A stretch of DNA of 39,532 bases from an uncultured Alphaproteobacteria bacterium (GTDB taxonomy: Bacteria; Pseudomonadota; Alphaproteobacteria; RF32; CAG-239). A model generated the notes under the pieces. That model saw only the letters and a list, made by a program, of their open reading frames with translations, ran no database searches and had not been told where the DNA came from. Each line of letters begins with the position of its first letter. The first letter of the stretch is position 1. The stretch is from contig CALXTE010000016.1 in the NCBI GenBank assembly GCA_944391345.1, forward strand, positions 1 through 39,532. The letters are read 5' to 3'. This document shows positions 1-39,532 of this stretch, one piece after another. A program made the position numbers and the translations under genes.

Positions 1-4
1 TTTA

Positions 5-90
5 TGGTGCCCTGAAGAAGACTCGAACTTCCACTGGCTGAGCCAACATGCACCTGAAGCATGCGCGTCTACCAATTCCGCCATCAGGGC
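5..90 (-). tRNA. tRNA-Leu (anticodon CAG)
   Basis: Read on the minus strand, the 86-nt sequence folds as a class II tRNA. The acceptor stem is GCCCTGA with TCAGGGC and an encoded ACCA end, the D-arm contains GGAATTGGTAGACGC, and the anticodon loop CTTCAGG gives anticodon CAG. A long variable arm precedes the T-arm, whose loop is TTCGAGT. Anticodon and long variable arm both point to leucine. It is the distal gene of the minus-strand block that starts with tRNA-Gln, although UppP and 54 bases lie between. Confidence 0.95.
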
Positions 91-144
91 TTTGTTTTGT
101 TAACGTCTTATCTTTTAGCGTAATTAAATTTAAATTGCAAGACT

Positions 145-972
145 TTATTGCATAAATTTATCTAAATATCCATAAGAATCTAACAACAAACAACTTCCTA
201 AAATAATTCGATAAATCACAAACGGCAAAAACGTTGATTTTTTAAGCCACCACATCATGATATAAATCGCAATCAAAGAAGCCACAAAAGAATAAACAAT
301 TCCGTTAAAAGCATCAGCAATGGCAGCCATATCACCGGCTTGATAAAGCTCAAAAGCCACCAAACAACCGGCTCCGAATATCGTCGGAATAGATAACAAC
401 ATCGAAAACTTGGCCGCTTCTCTTCTCTCCATTCCCAAGAAACGCCCCATCGTAATCGTAATTCCGGAACGACTTGTCCCCGGAATCAATGCCAAACACT
501 GGGCCAATCCGATTAACACGGCATCAAGCAAAGTCAAATGCTCAACTTTGCGAATAGTCATCCCGACCTTGTCCGCGATAAATAATAAAATGCCAAAGCT
601 CAATATCGTCCACCCGACCAAACGTGTGCTTCTTAAACTTTCCATACCGTTATTTTTCAGCCACAGCCCAAAGATAACCGCCGGAATTGTTGCAACAAAT
701 ATCAACCAGAACAACCGGTTCCCATCATTTTTAAAATTCGGAAGAAAATAGCTTTTGGCCAAACCTTTAATAATCTGCCAAATTGTAGCAGAAAAATAAA
801 TCATAACGGCAATAATAGAACCGACATGAACCGCCACATCCAGCGCCAATCCCTGATCAGGAAACGTCGTAAATTTTGAAAACAAAATCAAATGCCCCGA
901 AGAGCTAACCGGCAAAAACTCCGTTATACCTTGCAAGATTGAAAGTAACAAAATATGTATATCAAGTTCCAT
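145..972 (-). CDS. uppP: Undecaprenyl-diphosphatase UppP (BacA family)
   Basis: Integral membrane phosphatase that dephosphorylates undecaprenyl diphosphate to regenerate the lipid carrier for peptidoglycan and other envelope polymers. The 275-aa length is normal. The N-terminus carries the family signature around residues 13-27 (QGITEFLPVSSSGHL) and a second conserved block near residues 164-176 (PGTSRSGITITMG), which together form the active site. The rest is hydrophobic, as expected of a multi-pass protein. It ends the operon xseA, M23 peptidase, response regulator, uppP, starting one base after the response regulator stop. Overexpression of this family gives bacitracin resistance; that is family knowledge and not shown here. 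Confidence 0.95.
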   Translation of the reverse strand: MELDIHILLLSILQGITEFLPVSSSGHLILFSKFTTFPDQGLALDVAVHVGSIIAVMIYFSATIWQIIKGLAKSYFLPNFKNDGNRLFWLIFVATIPAVIFGLWLKNNGMESLRSTRLVGWTILSFGILLFIADKVGMTIRKVEHLTLLDAVLIGLAQCLALIPGTSRSGITITMGRFLGMERREAAKFSMLLSIPTIFGAGCLVAFELYQAGDMAAIADAFNGIVYSFVASLIAIYIMMWWLKKSTFLPFVIYRIILGSCLLLDSYGYLDKFMQ

Positions 973-973
973 T

Positions 974-1393
974 TTATTGTCCGTCCGTTTTTTGTTCTAA
1001 AGTATTTAAAATTCTTTTTTTCAATGCCTGAGGAGAAATCGGCTTTATCAAATATTCCTCTATTCCCAAATTTCTGGCCTCAAGAACCGTTTTTTCATGA
1101 TTATCAACCGTAATCATAACAATAGGAATGTCTTTGTTGTCCGCAATTTTTCCGCCGCGTATTTCTGCCGCAAATTCAACACCGGTCTTTTCATCCATAA
1201 TCTGATCCAACAACACCAGATTAACACTAAAATTTCTCAAAATCTCGGTTGCTTCGCTGGCCGACGCCGCTTCTTTTATGGTCTTAATACCAATCTGATA
1301 AAGAGCGGTTTTAATAAAAGACCGAGAAAATTTATCATCATCGACCACCAAGCAACATAAATTATCAAATTGAGATTCGGCAACGGCTTCCAT
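974..1393 (-). CDS. Single-domain response regulator (CheY-like receiver)
   Basis: A stand-alone receiver domain of 139 aa with no output domain. All phosphorylation residues are visible: the acidic cluster D18-D19-D20, phosphoacceptor D63 (LLDQIM), T95 and K117-P118. Such proteins relay a phosphoryl group or act through protein contacts. No histidine kinase is encoded in the window, so its partner is unknown. The start is supported by a GAGGAT ribosome binding site. It sits between the M23 peptidase (14-base gap) and uppP (1-base gap), so it is probably co-transcribed with envelope genes. Whether it regulates them cannot be told. Confidence 0.9.
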   Translation of the reverse strand: MEAVAESQFDNLCCLVVDDDKFSRSFIKTALYQIGIKTIKEAASASEATEILRNFSVNLVLLDQIMDEKTGVEFAAEIRGGKIADNKDIPIVMITVDNHEKTVLEARNLGIEEYLIKPISPQALKKRILNTLEQKTDGQ

Positions 1394-1407
1394 ATTATCC
1401 TCGCTTT

Positions 1408-2265
1408 TTATATTTTTTCACAATACTCTTTTTTACCAAGTTCAAGCAAATGCTCGGGATTAAAACGAACATTATTCAAAGATGCGCCCCAATGAAGATG
1501 CGCACCGGTTGCTCGTCCTGTTTTTCCGACAGTTCCGATAACCTCGCCTTGCTTTACAAAATCACCTTTTTTAACTTTCACATCTTTCATATGAGCATAC
1601 ATTGTGTGCAATGACTGACCATGGTCGATAATAACCATATTTCCGCTATAGAAAAAATCACCGCCGCTCAACTTAACCACACCATCAGCCGCGGCCTTAA
1701 TTTCAGTACCTTCCGGAGCGGCCATATCCATACCGCGATGCGGACTTTTTGGAATTTTGTTAATAATCCTCTGACCACCAAACTGCCCGCTGATTCGATA
1801 ATCATCCAAAGGCTCAATAAACCCGCTTTTCCAATAAGGTTTATCACTGTTATTCTCGGTCAATGCGATTCTGACGCTCTGATTTTCTCTTAAAATCTCA
1901 TCACTGTCTTGCTGCGAAGGTGTAACCTTGTTCTGAGCCACACCGTTTACTTTTTGCACATCCCACTTGGTCGGAATAATGGTAAAAGTATAATTATCTT
2001 CCGGATAATCTTCTTCGGGAATATTTGTTGAAATAACGATTTTTTGCTGCAAAGGCGCATCTCTGTCAAAGGCAAGCAAAAAATCGCCGTCTTCACTGAC
2101 CGGCACTTCTTTTCCGTTTTGCAAAACCTTATAAACATTGTCTTTATGAGCAACAACCAAACCACCCTGAACACGCTTTCCGCAAAACTCAAGAGGCTCG
2201 GCACTCTGGGCCGCATTGATCAACAGCAATGCACTAACAATCAAATAAATCGCCTTGTAATTCAT
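1408..2265 (-). CDS. Secreted M23 (LytM-type) peptidase
   Basis: Exported 285-aa protein with a signal peptide (hydrophobic residues 4-20, cleavage probably after AQSA). The C-terminal LytM domain spans roughly residues 165-275 and has the zinc and catalytic residues: H176 and D180 (HRGMDMA), H225 (YAH), and H256/H258 (HLHWG). The active site is therefore complete and the protein should cut peptidoglycan cross-bridges, unlike EnvC-type degenerate relatives. The N-terminal ~130 residues are a separate beta-rich region I do not recognise. The start lies inside the last 32 bases of xseA, so the two are translationally linked. Confidence 0.9.
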   Translation of the reverse strand: MNYKAIYLIVSALLLINAAQSAEPLEFCGKRVQGGLVVAHKDNVYKVLQNGKEVPVSEDGDFLLAFDRDAPLQQKIVISTNIPEEDYPEDNYTFTIIPTKWDVQKVNGVAQNKVTPSQQDSDEILRENQSVRIALTENNSDKPYWKSGFIEPLDDYRISGQFGGQRIINKIPKSPHRGMDMAAPEGTEIKAAADGVVKLSGGDFFYSGNMVIIDHGQSLHTMYAHMKDVKVKKGDFVKQGEVIGTVGKTGRATGAHLHWGASLNNVRFNPEHLLELGKKEYCEKI

Positions 2266-3586
2266 TTTTTTTCACCACCGGTTTTGTTTTAATGGCTCCG
2301 TCAGCAAAACGAATTTCCAACACACTGCTGCTTTTAGCCTGATCGGTTGAATAAACCGTTTTCTGCTTACTGTCCTTCACCCAGGCAAATCCGCGCCGCA
2401 GCACAGATTCGACTGAAACTGATTCAAGTCTTAACATCAAATTCTTTAAATTTTCTTGATTTTTTTCAAATAGGTTCATGATGTAATAAGCTTTAAGCGG
2501 CACCATCTGCAAAGCATTGCTTTTTTGCTGCATCACGTTTTTGATAGAGAGCTTGAGCCGCTCTGTACGATCATCAAGCCGCTGATAATAATCTTGCAAA
2601 ATCTGATTAAGATTAGGAATCCCGCGCCCCAATCCATCAATAATAGTCTTATAATTAATCAGATAGCGATGCCAAGCGTTGACCAATCTGGCCTGAGAAG
2701 TTGCCAAACTCGCCTCAAGCTCTGCTTTAACGGGAACCGCAAATTCAGCCGCACCGGTCGGTGTTGGCGCCCGCACATCAGCCACATAATCAATCAACAT
2801 CGTATCCGTCTCATGCCCCACAGCAGAAATCACCGGAATCTCAGAATCATAAACGGCACGAATAACAACCTCTTCGTTAAAAGGCCACAAATCTTCAAGA
2901 CTGCCACCGCCACGCGCAACAATAATCACATCCGGACGCGCAATTTTTCCACCTTTGGGAAGTTCATTAAAACCTCTGACCGCAGCCGCCACTTTTTCAG
3001 CGGCCCCTTCTCCCTGCACCGGCGTCGGCCACAACAAAATATGAGAAGGAAAGCGATCACGCACACGATGAATAATATCGCGAATAACGGCACCGCTGGC
3101 AGAAGTAACCACACCGATTGTCTGCGGCAAATAAGGAATTTTCTTTTTATGAGCCTGATTAAAAAGCCCCTCAGCAGCAAACTGTTTTTTACGCTCTTCC
3201 AACAGTTTTAACAAAGCGCCGGTACCGGAAATTTCAAGCTGATCAATCACCAATTGATAAGATGACTTTCCGGCAAAAGTCGTAATTTTACCAACTGCAA
3301 CAACCTCAAGCCCATCTTCTGGCTTAAATTTCAGACCGGAAGCCACCCCGCGCCAACAAACGGCAGAAATAACCGCGTTTTCGTCTTTCAAAGAAAGGTA
3401 ATAATGTCCGGAATCAGCACGCTTGCAACCAAAAATCTCACCTTTTACCTTAACCCGATTAAACCGCGTTTCGACACAGCGCTTAATCTCTGCCGAAATC
3501 TCGGTAACACTATATTCTTTCAGTCCGTCAGGAGCTTCTGTCGCAACCGGTTGCGGTTTTGCCATTGCTGCAAATAAATCTTCCAT
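2234..3586 (-). CDS. xseA: Exodeoxyribonuclease VII large subunit
   Basis: Catalytic subunit of the single-strand-specific exonuclease VII. It has an N-terminal OB fold (about residues 22-115, beginning YSVTEISAEIK), a nuclease core with IGVVTSASGAVIRDI and VARGGGSLEDLWPFNEE, and IPVISAVGHETD further on. The C-terminal coiled-coil region contains many Arg, Lys and Leu residues. The 450-aa length is normal. The partner XseB is not in the window. It is the first gene of the operon running into the M23 peptidase, response regulator and uppP. It lies just downstream of tRNA-Gln and that tRNA's terminator, so it probably has its own promoter in 3587-3663. Confidence 0.95.
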   Translation of the reverse strand: MEDLFAAMAKPQPVATEAPDGLKEYSVTEISAEIKRCVETRFNRVKVKGEIFGCKRADSGHYYLSLKDENAVISAVCWRGVASGLKFKPEDGLEVVAVGKITTFAGKSSYQLVIDQLEISGTGALLKLLEERKKQFAAEGLFNQAHKKKIPYLPQTIGVVTSASGAVIRDIIHRVRDRFPSHILLWPTPVQGEGAAEKVAAAVRGFNELPKGGKIARPDVIIVARGGGSLEDLWPFNEEVVIRAVYDSEIPVISAVGHETDTMLIDYVADVRAPTPTGAAEFAVPVKAELEASLATSQARLVNAWHRYLINYKTIIDGLGRGIPNLNQILQDYYQRLDDRTERLKLSIKNVMQQKSNALQMVPLKAYYIMNLFEKNQENLKNLMLRLESVSVESVLRRGFAWVKDSKQKTVYSTDQAKSSSVLEIRFADGAIKTKPVVKKNELQGDLFDC

Positions 3587-3663
3587 ATTTCATCCTTATT
3601 TTATTTGCAGATATATTAAAACCGCCGGCAAAATTTGTTAAGCTTTTTTGCCATATTTTTAAC

Positions 3664-3690
3664 ACAAAAAAACCGCCGATAACGGCGGTT
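3664..3690 (-). terminator. Intrinsic terminator after tRNA-Gln
   Basis: On the minus strand, AACCGCCG and CGGCGGTT form an 8-bp stem with a TTAT loop, followed by a run of seven T. It lies directly downstream of tRNA-Gln. Confidence 0.85.
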
Positions 3691-3696
3691 AAAACT

Positions 3697-3770
3697 TGGC
3701 TGCTTCACATGGATTCGAACCACGATTAACGGAGTCAGAGTCCGCTGTCCTACCATTAGACGATGAAGCA
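3697..3770 (-). tRNA. tRNA-Gln (anticodon CTG)
   Basis: Minus-strand cloverleaf of 74 nt. The acceptor stem is TGCTTCA with TGAAGCA, the discriminator is G, and CCA is encoded. The D-arm contains TAATGGTAGGACA. The anticodon loop CTCTGAC inside the stem GCGGA/TCCGT gives CTG, and the T-loop is GGTTCGAATCC. The weak first acceptor pair is typical of tRNA-Gln. Confidence 0.94.
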
Positions 3771-3843
3771 ATTTGTTGAAACTTGTATACATGATTCGAT
3801 GACCAATGTCAATAGCCTTTTTTTGTTTTTTTAATTCTTTTTC

Positions 3844-3872
3844 TTGACAAAAAAACGTCTTCCTTTTATAAA
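3844..3872 (+). promoter_or_regulatory. Sigma70-type promoter for the 3905 gene
   Basis: TTGACA (3844-3849), a 17-base spacer, then TATAAA (3867-3872), 33 bases before the start codon. Confidence 0.75.
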
Positions 3873-3904
3873 GCTATAAGTTTTTAATTATTAAGATATA
3901 GATT

Positions 3905-4459
3905 ATGGATAAAACAATTTTACAAACAAAAAACCCCAATTGCAAGATTGCCGCCGGCATGTTTCTTTACAGTGACGGAAGCACTTCTTTTGAGCGAAAA
4001 GAAGACAAGGAAATTTCCGCAATAGTGGCACTGGTTAGCGACAAAGGATTTTGGTCGGTTTGCACTGATCAACACAGACTGCCTTGGGCTTCAAACAACT
4101 TACGATTAGTAATTCCGCCTCAATTATCGGGCCAAGAAGCCACCCAAATTTTGCTTAAAGAGGCCGAGAAACACTCCGGAAGAGCCGAAGCAGCGTCTTA
4201 TTGTTTTAACTATCACCAAAATGGTATTAAGGCAGGACAAGCATTTTTGCCCTCGATTGAGGAAACGATTGCTATTTTCGGCAATATCAAAGTGGTCAAC
4301 CAAAGCCTTGAACAGATTAAAGCCCCGCTGATAAAAAGCATTGTATCAGCCACTGCTCCTTGCGAGGATTGTGTCTGTTGTTGCTCCATCCACGGGATTC
4401 GCTATACGGAACAAACCGCCCTGAACGATGTCCGTCCGGTTTTGTTTACCGCGTTTTAA
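3905..4459 (+). CDS. Uncharacterised protein with a DUF1566/Lcl-like C-terminus
   Basis: A 184-aa protein with no signal peptide or membrane segment. The stretch from about residue 93 to the end has the spacing of DUF1566/Lcl (C-type-lectin-like) domains. It has a GRAEAASYCFNY segment matching the usual G..A...C..Y, then GQAFLPSIEE in place of G.WRLPT..EL, and it finishes with VRPVLFTAF like the usual VRPV end. The central W-W-S-S block typical of the family is replaced by KSIVSATA and a dense cysteine cluster, CEDCVCCC at about residues 153-160. It has its own strong promoter and shares a bidirectional terminator with the convergent 4504 gene. Function unknown; the domain assignment is by eye. 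Confidence 0.6.
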   Translation: MDKTILQTKNPNCKIAAGMFLYSDGSTSFERKEDKEISAIVALVSDKGFWSVCTDQHRLPWASNNLRLVIPPQLSGQEATQILLKEAEKHSGRAEAASYCFNYHQNGIKAGQAFLPSIEETIAIFGNIKVVNQSLEQIKAPLIKSIVSATAPCEDCVCCCSIHGIRYTEQTALNDVRPVLFTAF

Positions 4460-4462
4460 AAC

Positions 4463-4498
4463 CCAAAAAACTGCCCGCATAAAGCCGGCAGTTTTTTT
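4463..4498. terminator. Bidirectional terminator between convergent genes
   Basis: CTGCC (4471-4475) pairs with GGCAG (4487-4491), with an inner GC/GC pair and one C-C mismatch. T7 follows on the plus strand and A-runs on the other side supply U-runs for the minus strand. It serves the genes ending at 4459 and 4504. Confidence 0.8.
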
Positions 4499-4503
4499 GT
4501 GTT

Positions 4504-5103
4504 TTAATGAGATTGCAACATCTCAACCAACAATTTTTGATTTTGGGTCCATTCTTTTCCTTTGGCATAGTTAAGGATTGCCTTATAAAATTTCTCAAGA
4601 TTTGCCCCAATCTCAACCGAAAACAAATCCGAAGAAAGCCAACGCAAAAAAGCAAAAACCAAACTGGTTGACTGATTACAGCGCTCCCAAATATAAGCCA
4701 CCATCACCGGCGTTGCAAACAAGGCAGAAATTTCCGGCAAACACTTACGAAAAGCCTCATAAGGAGATTTGTATTTAACCTTGCGCGCCACCTCGGAAAA
4801 AGCCGTAAAAATTTTCCATTCAATACCTTTGCAAAGCTCGGGATATTTGAGCAACACCCCCCAATAAGCCGAAAACTGATCATAAGACAAAACCCCCGAC
4901 ATCATCACTCTAATATTCGGAAAGCTCTCTTCAAACATTTTCTGCAAAAGCGCCAAAGTATGCTTGTGGGCCTCAAGTGCGTCTTCTAATACGCTAACCT
5001 CGTTATCAGAGCCATTTTCAACTTCTTGCAATAACTCCTGATAACGGTCCACCTGCATTTGAGCACAGACATAAACTTCTTCAAAACTTGGTAAATTAAG
5101 CAT
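4504..5103 (-). CDS. Hypothetical protein, mostly helical
   Basis: A 199-aa soluble protein that I do not recognise. It begins MLNLPSFEEVYVCAQMQ and has an acidic, probably coiled stretch at residues 15-55. Aromatic-rich helices follow, for example YDQFSAYWGVLLKYPELC and VFAFLRWLSSDLF. There is no signal peptide, repeat or catalytic signature. A promoter lies upstream at 5151-5178 and a terminator downstream, so it is a single-gene transcript. Codon use and spacing look like a real gene. No function is proposed. Confidence 0.65.
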   Translation of the reverse strand: MLNLPSFEEVYVCAQMQVDRYQELLQEVENGSDNEVSVLEDALEAHKHTLALLQKMFEESFPNIRVMMSGVLSYDQFSAYWGVLLKYPELCKGIEWKIFTAFSEVARKVKYKSPYEAFRKCLPEISALFATPVMVAYIWERCNQSTSLVFAFLRWLSSDLFSVEIGANLEKFYKAILNYAKGKEWTQNQKLLVEMLQSH

Positions 5104-5150
5104 AATTGTAAGTATTTAATTAAACAAAATAAGAATTAAAAACAAAAGCT

Positions 5151-5178
5151 AAAGTAACATTTTTAAAATATTTGTCAA
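5151..5178 (-). promoter_or_regulatory. Sigma70-type promoter for the 4504 gene
   Basis: On the minus strand, TTGACA (5173-5178), a 16-base spacer and TACTTT (5151-5156), about 50 bases before the start codon at 5103. Confidence 0.6.
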
Positions 5179-5197
5179 GTTATTAAAGAATGCTTCT

Positions 5198-5231
5198 CAG
5201 ACAACGCCCTAATCGACCATTATACAAACTT
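5198..5231 (+). repeat. Right-arm remnant of a hairpin element
   Basis: The segment starting GACAACGCCCTAATCGACC and ending in TTATACAAACTTT matches the right arm of the full elements at 5311-5434 and 13952-14077 almost base for base. The matching left half is absent. It ends in the family's right-end consensus TTATACnnAnTTT. Confidence 0.8.
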
Positions 5232-5242
5232 TTCTACGACTT

Positions 5243-5309
5243 AAAACTGGGTAGAATAGTACAGATAGAGGCATTTCTCACAGCGAGAAATGCCTCTAAA
5301 CAAGTTTTC
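5243..5309 (+). repeat. Internally deleted hairpin element
   Basis: The first 36 bases (starting AAAACTGGGTAGAATAGTAC) are essentially the left arm of the full element at 5695-5819. The whole inner hairpin is missing and the left arm closes on itself: GAGGCATTTCTC pairs perfectly with GAGAAATGCCTC around a 5-6 base loop, and the outer AAAACT pairs with AGTTTT. It reads as a deletion derivative of the 5695 type. Confidence 0.75.
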
Positions 5310-5310
5310 A

Positions 5311-5434
5311 AAAAATACGAAGAATGAGTCGAGTAGTAGGCGTCAAGGGCAAAAGTACCGCAGCGTACAGAGTAGTACGTGAGGACACTTTTGTCCCGCA
5401 GACAACGCACTAATCGACCATTATACGTATTTTT
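5311..5434 (+). repeat. Long-hairpin element, copy A
   Basis: A near-palindrome of 124 bp. The outer ends AAAAATACG and CGTATTTTT pair, followed by the imperfect stem GTCGAgTAGT/ACTAaTCGAC. The inner stem GGGCAAAAGT/ACTTTTGTCCC comes next, and the apex GCGTAC/GTACGT encloses loop AGAGTA. TGAGG follows the apex and CCGCAGA sits in the internal loop on the right. It is very close to copy F at 13952-14077, with changes that mostly preserve pairing. Confidence 0.85.
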
Positions 5435-5437
5435 CAA

Positions 5438-5561
5438 AAAATTCAGATAGTGAGCCAGATAGAGTAATTTCTAGGAGAGCAAAAAATTTTAGTGTACACA
5501 TTAGTACATGAATTTTTTGCCACTCCGTAAAATTGCTCTAGGTGGCCGCTAGATGAATTTT
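5438..5561 (+). repeat. Long-hairpin element, copy B
   Basis: Same length (124 bp) and architecture as copy A but with different stem sequence. The outer arm AAAATTCA..TAG..GCCA..TAGAG.AATTT pairs with AAATTGCTCTA..GG and its continuation to TGAATTTT. The inner stem is GCAAAAAATT/AATTTTTTGC. The apex TGTAC/GTACA has loop ACATTA, followed by TGAA. Two left-T/right-G wobbles and GA/GA mismatches interrupt the outer stem. Confidence 0.8.
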
Positions 5562-5570
5562 CTACGAATT

Positions 5571-5690
5571 AAACTGTGGAGAACGAGGTGAATAACAAGA
5601 TTTCAGGAAGGAAAAAGCGGAGCCTACATAGAAGTAGGTGAGCATTTTTCCTATCCGCAAAATCTGTATTAGTCACCCAAAGAACAAACT
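5571..5690 (+). repeat. Long-hairpin element, copy C
   Basis: The core GGTGA..AGATTT (5587-5603) pairs with AAATCTG..TCACC (5659-5677), and the inner stem is AGGAAAAAGC/GCATTTTTCCT. The apex CCTAC/GTAGG has loop ATAGAA, followed by TGAG. ATCCGCA lies on the right side of the internal loop. The outermost ends pair only weakly but sit where the other copies have AAACTGGGTAGAAT-like and AACAAACTT-like ends. Confidence 0.75.
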
Positions 5691-5694
5691 TGCA

Positions 5695-5819
5695 AAACTG
5701 GGTAGAATAGTACAGATAGAGGCATTTCTAGCTGCAAGAAAAATTCTAGTGTACAAAGTAGTACATGAATTTTTCGAGACAGCGTAAAATGCCTCTAGAT
5801 GTGCTGTTATACACAGTTT
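5695..5819 (+). repeat. Long-hairpin element, copy D
   Basis: The best-paired copy, 125 bp. The left arm AAACTGGGTAGAATAGTAC continues to GAGGCATTT. It matches the reverse complement of the right arm at about 26 of 32 positions. Two of the mismatches are T-G wobbles and the others are G-A type, including a tandem GA/GA. The inner stem is AGAAAAATT/AATTTTTC, and the apex TGTAC/GTACA has loop AAAGTA. It ends two bases before the ppdK stop codon, so it would form the 3' end of a ppdK transcript. Confidence 0.85.
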
Positions 5820-5821
5820 AA

Positions 5822-8494
5822 TTATGCGGCCTTCTTAGACGACTTACTCTTTCCATACTTAACCGCTGCTTGAGCTGCTGCCAAACGAGCAACAGGTACA
5901 CGGAACGGAGAGCATGAAACATAGTTCATGTCGCAAGTCTGGAAGAAGTTGATAGATGCCGGATCGCCACCGTGTTCACCACAGACGCCGAGCGTAATGG
6001 TCGGGTTGGTGCTACGAGCTTTTTCGCAAGCCATCTTAACCAGCATACCAACACCATCAACATCAATAGATGCAAACGGATCAGCAACATAAACACCGCG
6101 AGCACGATATTCGTCAAGAATAGCACCGGTATCATCACGGCTCATACCCAAAGTTGTTTGAGTCAAGTCGTTGGTACCAAATCCGAAGAATTCAGCAGAT
6201 TTAGCCAATTCATCAGCCAACAGAGCAGCACGCGGCAACTCAATCATTGAACCGACTTCATACTTAATCTTCTTACCCTTCTCGGCAAAGACCTGAGCGG
6301 CGGTTGTGTCAATAATGTTTTTAACAATATCGAGCTCTTTCTTAGAACCGGTCAAAGGAACTTCGATTTCGGGCAAAACTTTAATACCTTCATCTTGGCA
6401 TTCCAAAGCAGCTTCCAAGATAGCGCGTGTTTGCATTTCGCAGATTTCCGGATAAGTAATCGGCAAACGGCAACCACGGTGACCAAGCATCGGGTTAGCT
6501 TCATGCAAAGCATTAGCACGTTGTTTAACTTTCTCGAGTGTCATCCCCATCTTGTTAGCGAGTTCGAGCATTTCAGCATCAGTATGCGGCAAGAACTCGT
6601 GAAGAGGCGGGTCAAGCAAACGAACATTAACCGGCAGACCATCCATAATTTTGAACAGAGCCTTAAAGTCCTGCTTTTGATAAGGCAACAAGCGAGCCAA
6701 AGCCTCACGACGACCTTTTTCGTTGTCAGACAAGATCATAGCGCGCATATTCGGAATTCTGTCGGCATCAAAGAACATATGTTCGGTACGAGCCAAACCG
6801 ATACCCTGAGCACCGAAATCACGAGCCTGTTGAGCATCTTTCGGAGTTTCGGCATTAGCGCGAACTTCCATGGTGCGGATTTCATCAACCCATCCCATCA
6901 ACTTACCAAAGTTACCGGAATTGGTATCAGCCTCAACGGTCGGCATTTTACCATTAATAATCTGGCCTTTAGCACCATCCAAAGAAACCCAATCGCCTTC
7001 TTTGATAACAACACCCTTATCGGTTGTCATGGTCTTTTTAGCATAGTCGATGTGAATTTCATGAGAACCGGAAACGCAAGGAGTACCCATACCACGAGCA
7101 ACAACGGCTGCGTGAGAGGTCATACCGCCGCGAGCGGTAATAACACCCTGAGAAGCATGCATACCGCCGATATCTTCCGGAGAAGTTTCGTTACGGATAA
7201 GGATAACTTTTTCACCTTTAGCGGCCCAAGCTTCAGCATCAGCAGCATTAAAGACGGCGCGGCCGACAGCAGCTCCCGGAGAAGCCGGCAAACCGGTAGC
7301 AATAACATCTCTCTTAGCTTTCGGATCAAGCATTGGGTGCAACAACTGGTCTAACTGGTCAGCACCAACGCGCATAATAGCTTCTTCCTTGGTGAGCAAG
7401 CCTTCTTCAACCATTTCAACAGCCATACGAACGGCAGCCTGAGCGGTACGTTTACCGTTACGGCATTGAAGCATCCAGAGTTTACCATGTTCAATGGTAA
7501 ATTCCATATCCTGCATATCTTTGTAGTGATTTTCGAGGTTATTACGAACATCAACCAGCTCTTTATAGAGGTTCGGCCATTTTTCTTCCAAAGAAGTGCC
7601 GTCGCCCTTAGAAGCCATCGGTTGCGGTGTACGAATACCGGCAACAACGTCTTCACCCTGAGCGTTTACAAGATATTCACCATAATAAACATTTTCACCG
7701 GTAGCCGGGTCACGAGAGAAGCAAACACCGGTAGCGCAGTCATCACCGGCATTACCGAAGACCATGGTCTGAACGTTAACGGCGGTACCCCAGTCACCAG
7801 GAATGTTGTTTAATTTACGATAGGTAATAGCGCGATCGACCATCCAAGAACCAAATACGGCACCGATACCGGCCCACAGCTGTTCCCAAGGATCTTGCGG
7901 AACGACTTTACCGAGCTTTTTACCGATTTCTTTATATTCATTAACGAGTTCTTTCAAATCTTCGGCGGTCAAATCAGTATCAGACTTATAGCCCTTAGCC
8001 TTTTTCATAGCTTCGAGAGCGCCTTCATATTCGTCGAGATCGGCACCGAGCACAACGTCAGAGAACATCTGCAAGAAGCGGCGATAAGAGTCATAAGCAA
8101 ATCTTTCAGAGCCGGAAGCCTTAGCCAAAGCTTTAACGGTTTCATCATTCAAGCCGAGGTTAAGTACGGTATCCATCATACCCGGCATTGAAACGCGAGC
8201 GCCGGAACGAACGGAGAAGAGCAACGGATTGTTTGCATCGGCAAACTTTTTGCCCATAATTTTTTCAACACCGGCAACGGCTTCTTTAACTTGTTCTTTC
8301 AAGTCAGCCGGATAGGTGTGATTATTATTGTAATAATAAGTACAAACTTCGGTTGTAACGGTAAATCCCGGAGGAACCGGCAAGCCGACCTTGTTCATTT
8401 CAGCAAGGTTAGCACCTTTTCCGCCGAGGAGGTTGCGCATGGTAGCATCGCCTTCGGCTTTGCCGTTACCAAATGTATAAACCCATTTAGTCAT
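5822..8494 (-). CDS. ppdK: Pyruvate, phosphate dikinase
   Basis: Interconverts pyruvate, ATP and phosphate with phosphoenolpyruvate, AMP and pyrophosphate. In anaerobic gut bacteria it often serves glycolysis with pyrophosphate. The 890-aa protein has the N-terminal ATP-grasp region (about residues 1-350, with GGKGANLAEM and RSGARVSMPGMMDT). The phosphohistidine domain has catalytic H461 in GGMTSHAAVVARGMG. The C-terminal PEP/pyruvate barrel has GLARTEHMFF, FGTNDLTQTTLG and catalytic C838 in GVCGEHGGDP. All key residues are present. The start follows AAGGAG on the minus strand. Long-hairpin copy D abuts its stop codon. It is monocistronic by layout. Confidence 0.97.
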   Translation of the reverse strand: MTKWVYTFGNGKAEGDATMRNLLGGKGANLAEMNKVGLPVPPGFTVTTEVCTYYYNNNHTYPADLKEQVKEAVAGVEKIMGKKFADANNPLLFSVRSGARVSMPGMMDTVLNLGLNDETVKALAKASGSERFAYDSYRRFLQMFSDVVLGADLDEYEGALEAMKKAKGYKSDTDLTAEDLKELVNEYKEIGKKLGKVVPQDPWEQLWAGIGAVFGSWMVDRAITYRKLNNIPGDWGTAVNVQTMVFGNAGDDCATGVCFSRDPATGENVYYGEYLVNAQGEDVVAGIRTPQPMASKGDGTSLEEKWPNLYKELVDVRNNLENHYKDMQDMEFTIEHGKLWMLQCRNGKRTAQAAVRMAVEMVEEGLLTKEEAIMRVGADQLDQLLHPMLDPKAKRDVIATGLPASPGAAVGRAVFNAADAEAWAAKGEKVILIRNETSPEDIGGMHASQGVITARGGMTSHAAVVARGMGTPCVSGSHEIHIDYAKKTMTTDKGVVIKEGDWVSLDGAKGQIINGKMPTVEADTNSGNFGKLMGWVDEIRTMEVRANAETPKDAQQARDFGAQGIGLARTEHMFFDADRIPNMRAMILSDNEKGRREALARLLPYQKQDFKALFKIMDGLPVNVRLLDPPLHEFLPHTDAEMLELANKMGMTLEKVKQRANALHEANPMLGHRGCRLPITYPEICEMQTRAILEAALECQDEGIKVLPEIEVPLTGSKKELDIVKNIIDTTAAQVFAEKGKKIKYEVGSMIELPRAALLADELAKSAEFFGFGTNDLTQTTLGMSRDDTGAILDEYRARGVYVADPFASIDVDGVGMLVKMACEKARSTNPTITLGVCGEHGGDPASINFFQTCDMNYVSCSPFRVPVARLAAAQAAVKYGKSKSSKKAA

Positions 8495-8499
8495 GGTTA

Positions 8500-9276
8500 A
8501 TTCAGCTCCTTATAGCATTAAGGTTAAAACGAGACCGAAAAAACAAACACGCCCCGCAAGGGAGTGAGTCTGATTCGCGGTCATTTAGTTATCAAACTGC
8601 GAAGAATGTATAACATGATTCAAGATTCTTCAAGCAAAATTTTATCAACAAACGTTTTATACACAAACGCTTGGCGCTTTGGGAAGCCGGTTTCCGACTC
8701 GCACATAATTTTTCTCATAACGAACGACAAAGGATGACAACGAGTCGCTTCTTTTATCGCAGTCCATACCGGCGGACAAATCTGCTGTTTTTTGGAAAAA
8801 CCTTTGGCAGATTCAGCAAATAAAATCTGTCGATTCCCCAATAGGGGCTGTTTTCAGCACCTTTGGGGCTCAAGACGAACGTCCATTTCGTCCGCTTTTG
8901 GCGAAAAGAACTTAGATTCCGCCGTCCTAAAAGGTTAAAATTTCACTAAAATATAAAGATTTTTCTTGCAAATGAAGATGTTTTATGCTACTCTATAATA
9001 GACAAAATATAACTATGTCTTTCTATTATTGAAGCTATTATTCCCCATACAAAATATTTTTTTCTCATCTTAAATTTTTTAAGACTTATAAAGAAAAATT
9101 CATTTTGGTATATCAAAAAGGTTTAAGGCTTTCAGACAAAGACATTCGGTTATGTCTCCGGCTGTTAATCTGCATGGAGTTTCAAAAATTTTTTCAACCT
9201 CATTGTGTTCGCACCTTGAGGTTCAACATATTTCAAAAAAAACAAAAAAAAATAATAATAAAAAACTTTTTTTAAT
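8500..9276. other. Intergenic region between ppdK and the lipoprotein gene
   Basis: A stretch of 777 bases with no convincing gene. It holds the divergent control regions of ppdK (minus) and the 9277 gene (plus). A TATAAT box at 8993-8998 is the clearest plus-strand -10 candidate, without a good -35. AACCTCA and TGAGGTT (about 9199-9224) form a 7-bp hairpin shortly before the 9277 gene. The last ~40 bases are almost pure A/T with no Shine-Dalgarno site. A 73-codon minus-strand frame at 8620-8841 has only a TTG start and is not called. Confidence 0.6.
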
Positions 9277-12200
9277 ATGAAAAAAATGATGAATAGCCTT
9301 GCAGGTTACGCGACTGCATTGGTTCTCGCCATTTTCGCAATGGCTAGCGTATTGGTTTTCAATTCTTGCGAAACAGGGATTGATGACGTAACAGTTAAAA
9401 CTGACCCTTGTCCGGATTGTCCAGATACAAATCCAAATCCAGATAAGGAAGTTAAAAAAATCGACCACTATGGTTGCGAACTCAGCGACTTTATTTGGTC
9501 ATTTGAAAACGCCGCTGAAACGCGCAACAGCGAGTATTCAGTAGAATTGGCCGATGGCGGCGCCTTCTGTAACGCTCAATTCAAGTATTTGGCCGACATC
9601 GTCTACACAGACGGAACAAGCCAAAAGGCTGATGAAGAGTATGCAAACCGCAGCTCATTCGTAGGTTTCGGTTATAAAAATACTCTTTATGTTGCTGCCG
9701 GTGAGGCTGCAACGTTTGAGAACGCTCCTGAGATTACAAGCCAAAACACCAGCAATGGTGTCGTAACTTTCCTCTCTTGGGAAAAGAAGACAATTGCCGT
9801 TCTTGCCAATACAACCAACGAGGTTAAATCGTTGACCATTGGTGGAAAGACAATGACAGATCTCTGCCTTCCGGAAGTAGCTTATGAATATACATCTTCT
9901 GAGCTGAATAAAATCAGCGAAGATGACGAGTTTACAAACTACGAGTTAACAATTTACGGCAAAGCTGAAGTATCTTATGATGCAGCAGCAGAAACCAAAA
10001 ACTTCCACTTTGTTCTCCCGATTAAGGAAACAAAAGGCGGAAATGTTAACCCACCGGTAGAAGATAATCCTGAAGTTGTTGATTACGACATCGTCAACGA
10101 GAAAATCGACGATAACGGCAACTACAGCGGCGATTTGGAAGAGTTACTGAGCGATGGTTCTACCACAATCGTGGGAACAATCTCGTTCTCTTTCTCTTAC
10201 GGCTTCGACGCTGAAGGGAACAAGACGGTCAAGGTCAATGAACTGAGCTATACGAAAAAATCTGCTTCATACGGAAAGAACATCCGTACAGGAGAAAATA
10301 GAAGCTTCGAACAGTTAGGATGTGTTATCAACTTAATCGGTATGAAAAATACCGTATCTATGGTAACTAACAGAGGTTCTCGCATGTTCTCAGGTTTCTG
10401 GGAATACCCGACGATTACCCTGCCTAACGGCAAAGAAGTGGAACTCCTGCACAATGTTGCAGAGATGACCGAAGGTTCTATTAGCGATAATGGAATCTCT
10501 GGTGACCAGATGGTTATCAACTTAACCGCAACTGGTAAGTATGGTTCTAAAGTTCAGGATTTAGCATCCACCATTACACTTGTGAAAGTGGACAATGGTG
10601 AAGGCGGTGGCGACGACAAAGACTTCCAGACAGGTGCTTATGCAAAGGATCAAAGAGTAGAAGGTTCTGTCATTAAATGGACGCTCGTTCGTACATTTAA
10701 CAAAAAGGCAGATACTGAAACATCTATGAGCGTTGCTCACGGATACAACATGTCTCTGGATTCTCGTAAGAGCACTGAAAACCGTGTTTACAACGCAGGT
10801 ACTCCGAACCTGATCGAAATATCAAAAGGTTCCAATATGGACGGTAACTATAGCTTTGATGTTTATAGCTACGCCTCCACTTGGGTATATTCTGATTTCA
10901 CTCATGTTGCTAATGCTGAGGGAAGAAGAAACATCGTTTATCACGATGGTAATTTTGATGTTCCTGTTTGGGATGCCGCTTTGAGCATTGAGAGAAACGG
11001 TGTCACTCTTGGCACAAGCAATATCTCATCTTCAAGCGACAAAGAGACATATCTTGATTTAATCAACTATGCCCTCTTTGCAGGAGACGCTAGCGTAAGC
11101 GCAAAAAGTCAGGAAGTTGAATACAGCAAAAACATCGAACCGCAACCGGACGAAGACGTTGTTTCGTACAATGTTCAGAAGGTAAAAGTTGAAAATGGCA
11201 AGCTGTATTATAACAAGATTGAAAATCACTCTGTAAACACCGAATTAAATAAGGTAACAGAAGATTATGTAAATCTTGTTTACGCTCTGACCGCCATTGC
11301 AACAAATGATTGGACAGCCAAAGCTAACGCCACTGGTATCTTGCTGAACAGCTATGCTCAGAATTATACCACTGCCAAGGATTATATCTTCGGTAGTAAC
11401 CGTGGTGATAACATCGCGAAAGCAAGCTTGCAGACCTCTTATACAGTAACCTACATGGGCAAAGAATATACTCTGACCGTAACAGGTGCTGTGCAGGCTT
11501 CTGTAAATCTTGTATCTTCAACTTCCAGCAAGAACACTTATGCATTTAATGCTAAGTTACTTGCCGACGGACAGGAACTCGCTTCTGACAGTGACAACTG
11601 TATCGAAACAATTGAGGAAGAAGAAGAACCGGTAAAAGACGAAGTTTCATACTTTGTTGAAAAAACCGGCGTTCGCGACGGCAAGCTGTATTATAACGAG
11701 ATTGAAAAGCATACAGTAAACACAGATCTGAATAAGACCGTGGAGAACTATGTAAATCTTGTTTACAGCTTAAAAGCTACGGCTGTGGCTGATTGGACCG
11801 CAGAAGAAGGTGCCACTGGCATCACTCTGAACAACAGCCAGTTCAATTATGATGGAGCCAAGGATTATGTTTTTGCATCAAACCGCGGTGACAACAAAGC
11901 CACTGCATCTCTGCAGACAAACTATGTTGTATCTTACGGAGGAACAAATCATAATCTTACCATAACCGGTACCGTAAACGGAACTATCAGCCGCACTTCT
12001 TCAACTTCCAGCAGCAACACTTACAGCTTCACCGCTCGTTTGTTTGCTGACGGTGTTGAAATCGCCAATGATAGCGACGACTGTGTTGAAAGTATTAAAT
12101 CTATTCCGAATTATGGCATCGTAGCTGTATATTCGGCTGTTACTTTTGACGCTAATGGCAATCCATACGTAACTTATGCTGCTGTCTATGATAACGGTAA

Positions 12201-12480
12201 CTGCATTGTTAAAAATGCAGCCAACGCTGAATTAGCACGGGGTACCAACCCTGGCGGTACGGTTACTGAAATGGGCGGAGTTCCGGTTCGTATAGTAGAT
12301 AACAATACTGTTTACTATTACTACAAAGCCGACGGCTCTGTGCATGGTTCTGTTCCAATGTCAGAAATCACCTACAAGGGTTATCCTTCTGGTATTCTGT
12401 CAGCAAACAAAACTGTTGATGCCAACGGTATCGTAACTGTAAGCAACGAATATGGCTCAGCCACTTTCGGAGCTTATTGA
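9277..12480 (+). CDS. Large Bacteroidota-like surface lipoprotein
   Basis: A 1067-aa predicted lipoprotein. The signal sequence has a hydrophobic core at residues 12-27 and ends at lipobox Cys C31 (VFNSC). A low-complexity linker with CPDCPD and NPNPDKE follows, the style of Bacteroidota exported lipoproteins. The remainder is Thr/Ser/Asn-rich and probably beta-sandwich. Residues about 626-785 and 788-942 are two copies of one domain, each starting VSY.V and KLYYN.IE, with YVNLVY, SNRGDN and SSTS.. .NTY further on. The leader before the ATG is A-rich with no Shine-Dalgarno site, unlike its neighbours. No enzyme motif is seen. A role in surface attachment is only a guess. Confidence 0.8.
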   Translation: MKKMMNSLAGYATALVLAIFAMASVLVFNSCETGIDDVTVKTDPCPDCPDTNPNPDKEVKKIDHYGCELSDFIWSFENAAETRNSEYSVELADGGAFCNAQFKYLADIVYTDGTSQKADEEYANRSSFVGFGYKNTLYVAAGEAATFENAPEITSQNTSNGVVTFLSWEKKTIAVLANTTNEVKSLTIGGKTMTDLCLPEVAYEYTSSELNKISEDDEFTNYELTIYGKAEVSYDAAAETKNFHFVLPIKETKGGNVNPPVEDNPEVVDYDIVNEKIDDNGNYSGDLEELLSDGSTTIVGTISFSFSYGFDAEGNKTVKVNELSYTKKSASYGKNIRTGENRSFEQLGCVINLIGMKNTVSMVTNRGSRMFSGFWEYPTITLPNGKEVELLHNVAEMTEGSISDNGISGDQMVINLTATGKYGSKVQDLASTITLVKVDNGEGGGDDKDFQTGAYAKDQRVEGSVIKWTLVRTFNKKADTETSMSVAHGYNMSLDSRKSTENRVYNAGTPNLIEISKGSNMDGNYSFDVYSYASTWVYSDFTHVANAEGRRNIVYHDGNFDVPVWDAALSIERNGVTLGTSNISSSSDKETYLDLINYALFAGDASVSAKSQEVEYSKNIEPQPDEDVVSYNVQKVKVENGKLYYNKIENHSVNTELNKVTEDYVNLVYALTAIATNDWTAKANATGILLNSYAQNYTTAKDYIFGSNRGDNIAKASLQTSYTVTYMGKEYTLTVTGAVQASVNLVSSTSSKNTYAFNAKLLADGQELASDSDNCIETIEEEEEPVKDEVSYFVEKTGVRDGKLYYNEIEKHTVNTDLNKTVENYVNLVYSLKATAVADWTAEEGATGITLNNSQFNYDGAKDYVFASNRGDNKATASLQTNYVVSYGGTNHNLTITGTVNGTISRTSSTSSSNTYSFTARLFADGVEIANDSDDCVESIKSIPNYGIVAVYSAVTFDANGNPYVTYAAVYDNGNCIVKNAANAELARGTNPGGTVTEMGGVPVRIVDNNTVYYYYKADGSVHGSVPMSEITYKGYPSGILSANKTVDANGIVTVSNEYGSATFGAY

Positions 12481-12501
12481 TATATATTGAGAGTTTTTAA
12501 C

Positions 12502-12540
12502 GGAAAGCGGGGCATATTAAATTTTCCCGCCCTGCTTTCC
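12502..12540 (+). terminator. Hairpin between the lipoprotein and outer-membrane genes
   Basis: GGAAAGCGGGGC (12502-12513) pairs with GCCCTGCTTTCC (12529-12540), 12 bp with one G-T wobble. The T-run after it is poor (TATTTAT), so it may be a partial terminator or an mRNA-stabilising hairpin within a two-gene transcript. Confidence 0.6.
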
Positions 12541-12567
12541 TATTTATAAATCTAAAAAACAAAAAAA

Positions 12568-13257
12568 ATGAAAAAAAATATTTTAGCAGCCCTCGTGGCT
12601 GTTATCGCCAGCTTATTTATTTCAGTAAACGCCAATGCACAGTCGTCTGACGACTGCACTTTGGCACAGTATCTGAAAATCTCTGCGAAGGTCGGCAACG
12701 GCCCGTTCACAGAGGTAATGAAAGACGGTGTTGCCACTTACTACAGGCGCACTGGCTGGTATATGGGCCTCAATGGTGGCATTAACGCCTTGAAGGTCAA
12801 CGAAAAGAACTCAATTAACCCAACCGGAGCTATCTCCGTGGGTCATGAGTTTAAGCACTGGCACGCGGAGTTCCGCGGGGGTGCGACCCAGTTTGAATAT
12901 CTGGGTTCTAAAAAAATTGGTCTTGTAACTGACCTCGGTGTGTATTACGACTTCCTCCCGGCTAAGGGACGGAATTGGAATATTTACGCCGGCGTGTTCG
13001 CAGGCTATCAACACATCAAATTTAAGTATGTGATTGAAGACTGCAATACAACGGTTGAAATCCCCTATAAAGGGAATTCCTTCCGTTACGGCGCAGAAAT
13101 TGGGGTAACCAAACAAATCCATTACACCAATTCAATTGGGGTATATGGAAGAGTTTTCTCCCACAAATACAATGCGGGAGAAAAGGTTTACAACCCAGTT
13201 GTCTGTGAGGTCGGACTGAAATTGACTTTTGGCCTCAACCGCAAGGTAAGGCTATAA
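12568..13257 (+). CDS. Outer-membrane beta-barrel-like protein, Bacteroidota-like
   Basis: A 229-aa exported protein. The signal peptide spans residues 1-25 (LAALVAVIASLFISVNANAQ), and the mature part starts SSDDC. From about residue 68 (GWYMGLNGG) the sequence alternates short aromatic/Gly-rich strands with turns, for example WHAEFRGGATQFEYLG and WNIYAGVFAGYQHIKF. It closes with LKLTFGLNRKVRL, consistent with an eight-strand-type barrel. Like the 9277 gene, it is preceded by AAACAAAAAAA with no Shine-Dalgarno site and lies 87 bases after it, so the two probably moved together. The exact function is unknown. Confidence 0.75.
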   Translation: MKKNILAALVAVIASLFISVNANAQSSDDCTLAQYLKISAKVGNGPFTEVMKDGVATYYRRTGWYMGLNGGINALKVNEKNSINPTGAISVGHEFKHWHAEFRGGATQFEYLGSKKIGLVTDLGVYYDFLPAKGRNWNIYAGVFAGYQHIKFKYVIEDCNTTVEIPYKGNSFRYGAEIGVTKQIHYTNSIGVYGRVFSHKYNAGEKVYNPVVCEVGLKLTFGLNRKVRL

Positions 13258-13272
13258 TAATTATTATAAACA

Positions 13273-13310
13273 GTGAAGCGGAGGACCCAAGCCCCCGCTT
13301 CACGACTTTT
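13273..13310 (+). terminator. Terminator after the Bacteroidota-like pair
   Basis: GTGAAGCGG (13273-13281) pairs with CCGCTTCAC (13295-13303), 9 bp, followed by GACTTTT. Confidence 0.7.
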
Positions 13311-13361
13311 AAATCAAAGCTTTTTCAAAGACACCATCAAATAAAAGTTCATCAACAATTC

Positions 13362-13426
13362 TCCAAACTTTACAAAAGTTTGGAGACCCGCGAAATCTGT
13401 ATTAGTTGCACGTTATACAAACTTTT
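13362..13426 (+). repeat. Truncated hairpin element, C-like right half
   Basis: A perfect small hairpin (CTCCAAACTTT with AAAGTTTGGAG) is followed by ACCCGCG and AAATCTGTATTAGT, matching the right arm of copy C (5659-5672). It ends in GTTATACAAACTTTT, the family right end. The outer left arm is not found, so it is a truncated copy. Confidence 0.65.
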
Positions 13427-13428
13427 CC

Positions 13429-13457
13429 TTGCAATCTCTATCGCAATTATCTATACT
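13429..13457 (+). promoter_or_regulatory. Sigma70-type promoter for the structured leader/XRE unit
   Basis: TTGCAA (13429-13434), a 17-base spacer, TATACT (13452-13457). Transcription would begin near 13464, exactly where the first perfect hairpin of the leader begins. Confidence 0.7.
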
Positions 13458-13463
13458 CATTCT

Positions 13464-13621
13464 GTCGGTTAGAGGTAACCGACGGTGCCTCAAAAACACC
13501 TACATAATAATAAAATCCTCCGCTTATAACGGGCGGAGTACCGCTAATATATTGAATAACGGTGACTGTATTATGTCAGTTTTTGAGCTCCGCCTGCCTA
13601 AATTTAAGGCAGGTATTTTTT
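13464..13621 (+). ncRNA. Candidate structured RNA or attenuator leader
   Basis: About 158 nt lie between the promoter at 13429 and an intrinsic terminator at 13593-13621. Hairpin 1 is GTCGGTT/AACCGAC with loop AGAGGT (13464-13483). GGTG/CACC (13484-13500) can form a second small stem. Hairpin 3 is CTCCGC/GCGGAG (13518-13538). The 3' hairpin CCTGCCT/AGGCAGG is followed by a T-run. It matches no RNA family I can name. It could be an independent small RNA, or a leader whose terminator controls the XRE gene at 13648. A 20-codon frame starting at 13573 runs through the terminator and ends before the XRE ribosome binding site, so a leader-peptide mechanism is also possible. Confidence 0.5.
13593..13621 (+). 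terminator. Intrinsic terminator upstream of the XRE gene
   Basis: CCTGCCT (13593-13599), loop AAATTTA, AGGCAGG (13607-13613), then TATTTTTT. It lies 27 bases before the XRE start codon, so readthrough would be needed to express that gene from the 13429 promoter. Confidence 0.75.
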
Positions 13622-13647
13622 ATAAACTAAAATAAAAGGAGCTGAAA

Positions 13648-13890
13648 ATGGGAATAAAAAAAGAACAAATTATTTATTTAGAAGACAATCGTGCTGAAGT
13701 CGGACAGAAGTTGTATGAACTCCGGCAAGAACATAAGTTAAGTATTGATGATATATCAAAAATCAGCGGATTATCACGCCGCCGGATTAAAAATGTCGAA
13801 CAAGGCCGAGCTTTCGGGCTAAGACGCGTCGCCGTCATCGCCGCCATTTATAATCACAAATTAAAATTTGAACTCATCAAAGCTTCTTAA
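13648..13890 (+). CDS. Small XRE-family helix-turn-helix protein
   Basis: An 80-aa DNA-binding protein made almost entirely of one Cro/C1-type HTH at residues 16-70. Helix 1 is VGQKLYELRQEHKLS, the turn-recognition part is IDDISKISGLSRRRIKNVEQG, and AVIAAIYNH closes the fold. No dimerisation or ligand domain is added. The start is set by AAAGGAG seven bases upstream. It is preceded by the structured leader and a terminator and is followed by its own terminator. No toxin partner is adjacent. A role as repressor of its own leader/promoter is possible but not shown. Confidence 0.85.
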   Translation: MGIKKEQIIYLEDNRAEVGQKLYELRQEHKLSIDDISKISGLSRRRIKNVEQGRAFGLRRVAVIAAIYNHKLKFELIKAS

Positions 13891-13893
13891 ATC

Positions 13894-13924
13894 AAAAAAG
13901 AGATTGTCAAACAATCTCTTTTTT
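13894..13924 (+). terminator. Terminator after the XRE gene
   Basis: AAAAAAGAGATTGT pairs with ACAATCTCTTTTTT (13911-13924) around a 3-base loop, with the T-run built into the stem. Confidence 0.85.
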
Positions 13925-13930
13925 GAATAT

Positions 13931-13948
13931 ACGCTGTTATACGAACTT
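13931..13948 (+). repeat. Right-end remnant of a hairpin element
   Basis: CGCTGTTATACGAACTTT resembles the right end of copy D (GTGCTGTTATACACAGTTT). It sits directly before copy F, repeating the end-to-start arrangement seen in the 5198-5819 array. Confidence 0.5.
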
Positions 13949-13951
13949 TAC

Positions 13952-14077
13952 TTAAATTGGGGAGAATGAGTCGAGTAGTAGGCGTCAAGGGCAAAAGTAC
14001 CGCAACGTACAGAGTAGTACGTGAGGAAACTTTTGACCCGCAGACAACGCACTAATCGACCATTATACACAATTTAA
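13952..14077 (+). repeat. Long-hairpin element, copy F
   Basis: A 126-bp near-palindrome. The outer ends TTAAATTG and CAATTTAA pair, then GTCGAgTAGT with ACTAaTCGAC. The inner stem is GGGcAAAAGT/ACTTTTgACCC, and the apex ACGTAC/GTACGT has loop AGAGTA. The central ~105 bases are nearly identical to copy A at 5321-5425. Here the apical stem is fully paired (A-T) where copy A has a G-T wobble. It ends three bases before the stop codon of the 14081 gene. Confidence 0.85.
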
Positions 14078-14080
14078 AAT

Positions 14081-14680
14081 TTAGAAGACGTAGCGCGCCC
14101 CTACATAAAACTCATGCGCTCTGACCGATGCATGGTCAATCTCGCCCATGTGTAAGAAACGATAACCGATATCAGCATTGATACGAGTTGTGACCTGAGC
14201 CGACAAACCACCACCGACAGCCCAAGTAAAGTTGCTCTCGCTATAAGAATTTTTGCGCAGATTTCCGGCAACTAATGTTGTGGTCGAAGCATCAAGATTG
14301 CTGATACCGATACCGGCCATAATATAAGGCGTAAACATGGTATAAGGCGACAAATCAAGATAAACGTTCCACATATAAGAATCGGACTCAAAGTCAGAAC
14401 CGGCACCATAACCTTCGCTCTGATCAGTTTTTTCACGCCATGTATATTCCAATTCCGTACGGAAATATCCATAACGATAACCAAGAGCGATAGCGGCAAC
14501 CAAGCTGTTATCATCAACATCATAACGGGTTCCGAGTGTTTCTGTATTATCGCCGACATTGTGATTAATAATACCACCACGAACACCGACATAAATTCCG
14601 TCACAACCGGCCTGAGCAGTACTTGCCAATCCGAGTGTCAAAGCCGCTGCCGAAACGACCGTCAAAAACTTTTTAGCCAT
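14081..14680 (-). CDS. Outer-membrane beta-barrel protein (Omp25/opacity-like)
   Basis: A 199-aa exported protein. The signal peptide is residues 1-24 (LTVVSAAALTLGLASTAQAG), followed by GIYVGVRGGIINHNVGD, the typical first strand of alphaproteobacterial opacity-type barrels. Strands continue (YRYGYFRTELEYTWRE, MWNVYLDLSPYTMFTPYIMAGIGIS, FTWAVGGGLSAQV). The C-terminus EFYVGARYVF ends in an aromatic residue, the usual signal for barrel assembly. The chosen ATG at 14680 follows AGGAG. An in-frame codon 27 bases upstream lacks this and would spoil the signal peptide. Hairpin copy F abuts the stop codon. Confidence 0.85.
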   Translation of the reverse strand: MAKKFLTVVSAAALTLGLASTAQAGCDGIYVGVRGGIINHNVGDNTETLGTRYDVDDNSLVAAIALGYRYGYFRTELEYTWREKTDQSEGYGAGSDFESDSYMWNVYLDLSPYTMFTPYIMAGIGISNLDASTTTLVAGNLRKNSYSESNFTWAVGGGLSAQVTTRINADIGYRFLHMGEIDHASVRAHEFYVGARYVF

Positions 14681-14843
14681 AAAAAGAACTCCTAAACTAA
14701 AGTGCAAACTTACAAATATTATTCATTTTGTCTAAAAATATACAATAATATCAGAAATTATGCAAGCTTTTTTTCTAAAAAAAACTAGCTTTAGCTTAGC
14801 AGACAAATCTTAATATGTGATTAACGCATAATTAGTTGATTTT

Positions 14844-15584
14844 TCAAGAAAAAGAATTAACAAGCGACCCCGCAAGCATATACCATCCGTCTATCAGCAC
14901 AAAAAAGATAACCTTAAACGGCAAGGCCAGCACCGTAGGCGGCAACATCATCATACCCATTGACATCAGCACGGAGGCAATCACCATGTCAATAATCAAA
15001 AACGGAATAAAGATAAGAAACCCGATTTCAAAGGCGCGGCGCAATTCGCTTATCATAAAGGCCGGCACCGCAATTTTAAGCGGTGTGTCTTCAACCTTCT
15101 CGGCCGGTTTTTCTTTAGCCAAATCAGTAAAAAGGAGCAAGTCTTTTTCACGCGTATTTTTCACCATAAATTCCTTAAGCGGAATAACAGCCTTATCGAT
15201 TCCTTCAGAGATTTCAACTTTTTCCTCATACATAGGTTTAATTCCCTCCTCCCAAGATTTTTCAAGAACAGGAGACATAATAAACAAGGTCATAAACAAG
15301 GCCAAAGAGATAAGCACCATATTCGGCGGGGTTGATTGGGTGGAAAGCGCACTTCGCGTGATAGAAAGCACCACGATGATTCGCGTAAACGAGGTCATCA
15401 TAACCAAGATACTCGGCGCCAAAGACAATAGCGTAATCAATAAAATAACGTTAAAAATTCTGGCAACGGCAGACCCGCTCTCCTGCCCCTGAACATCAAG
15501 CGTCACACTTTGTGCCCAAGTCACATCGGCAGCAAAAAATACCACGGCAAAAATCAGCCCCAAAAACAAAAACCGCTTAGTCAT
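14844..15584 (-). CDS. fliP: Flagellar type III export protein FliP
   Basis: A 246-aa core component of the flagellar export gate. A cleavable signal peptide (residues 1-24, ending VTWAQ) precedes the conserved region. That region has LITLLSLAPSILVMMTSFTRIIVVLS, a central periplasmic loop with PLKEFMVKNTREKDLLLF, and the C-terminal helices with PAFMISELRRAFEIGFLIFIPFLIIDMVIASVLM-type sequence (GMMMLPP follows). The start overlaps the end of fliO by 8 bases. FliQ, FliR and other flagellar genes are not adjacent here. A frame extending 40 codons upstream lies inside fliO and is not used. Confidence 0.93.
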   Translation of the reverse strand: MTKRFLFLGLIFAVVFFAADVTWAQSVTLDVQGQESGSAVARIFNVILLITLLSLAPSILVMMTSFTRIIVVLSITRSALSTQSTPPNMVLISLALFMTLFIMSPVLEKSWEEGIKPMYEEKVEISEGIDKAVIPLKEFMVKNTREKDLLLFTDLAKEKPAEKVEDTPLKIAVPAFMISELRRAFEIGFLIFIPFLIIDMVIASVLMSMGMMMLPPTVLALPFKVIFFVLIDGWYMLAGSLVNSFS

Positions 15585-15873
15585 TATGTCCTGCCTTTTT
15601 TTCAACAGAATTTTCATCCAGCAACAATGCCTGATTAGCTCCGAGCAAAACCAAAAACTCTTTATCATCTTTGCACAAAAGCACAACCGAGTTTTTAGCA
15701 TCAACGCGGCGCAATTCTTCTACATGGATTCTCTGAGTGTCATTAATATTTTTGAACAACCGAGAATGAGGCACTTTTGTCTGAATATATTTTAAGCACC
15801 AAAGCGTCAGCAACAGCAGCCCGATAACAAAGACAAACGACAGCACGGCCTGCAAAATATCGCCCCATTCCAT
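15577..15873 (-). CDS. fliO: Flagellar assembly protein FliO
   Basis: A 98-aa bitopic membrane protein. There is one N-terminal membrane helix (about residues 6-27, VLSFVFVIGLLLLTLW) and then a small cytoplasmic beta domain of FliO type. This has RIHVEELRRVDAKNSVVLLCKDDKEFLVLLG, with the usual pattern of a basic stretch followed by valine/leucine strands. FliO helps FliP complex assembly. The gene directly precedes and overlaps fliP, which strongly supports the call because FliO sequence itself is poorly conserved. Confidence 0.85.
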   Translation of the reverse strand: MEWGDILQAVLSFVFVIGLLLLTLWCLKYIQTKVPHSRLFKNINDTQRIHVEELRRVDAKNSVVLLCKDDKEFLVLLGANQALLLDENSVEKKAGHND

Positions 15874-15955
15874 TAATCAAGATCCTCATATAAAAACATT
15901 TTATAAATGTTCTATCATGTTGCCATTTAATTTTCAACCTGTTAAGATAAACACT

Positions 15956-16489
15956 ATGAATAAAGTGGACAACATCAGCGAAGAACGCACAACCAACGGG
16001 CTCTCGGCACTTTCGGGAACCTTGCTTCCTTTTGCAAAAAAACTTTTGGGCAGCAAGGGCTTTGTTGAGATTGATATTTTAACCGGCTGGGACAAGATTG
16101 TCGGCAAAAATCTGGCGCAATACAGCTTTCCGCAAAAAATAGACTTCAAAAAAGGCCAAAAGAACAACGGCATTCTCTATCTTGGGGTACCTGCCGGCGC
16201 TTTTGCACTGGAGATTCAGCATAAAAGCAAATATATTATAGATAAGATAAACACTTATTTTGGCTACAACGCCGTTTCTGAGATTCGCATTATTCAAAAC
16301 AGCAGCCTTCTGCCGCCGGAGGCCACCTCGCCCGAAAAAAAGCCGCAAGAAAACCTTTCTCCGGAAGAAAAAAATTATATTTCTGAGCTTGCAAACGGCA
16401 TCAATAATCCCAATTTAAAGAATATATTAATCAAATTAGGGCAGAATGTCTTCAACGATAAAAAAACAAACAAACAGGAAAAAAAATGA
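15956..16489 (+). CDS. DUF721 (DciA-like) protein
   Basis: The 177-aa form starts at MNKVDN. An upstream in-frame ATG at 15917 would add 13 residues and cannot be excluded, because neither start has a strong ribosome binding site. The DUF721 region lies near residues 30-110: LGSKGFVEIDILTGWDKIVG, then a beta-strand segment GILYLGVPAGAFALEIQHKS and the helix YIIDKINTYFG. In many bacteria proteins with this domain (DciA) load or assist the replicative helicase DnaB. The C-terminal Pro/Glu/Lys-rich tail is variable. The stop overlaps the DsbA-like gene by 4 bases, the usual alphaproteobacterial pairing. Confidence 0.75.
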   Translation: MNKVDNISEERTTNGLSALSGTLLPFAKKLLGSKGFVEIDILTGWDKIVGKNLAQYSFPQKIDFKKGQKNNGILYLGVPAGAFALEIQHKSKYIIDKINTYFGYNAVSEIRIIQNSSLLPPEATSPEKKPQENLSPEEKNYISELANGINNPNLKNILIKLGQNVFNDKKTNKQEKK

Positions 16490-17199
16490 AATTAGATATA
16501 ATTATCCGCCGTATCAGCGCTGTTTTGGCAGTTGTTCTGATATATTTGTTTGCCCTGAGTTTTTACTTGGGCTCTAAAGGTTTTTACTTTGATCCGCAAG
16601 ACAACAGCGTAAAATTCAAAATCAATGAGGCCAATGCTGCAGAAGCCCAAAAATCTCTGCCGCTAAATATTGTATTGCCTTGGGGACATTCTTTGGGCTC
16701 TGACAAAGCCAAAGTCACCATTTATGAATATTCTTCTTTTGGGTGCAGCCATTGCGCCGATTTTCATGCGGTAACTTTGCCCAAACTCCAAAAAGATTAT
16801 ATTGACACCGGCAAGGTTCGCTTGGTTTTCACGCCGTTTCCGCTTGACCAAAGCTCTCTGAAGGCTGCTGTTTTGGCAGACTGTATACCAACTTCAAAAT
16901 ATTTTGACTTTGCCAACAGTGTATTTGATCATCAAATGAGCTGGGGACTTTCGCTGAATACCGAAAAATCTTTGGCCAAATTGGCAGAACCTTATGGCTT
17001 GTCAGAAGAAGATGCCTTGGCCTGTATGAAAAATACCAAAATTGCCCAAGAGATTCTTAACTTAAGACAAGAGGCCTCAAAGCTGATAAACATCCAAGGC
17101 ACACCGACTTTTGTCATCTCATCACCCAAAGGCCGAGAAGTCTATTTCGGAGCATTGAGCTATGCAAAACTTCAAGAACTGATTAACAAAAATCTTTAA
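16486..17199 (+). CDS. DsbA-like thiol:disulfide oxidoreductase, membrane-anchored
   Basis: A 237-aa periplasmic thioredoxin-fold protein. An N-terminal membrane anchor (residues 10-28, no obvious cleavage site) is followed by a linker. The DsbA domain (about 62-235) has active site C87-S-H-C90 in SSFGCSHCADFH and the cis-proline loop IQGTPTFVIS. It resembles the alphaproteobacterial DsbA/Com1 group. Two further cysteines (in VLADCIP and EDALACMK) lie in the helical insertion. It overlaps the DUF721 gene by 4 bases (ATGA), so the two are translationally coupled. Confidence 0.88.
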   Translation: MKLDIIIRRISAVLAVVLIYLFALSFYLGSKGFYFDPQDNSVKFKINEANAAEAQKSLPLNIVLPWGHSLGSDKAKVTIYEYSSFGCSHCADFHAVTLPKLQKDYIDTGKVRLVFTPFPLDQSSLKAAVLADCIPTSKYFDFANSVFDHQMSWGLSLNTEKSLAKLAEPYGLSEEDALACMKNTKIAQEILNLRQEASKLINIQGTPTFVISSPKGREVYFGALSYAKLQELINKNL

Positions 17200-17245
17200 G
17201 ATTTTAATAAGTCAGTAATATTTGATGATTTATAGTAAGGCAGAA

Positions 17246-17551
17246 ATGAAAAAAAAACCGGAAGACATCAAAAAACTGGAAGAGCAAATTAAAGCTCTGA
17301 GCAAAAAAGAACAACAAGCGCGCGCCACGCGCACCGGCAACGAATATACCAATGCGGCCCAAACCGGCATGAGAGTTGCCACCGAGCTTGTTTCCGGCGT
17401 CATTGTCGGCGCGGCGATTGGCTGGTTTTTAGATGATATCTTCGGCACCAAACCGCTGTTTTTGACCATATTATTACTTTTGGGCGGAGCAGCCGGATTT
17501 TTGAACGTTTACCGCTTTGTCAAAAGCGAAGAACAAAAAACAAAGGAGTAA
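17246..17551 (+). CDS. atpI: ATP synthase accessory protein AtpI/AtpZ
   Basis: A 101-aa protein with a charged coiled N-terminus (about residues 1-35, rich in Lys, Glu and Gln) and two membrane helices. The first is in ATELVSGVIVGAAIGWFLDD and the second in LFLTILLLLGGAAGFLNVYR. The family assists c-ring assembly and Mg2+ handling for F0. The ATG at 17246 is chosen because AAGG lies just upstream. An in-frame start 24 bases earlier has no such site. It heads the F0 operon and ends 4 bases before the atpB start. Confidence 0.88.
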   Translation: MKKKPEDIKKLEEQIKALSKKEQQARATRTGNEYTNAAQTGMRVATELVSGVIVGAAIGWFLDDIFGTKPLFLTILLLLGGAAGFLNVYRFVKSEEQKTKE

Positions 17552-17555
17552 GGCT

Positions 17556-18278
17556 GTGGCAAACCCGATGGAACAATTTGAGATAAAACCGCTGATAAAT
17601 CTTGAGCTCGGCGGTGTTGACATCTCATTCACAAACTCATCTTTATGCATGGTCTGCGCTGTTGTGGCCGCCAGCCTGATATTTGGATTCTGCCTAAGAA
17701 AAAGAACCATTGTCCCCGGCGTGGCTCAGTCGATTCCCGAAGGCATATATAGTTTTATTCATAACCTTTTGCAAGAAAACGTCGGCAAAGACGGACTAAA
17801 ATACTTTTCATTTATCTTCTCGGTATTTTTGTTTGTCTTGTGCGGAAACTTAATCGGCCTTTTCCCATACTCTTTTACTTATACCTCTCATCTGGCCGCC
17901 GTCGGAACCTTATCGCTGACTGCCTTGCTGTTTAATATCTGCATCGGTATCAAAAAGAAAAAGCTCGGCTACCTCAGAACCTTTTTACCGAGAGGGATTC
18001 CCTTGGCCTTAGCCCCACTGATTGTTCCGATAGAAATGATATCATTTTTATCAAAACCATTCAGCCTGACGGTACGTCTTGTTGCCAACATGACCGTTGG
18101 CCACATCATGCTGAAAATAATTGCGGGCTTCATCGCCGGACTAGGGATTTTCGGAATAGTACCATTTTTATTTGACGCCGGTATCATTGTTTTTGAAATT
18201 TTCATCGCAATGTTACAAGCGTTTATCTACACCGTATTAAGCTGCATCTACTTAGGGGACGCCATCCACGAACACTAA
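17556..18278 (+). CDS. atpB: ATP synthase F0 subunit a
   Basis: A 240-aa multi-pass subunit forming the proton half-channels. It has LFPYSFTYTSHLAAVGTLSLTAL and, in the next-to-last helix, SLTVRLVANMTVGHIMLKI with the essential arginine (SLTVR) facing the c-ring. It ends in the helix QAFIYTVLSCIYLGDAIHEH, typical of the family. The start is GTG at 17556, supported by AAAGGAG seven bases upstream. Longer frames would run back into atpI. Confidence 0.95.
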   Translation: MANPMEQFEIKPLINLELGGVDISFTNSSLCMVCAVVAASLIFGFCLRKRTIVPGVAQSIPEGIYSFIHNLLQENVGKDGLKYFSFIFSVFLFVLCGNLIGLFPYSFTYTSHLAAVGTLSLTALLFNICIGIKKKKLGYLRTFLPRGIPLALAPLIVPIEMISFLSKPFSLTVRLVANMTVGHIMLKIIAGFIAGLGIFGIVPFLFDAGIIVFEIFIAMLQAFIYTVLSCIYLGDAIHEH

Positions 18279-18358
18279 GTAGGACAGCCACGGCAAATGC
18301 CCCATGGCATAACAAATTATTATAAATTGTGTTTTAACTCAAACAAAGGAAACAAACT

Positions 18359-18580
18359 ATGGATTCTATGGCTTTTATCGGAGCCGGTATGTGCGCTCTG
18401 TCAATGACTGTCGCAGCTTGGGGTGTTACTCAGGTATGGACAACAATTATTTCAACCGTCGGCCGCAACCCGCAAGTAAAGAAAGAAGTTGATATTTACG
18501 GTTGGGCAGGCTTCGCCGCTGTTGAAGCTATTGCACTTTATGCATTGGTAATCGCATTGGTAATGCTTACCGGAAAATAA
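18359..18580 (+). CDS. atpE: ATP synthase F0 subunit c
   Basis: A 73-aa two-helix subunit of the rotor ring. The polar loop is R36-N37-P38 and the proton-carrying carboxylate is E56 (AAVEAIALYALVIAL). The first helix is unusual: GAGMCALSMTVAAWGVTQVW replaces most of the glycine-repeat (GxGxG) packing motif with larger residues, including two tryptophans (W21, W27). Sodium-ligand positions are not matched, so proton coupling is expected. An 80-base gap after atpB contains the small hairpin ATGCC/GGCAT. AAAGGAAAC lies before the ATG. Confidence 0.95.
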   Translation: MDSMAFIGAGMCALSMTVAAWGVTQVWTTIISTVGRNPQVKKEVDIYGWAGFAAVEAIALYALVIALVMLTGK

Positions 18581-18588
18581 AAAAATAC

Positions 18589-18636
18589 GGCAGAGCAAGC
18601 TTTGTCGCAAAAAAACAAAGACTTGCCCTGCCTTTT
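18589..18636 (+). terminator. Hairpin between atpE and the b' gene
   Basis: GGCAGaGCAAG pairs with CTTGCcCTGCC (one mismatch), and CTTTG/CAAAG extends the stem inside. TTTT follows. It is probably a partial terminator or 3' stabiliser that would raise subunit c output over b and b'. Confidence 0.65.
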
Positions 18637-18662
18637 CAAGATTCTCGTTTAAGGAAAGAAGA

Positions 18663-19148
18663 ATGCCTCAGTTAGAAATTCAAAGCTATCCGTCCCAAAT
18701 CTTTTGGCTGATAGTCTGTTTTTTCAGCATGTACTTCATCATGGCCCAAATAATCATCCCCAAAATCGCGGATATTATGGAGCAACGCCGTCAAAAAATC
18801 GACAGCGCCCTTGAAAAAGCAATGGAAATAAAACAAAAGGCGGAAAAGTCACTGCAAAAATATGAAGATGCTCTGGCCAAAGCCACCGCTGAAGCCGAAA
18901 AATCCTTAAACAAAACCCAAGAAGAGCTAAACCGCATGGTTGCAGAAAAACAAGCTGAACTCGAAAAAAGCTTGAAAGAAAAAATCGCTGCCGGAGAAGC
19001 TCAAATTCGCCAAAGCAAAGAAGAAGCGCTCAAAGAGGTCAGAACTTCTTCCGAAAAATTGGCTCTGGAAGTCACCCAAAAACTCGGAATAAAAGAGATT
19101 AACGCGGCCAATATCAAAGCCGCTTTGAAGAAAGTAGAGGGAGAGTAA
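18663..19148 (+). CDS. atpF2: ATP synthase F0 subunit b'
   Basis: A 161-aa peripheral-stalk subunit. One N-terminal membrane helix (about residues 8-30, QIFWLIVCFFSMYFIMAQII) is followed by PKIADIMEQRRQKIDSALEKA. A long Glu/Lys/Ala coiled coil then runs to the C-terminus. Having two b-type subunits side by side (this one and the gene at 19148) is typical of alphaproteobacteria and other b/b' lineages. The stop codon overlaps the next start by one base (TAATG). Confidence 0.92.
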   Translation: MPQLEIQSYPSQIFWLIVCFFSMYFIMAQIIIPKIADIMEQRRQKIDSALEKAMEIKQKAEKSLQKYEDALAKATAEAEKSLNKTQEELNRMVAEKQAELEKSLKEKIAAGEAQIRQSKEEALKEVRTSSEKLALEVTQKLGIKEINAANIKAALKKVEGE

Positions 19149-19753
19149 TGAGCATCTCTAACCTGTCAATAATCGGCGGAGAAAAGCTGATAAAATTAGC
19201 CCAAAACACCGCGCCGAATGTCCAAGAAATCGCAACCAACGCAGCACAAGAAGCCCACCATGCTCTGCCTTTTTATCTTGAAGGTGAGTTCTGGGTCGGC
19301 ATGGCTTTTGTCTTTGTCGTTCTGGCTTTGGCCAAACCGATATGCAAAGTTGCCAATGCCATGATTCACAAAAGAATAGACGGCATAAAACAAAGAATTA
19401 GTGATTCCGAGCAGTTACTGGAAGATGCTCAGAAACTACTTAAAGATTATGAAAAAAAATATCGCAATGCCAAAAAAGAGGCTCAGGCGATATTAGAAAA
19501 ATCTCAAAAACAAATTAATTATATTAAAACCGAAAAATTGAGCCAGCTTGAACAAGAAATTAAAACCAAAGAAAAAGACGCCGCGGATAGGATTCGCTCT
19601 TCGCAAGAAGATGCTGACAAAGAGTTGACCGCCCTCACCTCGGAATTAACCATAAAGCTGGTGAAACAAGCGGTTAATGACAATCTTACCCCAAGTGTCC
19701 AAAACAAAATGATTGATGAAACAATAAAAAATATCGGACATTTGAACAAATAA
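19148..19753 (+). CDS. atpF: ATP synthase F0 subunit b
   Basis: A 201-aa stalk subunit. A 40-residue N-terminal extension precedes the membrane helix (about residues 50-70, FWVGMAFVFVVLALAKPI). A coiled coil then starts at MIHKRIDGIKQRISDSEQLL and ends at TIKNIGHLNK. It is the last gene of the F0 operon and is followed by a strong terminator. The F1 genes (delta, alpha, gamma, beta, epsilon) must lie elsewhere, as usual in alphaproteobacteria. Confidence 0.92.
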   Translation: MSISNLSIIGGEKLIKLAQNTAPNVQEIATNAAQEAHHALPFYLEGEFWVGMAFVFVVLALAKPICKVANAMIHKRIDGIKQRISDSEQLLEDAQKLLKDYEKKYRNAKKEAQAILEKSQKQINYIKTEKLSQLEQEIKTKEKDAADRIRSSQEDADKELTALTSELTIKLVKQAVNDNLTPSVQNKMIDETIKNIGHLNK

Positions 19754-19754
19754 T

Positions 19755-19787
19755 AAAAAAAGGCGTTTTTTTGAAACGCCTTTTTCT
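19755..19787. terminator. Bidirectional terminator between atpF and pheA
   Basis: GGCGTTT (19762-19768) and AAACGCC (19774-19780) form the stem, flanked by A6 and T5, so it works for both convergent genes. Confidence 0.9.
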
Positions 19788-20612
19788 TTACGCACAACGA
19801 CAATATGTCCCGAGAATATGAATACTCTCGGAAAAGAATTTAAGCTCTTCCAGCGCATTTTGAAAAGCCTTTCGTGCCGGATGAGATTCCACTTCAACAT
19901 AAAATTGAGCTGAAACAAAAGTCCCCGATTCGAGATAACTTTCAATTTTAATCATATTAATTCCGTTGGTAGCAAAACCGCCGAGCGCTTTGTACAATGC
20001 CGCCGGAATATTCCGTGCCTTAAAAATAAACGAGGTCACAAAATCAGACCCATCATCTTCGGGAATCATCTGATTTTTTGACATGATTAAAAAGCGCGTG
20101 GTATTATTTCCCATCGTTTCGATATTAGAGGCAATAACATCCAGACCATAGATATCCGCTGCCATTGCCGAAGCGATTGCTGCACGAGATTTGTCACCAT
20201 ATTCAAGCACAAATTCACAAGACTTTGCCGTATCGATTCGTTGCTCGGGATAAATATGGTGCTTTTTCAAAAACTCGGCACTCTGCGCCAAAGCTTGCGG
20301 GTGCGACATCGCTATGCGAATATCCTCAAGCTTTGCTCCTTTAAGGCCCAAAAGCTGATGATGGATTGGCAGCTTATATTCGCCCACAATAAACAAATTT
20401 GTTTTCGGCAGAAGAAAATGCACATCAGAAACACGTCCCGCTGTCGAATTTTCAACCGGAATCATGGCAAAATCAACCTCGCCGCGCTGCACCATATCCA
20501 TTGCATCTTCAAACGTATTGCAAGGAATATAATCGCTGTCTGGATAAACATTTTTGGCGGCAATATTCGAATAAGCGCCGGCCACGCCTTGATAAGCAAT
20601 TTTAAGCTTCAT
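19788..20612 (-). CDS. pheA: Prephenate dehydratase
   Basis: Converts prephenate to phenylpyruvate in phenylalanine synthesis. The 274-aa protein is monofunctional, with no chorismate mutase domain. The dehydratase domain (about 1-180) starts IAYQGVAGAYSN and has IPVENSTAGRV and the catalytic N-T-T-R-F motif at residues 170-174. The ACT regulatory domain (about 190-270) has the GGFATNGINMIKIESY segment in place of the usual GINL..IESRP, so allosteric inhibition by phenylalanine is likely. It diverges from queA. Confidence 0.95.
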   Translation of the reverse strand: MKLKIAYQGVAGAYSNIAAKNVYPDSDYIPCNTFEDAMDMVQRGEVDFAMIPVENSTAGRVSDVHFLLPKTNLFIVGEYKLPIHHQLLGLKGAKLEDIRIAMSHPQALAQSAEFLKKHHIYPEQRIDTAKSCEFVLEYGDKSRAAIASAMAADIYGLDVIASNIETMGNNTTRFLIMSKNQMIPEDDGSDFVTSFIFKARNIPAALYKALGGFATNGINMIKIESYLESGTFVSAQFYVEVESHPARKAFQNALEELKFFSESIHILGTYCRCA

Positions 20613-20636
20613 AATCTTTTACCTAATAAAAAACTC

Positions 20637-20665
20637 TTGCGTCTAAAGAGTGTATATACTATAAC
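20637..20665 (+). promoter_or_regulatory. Sigma70-type promoter for queA
   Basis: TTGCGT (20637-20642), a 17-base spacer and TATAAC (20660-20665), 28 bases before the queA start codon. Confidence 0.65.
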
Positions 20666-20692
20666 GACTAAAAAAAACAAGGACAAAAAACA

Positions 20693-21775
20693 ATGCAGGT
20701 AGATATTTTTGATTTTGATTTTGACCGCAGTCTGATTGCCGACAAACCGGCCTCACCGCGCGACAGCTCACGCTTACTGGATTTATCGGAAGAAGGCGAG
20801 ATTCACGACCGCCATTTTTATGACTTGCCGAATTTATTAAAAAAAGGCGATGTTTTGGTGTTTAACGACACCAAAGTCATACCGGCCAGACTTTACGGAC
20901 AGCGCGGAGAAGCACTGGTAGAAGTCACCTTATACCACCCGATAGACGGATTGAGCTGGATGTCTTTTGTAAAAAATGCAAAGCGCCTGCACGTCGGAGA
21001 TGAAATCAGCTTTTACACCGATGAAATCACGGCAGAAAACTCTGACTTCAAAGCCAAAGTCATAAACAAACAAGGCGAAGAAGGCGTCGAGCTTCGCTTT
21101 GAATGTGACGCCAAAGACTTGGGCCACCTGCTTGAAAAATACGGCTCTATGCCCTTGCCGCCTTATATTAAAAGAGAAAAACCGGGGAATGGCCTCTGGA
21201 ACAAATATAATGACAAAGAAGACTACCAAACCGTTTATGCCAAGCATGAAGGCGCGGTTGCCGCTCCGACTGCCGGGCTGCATTTTACCGACCGCGTGTT
21301 TAAAGCTCTGGAAGAAAAAGGCGTTGAAAAAGTCTTTTTAACCCTCCATGTTGGTGCCGGAACATTTCTGCCGGTTAAAGTTGCTGATACCAAAGATCAT
21401 AAAATGCACGCCGAATATGGCATTATCACCGAAGACGCCTGCGAAAAAATTAACAAAGCCAAAAAAGAAGGCCGCCGCATCATCGCTGTTGGCACAACCT
21501 CGTTGCGCTTGCTGGAATCTGCAGCTGATGATAAGGGAATACTTCATCCTTTCGTCGGAGAAACAGATATTTTTATCACCCCCGGCTACAAGTTTAAAAC
21601 CATAGACCTGATGATAACCAACTTCCACTTGCCCAAATCGACATTGTTTATGTTGATTTGCGCCGTCGCCGGAACCGAGAGGATGAAAGCAGCATACAAA
21701 CACGCTATGGAACAAAGATATCGCTTTTATTCTTACGGAGATAGCTCAATCATAAAATGCGTAAATAAAATTTAA
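20693..21775 (+). CDS. queA: S-adenosylmethionine:tRNA ribosyltransferase-isomerase
   Basis: Transfers and isomerises the ribose of SAM onto preQ1-modified tRNA, giving epoxyqueuosine. The 360-aa length is normal. Family signatures include the N-terminal DRSLIADKPASPRDSSRLL, VFNDTKVIPARLYG, PLPPYIKRE, VAAPTAGLHFT and LTLHVGAGTFLPVK. Further on come AVGTTSLRLLES and the C-terminal ITNFHLPKSTLFMLICAVAG-type block. The usual neighbour tgt is not present here. AAGGAC lies upstream of the ATG. The following gene starts 54 bases later. Confidence 0.97.
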   Translation: MQVDIFDFDFDRSLIADKPASPRDSSRLLDLSEEGEIHDRHFYDLPNLLKKGDVLVFNDTKVIPARLYGQRGEALVEVTLYHPIDGLSWMSFVKNAKRLHVGDEISFYTDEITAENSDFKAKVINKQGEEGVELRFECDAKDLGHLLEKYGSMPLPPYIKREKPGNGLWNKYNDKEDYQTVYAKHEGAVAAPTAGLHFTDRVFKALEEKGVEKVFLTLHVGAGTFLPVKVADTKDHKMHAEYGIITEDACEKINKAKKEGRRIIAVGTTSLRLLESAADDKGILHPFVGETDIFITPGYKFKTIDLMITNFHLPKSTLFMLICAVAGTERMKAAYKHAMEQRYRFYSYGDSSIIKCVNKI

Positions 21776-21829
21776 ACCATATTGAGCTACAATCGGCGCA
21801 AATAAAAGAGCTAGAATAAGGAATCAATT

Positions 21830-22993
21830 TTGCGCAAGATACTCAAGCAATTGGAAGAATTTTTTCCGCTGTTAAAAAACACGACCTTGCCGGCCATGAT
21901 ATTTGCCTTTGCCGTGCTTTTTTTCTATGCCGGAGAGCCTTTTTCAGCCGAAACCTTATATATGCTGAATACGATTTTTTACCTCACCGGAGGAATAATT
22001 TTCATCGCTTTGCTGATATTCAACCGCAGCAAACCGGCCTTTATTCTTTTAATAAGCTTGCTGAGCTACATCATAATCAATATCTTAAAACACCATAACG
22101 GTTCTGACTTCATCACCACGGCCGCCTTTCAAAACCTCACCACGCTGGCCATAATAAATTATATAATTTTTTATTTTTTGCCTGAAAAAAAATTTTTCAA
22201 AAGTCGCAACATCTACGCGCTGCTTTTTATCTTGCTTGAATTCAGCCTCATCGAACACTTAAGCCGACTGGGCATAAGAATAATTCCTGTTGCGGAAGAT
22301 ATAAGCAACCAAATCAATCTCCTGCTCTGCGGCTGTGCTTTGCTTTGCTTGTTCATCAGTTGTTCATACAGCGGCGGCATTTTAGATACCGGACTGTTTT
22401 TTGCCATATTCAACTATTGCCTAGGCTTTGCATACAGCGGCTCAGCCAGCGGACAAATCACGTTTTTCTGCGCCGGAACGCTTACATTAGCCATAACTTT
22501 GGGCGAACACATATATTACACCATGTTTCATGACCTTGAAACCGGCTTATCCAGCCGCAAATCTTTCATGCATCATGCAAAATCTTTTCCGCCCAAATAC
22601 AGCCTTGGCATTATTTTAATTGATGACTACGAGCGGTTGAAAAAAATATTTAAACGGCAAGGCATAAGAAACATTGTAAAAATGCTCAGCCGCAAAATAA
22701 ACGAGGTTGAAACCGAGGCCCAAATCTATCGCTACGAAGCTGATGAATTTGTCCTTATTTTCCGTGGTGAAACGCAAAAAGAAGCCTTTGAGCGGCTTGA
22801 AAAAATACGTCGCGCCATTGCCTCCTCCTCATTTAGCATGAGGAGCTTGACCAAACCCTTAAAGCTAACCGTTTCGGGAGCCGTAACCGAACAAAAAAGA
22901 AGCGATGGCTCAGCAATAGAAGTCTTACTCCGCGCCGACAAAGCCCTGCAAAAGAGCTACCGCTTTGCCCAAAACATCACAACCAAAGCCTAA
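21830..22993 (+). CDS. Six- to eight-helix membrane protein with a degenerate GGDEF domain
   Basis: A 387-aa protein. Residues about 15-230 contain several hydrophobic helices. Residues about 232-380 form a GGDEF domain: DLETGLSSRKSF (235-246), the metal-site region IILIDDYERLKKIF, and the C-terminal LRADKALQKSYRFA. The signature itself reads E303-A-D-E-F307 instead of G-G-D-E-F. Loss of both glycines should impair GTP binding and diguanylate cyclase activity, while the metal-ligand acidic residues remain. It may be an inactive sensor. It starts with TTG, supported by AAGGA upstream. The stop overlaps the convergent lgt stop by 4 bases. Confidence 0.82.
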   Translation: MRKILKQLEEFFPLLKNTTLPAMIFAFAVLFFYAGEPFSAETLYMLNTIFYLTGGIIFIALLIFNRSKPAFILLISLLSYIIINILKHHNGSDFITTAAFQNLTTLAIINYIIFYFLPEKKFFKSRNIYALLFILLEFSLIEHLSRLGIRIIPVAEDISNQINLLLCGCALLCLFISCSYSGGILDTGLFFAIFNYCLGFAYSGSASGQITFFCAGTLTLAITLGEHIYYTMFHDLETGLSSRKSFMHHAKSFPPKYSLGIILIDDYERLKKIFKRQGIRNIVKMLSRKINEVETEAQIYRYEADEFVLIFRGETQKEAFERLEKIRRAIASSSFSMRSLTKPLKLTVSGAVTEQKRSDGSAIEVLLRADKALQKSYRFAQNITTKA

Positions 22994-23787
22994 GCAACGC
23001 GTGGTCTTCGCCATACAAAAATTAAAACGGCGATTCCGAGCAAAATCAAAGGCACCGAGAGCAACTGCCCCATGGTAAAGCCGCCAAAGAAAAAACCCAT
23101 ATGAGCATCCGGCTCTCTGAATTGCTCCATCAAGATTCGAAACAATCCATAAAGCAACACAAACAAAGCCGAAACCGTTCCGCTATGCTTACGCACACAC
23201 TCTTTTTTCCAAAGAAGGTTAAGAATAAAAAACAAACATATTCCCTCAAAAAAGGCTTCATAAAGCTGTGAGGGATGGCGCGGCAAAAATCCGCCGGAAG
23301 GAAAGCGCACGGCCCAAGGCACATCGGTCACGCGCCCCCACAGTTCATCATTAACAAAATTGGCAATTCGCCCCAAAAAGAGCCCGATAGGCGCCACTAA
23401 GACCACCAAATCGGCCAGTTGCAAAAACGAAAAACGATATTTTCTGGCAAACAGAGCCATCGCCAAGATTACGCCGAGAGCCCCACCATGAAACGACATT
23501 CCGCCTTTCCAAATAGCAAAGACCTCCAGCCAGTTATCCTGAAAAACTTTTTCCCCATAAAACAAAACATAGCCGACACGCCCGCCCAAAATAATACCGA
23601 GCGTCATATAAAACACAAAATCTTCAAGCTGAGCCGAAGAAAGACTCAAACCATATTTTTTAACATAATGGCGAATAAGCAACCAACCAAAAACGATTCC
23701 GAAAAGATACGCCATTGAATACCACCGAATAGCCAGCGGCCCGATTTGCAACATAATCGGAGAAATTTCGGGATAAGTCAAACCCAT
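22990..23787 (-). CDS. lgt: Prolipoprotein diacylglyceryl transferase
   Basis: Attaches diacylglycerol from phosphatidylglycerol to the lipobox cysteine of prolipoproteins in the inner membrane. The 265-aa, seven-helix protein has IRWYSMAYLFG, GGRVGYVLFYG, the MSFHGGALGV motif with the conserved His, and the signature GRIANFVNDELWGRVTD containing the essential GRxxNFxNxE. RHPSQLYEA comes later. It would process the window's own lipoproteins at 9277 and 35978. It is divergent from the YbjN gene and convergent with the GGDEF gene. Confidence 0.96.
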   Translation of the reverse strand: MGLTYPEISPIMLQIGPLAIRWYSMAYLFGIVFGWLLIRHYVKKYGLSLSSAQLEDFVFYMTLGIILGGRVGYVLFYGEKVFQDNWLEVFAIWKGGMSFHGGALGVILAMALFARKYRFSFLQLADLVVLVAPIGLFLGRIANFVNDELWGRVTDVPWAVRFPSGGFLPRHPSQLYEAFFEGICLFFILNLLWKKECVRKHSGTVSALFVLLYGLFRILMEQFREPDAHMGFFFGGFTMGQLLSVPLILLGIAVLIFVWRRPRVA

Positions 23788-24044
23788 GAAATATAACCCT
23801 TATAAAACCAAACCAACAAATTTGTTTAACATTATCTTAATAACAAAAAATAATCCACACCTATTCCCGAGGGCCTCCGAGTCGCTTTTTATAACTTATT
23901 GAAATATAAAAACAAAAAAAATAATCCACAACTTTTTGAATCCGCGAGGTGGAAAACTTTGCAAACAATATTGTATTAAACGACTCGCTAAGGCAATCTA
24001 GATTCATCGCGTCCGTAGTCACTTTTTTTATCTGGAGAAGAACC

Positions 24045-24545
24045 GTGAATCTGGCAAAGAATTATGCCTTAAATTACAATCCGATAGACATTATTGAAAC
24101 CATTTTCAGCGGCAAGAGTTATGAATTTGAACGCCGCTCCGAAAACGAAGTCGTTGTCGAAATCGAAGGCAAATGGAACAACATGCTCTTGTTCTTTAAT
24201 TGGGAGCAAACCATGCACTGCCTCCACCTCTCTTGCCTGATGAACATCCAAACCCAGATAGAAGATCGCAGCAAAGTTTTTGAACTCATGGCCCTGGCTA
24301 ATGAAGATTTGTGGCTGGGACATTTTTCTTATTGGGCCGAACAAAATATGCCGGTATTCAAACATTCTCTGATTATTGATGACACCGACGAATTTAGCAT
24401 TGAAAGCAAAATCGCACAGGTGATTGAGATTGCGGTTAAAGAATGTGAGCGGATGTATCCGGCATTCAACGTGGTTTTAACCAAAGGCTTATCGCCGCAA
24501 TATGCGCTTAATCCCTTGAGCATGGCCGTTGCCGGACAAGCATAA
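24045..24545 (+). CDS. YbjN domain protein
   Basis: A 166-aa cytoplasmic protein of the YbjN family. YNPIDIIETIFSGKSYEFERRSENEVVVEI at the N-terminus, VFELMALANEDLWLGHFSYW in the middle and EIAVKECERMYPAF near the end fit the alphaproteobacterial branch, which starts MNLA. For that reason GTG at 24045 (VNLAKNY, preceded by GGAGAAG) is preferred over a start at 23949 that would add 32 residues unlike the family. The fold resembles type III secretion chaperones; the molecular role is not established. A terminator shared with the convergent acyl carrier gene follows. Confidence 0.82.
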   Translation: MNLAKNYALNYNPIDIIETIFSGKSYEFERRSENEVVVEIEGKWNNMLLFFNWEQTMHCLHLSCLMNIQTQIEDRSKVFELMALANEDLWLGHFSYWAEQNMPVFKHSLIIDDTDEFSIESKIAQVIEIAVKECERMYPAFNVVLTKGLSPQYALNPLSMAVAGQA

Positions 24546-24548
24546 AAA

Positions 24549-24590
24549 AAGATGTATCGGCCTTTTAAGCGGATACATCTTAAATTTTTT
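24549..24590. terminator. Bidirectional terminator
   Basis: AAGATGTATC (24549-24558) pairs with GATACATCTT (24572-24581). T6 follows on the plus strand and A7 lies on the other side. It serves the YbjN gene and the acyl carrier gene at 24596. Confidence 0.85.
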
Positions 24591-24595
24591 CTTAC

Positions 24596-24841
24596 TTAGT
24601 TCACCGCGGCATAAATCCCGTCAACCAAATTTTGTACCGTCATTTTTTCATAAACATGGTCATCATGGAGCTGAATACCCAGTTCTTTTTCAATCTCCAT
24701 CACTACCACTACTCTCTCCAAGCTATCAATGCCTAAATCGTCTTGCAAACAAGCTTCAGGCTTAATAGCAGCCACATCATGCAAAGTTGCATGCTCTTCG
24801 ATAATATTCTTCACCAAAGAGAAAATTTCATTCTGACTCAT
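24596..24841 (-). CDS. Second acyl carrier protein
   Basis: An 81-aa acidic four-helix carrier with the phosphopantetheine site S40 in DDLGIDSLERV. It differs clearly from the housekeeping AcpP at 27374: the helix after the serine reads ERVVVVMEIEKELGIQL, and the loop before helix 3 is HDDHVYEK. It has its own strong promoter. It could serve a specialised pathway such as lipid A, lipoteichoic-like or secondary acyl transfer, but no such enzymes are adjacent. Confidence 0.9.
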   Translation of the reverse strand: MSQNEIFSLVKNIIEEHATLHDVAAIKPEACLQDDLGIDSLERVVVVMEIEKELGIQLHDDHVYEKMTVQNLVDGIYAAVN

Positions 24842-24874
24842 ATGATAATTTATTAATAATTAAACGTTATTCTC

Positions 24875-24903
24875 AAAATAAACGAGTACAAAATTTTTGT
24901 CAA
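24875..24903 (-). promoter_or_regulatory. Sigma70-type promoter for the second acyl carrier gene
   Basis: On the minus strand, TTGACA (24898-24903), a 17-base spacer and TATTTT (24875-24880), located just after the mltG stop codon. Confidence 0.7.
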
Positions 24904-24908
24904 GTAAT

Positions 24909-25871
24909 TTATTTTTTCTTCTTCGGCAAGCTCTTTACCCAGTCTTTTACATTTTTATTATGCTCTTTTAGGTTTGTCGAAAAATTATGCCCGCCTTTTC
25001 CGTCCGCTACAAAAAAGAGATAATCACTTTCTTCGGGATGAGCCGCAGCATGAATAGATTCTTTTCCGGGGTTGCAAATCGGTGTTGGCGGCAAACCAAA
25101 ATATTTATAAGTATTATATGGGCTGTCGATTGACAAGTCCTTGCGGCGCAAAGAACGTCCAAGCTCTTCTTTTCCTTGAGTCAGTGCATAAATCACGGTC
25201 GGATCAGTCTGCAGCTTCATCCCTTTGCGCAAACGGTTGACAAACACCGACGCCACCAATCCTCTTTCTTCCGGCACGCCGGTTTCTTTTTCAATAATTG
25301 AGGCCAAGATTAAAAGTTCTTCCGGAGATTTCAACGGCACCTCAGGGTTACGATGCTTCCACTCAAAGGCCAAAACTTTATCAAGACTGCTTTGGGCATC
25401 CATTAACACATCTTGCTTTGAATCACCAAATTTATAGGTATAAGTTTCAGGCAAAATAGAACCTTCTTCGGGCAGTTCCGCAATCTCACCGGTCAGCATA
25501 GGATTCTCATTAAGCAACTCAACGATTTGAGAAGACATCAACCCTTCCGGCAAGGTCAGCTTGCGATAATAAATATCTCCCTCGTTAATTTGATTTAAGA
25601 CCTGCGCCATCGACACATTAGGCTCGAACTGATATTCACCGGCTTTGAGGCGTTTATCCAGCCCCTTAAAACGTGCCGCAAGACGGAATAAAAACGGGCG
25701 CGATATAACCCCAGATTCGAACAATTTTTGCGCCACGATTCGAGAATTTGCCCCTCTCGGAATAACAACAAAAGTCTCTTGCGACAACGGCCCCGCCATT
25801 TCATAACAACGCTTAACCGCCACCAAAACAAATAAAAGCGCAACAAATAAAAAGAACAAAATCTTTTTCAT
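24909..25871 (-). CDS. mltG: Endolytic murein transglycosylase MltG
   Basis: Cleaves nascent glycan strands and sets their length at the inner membrane. The 320-aa protein has one N-terminal membrane helix (residues 3-18) and a LysM-like region around residues 35-90 (VVIPRGANSRIVAQKL). The catalytic domain has ILASIIEKETGVPEERGLVASVF with the essential glutamate in EKETG. LQTDPTVIYALTQG and YNTYKYFGLPPTPICNPG follow. The ATG at 25871 has GGAGGG upstream; the TTG one codon earlier is not used. It lies downstream of fabF, a common order, but a terminator separates them. Confidence 0.94.
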   Translation of the reverse strand: MKKILFFLFVALLFVLVAVKRCYEMAGPLSQETFVVIPRGANSRIVAQKLFESGVISRPFLFRLAARFKGLDKRLKAGEYQFEPNVSMAQVLNQINEGDIYYRKLTLPEGLMSSQIVELLNENPMLTGEIAELPEEGSILPETYTYKFGDSKQDVLMDAQSSLDKVLAFEWKHRNPEVPLKSPEELLILASIIEKETGVPEERGLVASVFVNRLRKGMKLQTDPTVIYALTQGKEELGRSLRRKDLSIDSPYNTYKYFGLPPTPICNPGKESIHAAAHPEESDYLFFVADGKGGHNFSTNLKEHNKNVKDWVKSLPKKKK

Positions 25872-25952
25872 CAAAGCCCCTCCTAAAAACCGGATATAAG
25901 GCTACCCTTATGACGCCCGAGAGTCAATAACAGAAAAAAATATCCAAAGCAC

Positions 25953-25989
25953 AAAAAAACGGCTCACAGTCTTTCCAACTTTGAGCCGT
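25953..25989 (-). terminator. Terminator after fabF
   Basis: On the minus strand ACGGCTCA pairs with TGAGCCGT around a 15-base loop, followed by T7. Confidence 0.85.
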
Positions 25990-26013
25990 ACTTTTTATTA
26001 AAAAAGTCTCAAA

Positions 26014-27288
26014 CTAATCTTCATAAACTTTCATAATCAAAGAAGAGTTTGTACCGCCAAAACCAAAGGAGTTTGACATAGCTGCCTTAATAGCCTTTTT
26101 CTTAGCTTTAAGCGGAACCAAATCCATATCTTTAACTTCTTCAGCCGGATTCTCAAGATTGAGCGTCGGCGGGCAAATTTGATCTTCCAAAGCTTTGATT
26201 GTGAAAACGGCCTCAACCGCACCTGCCGCACCGAGCAAATGCCCGATAGCAGACTTAGTCGAAGACATAGAAACATATTTCATATCATCGCCAAACAAAC
26301 GCTTAACGGCCAAAGCCTCTCCGACATCACCGGCAGGAGTCGACGTTCCGTGAGCATTGATATAGTTAATATCTTTAAGCTCAACGCCATGTTCTTTAGC
26401 ATGATCCGCTGCCATTTTCATTGCACGATAAGCACCGTCACCGGAAGGCGCCGTAATGTGGTAAGCATCACCGCTCATACCATAACCGACAACCTCGGCA
26501 TAAATCTTAGCACCGCGAGCTTTGGCATGTTCTAACTCTTCCAAAACAACGGCACCGGAACCTTCACCCATAACAAAACCGCTGCGATCCTGATCCCACG
26601 GACGAGAAGCCTTTTCCGGAGCATCATTAAAAGCAGAGGTAACTGCTTTCATGCGAGCAAATCCAGACAAGCCCAATACGTTAACAGCCGATTCGGCACC
26701 ACCGGCCAACATCATATCGGCATCACCGCGTGCAATAATATTTGCGGCGTCACCAATCGCATGCGTACCGGTTGAACAAGCTGTAACACAAGCATGATTC
26801 GGACCTTTGAGCTGATATCTGATAGAAAGATTGCCTGATACCAAATTAATCAAACAAGAAGGTATAAAGAACGGAGAAATTCTTTTCATACCATTTTCAT
26901 GAAAAGAAATCGAGTTTTCATAAATCACATCCAAGCCGCCGATACCGGAGCCCATCATAACGCCAAAGCGATATTTTTCTTCTTCGGAAGCTGTTTCGGG
27001 ATTCCAACCGGCATCTTCAAGAGCATCACCACCGGCAGCCATTCCATACAGAATAAAGCGGTCATTTTTCTTCTGATCTTTAGGAGCCATAACCGTGTCT
27101 GGATCAAACTCGTGCTCGCCTTTTCCGGTAGGAACTTGCCCTGCGATATGAACCGGAATATCTTTCAAATCAATATTTTCGATTTTACGAATACCGGACT
27201 TTCCTTCCAGAATAGATTTCCAGTTATAATCAACGCCTCTTCCCAAGGGAGAAACAATACCCAAACCGGTAACAACAACTCTTCTCAT
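26014..27288 (-). CDS. fabF: 3-oxoacyl-ACP synthase II
   Basis: Condenses malonyl-ACP with acyl-ACP in fatty acid elongation. The 424-aa protein has the full catalytic triad: C171 in VTACSTGTHAIGDA, H313 in NAHGTSTPAGD and H350 in IGHLLGAAGA. The glycine-rich C-terminus SNSFGFGGTNSSLIM is present. It lies downstream of acpP with an 85-base gap holding a strong hairpin, so the two are probably transcribed together with reduced fabF output. Confidence 0.97.
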   Translation of the reverse strand: MRRVVVTGLGIVSPLGRGVDYNWKSILEGKSGIRKIENIDLKDIPVHIAGQVPTGKGEHEFDPDTVMAPKDQKKNDRFILYGMAAGGDALEDAGWNPETASEEEKYRFGVMMGSGIGGLDVIYENSISFHENGMKRISPFFIPSCLINLVSGNLSIRYQLKGPNHACVTACSTGTHAIGDAANIIARGDADMMLAGGAESAVNVLGLSGFARMKAVTSAFNDAPEKASRPWDQDRSGFVMGEGSGAVVLEELEHAKARGAKIYAEVVGYGMSGDAYHITAPSGDGAYRAMKMAADHAKEHGVELKDINYINAHGTSTPAGDVGEALAVKRLFGDDMKYVSMSSTKSAIGHLLGAAGAVEAVFTIKALEDQICPPTLNLENPAEEVKDMDLVPLKAKKKAIKAAMSNSFGFGGTNSSLIMKVYED

Positions 27289-27313
27289 ACAAAACCCTCA
27301 AATTCAAATTAAA

Positions 27314-27350
27314 GATAAAACTCGCCTAAAGACCTAGAGCGAGTTTTATC
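27314..27350 (-). terminator. Hairpin between acpP and fabF
   Basis: GATAAAACTCGC (27314-27325) pairs perfectly with GCGAGTTTTATC (27339-27350), 12 bp. On the minus strand it is followed only by TTTAATTTGAATTTG, so it is likely a leaky terminator that lets acpP be made in excess over fabF. Confidence 0.65.
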
Positions 27351-27373
27351 AAACCTAAATCCATAACCAAGAC

Positions 27374-27607
27374 TTACGCATTCTTAGAAAGATAATCGAT
27401 AGCATCTTTAACAGTAAGAATTTTTTCAGCAGCTTCATCAGGAATTTCGCAACCGAATTCTTCTTCAAAAGCCATAACCAATTCTACTGTATCCAAACTG
27501 TCAGCGCCCAAATCGTCAATGAAGCTAGCGTTTTCGGTAACTTTAGATTCTTCAACGCCAAGATGTTCAGCAACAATTTTCTTAACGCGATTAGCTATAT
27601 CAGTCAT
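27374..27607 (-). CDS. acpP: Acyl carrier protein (housekeeping)
   Basis: A 77-aa acidic carrier of fatty acid synthesis, modified with 4'-phosphopantetheine at S37 in the classic [21 protein letters not shown] motif. The ATG at 27607 follows GAGG. An in-frame codon 15 bases upstream would overlap that site and is rejected. It is first gene of the acpP-fabF unit. Compare with the divergent acyl carrier protein at 24596. Confidence 0.97.
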
Positions 27608-27913
27608 TATGATTAACCTCAAAAAAATTAAAACAAATCAATCAGACCACAACGGCCTGTGACACCTTGTTAGCACAAAAATATATTATTTGACAAGCAT
27701 TTTTTTAAAAAAACGCACTTATAAAAAGGTATAAAAACAACAAAATGGATGAATTTCAATATGTTAGCACAAGGCAAAATAAGTGGATAAAACGGCATAA
27801 AAAAACATTTTTTTTAATCAAAAGCCTCTGGAAAAGCCGAAATGACAGTTGAAATGCACAAAAAAACAATATAGTTTAATGATTAGAAAAATAAAATATG
27901 TCGGAGAAAATAA
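27608..27913. other. Divergent control region, acpP and the 27914 gene
   Basis: A/T-rich stretch of 306 bases with no gene. The minus-strand TTGTCA near 27690 is the best -35-like sequence for acpP. GGAGAAAATAA before 27914 is the ribosome binding site of the small plus-strand gene. I see no repeats or stable hairpins. Confidence 0.5.
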
Positions 27914-28159
27914 ATGAAAAAATTGTTTTACGTCGTCTTAATTTTGGTCGCTTTGATGGTAGTCGGGCATCTTCTAAACCGCAAACCGGCAGCAACCGAA
28001 AACGCCACGGCCGAATATCAGGCCACCATAGAAAAACAACCGGTTGTTAAAGAAGATGCCAATGGCAATATAACGGTTGACGGTGAAGTTGTCGAAGACA
28101 TTGAAGAAACAGATCCGGCCGAAACCAGTGATGAAGAAGAAACAATCATCAGCAAGTAA
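27914..28159 (+). CDS. Small membrane-anchored or exported acidic protein
   Basis: An 81-aa protein. An N-terminal hydrophobic helix (residues 4-21, LFYVVLILVALMVVGHLL) is followed by a strongly acidic, Glu/Asp/Thr-rich tail without predicted fold, containing DANGNITVDGEVVEDIEE. No lipobox or cleavage motif is evident, so it is probably anchored with the tail in the periplasm. GGAG precedes the ATG. It lies 115 bases upstream of the lactate dehydrogenase gene, and no functional link is visible. Function unknown. Confidence 0.7.
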   Translation: MKKLFYVVLILVALMVVGHLLNRKPAATENATAEYQATIEKQPVVKEDANGNITVDGEVVEDIEETDPAETSDEEETIISK

Positions 28160-28274
28160 CAATCCGCAAAATTTTGTTACAAAAAATGGCTGGGAGAACC
28201 GGCCTTTTTTATTGCCAATAAAAAAATAAACACTATATATAAAGCAGAACAATATTTTTGAAGGAGATAAAATA

Positions 28275-29222
28275 ATGAAAGTAGGAATAATCGGAGCAGG
28301 TTCGGTCGGCGCCGCCACCGCCTTTGCTTTAATCATGAAAGGCGTTGCCAGAAAAGTTGTTTTGATAGATTCGAACCAAAAAAAGGCTGAGGCCGAAGCC
28401 GCCGATATTGCGCATGCCGCTCCTTTTGCTTATGCCAACAAAATCAAAGCCGGCAGCTATGCTGACCTGGACGGTTGCGAAATTGTGATTGTCACCGCCG
28501 GTGCCAACCAAAAACCCGGAGAAACCAGAATAGATTTGCTCGGCCGCAATGTCAAAATTTTTGAAAGCATTATTCCGCAAATTGCCAAAGCCGCACCAAA
28601 CACAACTTTGATTATCACGGCCAATCCGGCAGATATCATGACCGAAGTTGCAATTAAGCTTTCCGGCTTTCCAAAAGAAAGAGTCATCGGCTCCGGCACG
28701 GTTTTGGACACCTCTCGTTTCAGAACCTTGTTGGGTTATCACCTCGGCGTTTCACCACAATCTATTCATGCGAATGTCATTGGCGAACACGGCGACAGCG
28801 AAGTTTTGGTTTGGTCTGCAGGTGATGCCGGTACCGTTTCTCTTGACAAACTGGCTGAAGAAATCGGCAAACCCTTTAATGCCGAGACCAAAGCCAAGAT
28901 TGACGACGGCGTCCGCAATGCCGCTTATAAAATCATTGACGGCAAAGGCGCCACCTTCTACGGCATTGCCGGTGCTTTGACCCGCATTTGCGCTGCCATT
29001 ACCAATAATGAATACGCCATTTTGACCGTTTCTTCTCATCAAGAAGATGTTGAAGGCGTTAAAGGCGTATGCGTCTCGCTGCCGACTGTTTTGGGCAAGC
29101 GCGGTGTTCATAAGGTAATTTATCCGGTATTAAATGCCGAAGAAAAAGCCGCTTTGAAAAAGAGCGCCGAAGCCATGAAAGAATATTCTGATAAAGCTTT
29201 GGCCATGGTTGCCGCCCAATAA
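28275..29222 (+). CDS. ldh: L-lactate dehydrogenase
   Basis: NAD-dependent reduction of pyruvate to L-lactate, regenerating NAD+ in fermentation. The 315-aa protein has the Rossmann motif GAGSVG (residues 7-12) and NAD-selecting D32. The substrate loop AGANQKPGETR has Q79, the lactate (not malate) specificity residue, and R85. R150 and catalytic H172 (GEHGDSE) complete the site. ANPADI replaces the more common NPVDV. The start follows GAAGGAG. Together with ppdK it suggests anaerobic sugar fermentation. A malate dehydrogenase reading is disfavoured by Q79. Confidence 0.92.
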   Translation: MKVGIIGAGSVGAATAFALIMKGVARKVVLIDSNQKKAEAEAADIAHAAPFAYANKIKAGSYADLDGCEIVIVTAGANQKPGETRIDLLGRNVKIFESIIPQIAKAAPNTTLIITANPADIMTEVAIKLSGFPKERVIGSGTVLDTSRFRTLLGYHLGVSPQSIHANVIGEHGDSEVLVWSAGDAGTVSLDKLAEEIGKPFNAETKAKIDDGVRNAAYKIIDGKGATFYGIAGALTRICAAITNNEYAILTVSSHQEDVEGVKGVCVSLPTVLGKRGVHKVIYPVLNAEEKAALKKSAEAMKEYSDKALAMVAAQ

Positions 29223-29242
29223 ATAAACGGCCCATTCATCGC

Positions 29243-29278
29243 AGGCTCTGCCATAAAAGACAGAGCCTGTTTTTTTTA
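29243..29278 (+). terminator. Terminator after ldh
   Basis: AGGCTCTG pairs with CAGAGCCT (29261-29268) around a 10-base loop, followed by a long T-run. Confidence 0.88.
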
Positions 29279-29294
29279 TCTTAAAAACACCATC

Positions 29295-29326
29295 AAAAAA
29301 AAGACCTTCCCGCAGGAAGGCCTTTT
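29295..29326 (-). terminator. Terminator after the porin-like gene
   Basis: On the minus strand, AGGCCTTCC and GGAAGGTCT form the stem with a 4-base loop and T8 follows. It can also act on the plus strand (CCTTTTT). Confidence 0.85.
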
Positions 29327-29344
29327 TCAATACTTTTGTTCAAA

Positions 29345-30121
29345 TTAGAACAAAACTTTTGCTCTGAGACCAACGGTGTAGTCATCGGTACCTTCACCAC
29401 CGATACCATAATCACCATAAGCACCAACAGCGAGCTTATCCATCGGATAGTAATCAGCACCGGCTTGTGCATATACACCGTTTTCATTTCTACCATCTGT
29501 TTCGAAGTCATAACGGATACCACCATCAGCAGCCCATTTTCCGGCATATTTATGAACACCGAGGAAAGCACTCTGATAGAATTCACGATCAGCACTGTCG
29601 ATCTGACCAGAGAATTTATAAGTAGCATAAGGCATTAAACCATCGCACATATCAGCACCGAGTTTGATTTCGCCGTTGATATATTTCTGCCAACGATCAT
29701 TAATGCCCTCTTCCGGATAACCGGCATAGCTTTGACCAAACCAAGATTGAGGATCATAAGTATAATAAGAAGCTGCAACCTGAGCTTTAATACGGCCATG
29801 TTCTATATTGTATTTAGCACCGATTTCATAATCAAAGTTATGACTGTTGTTGAAACCTTCATCACCGGTATCATGATCAAAATAGTTACCAAGGGTACCA
29901 ACGATTGCCAAGTTATCGGTCAAACCATAAGCTAATTCTTCAGAAGCAAAATAGTTATCCCAAGTATTTTCACCATCTTGAGAACGGCTATACTGAATCT
30001 TAGTATCAGATGTCATCTGACCTTTTCCCGGCAAATAGAACGGGTTGGTTAAGTCCGCAGCAACAGCAGAACCGGCAAACAAAACGGCAGCTGAGGCCAA
30101 TAAAACAGATTTTAACTTCAT
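29345..30121 (-). CDS. Porin-like outer-membrane barrel protein
   Basis: A 258-aa exported protein. The signal peptide is residues 1-21 (LLASAAVLFAGSAVA, cleaved before ADLTNPFYLPGKGQ). The mature part has about ten amphipathic strands: TKIQYSRSQDGENTWDNYFA, LAYGLTDNLAIVGTLGNYF, EIGAKYNIEHGRIKAQVAASYYTYD, and others. The C-terminus YTVGLRAKVLF ends in phenylalanine, the usual barrel-assembly signal. Many Asp/Asn/Tyr residues lie in the loops. It is a monocistronic gene with its own terminator. Substrate unknown. Confidence 0.82.
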   Translation of the reverse strand: MKLKSVLLASAAVLFAGSAVAADLTNPFYLPGKGQMTSDTKIQYSRSQDGENTWDNYFASEELAYGLTDNLAIVGTLGNYFDHDTGDEGFNNSHNFDYEIGAKYNIEHGRIKAQVAASYYTYDPQSWFGQSYAGYPEEGINDRWQKYINGEIKLGADMCDGLMPYATYKFSGQIDSADREFYQSAFLGVHKYAGKWAADGGIRYDFETDGRNENGVYAQAGADYYPMDKLAVGAYGDYGIGGEGTDDYTVGLRAKVLF

Positions 30122-30326
30122 TTAGAGATCTCCCTATATGTTTATCTAATAAATTCGCCATAACCGCAAGTATAGGTATCGCGAATACGGATATCATATA
30201 CACAAAAAGTTAATAAATCAATAAATTAAATTAATCACCCACAATCACAAAATAAAACAAAATATGACACTTGCGAAAATTATAAATATTTTATAGAATA
30301 AACAAGATATAAGCAAAAGGAGAAAC

Positions 30327-31373
30327 ATGGTTCAAGTCATAACTTTCGGCTGTCGATTAAATGCCTATGAGGCAGAAATTTTCAAAGAAAAATTAAAAAA
30401 CACCGACAATATTATCATCATAAACAGCTGCGCCGTCACCAAAGAAGCAGAACGCCAGTGCCGCCAAACGATTCGCAAATTGCGCAAAGAAAACCCCGAC
30501 GCCAAAATTATCGTCACCGGTTGCGCCGCCCAAATTGCCGCCGCCAAATTTGCTGCCATGAAAGAAGTCGATTTAGTACTGGGAAATAAGGAAAAAACCG
30601 AGATAGAAAAATACATAACCCCACCTTATCCGGCTGATAAAATTATCGTCGGTGATATTTTTGAATACGAAAATTATGATCGCTATTTAATCACCGGTTT
30701 TGAAGGCCGCCAAAGAGCTTTTGTGCAAATCCAACAAGGCTGCGACCACCGCTGCACTTATTGTATCATTCCTTATGCTCGCGGCGCCAACCGCTCGGTA
30801 AACGCCGAGGTAATAAAAACACAAATCAAAACGCTGCTTGACGAAGGCTTTGAAGAAATCTGTTTAACCGGCGTTGATGCTTGCTCCTACAAACCTTCAT
30901 TCAGCGGCTTGGTTGAAGACATTTTGCAAAGTTTTCCCAACCTGCCGTCTCTCCAGTTTGGTTCACTCGACCCCGCTGCCGTTGATGAAAAATTTATTGA
31001 ATTGATTGGCAAATACAAAAATATTTATCCCTATTTTCACTTATCGATTCAATCAGGGGATAATTTGGTATTAAAACGCATGGGCCGACGCCACCGCCGC
31101 GAAGATGTCATCAATCTTTGCAAAAAAATCAGGACAGTCCGCCCTGATGCTCGATTCGGTGCTGATTTCATCTGTGGCTTTCCGACCGAAACGGATGAGG
31201 CTTTTCAAAACACCGTTAAATTAGTATCCGAAGCCAAACTTGACAAGCTCCATGTTTTTCCCTATTCGGAGCGCCCCGGAACACCGGCCGCCAAAATGCC
31301 GCAGGTACCGATGGCAATTCGTAGAGAACGCGCAAAGATTTTAAGAGAAGCAGGAGAAGCAAAAGATGACTAA
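30327..31373 (+). CDS. mtaB: MtaB-type tRNA methylthiotransferase, short form
   Basis: Radical-SAM enzyme that adds a methylthio group to t6A37 of tRNA. The N-terminal methylthiotransferase domain holds cluster cysteines C9 (FGCRLNAYEAE, the GCR form typical of MtaB rather than the GCQMN of MiaB), C35 and C66. The radical-SAM cluster is C139-x3-C143-x2-C146 in GCDHRCTYCIIPYARG. The protein is 348 aa and stops shortly after the radical-SAM barrel, with no room for the C-terminal TRAM domain usual in the family. AAGGAG precedes the ATG. The end overlaps ftsY by 8 bases, a familiar alphaproteobacterial pairing. Confidence 0.9.
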   Translation: MVQVITFGCRLNAYEAEIFKEKLKNTDNIIIINSCAVTKEAERQCRQTIRKLRKENPDAKIIVTGCAAQIAAAKFAAMKEVDLVLGNKEKTEIEKYITPPYPADKIIVGDIFEYENYDRYLITGFEGRQRAFVQIQQGCDHRCTYCIIPYARGANRSVNAEVIKTQIKTLLDEGFEEICLTGVDACSYKPSFSGLVEDILQSFPNLPSLQFGSLDPAAVDEKFIELIGKYKNIYPYFHLSIQSGDNLVLKRMGRRHRREDVINLCKKIRTVRPDARFGADFICGFPTETDEAFQNTVKLVSEAKLDKLHVFPYSERPGTPAAKMPQVPMAIRRERAKILREAGEAKDD

Positions 31374-32286
31374 CTTTTTTCAAAAACTCGGATTCGGCTT
31401 AAAGAAAAGCTCCAACAAATTAACCGAGGGCATCAGCGGCATTTTCACCAAGAAAAAAGTAGATTCTCAAACCTTAGAAGACTTGAGTGATGTGTTAATC
31501 AGCAGCGACATGGGTATCAAAGCCACCACAAAGATTATTGATTCTTTTTCCAAACGCCGCTTAGATAAAGAACTCTCAACGGAAGACATCAAAAAAGAAC
31601 TCGCCGCAGAAATCGAAAAAATCATCGCTCCTTGCGAAAAAAAGTTTGAACTAAAAACGAATTCAAAACCGCAAATTATTTTAATGGTTGGCGTCAACGG
31701 CGCCGGAAAAACCACCACAATCGGCAAGCTTGCGGCTAAACTAAAGCAACAAGGCAAACAGGTTTCCTTCATTGCCGGAGACACCTTCCGCGCCGCCGCT
31801 GTCGAACAATTAAACGTCTGGGGCGAACGAAACAAGATTCGCGTCTTCAAAGGCGCCAATGGTTGCGATTCGGCAGGCTTATGCTATGACGGCATTTCCG
31901 AAGCGATTCGCCAAAAAGATGACGTGGTATTTATAGACACCGCCGGCCGCCTGCAAAACAAAACCGGCTTGATGGACGAACTAAAAAAGATTATCCGCGT
32001 TATTCAAAAAATCATCCCCGAAGCACCGCACCAAACCCTTTTGACCATAGATGCCACCACCGGTCAAAACGCTTTGGAACAAGTCAAAACCTTCAAGCAA
32101 ATATGCAATATCGACGGCCTTGTCATAACCAAGCTTGACGGCTCGGCCAAAGGCGGCATTTTGGTCGCCATTGCCGAAGAAGCACCGCTTCCGGTTTATT
32201 TCATCGGCGTTGGTGAAAGTATTGATGATTTAGATGAGTTCAAAGCCTCTGACTATGCCTTAAACCTTCTCGGATTAGAAAACTAA
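31366..32286 (+). CDS. ftsY: Signal recognition particle receptor FtsY
   Basis: GTPase that docks SRP-ribosome complexes at the inner membrane. The 306-aa protein has a short N-terminus and no long acidic A domain, followed by the N domain (about 1-95) and the G domain. G1 is GVNGAGKTTT (109-118). DTFRAAAVEQL starts at 139, G3 is DTAGR (191-195), and G4 is TKLDGSAKGG (255-264). GVGESIDDLDEF follows. Start overlaps mtaB by 8 bases, so translation is coupled. Confidence 0.96.
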   Translation: MTNFFQKLGFGLKKSSNKLTEGISGIFTKKKVDSQTLEDLSDVLISSDMGIKATTKIIDSFSKRRLDKELSTEDIKKELAAEIEKIIAPCEKKFELKTNSKPQIILMVGVNGAGKTTTIGKLAAKLKQQGKQVSFIAGDTFRAAAVEQLNVWGERNKIRVFKGANGCDSAGLCYDGISEAIRQKDDVVFIDTAGRLQNKTGLMDELKKIIRVIQKIIPEAPHQTLLTIDATTGQNALEQVKTFKQICNIDGLVITKLDGSAKGGILVAIAEEAPLPVYFIGVGESIDDLDEFKASDYALNLLGLEN

Positions 32287-32288
32287 CA

Positions 32289-32320
32289 AAAAAAGGAGCG
32301 CCGAAGCGCTCCTAAATTTT
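32289..32320. terminator. Bidirectional terminator between ftsY and the M16 gene
   Basis: GGAGCGC CGAA GCGCTCC (32295-32312), a 7-bp stem with a tetraloop, with A-run before and TAAATTTTT after. Confidence 0.88.
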
Positions 32321-32332
32321 TAATCAAAGGGA

Positions 32333-33493
32333 TTAGAGTTTTGCCAAAATCTCCTCTTCCGAATAAGGATTCTCCGCCGCAACAACGATGGTTGGCTTTG
32401 TTCTGAAGATATCTATGGCGATATCCTTGACATCACGAGCCGACACCAAGAATGTTGCATTGATTCTTTCATCAATATCATACATTCCCTTGCGTCCAAG
32501 CTCTTGCCAAGAAGCCTCAACGGCAGCGTCCTGAGGTTGAGAAAACTTTGCCAGCTTCTCTGTTGCTGCCCGCTGACGAGATGTCTCAATGCGACGTTCC
32601 GATGCCAAAGTGGTACGTAGTCTCTTGATATTGGCGCAAAGGATATCAATATAAGGATTAATATCTTCATCAGCACCAACAACAATCGACACACGCAAAG
32701 TCCGCATACCATAATAGCCGGCAATTTTCACTTCACGCACGGCTTTTGTTCCTGCTAGGCTGCGCTCCAAACGACCGGAAAGCATTGACATCAAAACATT
32801 AGCCTCTGCCACATTGGAAAGATCAGAAACATCCCAGCCGATAGCGATAGTCTTGTATCCACCGATAACCGGAAGAGCCGCATAACCACCGGTATATTCA
32901 ATTTTTTCAAACTGCTGTTTTTTACCGGCCGGCAAGTTGCCAAAATATTTTTCCATCAGCTCACGCAGCTCTTTGATAGGCAAATTACATGCCACTCCGA
33001 TAACCATGTTAGCCGCTGTATAATAGGTATCAACAACAGCCTCCAAATCCTCGGTTTTCAGAGATTTAACCGAAGCAATATAGGCATCTGAATCCCACAC
33101 CAAATTACTGGACCCAAACGCCGTGTGTTTGTAACGAAGTTTCCACTGGCGTTCAGGCAACGGAGCCAAATCGCGAGTATGTTGAGCCACATCTTCAGCC
33201 GCAGCATCAACCAGCTTCTGAGACAAATCAGGATTTTTCAAAACATCGGACACTTTCTTCAACAGGCCTTCAAACGCTTGAGGCGAAGATCCTGTCACAA
33301 ACGATGTAATCGTCCCACCTTGAATAGCCACAGCATCATTAAGCTGCTTTGCCAGCACCTTCTCACAAACCGCCGCCAAACCAAGCTTAGGCTCATTCAG
33401 ATGACCGATACCGACTGTTACTGACAAAGAATAAACAGATGTGTTACTGGTTTTAACAACTCTTAATCCGTTTGATAAAACTATTTTTTTCAT
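32333..33493 (-). CDS. M16-family peptidase-like protein without the zinc motif
   Basis: A 386-aa single-unit M16 fold. The N-terminus LSNGLRVV and later YTAANMVIGVACNL, ELMEKYFGNLPAGKK and the C-terminal half with SMLSGRLERSLAG fit the pitrilysin/processing-peptidase family. Where active enzymes have HxxEH, this protein reads A41-V-C-E44-K45, keeping only the glutamate. It is therefore predicted to be non-catalytic, like the structural partner subunits in two-protein M16 complexes, but no active partner is adjacent. There is no signal peptide. It has its own promoter at 33546-33574. Confidence 0.78.
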   Translation of the reverse strand: MKKIVLSNGLRVVKTSNTSVYSLSVTVGIGHLNEPKLGLAAVCEKVLAKQLNDAVAIQGGTITSFVTGSSPQAFEGLLKKVSDVLKNPDLSQKLVDAAAEDVAQHTRDLAPLPERQWKLRYKHTAFGSSNLVWDSDAYIASVKSLKTEDLEAVVDTYYTAANMVIGVACNLPIKELRELMEKYFGNLPAGKKQQFEKIEYTGGYAALPVIGGYKTIAIGWDVSDLSNVAEANVLMSMLSGRLERSLAGTKAVREVKIAGYYGMRTLRVSIVVGADEDINPYIDILCANIKRLRTTLASERRIETSRQRAATEKLAKFSQPQDAAVEASWQELGRKGMYDIDERINATFLVSARDVKDIAIDIFRTKPTIVVAAENPYSEEEILAKL

Positions 33494-33545
33494 AATTATA
33501 AAAATTATTAATTAAACAATAAGAATAATAAATCACGTAGCACGA

Positions 33546-33574
33546 CATATACTACCATCCGAAAATTTTGTCAA
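33546..33574 (-). promoter_or_regulatory. Sigma70-type promoter for the M16-like gene
   Basis: On the minus strand, TTGACA (33569-33574), a 17-base spacer and TATATG (33546-33551), 53 bases before the start codon at 33493. Confidence 0.75.
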
Positions 33575-33603
33575 CAACTTTTACTGAAAAAAATCTAAAA
33601 AAC

Positions 33604-33636
33604 AAAAAAAAGCGGAATTATCATTCCGCTTTTTTT
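33604..33636. terminator. Terminator downstream of the 33635 gene
   Basis: AGCGGAAT (33611-33618), loop TATC, ATTCCGCT (33623-33630), with A8 before and T6 after. On the minus strand it terminates the 33635 gene. Confidence 0.85.
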
Positions 33637-33952
33637 ACTCAAAACACTCAAGATGTGTCCGATAAATTTGAGACCACTTCATACAATAAGCCTCTTCCGT
33701 AGCGCAGCTTGGTCCTTCTGGTCCATAGAACTCAAAAATATACAACTGCCGCTCGAGCCATTTTTTCAAACATAATTGTTTAAAAAATGAAAGATGAGTA
33801 ACATAATCCCGAAAAAGAGCCAGCCGATTTTGGTCATCTTCCAACACACCAACCGCCTGCGGAGCAACCAAATCAAATTTCAACCACAAACGGCACCCTT
33901 TTTGAAGAAGAAAATCTTCATAACCTTTTTTTATCTTTTTCTTAAGTGACAT
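33635..33952 (-). CDS. Hypothetical small protein
   Basis: A 105-aa basic, aromatic-rich protein starting MSLKKKIKKGYEDFLLQKG. It contains FFKQLCLKKWLERQLYIFEF and four cysteines. There is no signal peptide, membrane helix or recognised domain. A terminator follows directly. No good Shine-Dalgarno site is seen before the ATG (TTATATAATT), so expression level is uncertain. Function unknown. Confidence 0.55.
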   Translation of the reverse strand: MSLKKKIKKGYEDFLLQKGCRLWLKFDLVAPQAVGVLEDDQNRLALFRDYVTHLSFFKQLCLKKWLERQLYIFEFYGPEGPSCATEEAYCMKWSQIYRTHLECFE

Positions 33953-34016
33953 AATTATATAAAATTAAAAATTAATTATTGAGCAAAAGATATCTCAAAC
34001 ACCGACATAAATCAAG

Positions 34017-35090
34017 CTATTTTTTCGCTGACTGCCGCGTCTTGGCTATATCCGCAACTTTTGCCCTCAACCAAGAAACCGCCTCATCCGGATTTTCTGC
34101 TTTTAATACAGTTTGCTCCATAGGACACAATCCGTCTTTTGCCCGATTAAGGATTTGCGGCACTAATTGGTCATAAGCAACATGAACATGATATGTTTGC
34201 AAAAGTTTTAAGGCTTCTTCGCTCATAAGCTCACCATAAACTGCCCGCACCTGCCCTTTTATGGCAATAAACGCGGCCGCACGTCCAATCACTTTATCCA
34301 CCAAAGAGGCACCACTCAAAACTAATGGTTGTTCATCGAGCAAAGTCAGCAAAGGCTTAATCCCCTTACCGCTTTCTTGCGCCGCGATTTTATCATCTTT
34401 AACCACCACTGCAGAAGCTTGACCATTTTTTATCATAGCCACAGCTTGCGCATAAGCTCTTGACTGTTTCTCAACAAAAGCATGAGCTGTTTTCTCCGAT
34501 GACAAATCCTCGCCTTTTGCACCGGTTACCTTATCTAATTCAGGAGATTTTCTTTCATACAATCCGGTAATGGTCGCCTGCGCCAAAGCATGTTGTTTAA
34601 TTTTTTGTTCAACCTCAAACGGAGGCGTGTCGGCTAAAACATCTAACTTTTCAACATCTAAAGCATAAATAGTAAAATGATAATGATGCACACCATGACC
34701 GACAGGTGGACAAGCCCCGCCATAAGCTTTTTCATTAAAACTGGTCACGGTTTCAAGAGCGCCGGCGATTTTTCCGCCGCCATTAACTGCGGTCACAATT
34801 GGCGGAATATTAACCACCAACCAATGATACCATCCATTAGGATGCGGCGCATCGGGATCATGACACACAATCGCAAAACTCTTGGTCTGTTTTGGAGCAT
34901 TAGCCCAGCTCAACTGCGGAGACATATTTTTTCCGTTACACCCATGAGCATTATACACCTGAGCCGCCGCAAGCATTTGATTTTGCTTAACATCCATACT
35001 GCTAAGCTCAAACTGATTTTTTTGTTTCCAGACAAACGCACCGGCAATCACCGCCGCCAAACAGCATATAACAACTAAAATCTTAGGCAT
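34017..35090 (-). CDS. PEBP (YbhB/YbcL) domain fused to a DUF1893 domain
   Basis: A 357-aa protein with an N-terminal membrane anchor or signal (residues 3-19, ILVVICCLAAVIAGAFVW). Residues about 28-180 are a YbhB/YbcL phosphatidylethanolamine-binding-like domain: NGKNMSPQLSWANAP, CHDPDAPHPNGWYHWLVVNI and GVHHYHFTIYALD. After a linker, residues about 210-350 match DUF1893 (a cytidine-deaminase-like fold). This part has SAVVVKDDKIAAQESGKGIKPLL, DKVIGRAAAFIAI, VYGELMSEEALKLL and RAKDGLCPMEQTV. The fusion is unusual. ATG at 35090 has AGGAGAG upstream; an in-frame start 27 bases earlier does not. Substrate unknown. Confidence 0.8.
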   Translation of the reverse strand: MPKILVVICCLAAVIAGAFVWKQKNQFELSSMDVKQNQMLAAAQVYNAHGCNGKNMSPQLSWANAPKQTKSFAIVCHDPDAPHPNGWYHWLVVNIPPIVTAVNGGGKIAGALETVTSFNEKAYGGACPPVGHGVHHYHFTIYALDVEKLDVLADTPPFEVEQKIKQHALAQATITGLYERKSPELDKVTGAKGEDLSSEKTAHAFVEKQSRAYAQAVAMIKNGQASAVVVKDDKIAAQESGKGIKPLLTLLDEQPLVLSGASLVDKVIGRAAAFIAIKGQVRAVYGELMSEEALKLLQTYHVHVAYDQLVPQILNRAKDGLCPMEQTVLKAENPDEAVSWLRAKVADIAKTRQSAKK

Positions 35091-35242
35091 GTTACTCTCT
35101 CCTGTTGCAATAACCACAATAGATAATATAATCCATTTAATTTTAATTTTGCATTAAAAAAACGCACTCACCTAATTTAGGATAATGTTAAGAATATTGC
35201 GATAACACAAATATAAAACAACAAGACACAAAAGAGGCCGCC

Positions 35243-35845
35243 ATGAAATTTACATCATCAAAACTTTTTTGGATCAGAGAGCCAAAAGACTATACCATTA
35301 CGGATGAAAAAATTGAAATTATCACCACCCCGCATACAGACTTATGGCAAAGAACTTATTATAATTTTCAAAATGATAACGCACCGGTTTTGCAAACAGA
35401 AACAGAAGAAAAATTTTTTTCATTTATCGTAAAAACCGAATTTAACAGCAAGCATCGTTTTGACCAATGCGGCATAGTCGTTTATCTAAACAGCGAAAAT
35501 TGGCTTAAAGCCTCCATAGAATATGAAAACGAACAAATGCAACATTTGGGCAGCGTCGTCACAAATAACGGTTATTCGGATTGGGCCACGACCGAAATTG
35601 ATACAAACATAAAATCAATGTGGTATCGCTTAAGCCGCCGCAATAATGATTTTTGCATTGAAAACGCAACCGACGGACAGAATTTCAAACAAATGAGAAT
35701 CTGCCACCTAAATAAAGCCAATGATAAAATAAGCTTTGGCATATATGCTTGCAGTCCGGAAGATTCATCCTTTTGCGCAAAATTTTCTCACATGAAAATC
35801 GTAGAATGCCAATGGCCAGCCCACAATGGCCAACAACCGGATTAA
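35243..35845 (+). CDS. DUF1349 family protein
   Basis: A 200-aa soluble protein of the DUF1349 family (concanavalin-A-like jelly roll). Family features are the N-terminal FWIREPKDYTITDEKIEI, FDQCGIVVYLNSENWLKASIEYE in the middle, WYRLSRRNNDFCIENATDGQNF, and KISFGIYACSPEDSSFCAKFSHMKI near the end. There is no signal peptide, so it is cytoplasmic. Members are thought to bind carbohydrate or similar ligands; this is weakly established. AAAGAGG precedes the ATG. Its neighbours are unrelated. Confidence 0.82.
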   Translation: MKFTSSKLFWIREPKDYTITDEKIEIITTPHTDLWQRTYYNFQNDNAPVLQTETEEKFFSFIVKTEFNSKHRFDQCGIVVYLNSENWLKASIEYENEQMQHLGSVVTNNGYSDWATTEIDTNIKSMWYRLSRRNNDFCIENATDGQNFKQMRICHLNKANDKISFGIYACSPEDSSFCAKFSHMKIVECQWPAHNGQQPD

Positions 35846-35977
35846 ATAAAAACATATTTTTTCTTAGCATCAAATCCTGCTATCTACGGGTTGTTTATGG
35901 AGATATAAGATAGGCTTTAACCTTATTTTCAACTTTTGAGGTTATGATTATTATAATTTAATCTGGAGAGGTTGAAT

Positions 35978-36763
35978 ATGAGAAAAGTTGGAATACTGGG
36001 ACTTGTAATTGCTTTAACAATGGCTGTGGCTTGCCAATCGTTTAATCAAAACAAAGAAGAAAAGTTTGTGAATCCGGTCTTTTATGAAAAAATGATTTCG
36101 GCTTCACATGAAAATTTTGAAGTGCAATTAACGCCAACCAGCATTTATATGTTTTCAAGTGAAAGTTTTAAATATAATTACACCTGCAAACTGATTAATA
36201 ACCAAATGGATACGGTTAGTTTAGAATGTTTTAAATACAACTACAAAAATGAAAAAGAAGAAACGCAAGTTTTCACCTATACGCTCAAACCTTGCACCGA
36301 AGAAAATCTTTGCTTAGATGAAGGTGGATGGCTGGTTTATGAAAAAGTTAAACCTTATAAATATTTTGATAAAACGATTACTTATATCATCCCTTCAAAA
36401 TCTGAAAATTTTCCAAAAGAAAAATTTGTAAATCCGTTGTTTTATAAAAAATTATCTCCGATATCAAAAAATGCAAGGACAACATTTTTAACCCCAACAT
36501 CTCTTACTTATCTTGATTTATATAATAAAGAAGTTGTGGAAAAATGTAAAATGCTTGAAAACACCCCTATGTTTGTAACACTTGAATGTTCTTATTATAG
36601 TGATTTTTTAAAAAGAATGAAAAATTATGTTGTTCGCTATGTATTAAAAGGATGTGATGAGAAAAAAGAATTTTGTTTTGATAGTAAATGGTTCGTATTG
36701 GAAAATGAAGCCGGTAGTAGAATAGGAACATTTGTTATTAAAGAAAAAGATATGGGGCAGTAA
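35978..36763 (+). CDS. Lipoprotein with a duplicated domain; candidate immunity protein
   Basis: A 261-aa predicted lipoprotein. The signal is residues 1-19, with lipobox M-A-V-A-C. The mature part is two copies of one ~100-residue domain. Each begins EKFVNP.FY.K and contains LTPTS, a C-K-L/M segment, a VTLEC or VSLEC strand, an LK.C strand and a closing W.V.E strand. Cysteines recur at matching positions, suggesting disulfides in each repeat. It stands convergent with the lysozyme-like cassette ending at 36781. A periplasmic lipoprotein is a sensible inhibitor of a muramidase toxin, but immunity genes are usually on the toxin strand, so this is inference. ATG at 35978 follows GGAGAGG. Confidence 0.72.
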   Translation: MRKVGILGLVIALTMAVACQSFNQNKEEKFVNPVFYEKMISASHENFEVQLTPTSIYMFSSESFKYNYTCKLINNQMDTVSLECFKYNYKNEKEETQVFTYTLKPCTEENLCLDEGGWLVYEKVKPYKYFDKTITYIIPSKSENFPKEKFVNPLFYKKLSPISKNARTTFLTPTSLTYLDLYNKEVVEKCKMLENTPMFVTLECSYYSDFLKRMKNYVVRYVLKGCDEKKEFCFDSKWFVLENEAGSRIGTFVIKEKDMGQ

Positions 36764-36776
36764 AAACTACCCCTTT
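36754..36776 (+). terminator. Weak terminator at the end of the duplicated-domain lipoprotein gene
   Basis: GGGGcAGT pairs with ACTaCCCC (one mismatch) around AAAA, overlapping the stop codon, followed by TTTAT. Confidence 0.45.
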
Positions 36777-36780
36777 ATAG

Positions 36781-37791
36781 CTACCATGATTTGATGTTTC
36801 GGATTTGTTGTTCTGTCCAATAATTTCGGTCTTCTCCGACATCTTTACGATGCACATTATAGATAATACCGTCTTTACCAAACAAGTTTTTCTCCGCAAT
36901 AGCTTTTCTGAGCTTAGGCCAATTTTCTTGAGAAACATTGCCGGTATTAAATTTTATATCCAAGAGAACATTTTGTAACTCTGGTGGATAAGATGCAAAA
37001 CCAGGAAACTCCTTTTGAAGATATTTTATATCTTCTGTTATGTGGTTACGGAGCAATCTATCTACTTCACCTTTAGCTAATCTAAATTGACTATAGTCAA
37101 TATATGAACTTGCTTTTTTATTGTTCTTTATAATATTACCGTCAGAATCTCTGTTTTGGCGAGCTTGATTAATTTCATTTTGAAATATATTAAACACAGC
37201 TCGTTTTTCAGCTTCCGTTGCTGGACGTCCATTTACCATCCAGTTTATCTGATTAAAGGTATCCCAATCATCAACATTTGCACCGGCTCCGGTTGTTTTA
37301 TTCCATGTCGTATCAATATAGATATAATCAAGAGGTTCTTCCATATTTCTTATTACCGGAAGCATCCTTTCTTTTAATACCTCAGGGGAAAAATTACCCG
37401 TTGACATATTACCTACATCACTCCCCGAATTCGGTAAAGAATTTTGAGCCAATTGATATGGTTGAGAATAAGTGCTGAACGAATTTTGTTGAGGATAGAG
37501 AGCCGAACTTGCATTCAAATTCAAACTTTGCATATTGTTCGGACTAAAAATCGAACTGTTGTTTAAGCCTAAATTTAAACTGCTGTTACTATTCTCCAAA
37601 GCATTATTCTGATATTGTTGCAACCTATCTATTAAATCCTTCAAATTATATCTTGAAGATGCTGGCGTTTGATATTGGTTTTTATTCCAAACACTTTGAT
37701 TTTGGTTAAACAAATTGTTGTTTCCGAACAAATTCCCCGAAAGCGTATAATTATTGTTGTTTTGCGCTAAAGGAGTGTTGTTCCGCCACAA
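36781..37791 (-). pseudogene. Orphan (silent) toxin cassette with a T4-lysozyme-like domain
   Basis: A 336-codon frame with no credible start: the first possible codon is TTG at 37791, without a ribosome binding site, 8 bases after the DUF805 stop codon. Residues 4-43 repeat the Asn/Gln-rich linker of the carrier gene at 38397 (NNTPLAQNNNN to NQYQTP). An Asn/Ser/Gln-rich spacer runs to about residue 130. Residues about 137-336 look like a muramidase: E151-x8-D160-x5-T166 has exactly the spacing of the T4 lysozyme triad, and LQNVLLDIKFNTGN..NWPKLRKAI matches the later helices of GH24-type enzymes. It is best read as a stored C-terminal cassette expressed only after recombination through the linker. 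Labelled pseudogene because of the missing start. Confidence 0.7.
37664..37782 (-). repeat. Linker repeat, orphan-cassette copy
   Basis: 119 bases nearly identical to 38797-38912: six substitutions and one 3-base insertion by eye. Similarity stops sharply at both sides, with the DUF805 gene on one side and the lysozyme-like cassette on the other. Confidence 0.9.
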
Positions 37792-37798
37792 GCTTCAG

Positions 37799-38332
37799 CT
37801 AAAAGACACGATAAAACAAATGGAAAAAGCCTATAAAATATAAAACAATCCAAAACCCAAAATAATATAAAGGATATCTAAGCAACGGGCTGATTAATGC
37901 CAAATTTTTGTCTTTCTTTCCTGGAGCTAAAAGCAAATAAAAATGCATAAACAAAAATGCTGCGGCAACTGGACCTACAAAAAAATTTTCATGTAAGGCA
38001 ATTCGAGATAAGCCATGAAGTTTCATATAATTAAAATATTGAAGCAAAGGATAGGCCATTGAAAATACAAAAATAAAAAAAGTTCCTTTCAAATTTAAAT
38101 CACGACATCTTTTCTGAACGGCACTTATAACAGAGCAAAAAGCAATCATATAGACAATTTGTAAAATTATTAAATTATCCAATTTGGCAATATAAGTTAA
38201 TATCATATACCAAAACGTAAAAATAGCCAAATAACTAACTCGACCAAAGGTCCCTTGAAGAGAAAAAAAGGTTAATTCCTTTGCAACAACATCATCAATA
38301 TTTTCATCTTTTTTCTTTTCTGTCTCGCTCAT
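37799..38332 (-). CDS. DUF805 membrane protein; candidate immunity protein
   Basis: A 177-aa protein with a charged cytoplasmic N-terminus (ETEKKKDENIDD) and about four membrane helices. DUF805 hallmarks are GTFGRVSYLAIFTFWYM near residue 33, QKRCRDLNLKGTFF in place of the usual RLHD...SGW, and APGKKDKN before the last helix. Start at 38332 has AAAGGA seven bases upstream; an upstream in-frame start is not supported. It follows the carrier/toxin gene at 38397 and has its own promoter, the position of an immunity gene for a membrane-active toxin. DUF805 proteins are otherwise uncharacterised, so the immunity role is inference. Confidence 0.75.
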   Translation of the reverse strand: MSETEKKKDENIDDVVAKELTFFSLQGTFGRVSYLAIFTFWYMILTYIAKLDNLIILQIVYMIAFCSVISAVQKRCRDLNLKGTFFIFVFSMAYPLLQYFNYMKLHGLSRIALHENFFVGPVAAAFLFMHFYLLLAPGKKDKNLALISPLLRYPLYYFGFWIVLYFIGFFHLFYRVF

Positions 38333-38353
38333 GATATATCCTTTAGCTAAACA

Positions 38354-38395
38354 AAGATAGGTGCCTAGTATATTAAGCACCTATCTTAAAGTCAA
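38354..38395 (-). promoter_or_regulatory. Promoter of the DUF805 gene overlapping an inverted repeat
   Basis: On the minus strand TTGACT (38390-38395), a 17-base spacer and TATACT (38367-38372). A perfect 11-bp inverted repeat, AAGATAGGTGC (38354-38364) and GCACCTATCTT (38377-38387), has one arm in the spacer and one just after the -10, with the -10 in the loop. It could be an operator, or a weak terminator for the gene at 38397. Confidence 0.65.
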
Positions 38396-38396
38396 G

Positions 38397-39314
38397 TTAT
38401 ATTAGCTTTTTAACGGTATTATAACCTTGTTTTGCTTTTTTAACAAACGGAACAATCGGTATATTTCCAGCTGTGTTGTCGATAAAATATTTTGCATATT
38501 TATAAGCCTTGTTTACAGCAGGAATATTTTCTCGATTAAGCCTATCTTCAAAAGCATTTAATTTTTTCTCGTATGCATTATTAAAATAGACATCATTAAG
38601 CAAATCAAAGCCTCCGTGAGTTATGGCATTTGTGGCATAAAGAAGTCCATTTTCAATCCCTTCACCAAATCCCTCTAAAGCTGATAATGCAATATTTCCT
38701 GCCGAATACCCTTGAGGATTAGGATTTTCATAAACGGGTTTGTTGGGCACTGGTTGGTTACGCCCCAAACTGGTACTTTGCTTTGCCCAAGGCGTCGGCG
38801 TTTGGTATTGGTTTTTATTCCAAACACTTTGATTTTGGTTAAACAGATTGTTGTTTCCGAACGAATTGCCCAAAAGCGTATTATTATTGTTTTGCGCTAA
38901 AGGAGTGTTGTTCAGTCCCCATTGGGTTGAGTTATTGTTTTCTTGCCCAAAGGTTTGATTTTCACTTCCTAATCCATAACTTTGTTCGGTTTGGCTCTGT
39001 CCAAAGGTATTTACCGTATTTTCAAACGGATTATTATTCCTGTTCTCAATATTGTCGTGAATATTTGAAGAGCCAAAGCCGTAGTTATTCTCTGGTGATG
39101 AGCCCCAAAAGTTTGTCCCTGGTTGCGGATAATTTTTTGTTATCCCTTGATTGTTGTAGTTCTGGATGAGTTGATTTTCCTTATTTTGTCTTGCAAATTG
39201 GTATTCCAATTCATCTCGTGTAGAAAAGCCGCTGTGGTCAACACCGTATGTATCAACCTGATTTTCACCGGTCTGATAGCCAAGCGGCGATTTATATTTT
39301 GCGTAAAAGTCCAT
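38397..39314 (-). CDS. Asn/Gln-rich carrier protein, polymorphic-toxin-like
   Basis: A 305-aa protein. Residues 1-75 are a distinct N-terminal region (MDFYAKYKSPLGYQTGENQ, then STRDELEYQFARQNKENQLI) that may be a delivery or trafficking domain. Residues about 75-195 are low-complexity Asn/Gln/Gly/Phe-rich and include the linker shared with the orphan cassette. Residues about 205-305 are helical with a moderately hydrophobic, glycine-rich segment (GNIALSALEGFGEGIENGLLYATNAIT) and a basic end (KKAKQGYNTVKKLI). The C-terminus may be a membrane-active toxin or only a pre-toxin region. No signal peptide. GGAGG precedes the ATG. Followed by the DUF805 gene. Confidence 0.65.
   Translation of the reverse strand: MDFYAKYKSPLGYQTGENQVDTYGVDHSGFSTRDELEYQFARQNKENQLIQNYNNQGITKNYPQPGTNFWGSSPENNYGFGSSNIHDNIENRNNNPFENTVNTFGQSQTEQSYGLGSENQTFGQENNNSTQWGLNNTPLAQNNNNTLLGNSFGNNNLFNQNQSVWNKNQYQTPTPWAKQSTSLGRNQPVPNKPVYENPNPQGYSAGNIALSALEGFGEGIENGLLYATNAITHGGFDLLNDVYFNNAYEKKLNAFEDRLNRENIPAVNKAYKYAKYFIDNTAGNIPIVPFVKKAKQGYNTVKKLI
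38797..38912 (-). repeat. Linker repeat, carrier-gene copy
   Basis: 116 bases inside the carrier gene matching 37664-37782. The frame is the same in both copies, so recombination here would fuse the carrier N-terminus to the lysozyme-like cassette in frame. Confidence 0.9.
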
Positions 39315-39343
39315 AAAAAACCTCCAAATAAAAAAGTTAAATT

Positions 39344-39390
39344 TACGTAATATTTAATTACAAAAATAAGATATCATAATTTATTACGTA
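39344..39390. promoter_or_regulatory. Inverted repeat upstream of the carrier gene
   Basis: TACGTAATA (39344-39352) and TATTACGTA (39382-39390) are a perfect 9-bp inverted repeat 29 bases apart, lying 30-76 bases upstream of the carrier start codon. Each half contains the palindrome TACGTA. It could be an operator pair; no binding protein is known. Confidence 0.4.
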
Positions 39391-39427
39391 GAATCAATCA
39401 GCTATAGACCACAACGAATCAACTTTA

Positions 39428-39532
39428 TCATTCAAAAGCTTTTTTAAACTCCCGATTATTGGCCTGAGCGAGTTGATTTAACTTGCTTTCCCAGTTGCTT
39501 TGACGATACGGAATTGAAATTTTCGCCGCTTT
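39428..39532 (-). CDS. C-terminal end of a gene cut by the window edge
   Basis: An open frame of 34 codons plus stop runs in from the edge on the minus strand, ending SNWESKLNQLAQANNREFKKAFE. The peptide is hydrophilic and helical with no identifiable domain. It would lie directly upstream of the carrier gene on the same strand. Confidence 0.5.
   Translation of the reverse strand, partial: KAAKISIPYRQSNWESKLNQLAQANNREFKKAFE

Follow-up and report, generated by a model that had tools for sequence, protein, structure and literature searches.

Tandem hairpin elements behind ppdK in an uncultured alphaproteobacterium belong to a superfamily of palindromic repeats that contains the Rickettsia palindromic elements

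The window, by which we mean the whole stretch of 39,532 nucleotides of DNA that was analysed, comes from an uncultured alphaproteobacterium (the host genome in what follows) and carries a tandem array of hairpin elements between a minus-strand gene at 4504-5103 and the pyruvate phosphate dikinase gene ppdK. A first-pass annotation, made from the letters alone, had placed such an array at 5198..5819, and the array is indeed there, with limits at 5198-5821 and a content of four full hairpin copies, one truncated copy and one fragment, every copy in the same orientation (Table 1). The truncated copy retains its left arm and has lost its interior and right end; its right limit was judged by eye. 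The array's right end, formed by the last full copy, directly adjoins the ppdK stop codon at 5822-5824. Our analysis recovered the layout described in that annotation: an outer stem, an internal loop, an inner stem and, at the apex, a 6-bp hairpin whose loop has six bases. The end consensus that it gave, AAACTGGGTAGAAT on the left and TTATACnnAnTTT on the right, describes this array and does not hold genome-wide: across the host genome the more constant end parts are GGAGAAYG and CRTTATAC, which not every copy keeps; the sequence of the outermost stem, AAAAGnnnG / CnnnCTTTT, varies from copy to copy while its pairing persists. Farther along in the window, a single full copy and the stop codon of an ORF on the opposite strand are 4 nt apart. 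An Rfam search of the window at gathering score returned two tRNAs only and no family for the hairpins, and the same search on stretches L186, L171 and L172 returned no match; Rfam matches below the cut-off, to microRNA models and others, were set aside as chance matches to a hairpin.

Table 1. Hairpin elements in the window and the adjoining ppdK gene. R1 and R2 are the covariance models described in the text; fold z is the folding z-score against 200 dinucleotide shuffles.
Feature	Position	Strand	Evidence
Right-end fragment of copy	5198..5234	+	direct repeat D3, 89% identical to 5399-5435
Truncated copy	about 5243..5306	+	direct repeat D1; blastn 5243-5290, 92% identity to last copy
Full copy, stem type 1	5309..5435	+	R1 140.2 bits; R2 49.9 bits; fold z -8.1; apex 5366-5382
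Full copy	5435..5563	+	R1 66.1 bits; fold z -11.1; apex 5495-5511
Full copy	5568..5694	+	R1 105.3 bits; fold z -4.8; apex 5625-5641
Full copy	5692..5821	+	R1 47.8 bits; fold z -11.3; apex 5752-5768
ppdK, pyruvate phosphate dikinase	5822..8494	-	TIGR01828, 1349.6 bits; 3' end abuts array
Internally deleted copy, left end adjoining right half	13374..13426	+	sequence reading: AAAAGTTTGGAGA then CCCGCGAAATCTGTATTAGTTGCACGTTATACAAACTTTT
Right-end remnant before single copy	13932..13949	+	sequence reading: CGCTGTTATACGAACTTT
Single full copy	13951..14077	+	R1 139.2 bits

Sixteen gap-free copies, taken from the host genome only, were aligned (alignment A2) and used as the basis of a covariance model, R1, with 127 positions and 43 pairs. 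The scan of the genome and its relatives with such a model, which the first-pass annotation had proposed, shows copies to be numerous: R1 has 31 matches in the host genome at E<=0.01, matches all 12 genomes of the host genus, with 9-50 matches per genome, and matches 111 of the 127 genomes of the host family, covering 16 of its 16 genera. Two matches, L133 8833-8959 and (by reading) G033:C1:43824-43950, were excluded, each being the reverse reading of a palindrome already covered by a better match. The apex pattern TACNNNNNAGTANNTGA occurs 30 times in the host genome, compared with two occurrences of its reversed control. A scan of named genomes with the pattern gave 103 stretches. Most of the 80 of these that were listed come from records labelled uncultured Alphaproteobacteria or proteobacterium, Azospirillum sp. 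CAG:239 and several gut samples among them, and these titles suggest that the host family is one of gut Alphaproteobacteria; the outsiders comprised at least one place in Rickettsia rhipicephali, at least six in one Gammaproteobacteria metagenome-assembled genome (MAG), and at least one in a MAG labelled Clostridia. The repeat is a real one, an abundant, structurally constrained and common DNA repeat of Alphaproteobacteria.

The hallmark of the copies, and of the wider superfamily described below, is a conserved apex, A-GYGTAC-loop-GTACRT-GA, which sits atop long stems whose sequence is nearly free while their pairing is kept. Within A2, 25 of the 43 pairs show two-sided change and 96.2% of the cells are paired, against 80.6% in shuffled and 36-42% in slid controls. 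With 55 matches aligned to the model, 35 of the 43 pairs show two-sided change and 95.4% of cells are paired, against 75.7% shuffled and 33-45% slid, in an alignment that, being fitted to the model, leans towards it; one of its rows is the backwards palindrome at L133 8833-8959, which was omitted from the G-U/A-C and terminal-stem counts given below. Compensatory change far above both controls is what the first-pass annotation had suggested looking for, and its proposal of selection for the structure is likely to be right. This stops short of proof because correction of one arm by the other through hairpin templating would also yield paired changes.

The most informative part is the outermost stem, of which several sequences occur among copies with the same interior. 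Its four variable base pairs are paired in 88.5% of cells within copies and in 58.3% across copies, with a maximum of 72.3% in 2000 permutations. At the 3' locus of infB, the host genome (in which the gene is identified by TIGR00487) and genome G006 (in which the gene shares its end by sequence reading) both carry the element with different outer arms. Covariation that reaches an outermost stem so variable among copies with identical interiors argues for the account by templated correction, in which the paired changes would come from template switching in a quasi-palindrome rather than from selection, and the fold need not function. The same account draws support from the numbers of G-U and A-C cells, 37 and 27 with the apical pair left out (G-U in 53 of 55 rows, and A-C on the other strand), which are not significantly different (p=0.26), as expected if either arm is copied, and which resolve no strand preference for folding. 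It leaves unexplained the conservation of the apex across orders, the placement at stop codons and the lock on orientation described below, and we regard it as unlikely.

The unit is sharply bounded: in the 87 of 92 copies used, pairing drops to background just outside the element. We rejected the notion that the terminal stem arose by inverted copying of host sequence, since pairing with the flank is generally absent; the one clear case is ppdK in L126, where the arm contains the last codons, and two further candidates in L371 were unconvincing on folding. The ppdK 3' flanks of two other genomes (L117 and L125) contain element-like hairpins with an apical loop that looks expanded to about 100 nt or more, perhaps through insertion within the loop.

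Placement relative to genes was counted for 61 arrays in 40 stretches, 59 of them with a predicted right neighbour, genes being predicted ORFs of at least 110 aa. This count omits the incomplete contig-end copies at L131 1-101 and L141 and the window copy at 5435-5563, which lies inside the array, and adds L138 9749-9875, a known R1 copy; the stretches used here and for orientation were picked for holding copies and are not a random sample. For 55 of the 59 arrays the right neighbour lies on the opposite strand. In 46 of the 59, an opposite-strand stop codon falls within -30..+15 nt of the element end, an interval set after a first look at the data; the remaining 13 miss this rule, which is obeyed by 570 of 11773 random intergenic points (4.8%). 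Where a gene runs into the element, the motif GTATAACG, read in gene sense, can supply an in-frame TAA stop. Behind ppdK, by reading of the flanks, some genomes have the element at the stop codon and others have only an ordinary terminator, which we read as gain or loss of the element at one site; L126 and L130 have the element with an ordinary terminator downstream. The element ends have a terminator-like form, with an A-tract and a T-tract conserved in the 16 copies and the stem followed by the T-tract behind the stop, and by this form they may act as intrinsic terminators.

In the window, a repeated leader of about 150 nt lies at 13457-13625, and further copies of it are found in L004, L012, L015, L018, L028, L173, L232, L243 and L249. 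It folds into a branched structure of 41 predicted pairs, nine of them with two-sided change among ten copies, and small genes follow immediately after the terminator-like hairpin that forms its end. The leader resembles sRNA-Xcc1 (RF02221) below the cut-off (31.3 bits against a gathering score of 53); it may represent a second structured RNA family. In two of the ten leader copies read, L012 (where the insertion is the same place as L136 15979-16105) and L249, a hairpin copy sits inside the loop of the leader terminator, and in the other eight, the window copy included, the terminator loop is short. The insertion boundaries between filled and empty versions are ambiguous, with no target-site duplication definable; the location is consistent with elements inserting at T-rich ends or in the loops of hairpins. 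Another recurrent neighbour of the hairpins, on the same strand, is a small helix-turn-helix gene of the Cro/C1 type (Pfam HTH_3, 28 bits; about 80 aa), seen at window 13648-13890, L131 461-703, L132 7966-8199, L133 9011-9313, L136 7455-7724 and 15693-15950, and L146 9888-10130. Relatives of this gene are found in 18 of the 127 host-family genomes, and of the 27 loci searched outside the host genome, 12 are flanked by a clear R1 match.

Copies lie on a single strand, by reading, in 30 of the 31 contigs that have two or more places, the mixed-strand exception being contig G108:C10. As a general rule, positive GC skew marks the leading strand. Elements lie on the strand opposite to the GC-skew sign in all 20 informative regions from three genomes and in all 19 single-strand regions from six other genomes, so that orientation and skew agree in every one of the 39 informative single-strand regions. 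Outside this set stand L146, with a skew of -0.0004, and L355, which is mixed and has two of its three copies in agreement. Because most ORF bases lie on the other strand in several regions (L137, L147, L360, L362, L369 and L370), gene orientation alone does not explain the lock. Taking GC skew to stand for the direction of replication, the elements would follow leading-strand genes, and we read the copies here as confined to the 3' ends of such genes.

An alternative is that the elements have been domesticated and no longer move, serving as 3'-end terminators or mRNA protectors of leading-strand genes, kept and reshuffled by recombination among the copies, with an apex that binds an RNA-binding protein. 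The 46 arrays that abut stop codons point in that direction, as do the covariation of a terminal stem built of A-tract, stem and T-tract and the in-frame TAA that GTATAACG can give in gene sense. A terminator role alone leaves unexplained why lagging-strand genes are avoided in all 39 regions, why the copies form tandem arrays, and why the apex is common to Rickettsia palindromic elements that lie in open frames; the ordinary terminators still found downstream in L126 and L130 count against it as well. We consider domestication possible but doubtful.

The first-pass annotation recognised no known family in this layout. That claim was wrong: reciprocal covariance-model searches tie the element to the Rickettsia palindromic elements (RPEs), and to RPE1 above all. 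The place that the pattern scan found in R. rhipicephali is part of an open frame, and this frame matches NCBIfam RPE1 with 78 bits (cut-off 30). R1, which has no Rickettsia sequence in it, matches R. rhipicephali at 61 places (E<=0.1; best 2.9e-11) and in the same search 11 places in the Gammaproteobacteria MAG and nine in the MAG labelled Clostridia. The 20 best R. rhipicephali places were fetched, and in 13 of these 20 a frame is open through the entire element. Seven of them were run against NCBIfam: two matched RPE1 and two RPE3 above cut-off, two matched RPE1 below it and one was unmatched, so that the eight Rickettsia copies tested in all include three RPE1 (78-98.5 bits) and two RPE3 (79.5 and 81 bits). 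The reverse direction gives a still cleaner result: a model built solely from 12 RPE1 copies, R2, has 57 matches at E<=1 in the host family (21 stretches, 423 kb), the best at 7.1e-11, and 24 at E<=1 in further host-family stretches (20 stretches, 397 kb), the best at 7.7e-12. Most R2 matches coincide with R1 places, and others adjoin R1 copies (L150 1284-1387, L147 9228-9332 and L142 10441-10546, among others). The elements here are a branch of an alphaproteobacterial superfamily that contains the RPEs and is defined by apex and fold.

Of ten exact plus-strand translations of copies from here, none matches any NCBIfam model at E<=5; the RPE1 peptide (TIGR01045) is not encoded, and the copies are therefore not RPE1 in the strict sense. 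In R. rhipicephali, opposite strands carry copies at distances within 5 kb, which shows that not all of the superfamily has the orientation lock. RPEs are described as present in Rickettsia and Wolbachia, with RPE-1, -2 and -3 frequent in ORFs, in the part of PMC3767692 available to us, and as Rickettsia-specific in the corresponding part of PMC2229807; neither part names a mover. A literature search, weak as a negative since subscription papers were mostly outside its coverage, found no report of relatives of RPEs from outside the Rickettsiales, nor of palindromes locked to replication, and an apparent hit, Rpe1 in the accessible portion of PMC12237263, is a cell line and not the Rickettsia element. 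As far as that search reached, the branch described here is a previously unrecognised one of the RPE-containing family, and it has two strong, as yet unexplained placement rules.

The family reaches well beyond the host family. A class-wide draw of 385 genomes, among them five host-family genomes of which four match, gave 35 with an R1 match at E<=1e-4; outside the host family this means at least 31 of 380 alphaproteobacterial genomes, a lower bound given the strict filter. By reading, AGYGTAC...GTACRTGA is present in eight of the ten outside copies printed whole, with L318 and L332 deviating. A GC-rich copy matches 31 plasmid records at 56 places, chiefly in Sphingobium, Shinella, Phyllobacterium and Agrobacterium; a GC-rich copy has no match in a search against phages, and the window array has none in a search against plasmids. 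Eight of the 56 plasmid places were inspected. R1 matches seven of the eight plasmid stretches searched (E 1e-11 to 2e-5; not L417), and R2 matches seven of the same eight weakly (E 0.001-0.02). Seven of the eight places have annotation (H19 has none), and of these seven copies five follow the stop-codon rule at 9-20 nt, H2 and H12 being the two that do not.

Among viral contigs, the gut-type apex pattern has zero matches and the general apex GCAGCGTACNNNNNNGTACGTGAG is present in 19 stretches. By reading, 17 of the 19 form this hairpin too, on stems rich in GC, and the fold is poorer in L397 and L400; R2 matches 18 of them at E<=0.1 (not L397), and R1 matches three of the three viral contigs searched (E 1e-11 to 2e-5). 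Stretch L402, the sole viral contig with ORFs listed, has two copies, at 5824-5947 and 9067-9187, within a cluster of ORFs that read as terminase, portal, protease and capsid genes, which by its gene order seems to resemble a gene transfer agent. Viral spread of host-type elements was rejected in view of the zero matches to the gut-type pattern in viral contigs and of the resemblance of L402 to a gene transfer agent.

Taken as a whole, the elements are probably small non-autonomous mobile palindromes of about 127 bp, members of the RPE superfamily, that spread at the replication fork and survive behind stop codons; both the movement and the mover in this account are inferred. The copies would spread as single-stranded hairpins at the fork, where a putative enzyme would recognise the apex, and passage through the single-stranded hairpin would lead to insertion in one orientation. 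Insertions would survive mostly behind stop codons, where an end made of A-tract, stem and T-tract could serve as an intrinsic terminator, and arrays would lengthen as more copies insert and as copies recombine with one another. A more sweeping reading, to which we give only tentative credence and against which we lean, would make the elements class-wide hairpin parasites: copying at the fork would take place in single-stranded form, a putative enzyme would recognise the elements by their apex, and they would be delivered to the ends of leading-strand genes; RPEs would then have lost the orientation and target rule and thereby come to invade protein genes.

As for the mover, single-strand transposition, as in IS200/IS605, is expected to lock orientation to replication, and this would speak for palindromes moved in the manner of REPs by a Y1 (HUH) transposase of RAYT type. 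The Y1 transposase model PF01797, however, has zero matches in the host genome, the one family genome searched, with control matches in five of 14 genomes, and the elements measure 127 bp where REPs measure 20-40 bp according to the accessible part of PMC3733652; such a mover is very improbable. Hardly credible, and largely refuted, is a retroelement whose hairpin RNA is copied in trans by a reverse transcriptase. In its favour, one RVT_1 gene is carried by nine of the 12 genus genomes, but only 35 of the 127 family genomes have RVT_1, several genomes rich in elements lack it, G002 with its 40 copies for example, and ten reverse transcriptase regions examined contained no element; on the evidence of G002 and of these ten regions, reverse transcriptase was rejected as the mover. 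The reverse transcriptase of the host genome (RVT_1; L378 572-1999, contig C37) also looks, by its motif, to be of the diversity-generating retroelement type. It adjoins a small helix-turn-helix-like ORF, a pairing seen also in L379.

Should these results be borne out, the RPEs form one local branch within a family that spans many alphaproteobacterial lineages, cultured genera among them (for example Sphingobium and Shinella). Concrete clues to mechanism would then come from the orientation lock and the stop-codon rule, and the conserved apex would be a bait for the protein that handles these elements.

Several known systems invite comparison. REP/BIME elements with RAYT are likewise palindromic, intergenic and repeated; the elements here are longer and have another apex, and the host genome holds no Y1 transposase. 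ERIC/IRU (127 bp) and other bacterial MITEs, compared by description only, share the size and long stem-loops: ERIC/IRU and other small repeats with long stem-loops are treated in PMC2229807, whose accessible part mentions neither the apex motif nor an orientation lock for them, and MITEs are reviewed in PMC10969869. The GC-rich repeats of Rhizobiales and Sphingomonadales have the same apex and fold and, in five of seven annotated cases, the same placement, and differ in their GC-rich stems, which share no evident sequence with the copies here; these palindromic repeats are perhaps the RIME elements of rhizobia (Osteras et al. 1995, as cited in the portions seen of PMC2573895 and PMC2873474). 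Closest are RPE1 (TIGR01045) and RPE3 (TIGR03775), which resemble the elements in length and in their long imperfect hairpin. The apex is nearly identical letter for letter, RPE1 having CACCGCAGCGTACA....AGTACGTGAGGATG and stem type 3 here CACCGCAGCGTACA....AGTACGTGAGGATG, and the 127 positions of the copies here fall within the roughly 100-150 bp of RPE1. Like RPE1, the copies here are palindromes with terminal inverted repeats. They differ from the in-frame insertions of RPE1 in protein genes, a predicted ORF (110 aa or longer) enclosing just one of the 61 arrays; they are intergenic, mostly abut stop codons, form tandem arrays and follow GC skew.
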